A DNA stretch of 42,516 nucleotides from Candidatus Fermentibacterota bacterium (GTDB lineage Bacteria > JAFGKV01), in the NCBI GenBank assembly GCA_030620115.1, contig JAUXFG010000011.1, positions 1 through 42,516 on the forward strand. The letters run 5' to 3'. The notes beneath the pieces were generated by a model, which worked only from the letters and a program-made list of their open reading frames with translations, was not told the origin of the DNA and ran no database searches. Shown in pieces: positions 1 through 42,516 of the stretch. Every line of letters begins with the position of its first letter. Position 1 is the first letter of the stretch. Made by a program: the position numbers and the translations under genes.

Positions 1-453
1 CGCATCGCCACAGAACAGTGCCAGACACTTCATCAAGAAGACGTTTTCTTCCGCGTCAGAAAGGGAAGACTCAAGCTGCGAATCTTCTCGGACAGTTCCG
101 GTGAGCTGATACAGTATGAACGTCCAAATACCAGTGGAGCCAAACAGTCGGATTACCAGATTTACGGCACTTCCAAGCCGCTGGAGTTGCGGAAATTGCT
201 GGCGGGTGCTCTGGGCGAGACTGTTACAGTGAAGAAGAAGAGAGAGGTCTACATGGTGGGGCAGACCAGGATTCATCTGGATGAGGTCGATGGATTGGGG
301 ATTTTCATGGAACTGGAGGTAGTCTTGAGCCCCGACCAGACCCCAGAGGAGGGGCGCAGCATTGTTTCCGATCTCATGGAGAAGTTGGGCATCCAAGAGT
401 CTGACTTGGTTCCTTGTGCCTATGCGGACCTCCTACAAAACAAGGCCGAATAA
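1..453 (+). CDS. CYTH-domain protein (class IV adenylate cyclase / CyaB-like), 5' truncated by window edge
   Basis: An open frame runs from base 1 to the TAA at 451-453, so the start lies outside the window. The 150 visible residues fit a CYTH (CyaB/thiamine triphosphatase) fold: FFRVRKGRLKLR near the start, then ELIQYERP, KKKREVY and the late acidic strand MELEVVL. CYTH enzymes form a tunnel that binds triphosphates through Mg2+ and basic side chains, and members include class IV adenylate cyclases and tripolyphosphatases. The diagnostic N-terminal ExExK strand would lie in roughly 25-35 missing residues. The true substrate cannot be read from sequence. The next gene is 316 bases downstream, so this looks like the end of its own unit. 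The family is fairly sure; the reaction is open. Confidence 0.85.
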   Translation, partial: RIATEQCQTLHQEDVFFRVRKGRLKLRIFSDSSGELIQYERPNTSGAKQSDYQIYGTSKPLELRKLLAGALGETVTVKKKREVYMVGQTRIHLDEVDGLGIFMELEVVLSPDQTPEEGRSIVSDLMEKLGIQESDLVPCAYADLLQNKAE

Positions 454-769
454 GGGGTTAGAGACTGACTGTAGCTTCGGCACAGCAGCTCAACCTCGCC
501 GTTCAGATATCGGATGCCCCTACATGGGGGAGACCCAATCTATGGCAAATCCTTGCGCCAAGAAAACGAATCCCGCGCAGTACGCGGGACTCTCGATATA
601 GCCTATTTTTGCGCGAACCCTAAATCATTTGGGAGAGAGAGCTTTCTATGTTAGTTTTGGGAGATCATCAAGATCGACGACTGCATACGAAGGAGAGGAT
701 TGTGGTGACCTCGGGCGACCAGAATCCTCTTATCGCCCAACATTCTTTGTCCGAGACTTGGAGGATGTC
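454..769. other. intergenic stretch with one short palindrome
   Basis: No convincing gene lies between the CYTH stop and the receiver gene. A reading frame open from 629 joins the receiver gene, but its first 47 residues have no family resemblance and the good ribosome binding site is at 770. The only structure noticed is the CCCGCG/CGCGGG hairpin at 572-588. Confidence 0.6.
572..588. repeat. dispersed hairpin CCCGCG-CAGTA-CGCGGG
   Basis: A perfect 6-bp stem with a 5-base loop. The identical 17-mer recurs at 20938-20954, and a variant with loop TCCAA is at 14779-14795. All three are intergenic. There is no clear T-run after it here, so it is a short dispersed palindrome rather than a clear terminator. 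Confidence 0.7.
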
Positions 770-1216
770 ATGACACCGTCAGAGAGAACCTCTCATGAAG
801 AGACCATCCTCATCGTAGATGACGATCGGAATATCAGGCTTGCCACGCGTGAGATCTTGAGGCGAGGTGGGTATGAGGATGTGCTTTCCGCGTCTACAAG
901 CGCCGCGGCTCTCGAACTCCTCGAGGAGAAGGGCGGAGCGATCTCTGTTGTCATTCTCGATGTGAGGATGCCCGACATGGACGGAATGGCCGTTATGGAG
1001 CATTTGGTCAAGGTCCATGCATTCCCCTTGGGCGTCATCATGATCACGGCCTTTGGAATCAAGGAAAAGGCTGCTTTCTATGAGCTTGGCTCTGATATCG
1101 TTTTTCCGGCAGGATACGTGGAGAAGCCATTCGATCACGCTCTCTTGCTTTCTGAAGTCACCAAGGCCATGGAGCAGGCGCGGACCAAACGATCCGAGCA
1201 AATCGATACGCCCTAA
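770..1216 (+). CDS. stand-alone response regulator receiver (CheY-like)
   Basis: A 148-residue single receiver domain with no output domain. The acidic pocket is at D17-D19 (IVDDDR), the phosphoacceptor is D64 in ILDVRMPDMDG, the switch Thr is in MITAFG, and the conserved Lys is in VEKPFD. Such proteins pass phosphate from a histidine kinase to a partner or act in phosphorelays. I chose the ATG at 770 because GGAGG lies five bases upstream; the longer frame from 629 adds sequence with no domain. No kinase is adjacent. The nearest is the hybrid kinase ending at 7607 on the other strand, and pairing with it would be a guess. The gene is followed by about 1 kb of repeats. Confidence 0.9.
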   Translation: MTPSERTSHEETILIVDDDRNIRLATREILRRGGYEDVLSASTSAAALELLEEKGGAISVVILDVRMPDMDGMAVMEHLVKVHAFPLGVIMITAFGIKEKAAFYELGSDIVFPAGYVEKPFDHALLLSEVTKAMEQARTKRSEQIDTP

Positions 1217-1283
1217 GGGTTCGCTCAGAATTGAGTCCGCAGTCTTGGACAGGTGCTCGCACTGCATGGCAAGATACTACCAC

Positions 1284-1370
1284 TGTCATTCTGAGCGACT
1301 GAGAAGTGCGAAGAATCTCTCCGGGATTACCCAGAACTGGGCCTTCATGAGGGATTCTTCGACAGTTCAG
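1284..1370. repeat. palindromic dispersed repeat (GTCATTCTGAGC...GAAGAATC type)
   Basis: The core at 1309-1361 is an imperfect palindrome: CGAAGAATCTCTC pairs with GAGGGATTCTTCG (12 of 13), and CCCAG/CTGGG close an inner stem. From memory, this repeat type is common in environmental genomes and is often mis-annotated as peptides of the HSERLRSAKNLS type. It is non-coding. Only one copy was seen in this window. Confidence 0.75.
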
Positions 1371-1502
1371 ATCCATCGCCGCTGTCCGGATCGCCAATTC
1401 GTGACGCAGTCATAGTTCCGATAGTCGGAGTCAGTCAACAGGAGGCTCTTTTGAACTATTTAAGTATATGCGCAGAAACTTAATCAAATTCCACAGAGAT
1501 TG

Positions 1503-2020
1503 GAGATGTTTCAGGACAGGCCGGGAAGTGGTTTTCGCTTTCGGAATCCTCCTTGCAATGACTGAGGCCCCGGGGGTCATCGCGAGCGGTAGCGCGGCGA
1601 TCTCAATGAGCGGATGAGATTGCTTCGTCGCTACCCTCCTCGCAATGACAGGCGGAGGAGCTGGTCATCGCGAGCGGTAGCGCGGCGATCTTAATGAGCG
1701 GATGAGATTGCTTCGTCGCTATCCTCCTCGCAATGACAGGCGGAGGAGCTGGTCATCGCGAGCGGTAGCGCGGCGATCTCAATGAGCGGATGAGATTGCT
1801 TCGTTGCTATCCTCCTCGCAATGACAGGCGGAGGAGCTGGTCATCGCGAGCGACAGCGCGGCGATCTCAATTGAGGGCGGATGAGATTGCTTCGTTGCTA
1901 CCCTCCTCGCAATGACTGCGGGTGGCACCACGGTTCCGGGATCTCTCTACGGGATCTTCTATTCCTATCATGAGCCCTAGCGTTAAGCCGAGACCGTAAA
2001 ACGAGAGAATGAAACATCCC
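1503..2020. mobile_element. MITE-like element, copy A, with four internal tandem units
   Basis: The ends are inverted repeats: GAGATGTTTCA at 1503-1513 and TGAAACATCCC at 2010-2020 (10 of 11 paired). They match the ends of the complete copy at 23998-24201. The left arm (AGGACAGGCC) and the last 100 or so bases (TTCCGGGATCTCTCTACGGG through CCGTAAAACGAGAGAA) are shared with that copy. The flanks 1495-1502 and 2021-2028 match at only 6 of 8 positions, consistent with an old target duplication. The interior is four copies of an 88-bp palindromic unit. No transposase is encoded, so any movement would need one supplied elsewhere. Confidence 0.8.
1576..1927. repeat. four tandem 88-bp palindromic units
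   Basis: GTCATCGCGAGCG recurs at 1576, 1664, 1752 and 1840, an exact 88-base period. Each unit can fold on itself because GTCATCGCGAG...GTAGCG pairs imperfectly with CGCTAC...CTCGCAATGAC. Its reverse complement translates to the CHCEERSDEAIS peptide, a well-known false protein in many genomes. Units differ by a few bases. There are no unique spacers, so this is not a CRISPR array. Confidence 0.9.
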
Positions 2021-2231
2021 AAAGATTCGACCCATTATGCAGTGCGTGGATCAGACTTGCCTCGCTCGATTCCAAGTGATATCCTTGGATCGACATATGA
2101 GGTGCGTATGAGGCATCCACGGAATTATCAGGTGCGCAGAGGCAGCCCTTGGTCAGGATTATTGGCGGGAAAGCTGAGGCGTTTGGATTCGGCATGTTGA
2201 TGATGACGCCGATTGCTTTGGGCAGAGAAAG

Positions 2232-2591
2232 ATGATCCACAAAGCGATAGAGAATGGGAAGCAGAACACTTCCGCTATAAGGCCGGAAGTCATTGACCGG
2301 GTTGTTGATACTATCGTGCACAAATGCCGGCCGGAAAAAATCGTAATCTTCGGATCGGCAGTCACGGGGCGGATGCATCCTGGGAGCGATGTGGATCTAT
2401 TTGTCGTGATGAACACGTCATTGCCGAGATACAAACGCTCGGCGCCGATCCGTCTCCTGTTCGATCCATATCCCTGTCCCATGGATATTCTCGTATACAC
2501 ACCTGAAGAAGTCCGGAAGTGGAATGGTGTCACAAATCACATCGTCACTGAAGTATTATCAAAAGGAGAAGTAGTATATGAGAGAACGTGA
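2232..2591 (+). CDS. MNT-type nucleotidyltransferase (antitoxin-like)
   Basis: A 119-residue minimal nucleotidyltransferase. FGSAVTGR is followed by GSDVDLFVV, giving the GS and DxD motifs of the polymerase-beta superfamily. In known MNT/HEPN pairs this small protein is the antitoxin, and some members transfer AMP groups to the HEPN toxin. The expected toxin gene starts inside this gene's 3' end (ATG 2578, TATGAG overlap) but is broken by a stop. The antitoxin frame looks intact. The ATG at 2232 has only a weak upstream purine run, so the start is moderately sure. It lies about 210 bases after the copy A element. Confidence 0.8.
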   Translation: MIHKAIENGKQNTSAIRPEVIDRVVDTIVHKCRPEKIVIFGSAVTGRMHPGSDVDLFVVMNTSLPRYKRSAPIRLLFDPYPCPMDILVYTPEEVRKWNGVTNHIVTEVLSKGEVVYERT

Positions 2592-2961
2592 CATCGAATT
2601 CGTCTTTCAATGGCTGAAGAAGGCTGAATTCGATCTGATAACGGCTCGTCAAGTGCTCAAACTCTCCGATGGCCCCGCCGACACGCCGTGCTTTCATGCG
2701 CAATAGGCGGTAGAAATCCTTGAAGGGCTCGCTGACTTGTTCGATGCTCGTGTGGAAGATATCCTTCAACCCGGTGAATCACCTCTGAGATCACAAGCAC
2801 GAAGCGTTTTCTGCTATTGGGCGGTCCGTGAGCTCGAGCACACAGCGAGCTCAATCGCCCTCTATCTGGGATTGACCCAGCCGGCGATCAGCAAGGCGGT
2901 TGCCTGCGGAGAGCGGTTGATCCGGGAGTTCAGCTTTCAGCTTGAACATCGAAAGGAATAA
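2578..2961 (+). pseudogene. truncated HEPN toxin running in frame, across an amber stop, into a transposase-type HTH tail
   Basis: The ATG at 2578 has a good AGGAG and overlaps the MNT gene, as in MNT/HEPN operons. The first 42 residues (WLKKAEFDLITARQ, CFHAQ) match the start of HEPN toxins, then TAG at 2704-2706 stands where the family usually has a second Gln (HAQQAVE). The frame stays open to TAA at 2961. From about residue 47 it is no longer HEPN: ARSVFCYWAVREL, then LGLTQPAISKAVACGE. That is the helix-turn-helix tail I recall from long REP-associated (TnpA_REP, Y1) transposases. The catalytic end of HEPN is missing. I read this as a recombined, decayed toxin plus transposase remnant; readthrough is possible but unsupported. 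Confidence 0.7.
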
Positions 2962-3045
2962 TCTCATGAACGACACAAACCAAGGCCCCATGAAATTCCT
3001 GACAGGGGAAGTAATGGGTCGAGGCGGGGGTGAACGGAGGAATGC

Positions 3046-4875
3046 GTGCCTAACATGATGGTTGTCTTGATGCTCTTCTGTGGGTTGCTCGCCACCGGTC
3101 AGAGTGCTGGCGCCGAAATCGACGCCCTTATCGATTCCCTGCGTGTCACCCAGGGTGAGCAACGCGTGGACTTGCTGAATGCCATAGCGTCTCGCTACAT
3201 AGGCACTGATCTACAGCTGAGCGCCGAATATGGCACAGAAGCCCGACAGTTGGCCAGCGACATCGGCTATATTTGCGGCGAGGCAGAAGCTGTTCGCATC
3301 CTAGGGGAAGCGCACTTTGCTGAGAGCAACTACACCATCGCCCTGCCATATTTCCAGGAGCTCCGGGGTCTTTACGCCAAATGCGGCGATCGCACTCTTC
3401 CGCCCATATCGCCGAGAAGAGTTGGTGATTGTTATTACCACCTCGGCAACTACGATGAGGGACTAAAGCGCTATTTCGAAAGTTTGAGAGAGCTCGAGGG
3501 TCTCCTTGAGCAGGGCTGTGAAGAGGACATGCGACTTCGCATTGGCCACCAGTATGGCGCTATAGGCAATGCGTATCGTTTCACAGGGGAAGCTAAAAAG
3601 GCTCTGGAATACTACCACAAGTCGTTGGATTTGTATGAACAAGAGGGCTACACCATTGGGATCGCCGGAATGAATTGCAATATGGGAAACATCTATCAAG
3701 AACGGCAGGAGTATGACAAGGCACTCGATCATTTCTTTCGAGCCAAGACCGTGGCAGAGGAATTGTCAGACAACTACCTACTGACGATGGCAATGACAAA
3801 CATTGGATCGGCATATCTGGATTTAGGAAATCCCGACGAATCATTGGGCTATTTCATGGAGTCGTACGAGATATGTGAAGGTGGTAATCGACGGAGAGGA
3901 ATCCTTCATAATCTGACGAGAATAGGGGACGTCTATTACAAGAAAGGTGACTATGAAGAGGCCAACAGAAATTACGTGAATGCTCTTTCCATAGCAAAGG
4001 AATTAGACGATAATAACATGTTGAGCTCCCTCAATAGAAGTCTATCTAAGAACTATGAAGCAGTCCACGACTATAACTCGGCTCTCACACATTACAAGAT
4101 ACATTCCTCGATCAAGGATAGCCTTCTCAATGTAGACAAGATCAAGCGGCTCAGCGAGCTGCAGATAGCATACGAGACCGAGAAAAAGGAGAAGGAAATC
4201 GAAATCCTGAAGAAGGACAAGGCCGCTCAGGATGCCATGAGACGATTGCTGATTCTGGCGTTCTGTCTAGCCTTGGTTGCAATTCTGCTTCTCGCAAGCA
4301 GATACCGACTCAAAGTCCGCACAAGCATTGAGATCGAGAAGAAGAACGATGATCTCACCATTGCGCGAGAGAAGGCAGAACGCCTCTCAAGAACGGATGA
4401 TTTGACGAAGCTGCCGAACAGGCGCGATATTACTGAGAGGATAGAGCAGGAGCAGATCCGTTGTCAGAGAAGCGGGAACCCATTCGTCCTGGTACTAATC
4501 GACATAGATGATTTCAAATCCTTTAACGATCGATTTGGGCACGACTGCGGGGACTTGGTTCTGATTACCCTCGCGCGCCTTCTTCTATCACTCTTGCGTG
4601 AGCAGGACTGCGTGGGGCGGTGGGGTGGAGAGGAGTTCTTGCTGCTCTGCCCCGAGACTACGTTGCACGGCGGCCAAATACTCGCAGAAAAGATCAGGAA
4701 GTCGATTCAAGAGGAGCGCATCAATTGCCAGCAGATCGATCTTTCCGTCACCATGACATTGGGTGTGAGCGAGTTCGCTCGGGGAATGAGCATTGACGAA
4801 TGTATCAAGAGGGCGGATCAAGCATTGTACGAGGGCAAGGAAACCGGCAAGAACCGCGTGGTTCTTGCCGGGTAG
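3046..4875 (+). CDS. membrane diguanylate cyclase with periplasmic TPR sensor region
   Basis: 609 residues from a GTG with GGAGG five bases upstream. Order: signal peptide (about 1-23); a long TPR region (about 25-370) with repeats such as YHLGNYDEGLKRYFESL; a charged coiled coil; one membrane helix near 400-417; and a GGDEF domain from about 440. The active site is GGEEF at 527-531, preceded by the RxxD inhibitory site REQD five residues before it, so it should make cyclic di-GMP and be product-inhibited. The topology puts the TPRs outside the inner membrane and the cyclase inside, so it probably senses a periplasmic protein or envelope state. It is convergent with the hydrolase gene at 4900. 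Confidence 0.92.
   Translation: MPNMMVVLMLFCGLLATGQSAGAEIDALIDSLRVTQGEQRVDLLNAIASRYIGTDLQLSAEYGTEARQLASDIGYICGEAEAVRILGEAHFAESNYTIALPYFQELRGLYAKCGDRTLPPISPRRVGDCYYHLGNYDEGLKRYFESLRELEGLLEQGCEEDMRLRIGHQYGAIGNAYRFTGEAKKALEYYHKSLDLYEQEGYTIGIAGMNCNMGNIYQERQEYDKALDHFFRAKTVAEELSDNYLLTMAMTNIGSAYLDLGNPDESLGYFMESYEICEGGNRRRGILHNLTRIGDVYYKKGDYEEANRNYVNALSIAKELDDNNMLSSLNRSLSKNYEAVHDYNSALTHYKIHSSIKDSLLNVDKIKRLSELQIAYETEKKEKEIEILKKDKAAQDAMRRLLILAFCLALVAILLLASRYRLKVRTSIEIEKKNDDLTIAREKAERLSRTDDLTKLPNRRDITERIEQEQIRCQRSGNPFVLVLIDIDDFKSFNDRFGHDCGDLVLITLARLLLSLLREQDCVGRWGGEEFLLLCPETTLHGGQILAEKIRKSIQEERINCQQIDLSVTMTLGVSEFARGMSIDECIKRADQALYEGKETGKNRVVLAG
4844..4871. terminator. terminator-like hairpin overlapping the 3' end of the cyclase gene
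   Basis: CCGGCAAGAAC (4844-4854) pairs perfectly with GTTCTTGCCGG (4861-4871) around a 6-base loop. It lies inside the last codons of the cyclase, just before the stop at 4873-4875. There is no T-tract, so function as an intrinsic terminator is uncertain. It lies between convergent genes and could serve both. Confidence 0.5.
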
Positions 4876-4899
4876 TCATGGGCCCGTGAGGAATCCGGG

Positions 4900-6954
4900 C
4901 TAGTTCAGCTGAAATGTGGCGGCACCCACGTAGTTGGATGGATCACTCTCATTCCACGCGGCATCACGAGCCACAACCGTGTAGAATACGCTGACCGAAG
5001 GGTCGCCCGCTGCTCCGGGATCGGTCCAGGCAGGAGCCGCAGTTGTTGCCACATGATTGCCGGTCTCAGGACTGAAGAAAGCCTCGTTCGAACGATACAC
5101 CCTATACTCCACCACTGCCACGTTATCCTCTGGGTCGTTCCAGGAAAGGACCACGTCGTTTCCCATCGCCTCGATGGACAGGTCGCTCACCGCGTTTGGT
5201 GGTTCTGTGTCCCTGTGGAACAATTCGTCCCAAGAGTAATAGTGCTTTGGTCTTGCGTGCGCACCCGATGTCATGGTGGCGTAGCTGATGGCGATGCAGG
5301 GCCATGAGGAGTGATATACAAGGACATTCGGCCTGATGGCCATCTGATGGACCGTGCCGGTCAGATTCATTGGAATCCACCACGCAACCGCGTTTTCTAT
5401 GGCCAGTGCTCGTTTTGTATCAAGATGGAAGTCCATGTTCAGCGAATCCGCCATCCTCTGGTACCTGATACATGCTATCGGTGGGTAGAGAACCCGATGG
5501 TGATTGGTCACCACGAGATTCCACGCCGAGAGGATCGCCGGCGCGAGGCTGTTGTCGGAAACGAATCGAAGAGAGTCTCCCACGTTGTTGATCTCGAGAA
5601 TGGCCGCAGGGATGGCATGGTCGAGGTCGTTGGGTGAGAAGAGATGGACATCATATGTGTATCGAGACGCAGAATGCTCGATGCTATAGTCTATATCAAA
5701 GATGTCATTGATGCCATTGTTGTCCGGGTCCACGGTCTCGATGGCGTTCCTGAGCGAGAAATTGAATGGTATCAGAGAACCGGGTGTAATGCCCCCCATG
5801 TCGGCATGATTGCCGTTGTCGATACAGCAGCCCAACCCGTTGCAGTTGATCCCCGACGCACACCCAATGTACCCAGCAAACGTCACCGTGAAGAATTCCT
5901 GTTCATCCGCCGAATCGGGGGAGAAGGCGGCGATCAAGGAGGTATTCGCCAGGGAGGCATGTTGGCCGGTAGGGAACTCGAAGTTCCTGGCGATGACGAG
6001 CCCGCCAGACAAGGTGTCGTCATCCGCCGTCGATTCTCCCCAACCGGACACGCTGGAGCAGTTGAACCCTTGGAAATCCCCGACTGCATTGACGCAGAGA
6101 ATATCCTCCACCGTGATGTCTCTTCCGAGCTCTGAATGGTGAGAGTCAACACCCTTGGCCATTATTCCGTCGTAGAGGCCCGTGGCTTCATCCATATACT
6201 GCGGGGGAACGGTGTAGTAGGTCCTGAAGTAGGGGAGTATGTCGTTCTCGTACTCGTCTGGTGTCCACCAATGGAACGATGTAGAGCCAATGGCGAATCG
6301 TTCAAGATTGGCTTTCGATTCCTCGCCGAGCAGATAGCCATGAGCATAGCCCATCTCGTAATGGCTACCCCACACATGCAGATATTTCTGATCGGGGTCT
6401 GTCTTTGTTCGGAGCAATCCCTTGCAGATGACCGGCTGATCCGTGGCCGGGGGGAGTGTGATATCGTCAAGATAGAACGTTGCGCCCGCAGGAACAGATC
6501 GAATCCGGAAAGCGAGGAAGACCGGCGTTCCACTGTGGGGACCAAGAGTTACGGCTTGTTCCGTCCAGGATGTCTGCGTTACCTCGACCTCGGCGAGTAG
6601 ACCGAACGAAGGGAGAGAAGGGGGCGACGAGGTCGAGGACAGGATATCGAGGGTACAGGGAGTACTGCTTGAAGATCTGAACCAGAATCGGACCAGTGTG
6701 TCACCTGTCGAGGACTCGGGTAGTACCTGGGGAGTGATCAGGTAGTCTCTGTTCGAGGCAAGGCCATCCAGGTCGGCGGCACACGAGGCGGATGCAGAGC
6801 CGGAATGCGCATCAAGATTGGACCGGACGAAGAATGCGTTGTATGCGTCGCTGTTTGTGATCATCCAGTGATCCGGGGGAAAGCAGTCCTGGGTCTCGAA
6901 GCCTTCGGTCCAGGCTAGCTGTAGTACGGTAGTGAGGATCAAAACTGCAGTCAT
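4900..6954 (-). CDS. secreted C45-type hydrolase with choice-of-anchor J and fibronectin III domains
   Basis: 684 residues. I chose the ATG at 6954 because AAGGAGAT lies just upstream; the longer frame adds 11 residues. Order: signal peptide (1 to about 15); a choice-of-anchor J / MAM-like beta domain (about 15-175, EGFETQDCFPPDHW to FYLDDITLP); then an Ntn-hydrolase of the C45 / phospholipase B-like kind (about 180-575). The likely nucleophile is C299 in FNCSSVSGWGE, which these enzymes expose by self-cleavage, followed by ARNFEFPTG, which resembles the HGRNLDW strand. A fibronectin III domain (about 595-684) ends the protein. Related enzymes cleave amide bonds in acyl or peptide substrates; the substrate here is unknown. 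It is probably extracellular or surface-bound. Confidence 0.85.
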   Translation of the reverse strand: MTAVLILTTVLQLAWTEGFETQDCFPPDHWMITNSDAYNAFFVRSNLDAHSGSASASCAADLDGLASNRDYLITPQVLPESSTGDTLVRFWFRSSSSTPCTLDILSSTSSPPSLPSFGLLAEVEVTQTSWTEQAVTLGPHSGTPVFLAFRIRSVPAGATFYLDDITLPPATDQPVICKGLLRTKTDPDQKYLHVWGSHYEMGYAHGYLLGEESKANLERFAIGSTSFHWWTPDEYENDILPYFRTYYTVPPQYMDEATGLYDGIMAKGVDSHHSELGRDITVEDILCVNAVGDFQGFNCSSVSGWGESTADDDTLSGGLVIARNFEFPTGQHASLANTSLIAAFSPDSADEQEFFTVTFAGYIGCASGINCNGLGCCIDNGNHADMGGITPGSLIPFNFSLRNAIETVDPDNNGINDIFDIDYSIEHSASRYTYDVHLFSPNDLDHAIPAAILEINNVGDSLRFVSDNSLAPAILSAWNLVVTNHHRVLYPPIACIRYQRMADSLNMDFHLDTKRALAIENAVAWWIPMNLTGTVHQMAIRPNVLVYHSSWPCIAISYATMTSGAHARPKHYYSWDELFHRDTEPPNAVSDLSIEAMGNDVVLSWNDPEDNVAVVEYRVYRSNEAFFSPETGNHVATTAAPAWTDPGAAGDPSVSVFYTVVARDAAWNESDPSNYVGAATFQLN

Positions 6955-7110
6955 GATTATCTCCTTTTCTCCAAGAGCTCGGTGCATTCATTGAATGCCG
7001 AAAATGTCCCTATCGACCAGGTTCTGCAACAGTTGACCATCCTCCGGCTGCCCCGGTTTCATCCCGACCCCGAGGCGCACGAATCAGGTTGGATCCGAGG
7101 CATACCCAAT

Positions 7111-7552
7111 GGAATCGTCATTGCAATGACTGAGGCCCGGGGTCATCGCGAGCACTTCGATTTTGCTCCCTCTGGGGCGTAGGCCCAACGGGCCGGAGGC
7201 AGCATAAACTCCGCGCGGCGATCTCAATTGAGCGGATGAGATTGCTTCGTCGCTACGCTCCTCGCAATGACAGGGCGTGGAGCTGGTCATCGCGAGCGGG
7301 AGCGCGGCGATCTCAATTGAGCGCATGAGATTGCTTCGTCGCTATTCTCCTCGCAATGACAGGTGGTGGAGCTGGTCATCGCGAGCGGGAGCGCGGCGAT
7401 CTCAATGGGCGCATGAGATTGCTTCGTCGCTACGCTCCTCGCAATGACAGGGCGTGGGACCACGGTTCCGGGATCTCTCTACGGGATACTGTATTCCTAT
7501 CGTGAGCCGTTGCGCGAGACCGAGACCGTAAAACGAGAGAATGAAACATCCC
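7111..7552. mobile_element. MITE-like element, copy B, left end missing, three tandem units
   Basis: The right end TGAAACATCCC (7542-7552) and the last 100 or so bases match copies A and C. The left part begins abruptly near GGAATCGTCATTGCAATGACTG, matching the inside of copy A; the GGGATGTTTCA end is not seen, so this copy is truncated. GTCATCGCGAG units start at 7142, 7286 and 7375 (89 bases between the last two). The first unit is interrupted by about 59 bases of other sequence at 7154-7212. The element lies between the divergent 5' side of the hydrolase gene and the 3' end of the histidine kinase gene. Confidence 0.75.
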
Positions 7553-7569
7553 GGATTTGCTAGAGATTT

Positions 7570-7595
7570 ATTCCGAGCGGTGAAAAGCTCGGAAT
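7570..7595 (-). terminator. hairpin downstream of the hybrid histidine kinase
   Basis: ATTCCGAGC (7570-7578) pairs perfectly with GCTCGGAAT (7587-7595) around an 8-base loop. On the minus strand it begins 11 bases after the kinase stop codon. No clear U-run follows, so it is a candidate terminator or 3'-end stabiliser only. Confidence 0.45.
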
Positions 7596-7606
7596 GGGTG
7601 CACGGG

Positions 7607-10600
7607 CTATGGGGCAGGCTCCTCGCGGCGTCTCGAATCGATGTGGCTCCATTCCTCACGAACTATGCTCATCAACTGGGAGGGTTCAATCGGTTTCTCC
7701 AGAATCCTGTCCACACCACAGTCGGACATCTCTCCTCGATCCTCAGAAAGATGGCCGTGACCCGTCAATAGGATGAATAGTGGACGCATGGTTTTTCGAT
7801 CGGAGCAGATCGATTGGATAGATCTCGCCACTTCCCAGCCATCCATCTCGCTCATCACGAGATCACAGACTACCACATCGATGTGTCTGTTCATGAAGAT
7901 CTCGATACCGTCTCGCCCGCAGAGGGCCGTAGCAACGGACTCTGCATACGCGCTCAATCCATCCTGGAGTGCTGTCAGGACTTCCCTTGTGTCGTCGATC
8001 AGCAGAATAGAGAATTCTCTGTCTTTGGGCCTCTTCGGAACCCTCTCCGACTCTTGCGCTGGTTTGCGGAAAAGGGGAAATCTAATCGTAAAGCAGGAAC
8101 CCTCTCCCGGGCTGCTGTCGATCGAGATGTCGCCATTGTAGCTCTTGACAATACCATAGCTACTGGCAAGCCCCATGCCAGTACCCTTGCCGCCTTTGGT
8201 GGTCCAGAAAGGTTGGAACACCTTTCCGCGGTTCTCCGGGGAGATGCCGACTCCTGTGTCTTTCACTTCCAGAACGACTTCACCGTTCTTCACAGATGTA
8301 GCGACTGTTATCCTGCCCCCGCTTGGAAGTGCTTCTACCGCATTCTTGATCAGATTGACTGCGACTTCGAACAGGTCGTTCGAATCAGCCTCAATGAAGC
8401 AGCCTGGGTTCACACCTCGAGTGAGAACAATGTGAACACCCTTCTTTCTCGGTTCGATCTTCCACCACTGACTACTCATATCGATCGCCTGCCTCACTGT
8501 ATCAGAGAGATCAAAAACGGTTCTGTTTGACGTTGCGGTCTGAGAACCGGAACGAGCGAAGTCTTGCAGGCGTTTCACGGTCTGCGCCCCAAGGTGGAGA
8601 CTCTCTATGATTTTGCCAATGGTCTCCTGTGCTTTGGAAATCAAATTGGATTCGAGCTGAACCGAAGCCACTTGGGCCTTGCCCACAACAATCTGCAGCA
8701 GATTATTGAAGTTGTGAGCGACTCCGGAAGCAAGTTCTCCGACTGCCTTGAGACGCTCGCTCTCCAGGAGAAGCTGTTCCGTCTTTTTGCGTTCAGTTAT
8801 GTCCAGATAGTATTGTATTATCTGGGTGATATCCCCGTTCTGATCGAACAGGGGATATCCATGCACCTCAACGAATCTGGAGGCGCCGCTCTTGTCATGG
8901 TGGACATGCTCAACAGTAACGGGCTTCTTCGACTTCTTGATCTCCATAAGCGGGCATAGGTAATCCGAAATCCCGCAAGCGCTATCCCTATTATGGAATA
9001 GGTTGTAGCAGGTGACGCCTAATGACAATGCTCCAGCGGCCGCGTTTGCCATTCTTATCGTATAGTCGGCGGCATCGACCACATAGAAAGGATGAGTCAA
9101 CGAATCAAAAACGTTTTCCAGGAACCTACTCTGGCGCTCGATCTTTTCCTCAGCAAGCTTTCGATCAGTTATATCGTCAATGATTGTTACGAAATGGCCC
9201 TTCTTTGGGCTGTAGGCAGAAATAGAGTGCCACTTTTTCAATGGTTCAAGATACTGTTCGAATTTAGTATCTTCACCGGTCAAGGCTACCTTGCCGTACG
9301 CGGCAATCCAATCAAATGTCGAATCCCTGATTCCCGGCATTATCTCCGTCACTCTCTTGCCGATTATCTGCTTTCGCTTCAATCTCATCATTCTTAAGAA
9401 TGCATCGTTCACGTCAAGAAACACATAATCTACAGGCTCACCATTATCATCAAGAATGACCTTGTGATAAGCGAACGCATCGAGCATGCTTGCAAATAGT
9501 GACTCGAATTTCTCCTTGCTCTTTCTGAGCGCTTCGCCAATTGTTTCCTGCTCAGTGATGTCCACACAGGTCATTATGGTTTCACCCGCATCCAATAGTA
9601 CAGACCTGAAATTGACTATCTTGTTTGAACCATCCTTGCAGGTTACGATAAAGATCCTTGATGTCTCATCGCCAGGAGCTGAATCATGCAGATCCTTTGT
9701 CCAGCATGATATTACTTCATCTCTGCGCTTTCGGTCAGGATAAGCTTTTCTGAACCACTCATTAGTATCAGGTATATCAGACAAGTTGTAGCCGAATATC
9801 TCCATGAATTTGGGGTTTATGTATTCAAATGCTCCTCTGTTGCTGATCATCACCATTCCGAACGGTGCCTGCTCCGAGAGCCCTTGGAGACGTTCCTTCT
9901 CGATACGAAGAGCATTTTCCGCATCTCTTCTGTCGGAGATCTCCTGCGTCAGCTTCTCATTTGTTACGGTCAGATCCAGGATTCGTTCTCGCTCACCCCT
10001 GGTGAGTGCGTCACGGATCTTGGCCAGCTCCTCCTGTGCTTGTTTCCGATTGATCTCCACTGCTGCCAGATTTGCGAGCAGAGAGAGCGTATCCAAAGCC
10101 GACTGAGGAAACGAACAGTGGTATCGGTTGAAGACACATAGCATACCGATATTCACGCCATCGATTTGAAGGGGGGCCAGAATTCCAGAGACGAGCCCTT
10201 CGTCTGCAGCGACCGCATGGTATTGCTTCTCGATTTCTTGAGCGAAATCTTCGACAGAGCAGATCTTTCCATCCCTTGTGACCTTGTTCTTAAGTGCTTT
10301 TCTGAATGGCAACCTTAAGTGTTCGAATGGTTTTGTCTTGATGCCTGACGTAACAGAGATGTAGGCATCACCAGCGGGCAAATCACCAAGGGCAATGAAT
10401 GCCGTGTCTGTGGCCAACAGAGCTCTGGCTCTCTTGAGAAGCAAGGAGAGACATTCGTCCAGGTTGTGCTCGGCGGTCATGGATGCCGAGAGCTCGCACA
10501 AGGCCTTGAATCCCTCTCCACCAATGGCCGGAAGAGATACATCGGGTTTTTCGCGGCGTTTCCCTGAGCCTCTCGGTTCAGTTTCTGATCGGGCCGTTCT

Positions 10601-10735
10601 TTTTGTACGAGAGGATTTGCTGCCTGACACCGTACTGTTCCCCATGAGAAAGAGAGTTGAGAGAAAGGCTAAACCGGCCAATACTAGAATCCTCCACAAC
10701 CTAATCCAACTTATCTCACACGAATCTATCGTCAA
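7607..10735 (-). CDS. hybrid sensor histidine kinase (TM-GAF-PAS-PAS-PAS-HisKA-HATPase-REC)
   Basis: 1042 residues from a TTG at 10735. Order: one membrane helix (about 12-32); a basic linker; GAF (about 75-230); three PAS domains (about 285-395, 405-520, 535-650); HisKA with phospho-His H674 in GVAHNFNN; HATPase with NLIKNAVEA and GTGMGLASS; and a receiver with D958 in VVVCDLVMSEMDG and Lys in ILEKPIEP. The third PAS carries a Cys/His cluster (TCYNLFHNRDSACG, LCPL) that may bind a metal. It phosphorylates itself and its own receiver. No output protein is encoded next to it except the divergent cyclase at 10991. The start is unsure: no ribosome site precedes 10735, while GGAGG precedes a later in-frame TTG (LAGLAF). 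Confidence 0.92.
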   Translation of the reverse strand: MTIDSCEISWIRLWRILVLAGLAFLSTLFLMGNSTVSGSKSSRTKRTARSETEPRGSGKRREKPDVSLPAIGGEGFKALCELSASMTAEHNLDECLSLLLKRARALLATDTAFIALGDLPAGDAYISVTSGIKTKPFEHLRLPFRKALKNKVTRDGKICSVEDFAQEIEKQYHAVAADEGLVSGILAPLQIDGVNIGMLCVFNRYHCSFPQSALDTLSLLANLAAVEINRKQAQEELAKIRDALTRGERERILDLTVTNEKLTQEISDRRDAENALRIEKERLQGLSEQAPFGMVMISNRGAFEYINPKFMEIFGYNLSDIPDTNEWFRKAYPDRKRRDEVISCWTKDLHDSAPGDETSRIFIVTCKDGSNKIVNFRSVLLDAGETIMTCVDITEQETIGEALRKSKEKFESLFASMLDAFAYHKVILDDNGEPVDYVFLDVNDAFLRMMRLKRKQIIGKRVTEIMPGIRDSTFDWIAAYGKVALTGEDTKFEQYLEPLKKWHSISAYSPKKGHFVTIIDDITDRKLAEEKIERQSRFLENVFDSLTHPFYVVDAADYTIRMANAAAGALSLGVTCYNLFHNRDSACGISDYLCPLMEIKKSKKPVTVEHVHHDKSGASRFVEVHGYPLFDQNGDITQIIQYYLDITERKKTEQLLLESERLKAVGELASGVAHNFNNLLQIVVGKAQVASVQLESNLISKAQETIGKIIESLHLGAQTVKRLQDFARSGSQTATSNRTVFDLSDTVRQAIDMSSQWWKIEPRKKGVHIVLTRGVNPGCFIEADSNDLFEVAVNLIKNAVEALPSGGRITVATSVKNGEVVLEVKDTGVGISPENRGKVFQPFWTTKGGKGTGMGLASSYGIVKSYNGDISIDSSPGEGSCFTIRFPLFRKPAQESERVPKRPKDREFSILLIDDTREVLTALQDGLSAYAESVATALCGRDGIEIFMNRHIDVVVCDLVMSEMDGWEVARSIQSICSDRKTMRPLFILLTGHGHLSEDRGEMSDCGVDRILEKPIEPSQLMSIVREEWSHIDSRRREEPAP

Positions 10736-10990
10736 GCAAGAGTAATCAATTGAACTCCTCGGGCGATGCTTGGGCTAGGCCTCCGGTGGCCACGGTTATA
10801 GGTTGACTTGCGCTCAACCGTTCGGCAGATAGTCAGCACTGTCAGTCAAGGCACATATCATCCCCGCCTGGACTTTCGCTGGAAGACTGAACATGCGGAC
10901 TCCGCTCGTTTGTGCAGGAGCACTTGAGCATGAAACAGGCAGCGAGCATAGTATTGAAACGGAGTATCGGATCCCGAGGAGCGTTGATCA
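10736..10990. promoter_or_regulatory. divergent intergenic region between two signalling genes
   Basis: 255 bases between the divergent kinase and GGDEF-STAND genes, which must hold both promoters. I see no convincing -35/-10 pair. A small hairpin GGTTGA/TCAACC spans 10801-10819. GAGGAG upstream of 10991 is the likely ribosome site of the plus-strand gene. Confidence 0.4.
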
Positions 10991-13900
10991 TTGAATAGAG
11001 AAGTTGGGCCATCATATAAAGATGCGCTATCAGGTCTTCTGAATCGGCGCTACATGGAAGAGATACTAGTAAATGAAATTGAATCGTTCAAGAGAGAGAA
11101 GCGTTCATTCTCAATCGCTTTCATGGATATCGATCGTCTCAAGGAAGCAAATGATACATATGGACATCTAGCAGGCGACAGATTGATCAAGCATTTCGCT
11201 ATGTTCTTGAAATCAACTGTTCGTTCTTGTGATTGCGCCATCAGGTTTGGTGGTGACGAATTCATATGTGTCATGCCTGATACTCACCGTTCTGAAGCGG
11301 TGGATATCTGCACGCGTCTTCAGGAACGCTGCCGCCAGACAGAAATTGGTGACATGCCGCTGACCATAAGCATAGGTATCTCTTCCCATCCTGAAGACGG
11401 AGATGATCTTGAGGCACTCTTGCATATTGCAGATGAAGCTCTCTACGATGCCAAACGAAGCGGCCGTGATCGTATCGGATCAAGAGGGAGAAGATCATTA
11501 GAGATTCCTCTCAAAGCATTCGTCAATCGATTGCCGGAGAAGGAGGAAGTGAGACGTCTTATTCCAGAGACTGCAACTGAGGAGAGGGTGTGTGTAGTGC
11601 GAGGAAACGTTGGCATTGGGAAAACGAGGCTTGTGCGGGAAGTATTGAACTCAATTGCAGGACGAGAAATCCTTTGGGCTGACTGTATTCCATTTACCGA
11701 TAGTATAAGCTATTATCCAATCCGTGAGCTGCTCAAATACAAGATCCGCCGACATGCAGAGGAAATCATGGAAGGAATACCTTTCGTGTACAAGATTGAG
11801 ATCAGCAAACTGATTCCCGAGATGATTAGCGGAAATGAAGAGATAGAACACGCTACCAATATTGTATTGGACAGATATCGCCTCTATGAGGGAGTTCGTT
11901 ATCTGATATGTGCAGGCGATAGGCAGAGAATCATCATTCTCGATAACGCGCAATGGATTGATCGGGAATCCATAGAGGTGCTGAAGTATCTTCTGAGATC
12001 AATGGAAAGTATGGATGTTACTTTTATCTTCATTCTTCGTGAAGAGACTAGAAACCAGGAGATGGAAGATCTGATAGCGTACATTGGACGTGAGATTCAT
12101 GTGAAGGAGATCATGTTGCGTCCGTTCGGCGAGAGCGACATGAGAAGGCTCATCGCTTTGATCCTTGGCCAGGAACCGGAAGAGAAACTGGTAACCTTTC
12201 TCGCTCAGGAGAGCGGTGGCAATCCATACTACATTGAAGAGATAACAAGGGAGCTTTTTGGGGGCGGGCAGCTATGCTTGGAGGATGGCCACTGGGATTT
12301 CAAGAAACCGATGAAACCCGTGATCCCCAAAAGACTGGAGGACATCAGCCAATGGAAGTATCAGAGTCTTGGCCAGGAAGCGAGGAGGGTACTGGAAGTC
12401 GCATCGGTCGTCGGACGATTTGATTTGTCGATTCTACAAGAATTCACAGGATACAATGAAGGACATGTGATCGGGCTGGTCGATGACATCCATAGAATGG
12501 GTTTCATAAAGGAAATCGAGCATTCCTTCGTTTTCAACGACGAGGTTACTCGGAAAGCGATATATAAGAAAAATGTTGAGGGTTTCAAGGGGCGGGAACT
12601 CCATGAGAAGATGGGGTGCTTACTTGAGGAGCGATATCGGGGGAGAGAAGCTAGTATCATTGAGGAACTTGCATTGCATTTCTATAGGGCGAGAGACAGA
12701 GAGAAAGCGGCGAATTATTGTATCATTGCTGGAGAGAAAGCTATGGAGCGATTTGCCGGCCTTGACGCAAGAAGATACTACACTTGGGCAGTAGAGATGA
12801 TGAAGACGGGAGATGAAGACGAGGATAGCCGCCGAATCAATGCATGTGTATTGAATCTCGGGGACATCCATGAGCTATTTGGAGAACATGAAGATGCAAT
12901 AGCATGTTATGAGAGGTTTTTTCGACATGCCAAAGATAAGGCCCCGAAGGCGAGGGCAAAAAACAGGATTGCGAAGACATATCAGATCCTCGGTAGATTT
13001 GGGGAATCCCTGACCGCGATTGATGAAGCAGAAGATCTCTTGAGCGGCGATTCGGATAGTGAAATGATTGAGAGAATCGAAACTCTGTTATTGAGGAGTC
13101 GGGTGTATCAGATCAAGGGAGACATTGAAGAATCAACAAGGCAAGCGAAACTCGCACTCTCAATGTGTGAGGAATTGGATGTTGATGAAAGATCAAAGGC
13201 TCGATGGGAGATGGAGGTTCACGGCATTCTGGGGAGGAATTCCCAGAACCGAGGCGAGTACCTTGAGGCGGAGAAGTCATATCGAAGTTGTCTCGAAGCT
13301 TCAGAGGCATGCGGGGACAGACAGGGAATGAGCAAGGCATATGCGGGTCTGGGGACGGCATACCTGACGATCGGTCAACATGATGAGGCAAACGGGTTAT
13401 TCCAATCAGCTTTGAGAATAGCTGAGGAAATAAGTGATATCAAGAACATCAGCAATGTACACAGGTTGTTGGGAACGCTTAATCAGATCAGAGGAGAATT
13501 CGAGGCAGCACTCGATTACTATCAGAAATACCATGCCATATCGAGAAAGATAGGAGATACTCATGGAGTGGCAATGGCCAACAACCAGATTGGAACAATA
13601 CATCTTTATAGAGGCGAATATGACAAGGCGAGTAGTTTCTTCCAGGATTATCTGAATCTATCAAAGGAAATAGATTATCCGCAAGGAGTATTTGAGGCAA
13701 CGAGCAACCTTGGGTCCATTTCCTTGAAGAAGGGCGATTTTGAGCAAGCCATCCAGCTCTATGAGCGGAGCCTGCCGATTGTTGAGAAGATCGGTGACAA
13801 GAGAGTTACGGCGATCATCAAGGTCAATTTGGCCACAGCCTATAATTATCTTGGTGCGTACGATAAGGCAATTGAGTTGAATCAGCAAGTACTGGCTCTA

Positions 13901-14578
13901 TCAGAGGCAATAGGATTAAGATCCATGATAGGTGTTGTCTTGTGCAACTCGGGCGCGATTCAATATGACAAGGGCAATCTGGAGAAAGCAATCGACTTGT
14001 ATGAGCGGGCATTGGAGATTGCAGAGGAACTTGAGGACAAGCTTGTCTGCGGGGAGGTCTTCTACAATTTCGGACTCCTTCACTTTGAGAAAGGAGAGAT
14101 AGAACAAGCTGATGAGTTCTTGGGCAGAGCCAGAGATGTGCTCCTTGATGTGGGAGATAAGGAGAAGCTTGTCGATGTCTATCTGCTCATAGCGGAAGCG
14201 AGAGCGAGAGATAACGCAGACTGCGGCGAAGTCGAGGAATACCTTCAGAAGGCTTGGGTATTGATTGAGGAATTGGATTCGAAGCAGGGAAGAGCGGCCC
14301 ATTACTTCGCATCCGGCCGGATCCAGAAACGCCGTGGTGATTTTGCAGAAGCTCGAGCTCATTTGGACAAGGCATTGGAGTGCTTCAAGGAACTGAAGTG
14401 GCGAAAAATGGTGGGGCGTGCATGTGCTGAATATGCGGGAGTTCTAAGTATTTCAGGAAAGATGGGAGATGCTATCTCCTATTTTGAGAAGGCACGGAGC
14501 ATCTTTCAGGATCTTGCCCTTGATAATCTGGTGAAGGAAGTTGATGAAGAGATCGCCGAAATCAGGTCTCCTTTCTGA
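10991..14578 (+). CDS. GGDEF - STAND-type ATPase - TPR signalling protein
   Basis: 1195 soluble residues from a TTG with GAGGAG upstream. Order: GGDEF domain (about 10-165) with RFGGDEF intact near 87-91 and RxxD (RSCD) five residues before it, so an active, product-inhibited cyclase is expected; an AAA/STAND ATPase with Walker A GNVGIGKT near 204-211 and Walker B-like RIIILDNAQW; a helical or winged-helix linker; and about 600 residues of TPRs (for example YLTIGQHDEANGLFQSAL). STAND proteins act as nucleotide-driven switches that open when the repeat region binds a ligand. The usual partners of this ATPase-TPR module are kinase, class III cyclase or DNA-binding domains; here it is GGDEF. It is divergent from the hybrid kinase. 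Confidence 0.92.
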   Translation: MNREVGPSYKDALSGLLNRRYMEEILVNEIESFKREKRSFSIAFMDIDRLKEANDTYGHLAGDRLIKHFAMFLKSTVRSCDCAIRFGGDEFICVMPDTHRSEAVDICTRLQERCRQTEIGDMPLTISIGISSHPEDGDDLEALLHIADEALYDAKRSGRDRIGSRGRRSLEIPLKAFVNRLPEKEEVRRLIPETATEERVCVVRGNVGIGKTRLVREVLNSIAGREILWADCIPFTDSISYYPIRELLKYKIRRHAEEIMEGIPFVYKIEISKLIPEMISGNEEIEHATNIVLDRYRLYEGVRYLICAGDRQRIIILDNAQWIDRESIEVLKYLLRSMESMDVTFIFILREETRNQEMEDLIAYIGREIHVKEIMLRPFGESDMRRLIALILGQEPEEKLVTFLAQESGGNPYYIEEITRELFGGGQLCLEDGHWDFKKPMKPVIPKRLEDISQWKYQSLGQEARRVLEVASVVGRFDLSILQEFTGYNEGHVIGLVDDIHRMGFIKEIEHSFVFNDEVTRKAIYKKNVEGFKGRELHEKMGCLLEERYRGREASIIEELALHFYRARDREKAANYCIIAGEKAMERFAGLDARRYYTWAVEMMKTGDEDEDSRRINACVLNLGDIHELFGEHEDAIACYERFFRHAKDKAPKARAKNRIAKTYQILGRFGESLTAIDEAEDLLSGDSDSEMIERIETLLLRSRVYQIKGDIEESTRQAKLALSMCEELDVDERSKARWEMEVHGILGRNSQNRGEYLEAEKSYRSCLEASEACGDRQGMSKAYAGLGTAYLTIGQHDEANGLFQSALRIAEEISDIKNISNVHRLLGTLNQIRGEFEAALDYYQKYHAISRKIGDTHGVAMANNQIGTIHLYRGEYDKASSFFQDYLNLSKEIDYPQGVFEATSNLGSISLKKGDFEQAIQLYERSLPIVEKIGDKRVTAIIKVNLATAYNYLGAYDKAIELNQQVLALSEAIGLRSMIGVVLCNSGAIQYDKGNLEKAIDLYERALEIAEELEDKLVCGEVFYNFGLLHFEKGEIEQADEFLGRARDVLLDVGDKEKLVDVYLLIAEARARDNADCGEVEEYLQKAWVLIEELDSKQGRAAHYFASGRIQKRRGDFAEARAHLDKALECFKELKWRKMVGRACAEYAGVLSISGKMGDAISYFEKARSIFQDLALDNLVKEVDEEIAEIRSPF

Positions 14579-14707
14579 TGAAGTCCGGATAGTCTACTTC
14601 GCTCGATGGTTTCCGGGAATTCTAATTGTCGTCGGCCGGGAATTATAGTTGTCGCTGATCGACGAGGCTCCCGATGGAGCTCCCGATGAGGTTCTTGGGA
14701 GGAGGGA

Positions 14708-14745
14708 AACATCGAACATCGAACATTCAACATCGAACGTCCAAG
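14708..14745. repeat. dispersed CATCGAACATTCAACATCGAA-type repeat, copy 1
   Basis: Short tandem runs of AACATCGAAC / AACGTCCAA. Close copies lie at 27371-27414 and 34300-34340. The family is known from memory as a source of false peptides (NIEHSTSNVQ and FDVRCSMFDV on the two strands) in environmental genomes. It is non-coding. Confidence 0.75.
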
Positions 14746-14980
14746 TGAGGATGGGAGGAGGGAGGGGAAGTTCGGGATCCCGCGTCCAACGCGGGATTCG
14801 AGACGAAGTTTCAGAGCAGGGCATGTTGGACTTGACAGGCGGGACGCTTCTCCGAAACTAGTCCGCCGCAGATGCCCCATGAACGCAGATGCCCCATGAA
14901 CGCGTTGCTTGAAGCCTTTTCTTTGGGCGAAGCCCCGGTCACTCTACCACCGGGAAGAGAGCGGCCGAGATTGCTCATGT

Positions 14981-15026
14981 GCGGGAGCGTGGCTCCCGCC
15001 TCCGAAAGCGCAAGCGTGGCTTGCGC
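14981..15026. repeat. pair of perfect hairpins sharing the centre AGCGTGGCT
   Basis: GCGGGAGC-GTG-GCTCCCGC (14981-14999) and GCGCAAGC-GTG-GCTTGCGC (15008-15026) are perfect 8-bp stems with the same GTG loop, nine bases short of a full turn apart. They look like two members of one palindrome family placed side by side, upstream of ffh. Neither is followed by a T-run. Confidence 0.7.
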
Positions 15027-15134
15027 ACTCCAAAGACGCTTGATCCGCATTTCTCACCGGGTTTGGGTTGCTGTGGGCACGGGGGGGGGATAATTTGATT
15101 CGATTTTATTTCTTTTCGGTGTAATGAAGAGGGA

Positions 15135-16463
15135 ATGATGTTTGGTACACTGACCGCACGGCTTGAGGATATATTCAGCAAGCTGCAGGGCAAAGGGAAG
15201 CTCGATGAGAAGAGCGTTCGAGAAGCGCTTCGGGAGATACGACTTGCTCTGTTGGAAGCTGATGTCAATTACCGCGTGGTGAAGGACTTTGTTGCCCGGA
15301 TACAAGAGAGCGCGGTCGGAGAAGAGGTTCTATCCAGCATCACGCCTGGTCAACAGGTGGTGGGGATCGTTTACAGGGAGCTGGTGAGGCTCCTTGGTGA
15401 TGAGGCGGAACCTATTCTGTGGAAGGGGCCGATGCCCCTGGTGATCATGCTCGTGGGGCTTCAGGGATCTGGAAAGACCACGACTGCCGCGAAAGTGGCT
15501 TCTCTGCTCAAGGCAAGGAATAAGAAGGTCCTTCTGGTGGCTGCTGATGTGTACCGGCCGGCCGCGGTGGATCAGCTCCGGATTCTTGCCGACCAGTTGG
15601 AGGTTGGTTTCTATCGGATGGATGATGTTCCGCCCAAGGAGATTTGTACCGGCGCGGTAGAAAGAGCAACAAGAGAGATCGTTGATGTGGTGATTCTTGA
15701 CACTGCGGGCAGACTCCACATCAATGAGCCCATGATGGAGGAGCTTTCCGGCATTGCGGCCGGCGTGAAGCCGAGGGAGAGACTCCTCGTACTGGATGGG
15801 ATGACAGGGCAGGATGCAGTCAGAGCTGCGCAGGAATTCGACAAGAGACTCGATCTAACAGGCATCATCATGACCAAGCTTGACGGTGATGCCCGGGGTG
15901 GCGCCGCACTTTCGGTCCGCGCAGTGACCGGAAAGCCGATCAAGTTCATTGGCGTTGGTGAGAAGCTGGAAGATCTCGAGCCCTTTCACCCCTCACGCAT
16001 CGCCTCCAGAATCCTCGGGATGGGCGATGTGGTGACGTTGGTGGAGAAGGCTCAGGAGAAGGTAGATGCCACAAAGGCGGCAACGCTTCAGAAGAAGATG
16101 CGGAAAGGGGAACTCACCCTTGAGGACTTCTTGGACCAGTTGAAGCAGATCAAGACCATGGGATCCATGGATCAGTTGCTCAAGATGATTCCCGGGGCAT
16201 CGAAACTGGGCTTGAACGCTTCCGCGGCGAACGATCACGAGTTGGTTCGCATGGAGGCAATCATCTCTTCCATGACCAGGGAGGAGCGACGAAAGCCCTA
16301 TGTCCTCAATGGCAGCAGACGCAAGAGAATCGCCCGGGGGAGCGGGACCAGAGTGCAGGATGTGAATCGGCTTCTCAGGGAGTTCGAGGCAATGAGGAAG
16401 ATGATGAAACGATTTGGGAGCGGCATGCGTGGCAAAAAGATGCTCCTTGGACAGTTTCATTAG
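15135..16463 (+). CDS. ffh: signal recognition particle GTPase Ffh
   Basis: 442 residues, normal length. The N domain covers about 1-100; the G domain has GLQGSGKTT at 108-116, then DTAGRLH and TKLDGDARGG; the Met-rich M domain ends in MRKMMKRF. Ffh binds 4.5S RNA and signal peptides of nascent chains and delivers ribosomes to FtsY at the membrane. Two ATGs stand in a row (15135 and 15138); the second has the better spacing from GAGGG, so the protein may be one residue shorter. It is the first gene of the block running to yraN; rpsP follows after 35 bases. Confidence 0.98.
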   Translation: MMFGTLTARLEDIFSKLQGKGKLDEKSVREALREIRLALLEADVNYRVVKDFVARIQESAVGEEVLSSITPGQQVVGIVYRELVRLLGDEAEPILWKGPMPLVIMLVGLQGSGKTTTAAKVASLLKARNKKVLLVAADVYRPAAVDQLRILADQLEVGFYRMDDVPPKEICTGAVERATREIVDVVILDTAGRLHINEPMMEELSGIAAGVKPRERLLVLDGMTGQDAVRAAQEFDKRLDLTGIIMTKLDGDARGGAALSVRAVTGKPIKFIGVGEKLEDLEPFHPSRIASRILGMGDVVTLVEKAQEKVDATKAATLQKKMRKGELTLEDFLDQLKQIKTMGSMDQLLKMIPGASKLGLNASAANDHELVRMEAIISSMTREERRKPYVLNGSRRKRIARGSGTRVQDVNRLLREFEAMRKMMKRFGSGMRGKKMLLGQFH

Positions 16464-16498
16464 TATACACGTGGCTCAGACCACAGGAGGTAATAGAT

Positions 16499-16867
16499 TT
16501 GGTTAGACTTAGGCTCAAAAGAACAGGGAGACGTGGTGCCCCCAGCTACCGGATAGTCGCTGCTGATTCCCGCAGACAGCGCGATGGCAGATTCATCGAG
16601 ATCGTGGGCCACTACAACCCTAGAACCCAGCCTGAACCAGAGATCGGGATCAAAGAGGACAGGATCCGGTACTGGCTTGGAGTGGGCGCCCAGCCCTCCG
16701 AGACAGTGAAAAGCCTTCTGAGAAGGGTCGGCCTTCTGGCGAAGTTCGATCAGGAAAGAAGAGACGCATATCTCAGAGAAGCTCTGGAACGGAGAAGCGT
16801 CGAAGAACAGAAGACTTCGTCTGAAATCACGCTCGAGGAAATGGTAGGAGAAGAAGCAGGTGAGTAG
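16499..16867 (+). CDS. rpsP: 30S ribosomal protein S16
   Basis: 122 residues from a TTG with a perfect AGGAGG eight bases upstream. The core (VRLRLKRTGRRGAPSYRIV, then DGRFIEIVGHYNP and RYWLGVGAQPSETV) is standard S16, a protein of the 30S body needed for assembly. The family is usually about 80-90 residues; here an acidic tail of some 30 residues (RRSVEEQKTSSEITLEEMV) follows. The gene overlaps khpA by eight bases, so the two are probably translationally coupled. Confidence 0.97.
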   Translation: MVRLRLKRTGRRGAPSYRIVAADSRRQRDGRFIEIVGHYNPRTQPEPEIGIKEDRIRYWLGVGAQPSETVKSLLRRVGLLAKFDQERRDAYLREALERRSVEEQKTSSEITLEEMVGEEAGE

Positions 16868-17105
16868 CGAACTAGGGGATCTTGTGCTCTATCTGGCACG
16901 ATCGCTGGTGGACGATCCTGACGCAGTTGAAATCGAAGAAGAGGAGTACGGCCAGAAAGTTCATTTCCGACTGGCTGTCTCTGATGAGGACAAAGGGAAA
17001 GTCATTGGCAAGGGCGGGCGCACGGCGAGAGCCTTCCGGCTTCTGATGGGTGCGGCTGCAGCAAAGCAGGGCCTTCGAGCGGAGCTGGAGATAATCGATA
17101 GTTGA
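16860..17105 (+). CDS. khpA: KH-domain RNA-binding protein KhpA (YlqC family)
   Basis: 81 residues from the GTG at 16860, inside the end of rpsP. A single KH domain holds the GXXG loop in VIGKGGRTARAFR. KhpA binds RNA, often with KhpB, and lies between rpsP and rimM in many bacteria, as it does here. The stop at 17103-17105 overlaps the rimM start. Its length and place match the family. Confidence 0.95.
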   Translation: MSSELGDLVLYLARSLVDDPDAVEIEEEEYGQKVHFRLAVSDEDKGKVIGKGGRTARAFRLLMGAAAAKQGLRAELEIIDS

Positions 17106-17623
17106 TCGCCCTTGGCAAGGTCCTGCGTCCTTATGGCCTCAATGGAGAGTTCTTCGTCTCTCTGTTGACCTCGGATCCGGCACGCCTCCAGGAGGTGCGG
17201 CGGTTTTTTGTGGGACATGACACGGAAGAAAAGGAGCCCATTGAGTTTTCGCTGGAGGAAATCCGAGTGATGAACACCCGGGTGGTTGTGAAACTCGGCG
17301 GCGTTCATACTCCCGAGGCCGTCAAACAACTGGGTGGGCAACTCCTCATGATACCCGATGAGGAAGTAGCTCCGTTACCACCCGGGGAGTTCTACGAGTT
17401 CCAGATCGTGGGGTGCCGAGTGGAGTCGCTCGATGGGAGATTTCTTGGGAAGGTCGTGGAAGTCATTCCCATGCACGCACATGATATTTATGTGGTGGAG
17501 GATGGAGACAAACGATGGTGGTTGCCAGCGGCCAAGGCCTTTATCCAGGAGATAGACATCTCGACGAAGAGGATCAGAATCGAGCTGATTGATGGGCTCC
17601 TCGAAACCGGCCCTCCAGGTTGA
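17102..17623 (+). CDS. rimM: 16S rRNA processing protein RimM
   Basis: 173 residues, usual length. The start LGKVLRPYGLNGEFFV matches the RimM N domain and GEFYEFQIVGCRV opens the PRC-barrel half, which ends in LPAAKAFIQEID. RimM binds S19 and helps mature the 30S head. The start codon is TTG at 17102, overlapping the khpA stop. The 3' end overlaps trmD by 32 bases. Confidence 0.96.
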   Translation: MIALGKVLRPYGLNGEFFVSLLTSDPARLQEVRRFFVGHDTEEKEPIEFSLEEIRVMNTRVVVKLGGVHTPEAVKQLGGQLLMIPDEEVAPLPPGEFYEFQIVGCRVESLDGRFLGKVVEVIPMHAHDIYVVEDGDKRWWLPAAKAFIQEIDISTKRIRIELIDGLLETGPPG

Positions 17624-18410
17624 TGTAGTTACCCTTTTCCCTGAAATGTTCGGCGCGTTGGCCTCGAGCATTCCGGGAAGGGCGCAGCAACGTGGGAATC
17701 TTGTCCTTCGGGTGCACACGCCGCGGGACGAGACAGAGGATCTTCATCGGACGGTAGACGATTCCCCTTATGGGGGCGGCGGCGGCATGGTTCTCAAGCC
17801 GGAGCCGATTTTCCGTACGGTGGATTGCATACGTGAGAAGCACGGTGAGGGCCATGTGTTGCTGGTTTCTCCGCAGGGTCAGGTACTCACTCAGGCTCTT
17901 GTGGAGGAACTAGCGGGTCGGCGCCACTGGATACTCATTTGCGGCCACTACAAGGGTGTGGACGAAAGGATACGGGAACACCTCATTGATCAGGAAGTTT
18001 CCCTGGGTGATTACGTGTTGAGCGGTGGTGAGCTTGCGGCCATGGTCCTGATCGATGCCGCTACCAGGCTACTCCCCGATGTGGTGGGCAATCCGGCTAC
18101 CGTTTGGTCAGATTCATTTACCACAGGGCTTCTTGATTGCGCACACTACACGCGGCCGGCGATATTTCGTGGCTGGCGCGTACCTGATGTGTTGCTCTCG
18201 GGCGATCATGGGGCAGTTGCAAGTTGGCGGAGGGAGCAGGCGCTGCTTCGTACATTGCGTCGGCGGCCGGACCTATTGGATATGGTGGAGCTGACGAACC
18301 AGGATATTGGGTTCTTGAGAGAACACGGCTGGTCTCGGGATGTGGATAGGGACCATGCCGAAACAAGAAAAAAGAACAACGGTTGCTGGGTTGATGGGTT
18401 GATGGGTTGA
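17592..18410 (+). CDS. trmD: tRNA (guanine-N1-)-methyltransferase TrmD
   Basis: 272 residues. VDVVTLFPEMF, DDSPYGGGGGMV, ICGHYKGVDERI and DYVLSGGELAAMV are the conserved segments of the knotted SPOUT fold, which methylates G37 of tRNAs with AdoMet. I chose the ATG at 17592 inside rimM; a TTG lies directly before it. The extreme C-terminus (CWVDGLMG) is encoded by the first units of a GGGTTGAT tandem repeat, which also supplies the stop codon, so the tail is probably not ancestral. Confidence 0.96.
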   Translation: MGSSKPALQVDVVTLFPEMFGALASSIPGRAQQRGNLVLRVHTPRDETEDLHRTVDDSPYGGGGGMVLKPEPIFRTVDCIREKHGEGHVLLVSPQGQVLTQALVEELAGRRHWILICGHYKGVDERIREHLIDQEVSLGDYVLSGGELAAMVLIDAATRLLPDVVGNPATVWSDSFTTGLLDCAHYTRPAIFRGWRVPDVLLSGDHGAVASWRREQALLRTLRRRPDLLDMVELTNQDIGFLREHGWSRDVDRDHAETRKKNNGCWVDGLMG

Positions 18411-18476
18411 TGGGTTCAGAGGTTGAGAGGTTCAGAGGTTGAGAGGTTCAGAGGTTCAGAGGTTCAGGGTTAGTGA
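18388..18476. repeat. short tandem repeats (GGGTTGAT, then GGTTCAGA/GGTTGAGA)
   Basis: About four units of GGGTTGAT pass into about eight units of GGTTCAGA or GGTTGAGA. The run begins inside trmD and ends before the inverted-repeat element at 18518. It is a microsatellite-like tract and may vary in length between strains. Confidence 0.85.
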
Positions 18477-18517
18477 AGGTCAACAAGAGAAGGCTGCCCT
18501 GAACCTGGGGACGCCTA

Positions 18518-18650
18518 GTGATTTCTCGATAAGTCCGTACAATATTGGAGAAATCCCCTCGCCGAGCCATAGGCTCTATGAGCCGGTGGCCTCAATCCCC
18601 CTTTTCAAAAGGGGGAGAAGGTTGGATGCACGGACTTATTGAGAAATTAC
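18518..18650. mobile_element. 133-bp MITE-like element with perfect 8-bp target duplication
   Basis: The left end 18518-18538 (GTGATTTCTCGATAAG...) and the right end 18630-18650 are inverted repeats of 21 bases with two mismatches. Directly outside both is GACGCCTA (18510-18517 and 18651-18658), a perfect 8-bp direct repeat as left by transposition. The interior holds the palindrome CCCCCTTTTCAAAAGGGGG and a small GAGCC/GGCTC stem but no reading frame. It sits inside the ribosomal/tRNA operon between trmD and rplS. No related copy was seen elsewhere in the window. Confidence 0.85.
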
Positions 18651-18709
18651 GACGCCTACGGATAATAGTAGACAATAGAGACATCTCCTCGACGGAACGG
18701 AGGACAGAA

Positions 18710-19057
18710 ATGGACATTTTGGAAACAGTTGGACGTCCCCAGCTTCGGGATCTGGGAACCATCGACGAATTCAAGGCGGGAGACACCGTACGGGTTCACT
18801 TGAGGATCGTTGAAGGAGCCAAGGAGCGACTTCAGGTCTTTCAGGGTGTCGTCATTCAACGACGAAGGGCGGGGATCCATGAGACCTTTACGGTGAGGAA
18901 GATGTCGGGAGGCATAGGTGTCGAGCGAATCTTCCCGCTTCATTCTCCCATGGTCCAGAAGCTGGAAGTAATCCGGCGGGCGAAAACCCGGAGGGCACGG
19001 GTCTTCTTCCTTCGGCAGCGGCGCGGCAAGGCGGCAAGGTTGAAGGAGAAGCGATAG
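18710..19057 (+). CDS. rplS: 50S ribosomal protein L19
   Basis: 115 residues, the family's length. [27 protein letters not shown] and [19 protein letters not shown] are typical of L19, which sits at the 30S-50S interface. I chose the ATG at 18710 because GGAGG lies six bases upstream; the frame upstream runs into the mobile element and is not coding. A 299-base gap filled with tandem repeats and the 133-bp element separates it from trmD. Confidence 0.97.
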
Positions 19058-19288
19058 TTGGGGAAGAATGGGGTGATGGGGTGGTGGGTCGGAAGGATTG
19101 GGATCAGGATCATTTCTTCGCTCCATGAATTCATCATTCCGAGATTGGGCGCGATAGGAGCATATTAGAAGCCGTTGTGTGTCAACGAGTTGTCGGTCGA
19201 AATGCTCGACGCGAATGCCTTCAGAGGGATGCGTTCTAGGAACAGTGCCCTGGGTCATCGTGTATCCCGTGGTAACTCGCGCCTCGAT

Positions 19289-19909
19289 GTGGGGATCCGG
19301 CCGGACCTCTCCTATGAAAGAGGGCTATGGGCTGAGGGCGTGCGTTTTATTGCCGGCATAGATGAAGCCGGGAGGGGATCTCTTGCAGGCCCGGTCGTGG
19401 CGGCGGCGGTGGTGCTGGGACCGAATGATGGACTGCATGGGGTCGATGATTCCAAAAGGCTTTCTCCTTCCAAGAGAGAGCATCTGTATCGGGAAATCAT
19501 GAATCGGGCGGTCTCTGTAGGAGTAGGAATTGCTTCCGCCGGAGAAGTCGATCATCTCAATGTATGGGGGGCCACATGCCTCGCGGCCCGGCGTGCCTTG
19601 GGGCGGCTTTCCGTTCCCGTCCAGCACATACTCATGGATGGAATCTTGCGGTTGAAGGGAGTTCCGTTCAACCAGACAATGCTCCCACGTGGTGATCGCA
19701 TCAGTAATTCCATTGCGGCTGCAAGCATTGTAGCAAAGGTGCGGAGGGACCGTATGATGATGGCGGCGGATAGAATTGCACCGCTCTATCACTTCCGTGA
19801 TCATAAGGGCTATTGCACTGCTGAGCACAAACGGCTGGTGAAGCTGCTTGGGCCATGCGCGTTCCATCGGCTCACTTTCGCGCCATTGGCACAAGCGGAG
19901 ATCTGGTGA
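19289..19909 (+). CDS. rnhB: ribonuclease HII
   Basis: 206 residues with this start. RFIAGIDEAGRGSLAGPVVA gives the first catalytic Asp-Glu pair; DDSKRLSPSKRE, ILMDGIL and the late DHKGYCTAEH complete the family pattern. RNase HII cuts RNA in RNA-DNA hybrids and at misincorporated ribonucleotides. The GTG at 19289 gives the usual length (IRPDLSYERGLW is the common start). The frame is open back to a GTG at 19175, with another ATG at 19229. None has a clear ribosome site, so the start is uncertain. The stop overlaps the yraN start. Confidence 0.93.
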   Translation: MGIRPDLSYERGLWAEGVRFIAGIDEAGRGSLAGPVVAAAVVLGPNDGLHGVDDSKRLSPSKREHLYREIMNRAVSVGVGIASAGEVDHLNVWGATCLAARRALGRLSVPVQHILMDGILRLKGVPFNQTMLPRGDRISNSIAAASIVAKVRRDRMMMAADRIAPLYHFRDHKGYCTAEHKRLVKLLGPCAFHRLTFAPLAQAEIW

Positions 19910-20298
19910 CGGCGGAATACTCGGGACATGTGGGTGCTGTTGCCGAGGATCTGGCGGTGGACTTCCTTCGGTTGAGGAGATATACTATTCTGGCTCGGAA
20001 TTATCAGCACAGGAAGGCCGAGATCGATATCATAGCTCGGAAAGGAGATACCATCGTTTTTGTGGAGGTGAAACTGAGGAAGGCTGACCCTCAAGGCGCC
20101 TCGCCGTTCGAAGCGGTGGATACACGCAAGCAGAAGCATATCGTGAGAGCTGCGCTTCATTATGCCTCAACTCAGTTTGGACATGGAGTCAGTCTTCGAT
20201 TTGATGTGATCGGGCTTACTCTGGATCAGGACCAAGGCGTGCTCAATATGATGCACCTCGAAAATGCGTTCCAGGTGGATTTGAAGTATTTCTACTAA
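19906..20298 (+). CDS. yraN: UPF0102 (YraN) nuclease-like protein
   Basis: 130 residues. GAVAEDLAVDFLRLRRYTIL, then NYQHRKAEIDIIARKG and FVEVKLRK are the E...D...ExK positions of a restriction-endonuclease-like core. The family is conserved next to rnhB, but its cellular role is not settled. I chose the GTG at 19906 because it overlaps the rnhB stop (GTGA), has GGAG just upstream and gives the family's normal start; an ATG at 19855 would add 17 residues. Confidence 0.93.
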   Translation: MTAEYSGHVGAVAEDLAVDFLRLRRYTILARNYQHRKAEIDIIARKGDTIVFVEVKLRKADPQGASPFEAVDTRKQKHIVRAALHYASTQFGHGVSLRFDVIGLTLDQDQGVLNMMHLENAFQVDLKYFY

Positions 20299-20321
20299 TA
20301 CCATCTTCATAGGAGGAAGAG

Positions 20322-20918
20322 ATGAAGAAATTCGCCGTGCTATTCCTTGCGGTGGCCATTCTGGCCTGCTCGTCCGGGAAGACAGTCACTCGTATCGATG
20401 CCACGACCACTACCGATTTTTCCGAAGGCTGGAACGATACTGACAGCAGGCAGGTCGCCAATGAGATGATTCAGGATTGCCTGAGCCGGCGATGGATTGG
20501 CGAACACCGCGCAGCAAGCGGCGGCGGCGATCCTGCGGTCATCGTGGGGCCGATCAGGAACAAGACCATGGAGCACATCGCCATGGATACCTTTGTGAAG
20601 GATATCGAGCGAGAGTTCATCAACAGCGGCCTCGTTCGCATGGTGGCCAGCCAGGAAGAGCGGGGGAATATACGCGGGGAACGGGACGATCAAGCCCATT
20701 GGGCCAGCGAAGAGACGGCCAAAGCCATGGGCAGAGAGCTTGGGGCCGACTATATGCTCACCGGAGTCATAAGCCAGATCGATGATCCTGGAAGCGGCAA
20801 GAAGGCGGTATTCTTCCAGACCGACATGACGCTCATCAGCATCGAAACCAATGAGAAGGTCTGGCTCGGGACCAAGAAGATCAAGAAAGTCGTTGCCAGA
20901 GGTCGATATAGTCCATAA
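20322..20918 (+). CDS. LpoB-like lipoprotein (penicillin-binding protein activator family)
   Basis: 198 residues with AGGAGG before the ATG. A lipoprotein signal ends at C16 (AILACSSG). The body (VGPIRNKTMEHIAMDTF, INSGLVRMV, ELGADYMLTGVI) matches the LpoB / COG3417 fold. In enterobacteria LpoB reaches from the outer membrane to activate PBP1b; here the partner is unknown. The next gene encodes another lipoprotein of the COG3014 type, a pairing I recall from several phyla. Confidence 0.85.
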   Translation: MKKFAVLFLAVAILACSSGKTVTRIDATTTTDFSEGWNDTDSRQVANEMIQDCLSRRWIGEHRAASGGGDPAVIVGPIRNKTMEHIAMDTFVKDIEREFINSGLVRMVASQEERGNIRGERDDQAHWASEETAKAMGRELGADYMLTGVISQIDDPGSGKKAVFFQTDMTLISIETNEKVWLGTKKIKKVVARGRYSP

Positions 20919-21132
20919 GGCGGCCACTGGCCGCAATCCCGCGCAGTACGCGGGATCAGAGGTCAGAAGTCAGAAGTCAGAAGAAGAGAGGAACCGCAAG
21001 GCGTAGGAACAAGTCCAGGATTGGATATTGTTCATATTGGTAGATCTGCAAGCTGAAAACCGGATGGCAAGTCGTCGATGTATCGGTGGACCACCATGAC
21101 TCCATATAGTTGCAGCGAACAGGAATTCTGAT
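20919..21132. repeat. intergenic repeats: GCGGCC hairpin, CCCGCG palindrome, AGAAGTC tandem
   Basis: Just after the lpoB-like stop lie GCGGCCACTGGCCGC, the CCCGCG-CAGTA-CGCGGG 17-mer (20938-20954, identical to 572-588) and three AGAAGTC units near 20965-20985. The first two stems could act in transcript ending, but no T-run follows. Nothing coding was seen. Confidence 0.6.
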
Positions 21133-22554
21133 ATGCTTGGTATACATAGGTCGGCTATTGGGCACAGGAGCATTGTCCGGCTGTTTGGCTCCATAATGGT
21201 GGCCGCGCTTTCTATAGGTTGTGCCTCTCATGCCTCCAGGATGGGACCTGTGAGAGATCTGCTTCGACAGGGGCGGACCAGTGTTGCCCTTGAAGAGCTG
21301 GACAAGCGCTTTGGCGACAAGAGCGAAGACCTTGTCTACCTCATGGAGCGGGGGCTACTCCTGCGGTATGCGGGCCAGCTTGATCAGTCGAACGAGGTGT
21401 TTGAACAGGCCGAGAATCTGGCAGACGACCTCTATACCAAGAGCATCTCCAGGAGCCTTGCCGCACTGATTACGAGCGATACCACGCTTCCCTACGAGGG
21501 GGAGGACTTCGAACGGGTCGTCATCAATTACTACCGTGCCATGAACTACCTCGATCTCACACAGACCGAAGATGCGTTGGTGGAGTGCAGAAAGGTTATC
21601 AGCAAGCTTCGGCAGTACCGCGAGAAGTATGAAGGTGAAAGCCCCAAGAAATACAAGACAGATCCTTTCATTCATTATTTGACGGGCTTGCTCTACCTGC
21701 GAGTACACGAGATCAACGATGCCTATATTTCATTCAAGAAGGCGAATGCGGCGTTTGACGAGGAATCGACTGAGCTCGGGGTTTCTCGCCCGGCAATGCT
21801 GGGTGACGACTTGTTGACCGCAGCGACTCAGTTGGGCTTCACCAGCGATATTATCGAGATTGAGAAGGCATACCCCAGGTGTCGAGTCAGGGAGCAACTC
21901 AGCCCTGGTCAGGGTGAACTTTTCGTATTCGTGGAGGTCGGGTTCATCCCCATGAAGACCGAGGTGGCGCTCACCGTGCCGATCCTCGAGAGCGAGAAAG
22001 ACGATGATGATGCGGTGGAGCTTACACATCGTCTTCGCGGCCGAGCCGTTATGAGGCGGACTTGGGATGATGTACACTACTGGTTACGGATTGCGTTACC
22101 CAGCTATCCCCCTCCTTTGCCACCATTCTGGGCTACGGTTGATGTCGGCGGCACGCAAGCTACGTTCATGCAGAATCTCGATGTTCTGGCGAGGTCGAGT
22201 CTCAGTGATCGGATGCCAAACATCCTCCTTCGTGCGTTGGTTCGGGCCGTCGCAAAATACCTCGCGAGCACAAAGGGTGAGGATGCGGTGGAAGAGAAGC
22301 ATGGCGAAACCGCGGGCGCCGTGGTGGGCGGTCTGCTCAACCTGATGGCGGCAGCTACCGAGCGGGCTGATCTTCGATCGTGGCTTGGGCTGCCGCGGGA
22401 GATATACGTAGCACGTTTGAGGCTTCCCGGAGGTCCAGCCCCTCTGGAGATCACCCTCAAGGATCGGAGTGGACGGTCGCTGGATAGGGGGGTGATGAAC
22501 GTCACCGTGGCCGCAGGGGAGACGAATTTCGTGGCGTTTCGATTCTTTGAGTGA
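21133..22554 (+). CDS. COG3014-like TPR lipoprotein
   Basis: 473 residues. A lipoprotein signal ends at C30 (AALSIGCASH). A helical TPR-like half follows (LLLRYAGQLDQSNEVFEQAE, VINYYRAMNYLDLTQTEDAL, HYLTGLLYLRVHEINDAY), then a beta-rich half ending in PREIYVARLRLPGG and AGETNFVAFRFF. This layout fits the uncharacterised COG3014 family, often next to LpoB-like proteins, suggesting an outer-membrane or peptidoglycan-related complex. The ribosome site before the ATG at 21133 is weak; a start nearer GSIMVAAL would still leave a signal. Confidence 0.75.
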   Translation: MLGIHRSAIGHRSIVRLFGSIMVAALSIGCASHASRMGPVRDLLRQGRTSVALEELDKRFGDKSEDLVYLMERGLLLRYAGQLDQSNEVFEQAENLADDLYTKSISRSLAALITSDTTLPYEGEDFERVVINYYRAMNYLDLTQTEDALVECRKVISKLRQYREKYEGESPKKYKTDPFIHYLTGLLYLRVHEINDAYISFKKANAAFDEESTELGVSRPAMLGDDLLTAATQLGFTSDIIEIEKAYPRCRVREQLSPGQGELFVFVEVGFIPMKTEVALTVPILESEKDDDDAVELTHRLRGRAVMRRTWDDVHYWLRIALPSYPPPLPPFWATVDVGGTQATFMQNLDVLARSSLSDRMPNILLRALVRAVAKYLASTKGEDAVEEKHGETAGAVVGGLLNLMAAATERADLRSWLGLPREIYVARLRLPGGPAPLEITLKDRSGRSLDRGVMNVTVAAGETNFVAFRFFE

Positions 22555-22729
22555 AGTTCGGGAGAGGATTTCTGTGGGAGGAGAAGTTCGAGACCCGCCT
22601 TCGTCGGATGACTTCGGCGTGGCAAGCAAAGTTCGAGACGAAGTTTTTGAACCGTGAGTCAGGTTGAATGGTGTTCAGGTTGCAGGTGCAACTTCTGTGT
22701 TTCGTGAAGATAGCTCATGGAGGGACGGG
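22555..22729. repeat. intergenic AAGTTCGAGAC repeats
   Basis: GAAGTTCG occurs several times (for example GAAGTTCGAGACCCG and AAAGTTCGAGACGAAGTT). The same motif is found near 14770-14810 and 28030-28072, always intergenic. No gene is supported; the glgC frame is open from 22664, but its ribosome site is at 22719-22724. Confidence 0.6.
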
Positions 22730-23986
22730 ATGGAACGATCGACCATCGTTGCGGTATTGGGAGGCGGGCGGGGCACCAGGCTCTTCCCCCTCACGAAGTT
22801 CAGATCAAAACCTGCCGTGCCTCTCGGGGGGAAGTACCGGCTCATCGACATCCCGCTCTCCAATTGCATCAACTCCGGGCTCCGTGAGATCTATGTGCTT
22901 ACCCAGTTCAATGCAGGATCTCTCACAAGGCATATCAGCCGAACCTACAAGTTCGATGGATTCACCAAAGGGTTCGTGGATGTGCTTGCCGCTGAGCAGA
23001 CTCTGAAGCATAGCGACTGGTTTCAGGGAACCGCAGATGCCGTGAGGAAGAACCTCTACCGTTTTCTCGGCGGGGGGCATGAGGATATCCTTATCCTGGC
23101 GGCGGATCATCTCTACAGGATGGACTTCACAGAGATGTTGAGGACACATGTCCAGCAGGGAGCCGATATCACGCTTTCGTTGATTCCCGTGGTTCCGCAA
23201 GATGCCTCCCGATTCGGTCTCATGCGTCTTGACGATAATCATCGAGTGGTGGGGTTTGTCGAGAAGCCAAAGAACCCACATCTCCTGGACGGTTTCTCCG
23301 TGACGAGAGGAGGGAACGAGGTCTTCCTGGCCTCCATGGGCATCTATGTGTTTCGTCTTGGTGTTCTTGAGGAGATGCTGGAGGGAGGCACGGAGGTCGA
23401 CTTCGGCAAGGAGGTCATACCCAAAGCAATCGGCGGCCATAAAGTGGTGGCTCATACTTTTGATGGCTATTGGGAGGATATTGGAACCATTGAAGCGTTT
23501 CACCGGGCGAACCTTGCGCTCGCACATCTTGAACCGCAGTTCAGGCTCTACAGCCAAGGCAATCCCATGTTTACACGCGCCCGATTCTTGCCGGGCACCG
23601 TGATTGATGGGTGCAGGATTCAGCAGTCCATGATAGCTGATGGTTGTATAATGCTCGGTAAAAGCATCATCAATTCCATCATCGGCATTCGCGCGAAGGT
23701 AGGGCTCGGGACGGTCATCGAAGACAGCTACATCATGGGGGCCGACTTCTACGAGCTTCGAGAACCCGCCGGCCCTCAGATCGATGAGGGAATGCCAAGG
23801 ATCGGGATCGGGAACAACTGTGTCATCAAAAGCGCAATCATCGACAAGAATGCGCGCATTGGCGACAACTGCAGGATAGAGAACGTCAAGGGTATCGAGG
23901 AGGACGAAGGCAGTTATTATGTGATCAAGGACGGGATTGTGGTGGTGGAGAAGAATGCCGTGATTCCCTCAGGGACCATTATCTGA
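22730..23986 (+). CDS. glgC: glucose-1-phosphate adenylyltransferase
   Basis: 418 residues from the ATG at 22730, with GGAGGG five bases upstream. The N-terminal nucleotidyltransferase has LGGGRGTRLFPLTKFRSKPA, IDIPLSNCINSG and WFQGTADAVRKN; a C-terminal left-handed beta-helix (GCRIQQSMIADGCIM, VIKSAIIDKNARIG) follows. It makes ADP-glucose for glycogen. No glgA, glgB or glgP is in the window, so it stands alone here. It is followed directly by the complete MITE-like copy C. Confidence 0.96.
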   Translation: MERSTIVAVLGGGRGTRLFPLTKFRSKPAVPLGGKYRLIDIPLSNCINSGLREIYVLTQFNAGSLTRHISRTYKFDGFTKGFVDVLAAEQTLKHSDWFQGTADAVRKNLYRFLGGGHEDILILAADHLYRMDFTEMLRTHVQQGADITLSLIPVVPQDASRFGLMRLDDNHRVVGFVEKPKNPHLLDGFSVTRGGNEVFLASMGIYVFRLGVLEEMLEGGTEVDFGKEVIPKAIGGHKVVAHTFDGYWEDIGTIEAFHRANLALAHLEPQFRLYSQGNPMFTRARFLPGTVIDGCRIQQSMIADGCIMLGKSIINSIIGIRAKVGLGTVIEDSYIMGADFYELREPAGPQIDEGMPRIGIGNNCVIKSAIIDKNARIGDNCRIENVKGIEEDEGSYYVIKDGIVVVEKNAVIPSGTII

Positions 23987-23997
23987 CTGCGATCTTC

Positions 23998-24201
23998 GGG
24001 ATGTTTCAGGACAGGCCGGGGTCATCGCGAGCGGGAGCGCGGCGATCTCAATTGGGGGCGGATGAGATTGCTTCGTTGCTACCCTCCTCGCAATGACTGA
24101 GGGTGGCGCTATGGTTCCGGAATCTCTCTACGGGATTCCATATTCCTATCTTGAGCCGTAGCGCTGGGCCGAAACCGTAAAGCGAGAGAATGAAACATCC
24201 C
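23998..24201. mobile_element. complete 204-bp MITE-like element, copy C, with perfect ends
   Basis: GGGATGTTTCA (23998-24008) and TGAAACATCCC (24191-24201) are perfect 11-bp inverted repeats. They are flanked by CGATCTTC on both sides (23990-23997 and 24202-24209), a perfect 8-bp target duplication. The interior has one copy of the palindromic unit found four times in copy A and three times in copy B, then the shared right arm. It begins only 12 bases after the glgC stop. The 8-bp duplication and GGG ends would suit an IS1595- or ISL3-like transposase, but this is inference. Confidence 0.9.
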
Positions 24202-24220
24202 CGATCTTCATCCATAGAGT

Positions 24221-24254
24221 GAAGCAGGAGGCGGCTTCTGCCGCCTCCTGCTTC
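24221..24254. terminator. strong hairpin between convergent glgC and subtilisin genes
   Basis: A perfect 15-bp stem with the 4-base loop TTCT; the left arm starts GAAGCAGGAGGCGGC and the right arm is its complement. It lies five bases after the protease stop on the minus strand and beyond copy C for glgC. It lacks a long T-tract, but its strength and place between convergent genes suggest a two-way terminator. Confidence 0.65.
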
Positions 24255-24258
24255 ATGC

Positions 24259-26076
24259 TTACTTCACCAGGATGAGAGGCTTGCTCGCGTTGAGGAGTAG
24301 GTCGTCGTTCCTGAACACGAGGCGGCAGACGTATCTGCCGGATGCAATATCATTACCAGTTGGTGTCCACGACAGCTCATGCCAGCCTGCAGCTATCTGC
24401 TGATCTTTGGTCATTGAGGCGACCTTCCGCCCCGCTAGATCGTAGAGGCTCAGTGACACGGCGCCGTTCTGTGGCACATAGTAGGAGAGAGTTGTGGGTC
24501 CTCTGGTGGGTGTGGGTTTAGGCTGCAGGAGCCATACCGTATTCGGCGTGCCCACGGCTGTGATTTCCACCGGGCCGAACAGCGTTCCTACGCCGGTGGG
24601 TGCAACGGCTTCGATCCAGTAGAAGTAGGTCTCTCCAGGCTGTACCTCGCCGTCCTTGAACATTGTGCCCCGGATGGCGGCCTGATTGATTATTCGCCAA
24701 TCCCGGGTTTCTGAAACCGTATTCCTGTAAAGATCGAACCCGCTCACCTCCCCGTCGAAATGAGGCTCCCACGTGAGGACAATTGCCCCTTCCTCTGGGC
24801 TGGCTGAGAAGCCGACCAACTCGATCTCTTCTTCGACACCCACACCTGTGGACACGATCGCTCTCATGAAATAGGTCTCATTCCATGGGCTCCACTCGCC
24901 ATTCACGTAGTCCCAAGAACGTTGATTGTCCACAGGGTCATAGCCGAAAGCGGGTGTGTTGATGCCATCGTAGATCATGGCCACGATGAACTCGCGGTTC
25001 ACTTCCACGTTCTGGGAGGAGACATCAACATCGAACCAGCCAGTGCCAGCGGGTGTCACGGTGACGGGCGTGGTGATCTCGTTGCCTGTTCCCGTGTCGA
25101 ACACACGTGCGCTGAACGTTCCGTTCCCGCTGCCACCGGCTGCGAGGTTGGTAATGTAGTAGCGCAGCTTCTCTATGGTGGCGGGATATTGCGGCGGCGT
25201 CATGGTCACACCTGAGCCGTTGCCCGCGCCATTCCAGTAGTAGCCGCTGTAAGGATCGCCGTCGTCATAGATCAGCTCGACTGTTTCTCCGCCGCCGCCA
25301 CCTGCTGCGTCAACGGCTGCTTGTGCATCGAGTTTTCCCCATCCGAAGGCGCCGCTCCAGCCCTGGCCGGTAAATTGATCATGCCGGGCGGTTTGCTGGA
25401 GGATCTGCTTGATCTGCTGATATCCCAGGTTGGGATTCTTGTCCAACATGAGCGCCACCGTGCCGGCCACATGGGGTGTGGCCATGCTCGTGCCCTGGAA
25501 GAGCAGATGGACGCCGTCCGGAGTCACGATGCTCCGCTGGTTCGAGAGGTACTCGGGAGCCGCGCCGCTGGAGAGCACCGACGCGATGATCTGTCCCGGT
25601 GCCGATAGGTCGGGTTTCTGCCGCCCGTCCGCAGTGGGGCCGTTACTGCTGAATCCCGCAATATTGCCCAGAGTTTCCCCAATGGTCCACCCATTCCCAT
25701 CGATGTCGGTCCACTGGAGCTTGGTGTTGTACGCGCCAACGGTGATGGACTTCTTGGAGGAGCCTGGCATGCCTACGATGGCTTCCAGGGAGACATGGTC
25801 CAAGAAATGTACGGTGTACTGGTTGCGTTCCGCCCACAGGTCGGCACCGCCGCCTTGGGGGAGGGAATTGGCAGCGCTCAATCTGACTGTCCAGGTGCCT
25901 TGAGTGACGCCATAGAACCGGTTCCACAGATCCACGAGGAAGTATCCCTTATGACTGATGGGATGATTGCTGGTAGAGTAGACCCACACGGTGTCGCCAG
26001 TGGAGACGATGTAACCAGGCCATCCCGTCTCATCTGGTCCGAATACGTTCGTGGCGCCTCCGAATGGGTCAATCAC
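24259..26076 (-). CDS. subtilisin-like protease, C-terminal part (carries catalytic Ser); downstream of frameshift
   Basis: 605 residues from the GTG at 26076, which overlaps the upstream stop. The catalytic Ser is at 197 in GTSMATPHVAG, with SSNGPTADGRQKPDLSAPG before it. It continues with a beta domain (about 270-400), a fibronectin III-like domain (GFSASPEEGAIVLTWEP) and a FlgD-like C-terminal Ig domain (VSLSLYDLAGRKVASM) of the kind found at the ends of secreted FCB-group proteins. Alone it lacks Asp and His, so it cannot be a protease. Its start (VIDPFGG) reads smoothly on from the end of the next entry, so the two are best seen as one gene of about 986 residues missing one base near 26075. 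Confidence 0.85.
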   Translation of the reverse strand: MIDPFGGATNVFGPDETGWPGYIVSTGDTVWVYSTSNHPISHKGYFLVDLWNRFYGVTQGTWTVRLSAANSLPQGGGADLWAERNQYTVHFLDHVSLEAIVGMPGSSKKSITVGAYNTKLQWTDIDGNGWTIGETLGNIAGFSSNGPTADGRQKPDLSAPGQIIASVLSSGAAPEYLSNQRSIVTPDGVHLLFQGTSMATPHVAGTVALMLDKNPNLGYQQIKQILQQTARHDQFTGQGWSGAFGWGKLDAQAAVDAAGGGGGETVELIYDDGDPYSGYYWNGAGNGSGVTMTPPQYPATIEKLRYYITNLAAGGSGNGTFSARVFDTGTGNEITTPVTVTPAGTGWFDVDVSSQNVEVNREFIVAMIYDGINTPAFGYDPVDNQRSWDYVNGEWSPWNETYFMRAIVSTGVGVEEEIELVGFSASPEEGAIVLTWEPHFDGEVSGFDLYRNTVSETRDWRIINQAAIRGTMFKDGEVQPGETYFYWIEAVAPTGVGTLFGPVEITAVGTPNTVWLLQPKPTPTRGPTTLSYYVPQNGAVSLSLYDLAGRKVASMTKDQQIAAGWHELSWTPTGNDIASGRYVCRLVFRNDDLLLNASKPLILVK

Positions 26077-27218
26077 CTCTCTAGGTTCAGCAGATCACCC
26101 TGTTTGTACCAGATCTCGAACTTCACATTGCCTGTGGGCGGATCCTGGCCGAAGATACCTGTAGTCATTGAGATCTGGAGAGGGGAGGAGGTGGATACTG
26201 TGCCTCTTGCGTGCCAATCCTGTTGCTGGTCGTTGCCCGCAGCGATAACGACTGCGACATCATTGGTCGTGATGAAGTTATCGACACCCTGCTCGAACAG
26301 GGTGGATCCGTCGTGGGGGCCCATGGTGACGCCCTGGCTCCAGCTTACGATGAGCGGTTCACCCAACTGTTGACTTTTGCTGTGGATGAAGGCCAGGCCA
26401 TCCATGGATCCTACCGTGCTCGGGGAGCCATACCATGGGGGCGCGTATCCATAGTAGAACATGTCGTCACTACGATTAGCCACCATGATGATGTCCGAGC
26501 GCGGCGCCATGCCGACGTATCCGGCCGTGGAGCCGCTACCGTCTCCGGAAGTGGTTCCGGCACAATGAGAGCCGTGTGCGCCGGGATCATTCATGGTGCA
26601 TTGACCAGCGTCGATCTGGGCTTTTGTCCACTCCCGGCCATAACTATAGCCAGACGGAGCCGGACCGCTTTGTGATAACTGATCCCAGATGAACTGGACC
26701 CTCGCATTGCCACTCTGATCGAGGAAGTCCGCATGATAGGGATCAATGCCTGTGTCCAGCAATCCAACCACTACACCATCTCCATGGTAGGAGGGTGAAC
26801 CGTTATGCACGGATGTGCCGCCGCATTCGGGAACGCTGACATCCATCACGTTGTGAAGCTTGTACGAGGCCTCGATGGCCTCAACATCGGCCAGGAGCGC
26901 GAGCTGTTCCAGCTTATCTAAGGGTATCCTCGCCGCCACAATGTCTCCGTGCCGCGATCCCACAATCGCCCCGGCCTGTTCTATCCGTGATCTCGAGGCC
27001 GTGGTTTTGATGAGCACAGGAAGGAGCATTTCGTCCAGCGAGGGACCCTGGATGTTGATCGTCTTGCCCATGGACCGCGCAAATCGGGCAGGATCCTTAT
27101 GGACGATCACGAGCCTTGGGTCGATCTTGCGCGCTGCTTGAGGCGCCATGGCGGCTGCAGATACGAGATGGACCGAGACGAAAAGGATCAAAAGGCATGC
27201 AATGAAGAATCGTCGCAC
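26073..27218 (-). CDS. subtilisin-like protease, N-terminal part (carries catalytic Asp and His); upstream of frameshift
   Basis: 381 residues from the GTG at 27218, with GGAGG five bases upstream. The signal peptide is VRRFFIACLLILFVSVHLVSA. A propeptide-like region (about 30-130) leads into the S8 core: D155 in LLDTGID and H218 in GSHCAGTTSGDG. The frame ends at TGA 26073-26075 after NVKFEIWYKQGDLLNLER, in the middle of a beta insert, before the catalytic Ser. The Ser lies in the next frame (24259-26076). A one-base loss in the GAGAGGTGATT context explains it. It could be a true pseudogene, an assembly error or programmed frameshifting; no slippery run is evident. If the frame were restored, the product would be a secreted serine protease. 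Confidence 0.85.
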   Translation of the reverse strand: MRRFFIACLLILFVSVHLVSAAAMAPQAARKIDPRLVIVHKDPARFARSMGKTINIQGPSLDEMLLPVLIKTTASRSRIEQAGAIVGSRHGDIVAARIPLDKLEQLALLADVEAIEASYKLHNVMDVSVPECGGTSVHNGSPSYHGDGVVVGLLDTGIDPYHADFLDQSGNARVQFIWDQLSQSGPAPSGYSYGREWTKAQIDAGQCTMNDPGAHGSHCAGTTSGDGSGSTAGYVGMAPRSDIIMVANRSDDMFYYGYAPPWYGSPSTVGSMDGLAFIHSKSQQLGEPLIVSWSQGVTMGPHDGSTLFEQGVDNFITTNDVAVVIAAGNDQQQDWHARGTVSTSSPLQISMTTGIFGQDPPTGNVKFEIWYKQGDLLNLER

Positions 27219-27370
27219 ACGAACCTCCGTTTCATGGGCCAAAAGGAGCAAAACAACAACAGCCGGCCCAGTTGACTGTTGCATACGGGATCCCCAGCCT
27301 GACAATAAACGTAACGCCGCAGATGTGGCTTATCAATCCTACCGCTTGGGGATTGGAGGATTGGGAGATT

Positions 27371-27414
27371 GAACGCCGAACATCGAACATCCAACGTCCA
27401 ACATCGAAGTGAGG
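27371..27414. repeat. dispersed CATCGAACATC-type repeat, copy 2
   Basis: Runs of GAACATCCAACGTCCAACATCG, matching the copies at 14708 and 34300. GATTGGGAGATT precedes it, and a similar ATTGGGAGATT follows copy 3, so the repeat may have wider arms. Confidence 0.7.
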
Positions 27415-27558
27415 ATGATGTAGGGGCATGCTTCGTCATGGCCGTTCATGCTTGATGCGGAAAGATCGCAGGCGGGGGAAGATCACAGGCAGGGGAAGAT
27501 CACAGGCAGGGACGCCTGCGCCACTGGGCTGCGCCACGATCCGCCGGCTGGCGGACAG

Positions 27559-27684
27559 AGGATGATACGCCTGCGGCTTCCAGCTCGTAAAGCCTACGGC
27601 TCGGAGAGGGTCCTCAGTCGCAAGCCTCGCAGCCAGAACCATCTCGGCGGCCTCGTTTCGAAACCCGGTGAGAAGTCCGGGCTA
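27559..27684. mobile_element. partial copy of the TA-flanked inverted-repeat element
   Basis: From GGTCCTCAGTCGCAAGCCTC to GAGAAGTCCGGGCTA it closely matches 39257-39337. The left part keeps GATACGCCTGCG but has an extra 30 or so bases (CTTCCAGCTCGTAAAGCC...). The left inverted end is missing, so it is a fragment or a variant. Confidence 0.65.
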
Positions 27685-27786
27685 GGGCTGATCCTTGACA
27701 GTGGGTGGGGCACGAGACAAAATGGGCAACTCGATATATCCCGATCCAGACGCCTTATGGCTTTGAAGGCGTGAGGAGGTGATACA

Positions 27787-27984
27787 ATGCCTGGGATGCT
27801 TGGCATGCAGGAACTGCTCGTCATTCTGCTTGTTGTGCTGCTTCTTTTTGGTGCGAAACGGATCCCCGAGGTGATGAGATCCTTTGGCAGTGGCATAAAT
27901 GAGTTCAAGAAGGGCCTGAAAGAGATAGAAAAGGAAGTCAAGACGGAAGAGCCGCCGCGGCAGAACGACCGAGACGCGGGATAG
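27787..27984 (+). CDS. tatA: Sec-independent translocase subunit TatA/TatE
   Basis: 65 residues, with GAGGAGGTGA before the ATG. One membrane helix (about 7-21), the hinge FGAKRIPE, an amphipathic helix ([19 protein letters not shown]) and a charged tail are the whole TatA plan. TatA oligomers open the membrane for folded proteins brought by TatC. No tatB or tatC is nearby, so the rest of the system must be elsewhere. Confidence 0.94.
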
Positions 27985-28110
27985 TTTCGCCACGGGCTGG
28001 GGCGGGATCATTCCGGATGAGAATTGCCGGTCAGAAGCGAGGAAGTTCGAGATAAAGTTCGAGACAAAGTTATAGATCAGGCAGGCCTGATCTTTTCGGT
28101 GGGGTGGTTT

Positions 28111-29385
28111 GTGTTGAGAAAATTGTTGGCGGTTTTGCTCTTGGGTGGTGTTTTTTCTATTCTTGGCTGCGGATCCAAGGAAGGTCCGGTGGCGCCCTGG
28201 TTAGGCGATCGACCAGGGCATGGATCTGATCCCCTCTCCATTTGCGTAGATTCCGTGTCTGCAGAGACCAGCTTTGTCCACGTGGTGACCATGGGCAGTG
28301 GCGGTGTGCTCTTCGTAGGCCGGGACGGGGGGTATGAGGCCCGGTCGCTTTTTCGTTTCAACGTATCTGACACATCGATCACCCAGTTCAGGGAAAGCAG
28401 GTTGATCCTCAGCCTGAATGCCAGCCAGGAACTCGCCCCGGTTCGATTCCTTCTCTACAGAGTGTCTTCGTTCTGGAACGAAAGTGTGGTGACGTGGGAA
28501 CGGGCCAGTACTGATTCCACTGGCGATGTGCTATGGGATTGCCCGGGTGGGGACATCTTCACTTTGCCGGTGGCAGAAGCAGGGCCATGCTCCCTCCAGG
28601 CCGACACAGTCCGTGTTGTTTTCACCATACCGGCTGAGGTAACGGAAGAGATATTTGCCACGGGCTCGGATGATCGCGGCTTTCTTATCAGCTTGGCGGG
28701 CGAGGGGCTCGCGCATGCCCTGTGGCGATTCGAAAGTCGGGAGCAGGCGCTTTCCATGAGACCGCGGTTTGAGGTTGGGTTTGTGGACACGGCGGGTGTG
28801 GACACCAGCAAGGTGCTCTACGCTGCCGCAGACGCCTCCATGATCCAGCGGGTCAGCCCGCTGGACGAGGAGAGACTCCTTGTGGGAAGTGGATATGGGT
28901 TACGGTCTCTGATCAAGTTTCCCATGCCCGCGGAGCTCGACAGCACGGTAACCATCAACATGGCGAAGCTCTTTGTTTACTGCGATACGACCAAGACATT
29001 CCTCGATACCAAGACCATGCAAGTCGAACTGGTTGACAGCATGTGGCAGGGAGATTCCACTGCCGTGGCCGGTGGATATATCGGTCAAGCCCTTGCGGTG
29101 CCTGGTCAGGCAAAGATCGAATTCGATGTCTCAACTGCAGTAAGACAATGGGTGACCGGTGCAGCGGAGAATCATGGCCTTCGTCTGCGATTCAGCGTCG
29201 AGAACAATGCAGTGACCTATTGCCCCATAATCCCGTGGCAGTATGGAGAGCCGGGCAATCGTCCAAGACTCGAGATTCTGTACACAGTACCGCCATCGCC
29301 ACCATCAAATCGAGCTCCTCCGGACGAGGATACCAAGCCGACCGCGAAATATCGGCCCCAGAAGACGGAGGTTTCCCATGATTGA
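28111..29385 (+). CDS. lipoprotein with DNRLRE-like domains
   Basis: 424 residues from the GTG at 28111 (a TTG follows directly). The signal LAVLLLGGVFSILGCGSK ends in a lipobox Cys. Two related beta regions follow with DNRLRE-type features: SLFRFNVSD...VTWERASTDS, and later LIKFPMPAEL...VSTAVRQWVTG. Such domains occur in surface and adhesive proteins, but the role is unknown. The frame is open upstream to 28024, but that part is made of the AAGTTCGAGA repeat and reads EVRDKVRDKV, so I left it out. The end overlaps the next gene by eight bases, implying coupled translation. Confidence 0.75.
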   Translation: MLRKLLAVLLLGGVFSILGCGSKEGPVAPWLGDRPGHGSDPLSICVDSVSAETSFVHVVTMGSGGVLFVGRDGGYEARSLFRFNVSDTSITQFRESRLILSLNASQELAPVRFLLYRVSSFWNESVVTWERASTDSTGDVLWDCPGGDIFTLPVAEAGPCSLQADTVRVVFTIPAEVTEEIFATGSDDRGFLISLAGEGLAHALWRFESREQALSMRPRFEVGFVDTAGVDTSKVLYAAADASMIQRVSPLDEERLLVGSGYGLRSLIKFPMPAELDSTVTINMAKLFVYCDTTKTFLDTKTMQVELVDSMWQGDSTAVAGGYIGQALAVPGQAKIEFDVSTAVRQWVTGAAENHGLRLRFSVENNAVTYCPIIPWQYGEPGNRPRLEILYTVPPSPPSNRAPPDEDTKPTAKYRPQKTEVSHD

Positions 29386-30598
29386 TCGGCGTTTCGCAGG
29401 TCTCTTGGGAATAGCCGTGGTGGTTCTACTGGTGCATTTTGCACCCTCGGCTCGAGCGGGAGGCATATTCTCGGCCATGTACTTTGGGGAAAGCGTGTAT
29501 TCCCTCTCTGCCAGGGCCCAGGGTATGGGCGGGGCAGGCATCGGCGTGACGGATGGAGCGCCTGACCCGGTGAATCCAGCCAGCTTGACGCGATCTCCCT
29601 TGACGTGCTTCGGGGTTATCTACCGTCCACAGATCTGCTGGGCGGAAGATGGCAAGACGACTCAGAGGCTCGTCTCGGGCAGGCTTTCGTCAGCCGTGTT
29701 CTCCCTTCCTTTGGGCAAGGGAATCTATATGGGGGCGGGTGTTGAGCAGATCCATTCCGTTCTGTACCGCTCATCACAGAGCGATAGCACGGAAGAGGGT
29801 TATGCGTATACGCGGAGTTTTTCCAGAAGCGGAGGCATTTTTGGTGGAGGACTGTCTGCTGCCTACTCGCCTCTTCCTCAGGTATCGTTGGGAATTGGCT
29901 ATCACTGGTTATTTGGCGGGATCTCCGAGGTCACGAAGCTCGACTTTGATATCTCATCTTTCACTGATACCGAGGATGAATTGACCGAGACTCATAGCGG
30001 GGGCTACTTCACCACTGGCATCATGTGCAAGACTGAGGGGATGGGAGTCGGCATCTACTATCGGCCGAAGATCGATGGCCACGGCTCCTATGAACTGCGA
30101 ACCGCCCATGGCATCGAAACGAGCGAAGATTACGATTTTGTGCTCCCCAAACGTGTAGGCGTCGGCCTCAGCCTAGGGCCGTTTTCTGGGCTTTTGATGG
30201 CAGTTGATGTATGGCATGAAGGCTGGAAGAGTGCCCGGTTTGGCACTACGGGTGCCGAGTTCAAAGACTGTACTGCGTTCAACCTGGGGCTGGAGTACGA
30301 GCACGTGCGTGAGGGGAAACGGCCCATGCCGCCTTTGCGTCTTGGGTACCGATACCGTCCGGGTTACTACGCGGTGAAGATCGAGGATGGTACATTATCA
30401 CCGAGTGCCCCTACTGATGAGGCAGTGAGTATTGGTACCTCACTGAGCACTGGTGGCGGGAGGGGAACCCTGGATATTGCGCTGTTGGCGGGGCGCCGTG
30501 GTGGATTGCTGCTTCATGGCGCCAAGGAACGATACCTCGAGCTTAACTTCGGTTTCGTTGGCTTTGAACGCTGGGCGAGGAGGAAATTCCCAGGCTAA
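29378..30598 (+). CDS. outer-membrane beta-barrel protein (PorV/UPF0164-like)
   Basis: 406 residues from the ATG at 29378, with GGAGG upstream. The signal peptide is MIDRRFAGLLGIAVVVLLVH to ARAGG. GARAQGMGGAGI-type sequence (SARAQGMGGAGIGVTDGA) with PVNPASL is typical of the PorV/UPF0164 N-terminus, and alternating beta strands continue to a final FGFVGFERW. It is probably an outer-membrane protein whose job is tied to the overlapping lipoprotein gene. The TAA stop overlaps the TAG stop of the convergent glycosyltransferase in the bases CTAA. Confidence 0.8.
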   Translation: MIDRRFAGLLGIAVVVLLVHFAPSARAGGIFSAMYFGESVYSLSARAQGMGGAGIGVTDGAPDPVNPASLTRSPLTCFGVIYRPQICWAEDGKTTQRLVSGRLSSAVFSLPLGKGIYMGAGVEQIHSVLYRSSQSDSTEEGYAYTRSFSRSGGIFGGGLSAAYSPLPQVSLGIGYHWLFGGISEVTKLDFDISSFTDTEDELTETHSGGYFTTGIMCKTEGMGVGIYYRPKIDGHGSYELRTAHGIETSEDYDFVLPKRVGVGLSLGPFSGLLMAVDVWHEGWKSARFGTTGAEFKDCTAFNLGLEYEHVREGKRPMPPLRLGYRYRPGYYAVKIEDGTLSPSAPTDEAVSIGTSLSTGGGRGTLDIALLAGRRGGLLLHGAKERYLELNFGFVGFERWARRKFPG

Positions 30599-31362
30599 CC
30601 CGTAATGTTTGCCCTTGTGGTATCCTTCCGAGGTGACGCGCATCTGCCCCAGCGAGGGTGGGAAATGTTGTAGATACCCAATCGGAGTACGAGCCAGAAT
30701 GCCTCGCGCACGATATCCTTGGTCATCTTGGAGGTTCCTGAGTGGCGATCCTCGAACACTATGGGAATCTCGCGTATCGCGAATCCGTTGCGGTGGCACC
30801 AGTACGTGGTCTCAATCTGAAATGCATACCCGTCAGACCTGATTCGGTCCAACGGCACACAGGCCAGCGCTTCCTTCCGGAAACATTTGAAACCGCCTGT
30901 GAGGTCTTTTACCGGCACGCCGGTAATCCTTCGGGCATAGATATTGGCGAAAAAACTGAGCAGAAGGCGCTGCAGCGGCCAATTGACCACGTTCACACCA
31001 TTGAGATAGCGGGATCCGATGACAAGATCGACAGCGCCGGCCTCCCTGATGAGGCGAGGAACAGTGGATGGTTTGTGGGAGAAATCCGCGTCCATCTGCA
31101 GAATAAGGTCCGGCTCCATCTGGAGAGCCTTCCTGAAGCCGGCCACGTATGCGGAGCCCAACCCAAGCTTACCTTCGCGCTGCAGGAGCAAGACGCGCTG
31201 ATCGGTGGCGCCCATGGCTCGAACCACCTCGCTGGTCCCGTCCGGTGAATTGTCATCCACCACAAGAATCGAAAGATCCTCGCCGAGGCCCAGGAGCTCC
31301 GGGATGAGCTGGGAGATATTTGTTCTTTCGTTATACGTCGGGATGACCACGATAGTCTTCAT
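30595..31362 (-). CDS. polyprenol-phosphate mannosyltransferase-like glycosyltransferase (GT2, DPM1-type)
   Basis: 255 residues from the ATG at 31362; GAGGAG lies five bases upstream, better than the GTG six bases earlier. VVIPTYNERTNI, VVDDNSPDGT, LQMDADFSHKP, DLTGGFKCFRKEAL and FEDRHSGTSKM are the DPM1-type GT2 motifs. The enzyme probably moves a sugar from a nucleotide to polyprenyl phosphate at the inner membrane. There is no C-terminal membrane part. It lies two bases after the previous gene, last in a run of four envelope-sugar genes. Confidence 0.92.
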   Translation of the reverse strand: MKTIVVIPTYNERTNISQLIPELLGLGEDLSILVVDDNSPDGTSEVVRAMGATDQRVLLLQREGKLGLGSAYVAGFRKALQMEPDLILQMDADFSHKPSTVPRLIREAGAVDLVIGSRYLNGVNVVNWPLQRLLLSFFANIYARRITGVPVKDLTGGFKCFRKEALACVPLDRIRSDGYAFQIETTYWCHRNGFAIREIPIVFEDRHSGTSKMTKDIVREAFWLVLRLGIYNISHPRWGRCASPRKDTTRANITG

Positions 31363-31364
31363 GG

Positions 31365-32321
31365 TCACTCCTCTTTTGGGGACAGCGTAGCCCCCACTGG
31401 CACGGCTTCTCTATCTTTCATCATATGAACCATCATCTCCCCCAATAGACCGATGGAAATGAACTGGAATCCCAGGATTGTCGAGAGCAGCCCGAAAGTC
31501 AGCAGAGGTCGGCCGCCGATGGCATGGGTCTGGAACCAGACAATTGCCAAGTAGATATTGATCAATAGACCTAAGAAGAAGAGCCCCAACCCCAAAAGGC
31601 CGAACAGATGAAGGGGTCGCCTCCGATACTTCATCAGAAACATAACGGTCATGAAATCGAGCAAACCCGCGGCGAAACGTGAGGCTCCAAACTTCGATCG
31701 TCCGTATCGGCGTGCCCGGAGATGCACTTCGATCTCACTGATGCGAAATCCACGCCAGTGTGCGAGCACAGGCAAGAAACGGTGCATCTGACCATAGACC
31801 TGCACCTCGTCCACCACTTCCCGGCGGTAGGCTTTTAGCCCACAGTTGAAGTCGTGCAACGGAATGCCGCTGGCCTTACGAGTGGCCCAGTTATAGAGTT
31901 TCGATGGCAGCGTTTTGGAGATCGGATCATTCCTTTTGGCCTTCCAGCCCGAGACCAGATGGAAGCCCTCTTCGAGCTTGGACAAGAGACGGGGGATTTC
32001 CGCAGGGTCATCCTGCAGATCGCCGTCCATGGTGATGACGACATCACCTCTACATGCCTTGAATCCTTCCGCCAAAGCTGCTGCTTTGCCCATGTTGGTT
32101 CGGAATCGGATTACGCCCAGGGCCGGGTACTCCTCGCGAAGCCGTGCGAGGACCTCGAAAGTCCCGTCTCTGCTTCCATCATCCACAAAGATGATCTCGT
32201 ACTGGGCGATCCGTCCCTTTGTCTTAAGCTCCGCCAGAAGGCCACAAAGCTCCTCCACGAGGGTCGGGATGCTTTCCTGCTCATCGTAGACAGGGCAAAC
32301 TATGCTCAGGAACGACTTCAT
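31365..32321 (-). CDS. membrane glycosyltransferase GT2 (GtrB/ArnC-like)
   Basis: 318 residues. VCPVYDEQESI, IIFVDDGSRDGT, TMDGDLQDDP and FNCGLKAYRREV are GT2 motifs of the undecaprenyl-phosphate transferase kind. Two membrane helices follow (about 235-260 and 270-295). The product is probably a lipid-linked sugar used to decorate a surface glycan. The start overlaps the upstream glycosyltransferase stop by four bases (ATGA). Confidence 0.93.
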   Translation of the reverse strand: MKSFLSIVCPVYDEQESIPTLVEELCGLLAELKTKGRIAQYEIIFVDDGSRDGTFEVLARLREEYPALGVIRFRTNMGKAAALAEGFKACRGDVVITMDGDLQDDPAEIPRLLSKLEEGFHLVSGWKAKRNDPISKTLPSKLYNWATRKASGIPLHDFNCGLKAYRREVVDEVQVYGQMHRFLPVLAHWRGFRISEIEVHLRARRYGRSKFGASRFAAGLLDFMTVMFLMKYRRRPLHLFGLLGLGLFFLGLLINIYLAIVWFQTHAIGGRPLLTFGLLSTILGFQFISIGLLGEMMVHMMKDREAVPVGATLSPKEE

Positions 32322-33433
32322 GAGGTAGCTCCTGCCGCATTGTCGAGCTGTTCACGCATCAGCCGGGCGGTCTTTTCCCAATCGAAATTGTCCGCCCATT
32401 GCAGGGCACCTTCCGAAAGATGTTTCCGCAGCTTCGTATCTCTCATCAGCTTTTCCATAGCTTCCGCCAAGGCGGCACTGTCTCCGTGGGGGACATGGAG
32501 GCCGCTCTGACCGTGTTTCACCGAATCGACCAACCCTGGGCTCTTGCTCGCCAAGACGGGAGTGCCGCAGGCATTGGCCTCAATGGCAGTCAATCCCCAC
32601 CCTTCTTTGGGTGAGGGGACAATCATGGCGTAGGCGTCTTGGAGAAGATTGATCTTTTTCTCCAGACTGACACGGCCGAGGAATCGAACCTGATCGTGAA
32701 CCGCCAGGGTTGCCGCCTTTTTCTTCAATCTCTCAAGATCGTCGCCTTCCCCTGCCACCGCCACCATTAACTGAGGGTGCCGGTCCTTGAGAATCGCCGT
32801 GGCCTCGAGCAGTGTATCGATATTCTTGTAGCGTTTCAGGCGCCCCAAGTAAACGAAAGCCGGGCTCGAGCTCTGATGCTTGAGAGGTGCGGGTCTATAA
32901 ACCTGGTGGTCGATACCACACTGCACCACAGTAATACGCTCGGAATCCAGGCCTCGTTCCACCAGATCGCGTTTCGTGCTGGCGGAGATGGCGACCACGG
33001 GTGTGCGTGCATAGACCAAGGGCACTGCCCGTTCCCACAGGAAGACATAGGCAGCCTGTGGGAAGGAGACCTCGGAGAAGACGGTCGTTCCAAAAAGATG
33101 TGGTACCAGCATGAGGATGGGCCGCCTGACGTAGAGAGGCGTGTAGAAGGGAATCTTGTTCACGTCGTCAACAACTATATCCCATGGGATCTTTCTCAGT
33201 CTTCGCAGATAGTAGCCGGCCGCCACAAGATTGAAGTTCTTCCAGTTGCCAACGCGGATCGTGTTGATGCCATCCACGACCTCGTGCTGTTTCTGGCCTA
33301 ATGCTCTGCTTGAAAGTAAGGTGACATGATCGCCACTTGCCGCCAAGCGCTGAAAGATTTCATGCACGTGGACCTCTGCACCGCCCGCCTGTGGATGACG
33401 GATATCGCGCCAGTTGATGATCAGGATCCGCAT
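32318..33433 (-). CDS. glycosyltransferase family 4
   Basis: 371 residues with a GT-B fold. The N half has NWRDIRHPQAGGAEVHVHEI; the C half has FVYLGRLKRYKNIDTLLEA and PSPKEGWGLTAIEANACGTP, the donor-binding E-x7-E region. It would transfer a sugar to a growing glycan in the cytoplasm. It overlaps the methyltransferase gene upstream by 13 bases and the GT2 gene downstream by four. Confidence 0.93.
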   Translation of the reverse strand: MRILIINWRDIRHPQAGGAEVHVHEIFQRLAASGDHVTLLSSRALGQKQHEVVDGINTIRVGNWKNFNLVAAGYYLRRLRKIPWDIVVDDVNKIPFYTPLYVRRPILMLVPHLFGTTVFSEVSFPQAAYVFLWERAVPLVYARTPVVAISASTKRDLVERGLDSERITVVQCGIDHQVYRPAPLKHQSSSPAFVYLGRLKRYKNIDTLLEATAILKDRHPQLMVAVAGEGDDLERLKKKAATLAVHDQVRFLGRVSLEKKINLLQDAYAMIVPSPKEGWGLTAIEANACGTPVLASKSPGLVDSVKHGQSGLHVPHGDSAALAEAMEKLMRDTKLRKHLSEGALQWADNFDWEKTARLMREQLDNAAGATS

Positions 33434-34206
33434 GATCTCTTACACGCCAACACGCCTACCACGTAGCCCGTCCATAGTTCGATCTTCCCTTTGAACAGGG
33501 TGACATCAAGCTTGCGCCATAAACCGATGAGACCACGCCACTTGGGATACAACGGGAGATGCCAGAGCGAGCTCCTTCTGCCCACTTCACGGACGAGCCG
33601 ATAGACCAAGGAAGGGTGCATCCACTCTCCATATTCAGTCATCACCTCAAGGCCTGCCGACTCCATCAATCTTCTGAGAGCCACGGGCGTGAACTGGGTC
33701 TCCGGGCCGCCGAACCAAAGCCCCAATGGAATGAGGATATGTTTGAGCACGGTCCACGCGTGAAAGGTTTGCGGTACGTCAATGAGGAGAAGGCCGTCGG
33801 GGCGGAGCACGCGGACGTTTTCATTCACGAGATCCGTGGGATGATCGAAATGCTCCAGCACTCCTTGATGAAAGACCGCTCCAAAGACGCTGTCTCGAAA
33901 AGGAAGCGCCCGCGCGTCACCACGAATCAGTCCGATCTGAACGTCTCTCTCAGCCGCCAGCCCTTGGGCCATCTTGAGCGCACTCTCGGCGAGATCGAGC
34001 ACTACTATGGTTCTCCCCCGGCGGGCGAGACGGATACTGTCCCTGGAGCTGCCTCCTCCAACCTCGAGCACGGGATCAGAGCCACGGTTCTGGAGGATAA
34101 GATTCACCAGACGCGGCGAATTGGGATAGATTTCTTCAGGCGAGGAGCGCCGAGAATCCCAGAATTCCTGCCACGCTTCCTGGACTTTCTTGTCCTTGGC
34201 TTTCAT
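33421..34206 (-). CDS. class I SAM-dependent methyltransferase
   Basis: 261 residues. VLEVGGGSSRDSIRLA is the AdoMet-binding motif I, IVVLDLAESAL motif II, and FHQGVLEHFDHP with VLRPDGLLLIDVP the later motifs. The place ahead of three glycosyltransferases suggests it methylates a sugar or lipid carrier, but the substrate is not visible. It is separated from the metallophosphoesterase gene by 242 bases containing repeats. Confidence 0.9.
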   Translation of the reverse strand: MKAKDKKVQEAWQEFWDSRRSSPEEIYPNSPRLVNLILQNRGSDPVLEVGGGSSRDSIRLARRGRTIVVLDLAESALKMAQGLAAERDVQIGLIRGDARALPFRDSVFGAVFHQGVLEHFDHPTDLVNENVRVLRPDGLLLIDVPQTFHAWTVLKHILIPLGLWFGGPETQFTPVALRRLMESAGLEVMTEYGEWMHPSLVYRLVREVGRRSSLWHLPLYPKWRGLIGLWRKLDVTLFKGKIELWTGYVVGVLACKRSCGS

Positions 34207-34299
34207 GGGTCAAGATCTATAGGGGAATGGGGAATCTGTCAATCTGGAATCTATAATCTGGCAATCTGTGGGAATGGGATGGGTGGATGAGATGGGGGA

Positions 34300-34340
34300 A
34301 TGAACATTCAACATCGAACGTCCAACGTCCAATGTCGAAT
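34300..34340. repeat. dispersed CATCGAACGTC-type repeat, copy 3
   Basis: GAACATTCAACATCGAACGTCC and further AACGTCC/AATGTCG units match the copies at 14708 and 27371. The rest of 34207-34448 is low-complexity (AATCTG and GGGATG runs) with no gene supported. Confidence 0.7.
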
Positions 34341-34448
34341 TGGGAGATTTGGAAGGGAAGCGAGATGGGTGGAATGTGGAATCTGGGGTTTCGCAGTGCA
34401 TGGTTGAGGGCTTGGGCTTGCAATGAGATCAGGTCGCCATGTATCGGG

Positions 34449-35180
34449 CTAGTAGCCCCAAGCCAACCTTTGTGCGAGGAATTCGGGAAGCCCGGGCTCT
34501 GATTGTATCTTGGCCATGGCGCGTCCCACCGGATATGCAACCCGGATCAGCTGGAGAGAACACGCCTCAATGTCCAGCAAGGCGCATGATGCGTGGATAT
34601 TGCCATCGCGCGGCTGCCCCACGCTGCCCACGTTGACAAGGTATGTCCACCCAGGCTCCAACTCATAGCTCCCTGCATCCTGAGAGAACCGTTCCCGGAT
34701 TTCGGAAACGCCGTAGAAGAATGGTACGTGGCTGTGGCCTACAAAACAGATTCTATGCTTCGTCGATCCAACGGCACTCCGTGCATCGTTTTTATCAACG
34801 AGATAGTCCCACTCTTCCGGTCTGACTGGCGATGCGTGCACCAATAGCAAATCATGGGTTTCGTGCAGCAATGGCAAGTTATCGAGATACGTATGATCCG
34901 CGGGGGACAGTTGTTCAGCCGTCCATCTCACTGCATCGAGGGCCACCTGATTGAATGATGACACGTCGATTTTCCCGCTAACCGCCCAGTCATGGTTGCC
35001 CGCCACGATGAGGGGATGCGCTTCCCGCACACGGGAAAGGCATGCCGCGGGGTCGGCTCCATAACCCACCACGTCACCAACTACTGCCAGCTGGTCAATT
35101 CCCCGCTTTTTCAGTGCATCCAAACAGGCCTCCAGAGCCTCTAAATTGCCGTGGATGTCAGAGATGAGGCCGAGTCTCAA
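34449..35180 (-). CDS. YfcE-like calcineurin-type metallophosphoesterase
   Basis: 243 residues. The metal ligands are in LISDIHGN (D8, H10), VVGDVVGYG, VAGNHD and VGHSHVPF, followed by VNVGSVGQPRDG. These are phosphodiesterases of the YfcE/MJ0936 class; the natural substrate is rarely known. It overlaps nusB by four bases (ATGA) and so belongs to the riboflavin-nusB operon, where it is last. Confidence 0.92.
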   Translation of the reverse strand: MRLGLISDIHGNLEALEACLDALKKRGIDQLAVVGDVVGYGADPAACLSRVREAHPLIVAGNHDWAVSGKIDVSSFNQVALDAVRWTAEQLSPADHTYLDNLPLLHETHDLLLVHASPVRPEEWDYLVDKNDARSAVGSTKHRICFVGHSHVPFFYGVSEIRERFSQDAGSYELEPGWTYLVNVGSVGQPRDGNIHASCALLDIEACSLQLIRVAYPVGRAMAKIQSEPGLPEFLAQRLAWGY

Positions 35181-35608
35181 GAAGCGTTTCCTGCGCTCTT
35201 GCTGCCTTGTGTCACTGCCAGCGCGTCGATGACGCCGTTGACGAAACGGGCGGATTCATCCCCGGAGAACTCCTTGGCCAGTCGAACCGCTTCGTCGATG
35301 GCCACCTCGAGCGGCACGTCGGGACATGCAGTTATCTCGTGCAAAGAGAGATAGATGATGGCCTGCTCAACAACACCCACACGCTCCAATGACCAGTGTT
35401 CCAGGGATGTGGAGAGCGCCTTCTCCAGCGCCGGCTGGTTTTCCACAATTGCCGAGAGGAGACCACGGCCTCTGGCAATGTCCTCTTCGGCAACCTCGAA
35501 AAAAGCACACGCGCTGTCCAGCACTTCCCATGGAGAGTCACTTTCCATAAGCCAGGCATACAAGGCCTGAATCAAGGCCTTTCGCATGCGGTGGCGGGTT
35601 CCTTTCAT
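35177..35608 (-). CDS. nusB: transcription antitermination factor NusB
   Basis: 143 residues. RKALIQALYAWLMESD, VVEQAIIYLSLHEI, PLEVAIDEAVRLAKEF and ARFVNGVIDAL match NusB. It binds boxA RNA with S10 in rRNA antitermination. It follows ribH after nine bases, the common ribH-nusB order. Confidence 0.96.
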   Translation of the reverse strand: MKGTRHRMRKALIQALYAWLMESDSPWEVLDSACAFFEVAEEDIARGRGLLSAIVENQPALEKALSTSLEHWSLERVGVVEQAIIYLSLHEITACPDVPLEVAIDEAVRLAKEFSGDESARFVNGVIDALAVTQGSKSAGNAS

Positions 35609-35617
35609 CCTGACCCC

Positions 35618-36094
35618 TTAGGCCTTGAGCGTTTCCATTTTCCGAAGCAGCTGCGCCATCTCGATAGCGTTGAGCACGGCAGTCCATCCCTTGTTTCCCG
35701 CCTTGGTCCCTGCCCGTTCAATAGCCTGTTCAATGGTATCCGTGGTGAGTACGCCGAAGATGACGGGGATATCACCGTCCAGCGCCACCTTGGCAATACC
35801 CTTGGCTGCTTCGGCGGCTACATAGTCGAAGTGTGGCGTACTGCCACGGATGACTGCCGCGAGGCAGACCACCGCGTCGCATGTCTTTGCTGTGGCCAAT
35901 CTCTTGGCAACAAAGGGAAGCTCGAAAGCGCCGGGAACCCATGTAACGGTCGTGTGATCGGTGCTTCCGCCATGTCTAGTCCAGCAATCCATCGCGCCGT
36001 CCATCAGGTTCTTCGTGATGAAATCATTGAATCTGCTCACCACAATGCCAAGCCGAAGTCCGGTGGCGTCCAGTCGACCGTGAAGCTCTTTCAT
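35618..36094 (-). CDS. ribH: 6,7-dimethyl-8-ribityllumazine synthase
   Basis: 158 residues from the ATG at 36094, which has AAGGAG upstream and overlaps the ribBA stop. [28 protein letters not shown] and [13 protein letters not shown] with the catalytic His are standard. It joins dihydroxybutanone phosphate to the pyrimidine to form lumazine. Confidence 0.97.
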
Positions 36095-37386
36095 CCTTGT
36101 TTCTCCTTCCGATACCACGGGCTGTTCTTGTTGCGTAGATGCTCCTCCATGATCTTATCCGGCACGGGATCGTCAAACATTGGCCCTCTTCCCAAAAGGT
36201 GGCCCAGCTTGCTCCGCTTTGTGGCCAGATACTTTTCATTGATGGGGTTTGGGCGGACCTCCACGGGAATGCGTTCCACTACGTGGAGCCCGTAGCCATC
36301 CAGCCCCACCACTTTTCTGGGATTGTTGGTAATCAATCGAATGGTTGAGAGGCCCAGATCGGCAAGGATCTGAGCCCCGATCCCATAGTCCCTCAAGTCA
36401 GGATCGAAGCCGAGCTCGATATTGGCCTCCACGGTATCCAGACCCTTCTCCTGGAGTCGGTAGGCTCTGAGCTTGTTGGCCAGTCCGATGTTGCGCCCCT
36501 CCTGGCGCATGTACAGGAGTACGCCTTGATCCGCGTCAGCGATCATCTGCATGGCATGCGTCAGCTGGGGACCGCAGTCGCACCGCAAAGATCCAAAGAC
36601 GTCACCGGTGAGGCACTGGGAATGTACGCGAACCAGCACATCTTGCTTGCCGGCCACGTTGCCTCTCACCAGGGCAACGTGGTGATCTTTTTCAATCAGA
36701 CTCTCGTACAGGTGAAGCTTGAAGGCGCCGTGCCGAGTTGGAAGATCAATCTCCGTGATCTTCTCGATCAGCTTCTCGCTCCTGGTCCTGTATCGTATGA
36801 GTTCCTCAATGGTCAGTATTCTCAGGCCATGTCTCTGGGCGAATTTCTTGAGCGCCGGTATGCGAGCCATGTGGCCATCGTCGTCCATAATCTCACAAAG
36901 TACACCTGCAGGATGAAGCCCTGCCATCCTGGCGAGATCAACCGCGGCTTCTGTGTGGCCGGCTCTACGGAGTACGCCACCGGGGTGTGCGATGAGGGGA
37001 AACACGTGCCCCGGCCTGACAAGCTCTTCCGGTGAGGTATCCGCAGAAGCCAACGCGCGTATTGTTGCCGCGCGGTCATAGGCCGATATGCCCGTGGTGG
37101 TACCCTTCGCATAGTCCACGCTCACGGTGAATTGGGTAGCGAATGGCGCGGTGTTCTGTTCCACCATGGGGCTCAAATTGAGTGCCTTTGCCCGTTCCCC
37201 GGTTATGGCGACACAGATCAGGCCTCGCGCCTCTTTCGCAAGGAAATTGATATCCTCAGGATCGGCCTTCTCGGCAACCAAAATGAGGTCTCCCTCGTTT
37301 TCCCGTCGTTCGTCGTCAACCACCACCGCCATCCGTCCCTGGCGGAGCTCGTCGAGCACCTCCTCAACCGAACTAAACCCACTCAT
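36091..37386 (-). CDS. ribBA: bifunctional DHBP synthase / GTP cyclohydrolase II
   Basis: 431 residues from the ATG at 37386 (strong GGAGGAGGG upstream). The N half (1 to about 205) is Rib[29 protein letters not shown]. The C half is Rib[20 protein letters not shown] holds the three zinc Cys, then [11 protein letters not shown]. It supplies both precursors of riboflavin from ribulose 5-phosphate and GTP. A tail of about 35 residues ([14 protein letters not shown]) runs beyond the usual end. The gene overlaps the ends of ribE and ribH. Confidence 0.97.
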
Positions 37387-38002
37387 TGCCTTCCCTCCTC
37401 CGGGAATCCTCCCTATGCCCTGCTGCAAGAAGACGGGCGACATATCGGGCTAGGATATCCACCTCGAGGTTAAGGTAGTCTCCCTGTCTTCGATGGCCAA
37501 GTGTTGTGTTCTGTAATGTATGTGGCACCAATGACACGGAAAAAAGCTCCTCTCGTACCGATGCCACGGTCAGGCTCACGCCGTCCAGTGTGACACTGCC
37601 CTGTGGCGCAATGAAGCGTGCCAGGTCCGGTGGCGGCAAGAGGTCAAACCAAACACCGCTGCCTTCTTCCTTTCTTCGAATCAGCCGGGCGGTGCCATCC
37701 GTATGCCCGGACACGAGGTGGCCATCCAACCGGCCGTCCACTTCCAGAGCTCGCTCGAGGTTCACCTCTCGTGGGCCTGTCCATGTGGCGAGAGTCGTCC
37801 GTCGGAGCGTCTCCCCTGTGGCCTCTACCTGGAAGGTGCCGGATCTCGCCTCGACAACGGTCTGGCATACGCCATCTATACATATGCTGTCACCTATCTG
37901 TAGGTTTCCAGCCATATGCGCCCGCAGGGAGAGCCTATGGACGCGTCCCCTTCGATCAGAAGATAGAAGCGTTCCGATCTCTTCGATGAGGCCGGTGAAC
38001 AT
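37373..38002 (-). CDS. ribE: riboflavin synthase alpha chain
   Basis: 209 residues. MFTGLIEEIGTL is the family start, and the ATG at 38002 follows the ribD stop by one base. The two lumazine-binding halves are seen in GDSICIDGVCQTVVE / GHLVSGHTDG and GSVTLDGVSLTVASV. It dismutates two lumazines to riboflavin. The last residues ([14 protein letters not shown]) overlap the start region of ribBA. Confidence 0.97.
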   Translation of the reverse strand: MFTGLIEEIGTLLSSDRRGRVHRLSLRAHMAGNLQIGDSICIDGVCQTVVEARSGTFQVEATGETLRRTTLATWTGPREVNLERALEVDGRLDGHLVSGHTDGTARLIRRKEEGSGVWFDLLPPPDLARFIAPQGSVTLDGVSLTVASVREELFSVSLVPHTLQNTTLGHRRQGDYLNLEVDILARYVARLLAAGHREDSRRREGNEWV

Positions 38003-38003
38003 T

Positions 38004-39134
38004 CTAGACCCTTTCCACCAACTCGAATTCCAGCAGCATATCCTTGCCGATCCGCCGGTATGCGAGCCAACGACCACGAATGGCCTCGGCTAAAGTTCCA
38101 ATGCCCAGATCCTTCAATAGAGGAACGGCTTTCTCGCCAAGAAACATTGGTGAGACGATCAACGAAACCCTGTCGACAAGCCCGGCTTTGAGAAACGAAG
38201 CGGCAACAGTGGCTCCTCCCTCTATCAGGATACTCCTCACGCCGCGGCCCCAGAGGATCGCCAATGTCTCTCCGAGTGACACGTGGGAATCATCAGTAGC
38301 GACGGTATACACGTCAACTCCTGCGCGGGAAAGCGCTCCGGTCCGCCGGTGGGGTGCATTCTCCAAACAGATCAACACCGTGTCTCGACCGCTTGGTTTC
38401 TGCCTGACAAGTTTCGAAGACAAGGGTAGTCTGGCCTGACTATCCAAGATCACAGGAAGAGGTTGGGAGGCAGGAGTTTTTCCAAACCGAACATCGAGGC
38501 CCGGATCGTCCTTCAGTACGGTGCCGATGCCTACGAGCACGGCATCGTATCTCCTCCTGAGTCGATGGCCAAACCTTCGAGCGGGGAGCCCTGTGAGCCA
38601 CCGAGCAGGGCCGGAGGCTGGGGCGATCCGCCCGTCAGCGGAGAGCGCCAGTTTGAGATGCACAAGCGGTCTCTTCTTGGTGCTGTTGACGAAGTGAGGG
38701 AGTATTAGCTCGCCGCATGTGCCGGCAAGGACACCGGTGGTGACCTCAATTCCTGCCGCCCTCAGCGCGGCGAAACCCTTGCCATGTACTTCCGGATTGG
38801 GATCAACGATCCCACCGACGACCCTCCGAATCCCTGCCTCTATGATGGCGCGGACACAGGGTGGTGTTCTTCCGAGGTGAGAGCAAGGCTCCAGGGTGAC
38901 ATACATCACGGCGCCTCTTGCCGCATTTCCTGCCTTCTCCAGTGCATTCCTTTCGGCATGGGGTAGACCTGCCTTGGCGTGGTATCCATGTCCCACCGAT
39001 TTGGCGCCGCGCACGATTATTGCGCCTACCAGGGGATTGGGGGATGTCCACCCTTCGGCTTTCCGTGCCAGGGCGGCCGCACGCTTCATCCAGAAAGTAT
39101 CGATTGTTTCTTGCCGCATGTCGTGGGTTCCCAT
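38004..39134 (-). CDS. ribD: bifunctional deaminase-reductase RibD
   Basis: 376 residues. The zinc deaminase part has H59-A-E61 and C84/C93 in PCSHLGRTPPC; the reductase part has LKLALSADGRIAP, AVLVGIGTVLKDDP and ILIEGGATVAASF. It carries out the second and third steps after GTP cyclohydrolase II. The ATG at 39134 has GGAG nine bases upstream, and an inverted-repeat element begins 19 bases upstream of it. It is the first gene of the riboflavin operon. I saw no FMN riboswitch in its leader. Confidence 0.96.
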   Translation of the reverse strand: MGTHDMRQETIDTFWMKRAAALARKAEGWTSPNPLVGAIIVRGAKSVGHGYHAKAGLPHAERNALEKAGNAARGAVMYVTLEPCSHLGRTPPCVRAIIEAGIRRVVGGIVDPNPEVHGKGFAALRAAGIEVTTGVLAGTCGELILPHFVNSTKKRPLVHLKLALSADGRIAPASGPARWLTGLPARRFGHRLRRRYDAVLVGIGTVLKDDPGLDVRFGKTPASQPLPVILDSQARLPLSSKLVRQKPSGRDTVLICLENAPHRRTGALSRAGVDVYTVATDDSHVSLGETLAILWGRGVRSILIEGGATVAASFLKAGLVDRVSLIVSPMFLGEKAVPLLKDLGIGTLAEAIRGRWLAYRRIGKDMLLEFELVERV

Positions 39135-39153
39135 TCTCGTTTCTCCGAGAGGT

Positions 39154-39338
39154 TTAGCCCGAACTTCTCACCGGCTTTCGGCTATAACCGCCGATATGGC
39201 TCCGCCTGCTTCGTTACGCTCCATCAGCCTTCTCGGCGTATCGCAGAGGATACGCCTGCGAGGTCCTCAGTCGCAAGCCTCGCAGCCAGAACCATCTCGG
39301 CCGCTTCGCTTCGAAAGCCGGTGAGAAGTCCGGGCTAA
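39154..39338. mobile_element. 185-bp MITE-like element with 27-bp inverted ends, abutting the rib operon leader
   Basis: TTAGCCCGAACTTCTCACCG... (39154-39180) and its complement (39312-39338) pair over 27 bases with one mismatch. TA stands at both tips inside TTA/TAA, which would fit the 2-bp TA duplication of IS630/Tc1-mariner elements. The interior is non-coding, with smaller stems such as GGCGTATC/GGATACGCC. A partial copy lies at 27559-27684. The element starts 19 bases from the ribD start codon. Confidence 0.8.
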
Positions 39339-39691
39339 TGAAACGGGGGTCTTGCAGAATTAGGGCAGAAAGATAACAGGTGACGTATCGAGAATCCTAC
39401 CACTCCATGCCACGCAACGTCTTTTTTGCTGACTCATGCTTCCAATGCCCCGATATAGCCGTCTTCAAAAGGCTAGGAACTTCACAAACGAGTCAAGTTC
39501 TATAACGACATATGTGGGTTGGCTGCGAGGTGATGCTGGTTTCTGGATGCTTGATGCTGGAAGGAGAACGGAACGATTCCGGGGTTCATCCAGTATCCAG
39601 AGACCGGCAGCCAATAACCAGCAACCAGTATCGCTGCGCCTCGATCAATGGGCCACGGCATCATCACTCGTCGGTTTGAGGCGCAGCTTCG
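39339..39691. other. gene-free stretch between ribD leader element and rel
   Basis: No gene was found in 353 bases. Near 39535-39640 there is an imperfect inverted repeat: GCTGGTTTCTGGATGCTTGATG against ATCCAGTATCCAGAGACCGGCA, followed by CCAGCAACCAG. This composition is another common dispersed repeat. If the rib operon has its own promoter upstream of the 39154 element, it must be here; I cannot point to its boxes. Confidence 0.5.
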
Positions 39692-41836
39692 CTATATTCT
39701 TGTTTTGGCACGCATGACGCGTTTGACACCTGGCACCGCCTCGATGGCTTTCCGGATCTTGGCAAGATGGTTGGTATTCCGGACCGCGAGTTGCAGATGG
39801 ATATGGAGCTCGTCATGTTCGGTCTGAACATGTAAGTTCTTGAATTCCGCGCCGGCTTCTTCCACGACGGGCTCGAGCTCACCCAGGACACGTTTTTTGG
39901 GGACAGCCTTGATAAAGAGGCTCGTTGAGAACATCTCGTTCTGCCCTACATCCCATTCCACCTCAAGCCAGCGATCCGGGTTCCCAGTCAATGCATTGGC
40001 ACATTGACGCCGATGTATGCTTGCCCCACGCCCCCTGGTTATCAAGGCAACGATACGGTCGCCTGGAATCGGGTTACAGCATCGCGCAAACCGGACGGCG
40101 AGATCCCGAAGTGCTCCGAGCCGGATCCCACGTGTGGTCTTCCTGCTCTGGACGATAGATTCTCTTTCCGAATCAAGAACCTCATGGGGCTCCTCCTCAT
40201 CTTTCGCCCCAAGAGCAGCCAAGAGCTGGCTCGTTGAGGCCTTGCCTGCTCCGATGGCGATAAAGAGCTCACCAGAGGTGGGAAATCCCATAGTATGGGC
40301 CATATTCTCCCATGCACTAGGAGTCCTCGGCAGGGTGATGGTTGCCTTTCTCAGCTCCTTGACGAGGGTTGCCCGTCCTCTGGCCTGCTGCCGTTGGCGT
40401 TCAGCCTGACTCAGGTAACGACGGATTTTCTGCCGGGCATTGCTCGTGGTGACCCGGGTGAGCCAATCCTGGGTGGGATACGCAGTTGATGACGTAAGGA
40501 TTTCGACTCTGTCGCCACTCTGGAGAAGAAAATCAAGGGGCACGGCCTTGCCATTGACACGGATGCCGTTGCAGCGAAGGCCAAGGTCGGTGTGGAGAAG
40601 GAATGCAAAGTCCAATGCGGTGGCGCCGGCCCTCATGGGGAAAAGCTCCCCCTTGGGTGTGAGAACCATGACCTCGTTGCTGATGAGTCCCTGCCGGAAT
40701 AATCGCAAGATCTCCCGCGGGTCCTTGCTGCTCTCCCCCATGTCCATGAGATCACCAAACCACTCCAGGTGTTCTCGCAGTGAATAACTCTCGCCTTCTT
40801 GCTCGAGATGGTAGCGCCAGTGGGCAGCCACGCCGTATTCCGCGATGGCATGCATCTCCTTGGTTCTGATCTGGAGATCGACTACCTGCCCCTCGGGCGT
40901 TCGAACCGTGGTGTGGATGCTTCTGTACATGTTCGGTTTCGGGCGAGCGATGTAATCCTTGAAGCGGCCGTCGATGGGGAGCCACGAGGCATGGACGACT
41001 CCAAGACTGCGGTAGCATGCATCCACAGAGTCGGTGACCATACGGATCCCGGCAAGATCCCAGATCTCCCTGAATGTCTTGTGTTCCCGGCGGATCTTCC
41101 GATATATGCCATAGAAGTGCTTGGCCCTTCCCGTGATCTGGGCCGTGAGATCCTGGGCCGCGAGCATCTCTCGAAGCGTCTCGATGAGTTTGTCGATGGC
41201 CTCTTCACGCTCCCTCCGGCGCGCGGAGACGAGTCTCTTGATCTCCTGGTAGGAGAGTGGATCGAGTTCCTTGAATGCAAGGTCCTCCAACTCGGTCCTG
41301 AATCGGCGCATGCCCAGGCTATGAGCGAGGGGCGCATAGATCTCCAGCGTTTCGGCTGCGATCCTTTGTCGTTTATCCGGATCCAATGAGGAAAGGGTCT
41401 GCATGTTGTGCAGACGATCGGCAAGTTTGATGACTATGACGCAGACATCATCAGCCACTGCCAGAAGAAGACGCCGCAAGTATTCCGCCTGTCGAGCCTC
41501 TCGGTGTGGCATCTGCAGGGAGGAGAGCTTGGTGAGACTTGCCACGATGTCCGCAATTCGAGGACCAAAACGGGAAAGGATCGTTTCTAGGTCAACGCTG
41601 GTATCCTCCACGCAGTCGTGGAGTAGCGCCGTGGCTACCGCATCGCTCCCTTGACGGAGTTCCGCAACCTGAAGCGCCACGGCAATCGGGTGTGTAATAA
41701 AGGGTTCAAGAGAGGCCCTGGTTTGTCCCGCATGGGCGACAGAGGCGAATCGAAAGGCCTCAACAAGAAGCGGGAGGTCGAGATCAGGATCGAATGCCTG
41801 CACCCGCTGAATGAAGTCTTGCTCTGAAAGAATCAT
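39692..41836 (-). CDS. relA: bifunctional (p)ppGpp synthetase/hydrolase (RelA/SpoT family)
   Basis: 714 residues. HD hydrolase domain: H49 in FITHPIAVA, H73-D74 with E77-D78 in LLHDCVEDT, then KLADRLHN. Synthetase: TGRAKHFYGIYRKI, AGIRMVTDS, FKDYIARPKPNMYRSIHTTV. TGS: MVLTPKGELFPMRAGATALD. ACT at the end: SLFIKAVPKKRVLGELEPVV. Both activities look intact, so it probably makes and degrades ppGpp. The start ILSEQDFIQRVQAFDPD matches the family. The ATG at 41836 lies two bases after the predicted 3' end of rnpB and has no Shine-Dalgarno; an open frame extends 54 bases further but only into the RNA gene. Confidence 0.96.
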   Translation of the reverse strand: MILSEQDFIQRVQAFDPDLDLPLLVEAFRFASVAHAGQTRASLEPFITHPIAVALQVAELRQGSDAVATALLHDCVEDTSVDLETILSRFGPRIADIVASLTKLSSLQMPHREARQAEYLRRLLLAVADDVCVIVIKLADRLHNMQTLSSLDPDKRQRIAAETLEIYAPLAHSLGMRRFRTELEDLAFKELDPLSYQEIKRLVSARRREREEAIDKLIETLREMLAAQDLTAQITGRAKHFYGIYRKIRREHKTFREIWDLAGIRMVTDSVDACYRSLGVVHASWLPIDGRFKDYIARPKPNMYRSIHTTVRTPEGQVVDLQIRTKEMHAIAEYGVAAHWRYHLEQEGESYSLREHLEWFGDLMDMGESSKDPREILRLFRQGLISNEVMVLTPKGELFPMRAGATALDFAFLLHTDLGLRCNGIRVNGKAVPLDFLLQSGDRVEILTSSTAYPTQDWLTRVTTSNARQKIRRYLSQAERQRQQARGRATLVKELRKATITLPRTPSAWENMAHTMGFPTSGELFIAIGAGKASTSQLLAALGAKDEEEPHEVLDSERESIVQSRKTTRGIRLGALRDLAVRFARCCNPIPGDRIVALITRGRGASIHRRQCANALTGNPDRWLEVEWDVGQNEMFSTSLFIKAVPKKRVLGELEPVVEEAGAEFKNLHVQTEHDELHIHLQLAVRNTNHLAKIRKAIEAVPGVKRVMRAKTRI

Positions 41837-41838
41837 GA

Positions 41839-42243
41839 GACGGCCCCATAAGCCGAGTTCTGTTCCCCGGAGGTCCGGGGTGGCGATCATTCATCTGGTC
41901 CCGCCGTCACCGGCGGGATCGAGCGGTCTACCCGGAGGTGGTGCGAGTCGGGGCTGCTCATCCCTCCCTATTCGGCCTTGCTCCGGGTGGGGCTTGCCTG
42001 GCTCCCGGGGTCGCCCCCGGGACCGGTAAGCTCTTACCTTACCTTTTCACCCTTACCCAGCACTCAAGCCTTGCCAGGGCTTGGCGTGACGCGACCATCA
42101 CAAAGCTTGAGTGCTGGGCGGTTTATTTTCTGTGGCGCTTTCCGCCGGTCACCCGGCCTTCGCGTTATGAAGCACCCTGCCCCGTGGAGCTCGGACTTTC
42201 CTCCCCCTCGCTTTCGCGAAGAGACGATCGCCTGGGGCCGTCC
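41839..42243 (-). ncRNA. rnpB: RNase P RNA, bacterial type A
   Basis: On the minus strand the 5' end GACGGCCCC pairs with the 3' end GGGGCCGUC to form P1. Inside are GAGGAAAGUCCGAGCUCC (P4 and core), a long P3-like start region, ACAGAAAAUAAACCGCC, and near the 3' end AGAUGAAUGAUCGCC and ACAGAACUCGGCUUAU, all conserved in type A RNase P RNA. It is about 405 bases, normal for the class. It cuts 5' leaders from tRNA precursors. It lies between a zinc-ribbon gene and rel, all on the minus strand. The ends are placed from P1 pairing and may be off by a few bases. Confidence 0.96.
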
Positions 42244-42380
42244 CATGAGAAAGTGAGTTCATGCATAGGCATAGAACTGCGCGAAGCGCGTCGTGAAATA
42301 TCCACGCGTATCAGCATACAAGAAAGCATGAAAGATCGGCAGGCGTCAAGTCATGGAGATGGGGAGATGGGAAGTGCGGG
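42244..42380 (-). promoter_or_regulatory. region between zinc-ribbon gene and rnpB, probable rnpB promoter
   Basis: 137 bases with no gene. On the minus strand it holds TTGACG, TATGCT and TATGCA hexamers, but none is spaced as a clean sigma70 promoter from the predicted RNA start. It also has a GCGCGAAGCGC-type palindrome. It must carry the rnpB promoter unless rnpB is made from the upstream transcript. Confidence 0.35.
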
Positions 42381-42516
42381 CTATGCGTTCCAGACGAGTA
42401 TTCTGCCGCAGTGTTGGCAATTGTGAAGATGATCGAATCTTCGGATCTCGTTGATCAGTTGTGGCGGGAGCGCGCCGCGGCATCCGGAGCAGATCTCTCC
42501 TTCGACGGTGGCGACG
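42381..42516 (-). CDS. C4-type zinc-ribbon protein (DUF164 family), 3' end only
   Basis: Only the last 45 residues are in the window; the start lies beyond the right edge. EGEICSGCRGALPPQLINEI and NCQHCGRILVW give two CxxC pairs of the zinc ribbon that ends the coiled-coil DUF164/COG1579 family. These proteins are widespread and poorly understood, with suggested nucleic acid-binding roles. The stop at 42381-42383 lies about 137 bases before the rnpB 5' end on the same strand. Confidence 0.85.
   Translation of the reverse strand, partial: VATVEGEICSGCRGALPPQLINEIRRFDHLHNCQHCGRILVWNA

Follow-up and report, generated by a model that had tools for sequence, protein, structure and literature searches.

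As a MITE-like element that has trapped a tandem repeat, BrickBuilt of Porphyromonas gingivalis is a direct precedent for the element described here (PMC4596501). A second described system, QMITE2 of Coxiella burnetii, is a MITE of about 190 bp that has direct repeats of 7-9 bp and contains a REP, according to the account given of it in a review (reviewed in PMC10969869). REPs tagged by CGTC or TGTC are characterized, in the source's description of their traits, by a C/TGTC tag, a stem that starts with A-T pairs and a CCA-like tail, and, according to the authors, they have no apparent transposase of their own (PMC3733652).

Here we describe a gene-less mobile element from a poorly known host lineage (Candidatus Fermentibacterota), which carries a palindrome common to many bacterial phyla. 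The element was examined in a contig of 42,516 nucleotides (the window, meaning the whole stretch of DNA analysed) and in the genome to which the window belongs. The letters across the locus 23990-24209 read gactg, CGATCTTC, GGGATGTTTCA ... TGAAACATCCC, CGATCTTC, atcc. The element of 204 bp thus ends in perfect 11-bp inverted repeats, GGGATGTTTCA on the left and TGAAACATCCC on the right, with a perfect 8-bp direct repeat on both flanks, and the coordinates given for this copy in Table 1 are exact to the base. A reading made from the sequence only had taken this locus for a complete MITE-like element with perfect ends and a perfect 8-bp duplication. This description holds to the base, and exact matches of GGGATGTTTCA number 67 in the own genome (34 forward and 33 reverse), as compared with 0 + 0 for the reversed-pattern control. 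The same reading gave 204 bp as the size of the unit, which proved to be that of an internally deleted copy, as most members of the family are 249-255 or 274-277 bp, and tandem palindrome units of 88 bp lengthen the family up to 518 bp.

Table 1. Positions of the element copies and their parts in the window.
Feature	Position	Strand	Remark
Left target-site duplication CGATCTTC	23990..23997		3 bases past the stop codon of the glgC-like gene
MITE copy, 204 bp, without coding capacity	23998..24201	+	internally deleted form of the family of about 250/276 bp
Left terminal inverted repeat GGGATGTTTCA	23998..24008	+	likeness to the left arm of other copies extends to 24020
Palindrome unit (module B), ERSDEAIS palindrome	24020..24097	+	GTCATCGCGAGC...GAGATTGCTTCGTTGCT...CTCGCAATGAC; matched in other phyla
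Right arm (module C)	24098..24201	+	not palindrome-derived; matches in own genome only
Right terminal inverted repeat TGAAACATCCC	24191..24201	-	inverted partner of GGGATGTTTCA
Right target-site duplication CGATCTTC	24202..24209		perfect repeat of the left one
Second copy, 518 bp	1503..2020	+	four 88-bp palindrome units at 1575-1916
Third copy, left-degenerate	7111..7552 (about)	+	left-arm remnant, about 3 palindrome units (7213-7451), right end intact

The second copy in the window has 1 and 0 mismatches in its two ends and is flanked by the 8-bp duplication AGAGATTG/AAAGATTC, which matches at 6 of 8 positions. Other features of the window include a bacterial RNase P RNA of class A at 41832-42245 on the minus strand (283 bits) and, at 39154-39338, a pair of 27-nt inverted repeats that are 96% complementary and 131 nt apart. 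The latter region has a 76-bp segment in common with 27609-27684 (95%), which represents another dispersed repeat.

From the own genome, a 4.10-Mb draft of 296 contigs, copies of the element were fetched as stretches and dissected. In this 4.1-Mb assembly the MITE family numbers about 80-90 loci; BLAST with the 204-bp element found 57 matching stretches, the near-full-length ones at 81-92% identity. A complete element is laid out as the left end GGGATGTTTCAGGACAGGCC, the left arm, the palindrome or palindromes, a unique right arm and TGAAACATCCC. The left end carries an optional insert CTTCGACTGAGCTCAGGACAGGCC in some copies, and the left arm includes a degenerate half-palindrome. The palindrome itself is 75 bp and is present at least once in every complete copy (one unit in the window copy, 1-4 in the others), with several palindromes forming 88-bp tandem units. 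The right arm, of about 95-104 bp, terminates in TGAAACATCCC.

A consensus of 250 bp was obtained from 13 copies with lengths of 240-260 bp, and the near-complete copies (n = 35) range from 201 to 518 bp with length clusters at 249-255 and 274-277 bp; all 35 are too short to hold a transposase gene. The two shortest, the copy in the window and one of 201 bp on C260, both miss most of the left arm. Because the nearest relatives of these two short copies are different full-length copies, on C218 (93.5%) and C262 (90.5%), the left-arm deletion probably happened twice, apparently at a GGCC-GGG microhomology. The median pairwise identity among the 35 copies is 84%, which indicates that the family is old and makes its present-day activity doubtful.

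Some copies depart from this layout. In many copies (for example L005, L018 and L024), the left arm carries an optional insert, CCCTTCGACTGAGCTCAGGACAGGCC, always at one position; it resembles another interspersed repeat, and part of it is also found outside elements, at C10:56882-56907 and C80:3937-3961. The copies on C23, C96, C198, C203 and C241 have the first palindrome arm broken at one fixed position by ACTTCGACTTCGCTC, an interruption that reflects either a subfamily or gene conversion. The GGGATGTTTCA end at C126:238 (L091, from 238) leads into another inverted repeat (AGATTCTTCGCTCCCTGCGGTCGCTCAGAATG ... CATTCTGAGGGAGCGGAGCGACTGAAGAATCT) instead of the ERSDEAIS palindrome. This repeat may be a second cargo of the element end, although the end showed no partner on the right.

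The genome was scanned for end pairs with at most 2 mismatches per end that lie roughly 150-700 bp apart. Such a search for paired ends with 8-bp direct repeats, proposed with the original description, yielded 42 pairs with a sharp peak of flank identity at 8 bp: an assumed duplication of 8 bp gave an identity of 0.58, and lengths of 4-7 and 9-12 bp, which act as a control within one set of sequences, gave 0.20-0.33. Flank bases matched at 7 or more of 8 positions in 15 of the 42 pairs, as compared with 0-2 pairs within one mismatch at other lengths. In many copies, the duplications are imperfect or missing.

When the flanks of the copy on C29 were joined with one copy of the target-site duplication, they gave alignments that cross the junction on C274, C260 and C293 (84-85%). 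Similarly, the joined flanks of the copy on C61 aligned to six places, on C33, C203, C182, C264, C23 and C78 (77-84%). The uninterrupted matches carry one 8-bp site each and no element. These empty sites are paralogous, being other copies of the target repeat rather than orthologous loci. Where the flanks were joined, the open reading stretches that span the junction had a median of 150 codons, compared with 318 at random points nearby. Such stretches stand in for genes only approximately; their shortness at junctions agrees with intergenic insertion. The family thus combines shortness without a transposase gene, terminal inverted repeats, a fixed-length duplication, and dispersed copies with empty sites. 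It is a real MITE family, and its ends are not a product of chance. Separately, the 8-bp tandem repeats GGTTGATG/GGTTCAGA (window 18373-18476; C29, C274, C260 and C293) constitute another dispersed repeat family, one that the MITE uses as a target.

Within the own genome, nearly all sampled palindromes of the ERSDEAIS type lie inside the MITE or its remnants. Both arms are complete in 37 of the sampled palindrome clusters, and the majority of the rest retain one arm at least in part. Away from block edges, just 6 clusters lack any trace of the two arms; these counts are biased by sampling partly through the element itself, and the clusters reached through the palindrome pattern include the exceptions. 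The view that the palindrome is held inside a defined, non-autonomous transposable unit is borne out.

The distribution in other genomes is different for the palindrome and for the element. The element was searched in 60 genomes, the own genome and 59 others (two of the others being of the same family), and 10 of the 60 were counted as matching. Matches outside the own genome fall on the palindrome, except for one weak match (query 17-70), and the right arm was untouched by any match in the 59 other genomes. Eight other genomes, including two from the same family, each contain GGGATGTTTCA 0-3 times. As judged from these comparisons, the arms and ends appear to be absent from the 59 other genomes, including the two of the same family, and an exact 20-base left-end pattern had no match outside the own genome across 84,980 species. 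A 33-base core of the palindrome, on the other hand, was found by pattern scan in at least 118 stretches from many phyla. Among the matches listed are Bacteroidota, Omnitrophota, Clostridia, Chloroflexota, Alphaproteobacteria (notably Bradyrhizobium), Patescibacteria, Planctomycetes, Atribacteria, WOR-3, KSB1, Spirochaetes, Fibrobacteres and others. Elsewhere the palindrome is a free-standing inverted pair of 72-180 bp with sharp borders GTCATTGCGAG and CTCGCAATGAC; no pair of GGGATGTTTCA ends was found at 97 such loci among the matches listed, and no direct repeat of any length from 2 to 12 bp at 61 free-standing pairs. Because these ends and duplications are not found elsewhere, the element ends do not explain the cross-phylum distribution. 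The proposal that the MITE gives a mechanism for the spread of the palindrome is thus right for copying inside the own genome, and only there. A literature search for the ERSDEAIS peptide and the palindrome letters returned chance matches only.

The free-standing form raises the possibility that the palindrome is itself mobile, in the manner of a REP, by an IS200/RAYT-type tyrosine transposase that makes no target duplication, with the GGGATGTTTCA ends being incidental. Its solitary occurrence elsewhere with the sharp GTCATTGCGAG/CTCGCAATGAC borders and no duplication would fit, as would the four Y1_Tnp genes of the own genome. However, the 8-bp duplication in the own genome sits at the GGGATGTTTCA ends, nearly all of the palindromes sampled there lie between the arms, and neither the palindrome nor GGGATGTTTCA ends were found within about 1.5 kb of the four Y1_Tnp loci. 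We therefore regard self-mobility of the palindrome as quite improbable.

Duplications of about 8 bp are produced by the IS256, ISL3, IS1595, IS6 and ISKra4 families. The draft assembly had no match to IS256 (PF00872), ISL3 (PF01610), IS1595 (PF12762), IS6 (PF13610) or ISKra4 (NF033572), while positive controls in named genomes matched in the same searches; derivation of the element from any of these families was set aside because no transposase of theirs is found in the draft genome. A sixth family, DDE_Tnp_1, is present with eight genes, none of which has a pair of matching ends. A transposase gene with the same ends, which the sequence-only reading had proposed to look for, was therefore not found among the six families searched in the draft genome. 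Autonomous partners of MITEs are frequently lost or, in assemblies, collapsed, and a partner supports a MITE assignment without strictly defining it. Here the autonomous partner may have been lost or may be collapsed in the draft assembly.

A glgC-like gene (22664-23986) directly precedes the window copy, and a subtilase gene lies beyond it, convergent with the glgC-like gene. This placement just after glgC and ahead of a convergent gene, together with the strong folding of either strand (z -4.4 and -3.6), could suggest a functional RNA or terminator element selected between convergent genes. However, the window copy matched neither a terminator-like site nor an RNA family, and the high copy number, duplications and decaying copies suit a selfish element in which any regulatory effect would be secondary, which makes this explanation very improbable. 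The element may have a side effect on transcript ends; of the two readings, selfish spread is the simpler. Spread as a BIME-like mosaic repeat, by recombination and gene conversion rather than transposition, is scarcely credible, for although the variable number of tandem units, the mosaic left arms and the optional inserts (CTTCGACTGAGCTCAGGACAGGCC) show recombination among copies, recombination makes neither fixed-length duplications at unrelated sites nor empty sites of the kind seen at two repeats, and the 8-bp spike largely refutes it.

It is very probable that the element represents a species- or genus-restricted MITE that is moved in trans by a DDE-type transposase and carries a captured, cross-phylum, REP-like palindrome as a passenger. 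We infer this mode of mobilization because of the element ends and the fixed length of the duplication: a DDE-type transposase supplied in trans would most likely cut and insert the element with an 8-bp stagger. Capture of the REP-like palindrome between the ends would have taken place early in the history of the element; the palindrome would then have multiplied in some copies as 88-bp tandem units, and would have been carried passively to many, mostly intergenic sites. The palindrome thus looks like a captured passenger. A broader idea, that recurrent capture by MITEs amplifies transposase-less REP-like palindromes (of the ERSDEAIS or C-TGTC type), with one local MITE per lineage whose decayed ends leave free-standing palindromes, seems to us unlikely.

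These results separate two easily confused levels, namely the copying of the palindrome within a genome by the MITE and its presence across many phyla. For the cross-phylum palindrome no target duplication and no associated transposase were found, and the MITE gives no account of that spread. When such genomes are annotated, a run of the false ERSDEAIS peptide can turn out to be a decayed MITE.

Among the closest known systems, BrickBuilt and the present family both carry a trapped repeat through the genome of one species; in both, the number of units between the leader and tail arms varies, and many copies are partial (PMC4596501). The BrickBuilt unit is 23 nt with no reported matches outside the species, whereas the unit here is an 88-bp palindrome found in many phyla; BrickBuilt has IS5-like ends and an inconsistent duplication length, whereas the duplication here is consistently 8 bp (PMC4596501). 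QMITE2 has the REP-in-MITE arrangement in common with the present family, and its truncated copies resemble REPs, but its REP is of the GTAG type, its ends are different, and the review's account of it describes no 88-bp tandem palindrome units (PMC10969869). By description rather than by consensus, the palindrome resembles the C/TGTC-tagged REPs: the free-standing copies read (T)GTCATTGCGAG...GAAGCAATCCA, starting with (T)GTC-AT... and often ending in ...AATCCA, occur in inverted pairs and, like those REPs, have no known transposase (PMC3733652). The regular stem of 8-9 bp and loop of 4-5 nt given there for CGTC/TGTC-tagged REPs differ from the stem of the present palindrome, in which only five uninterrupted terminal pairs (ATTGC/GCAAT) are seen by eye (PMC3733652). 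The Chunjie MITE of Geobacter uraniireducens, as far as its description goes, is likewise intergenic, with a length of 178-235 bp and dozens of full and partial copies, and has inverted ends and direct repeats as in the present family. Thus, the evidence supports well a new MITE family whose cross-phylum passenger is unusual, but not a new kind of element.
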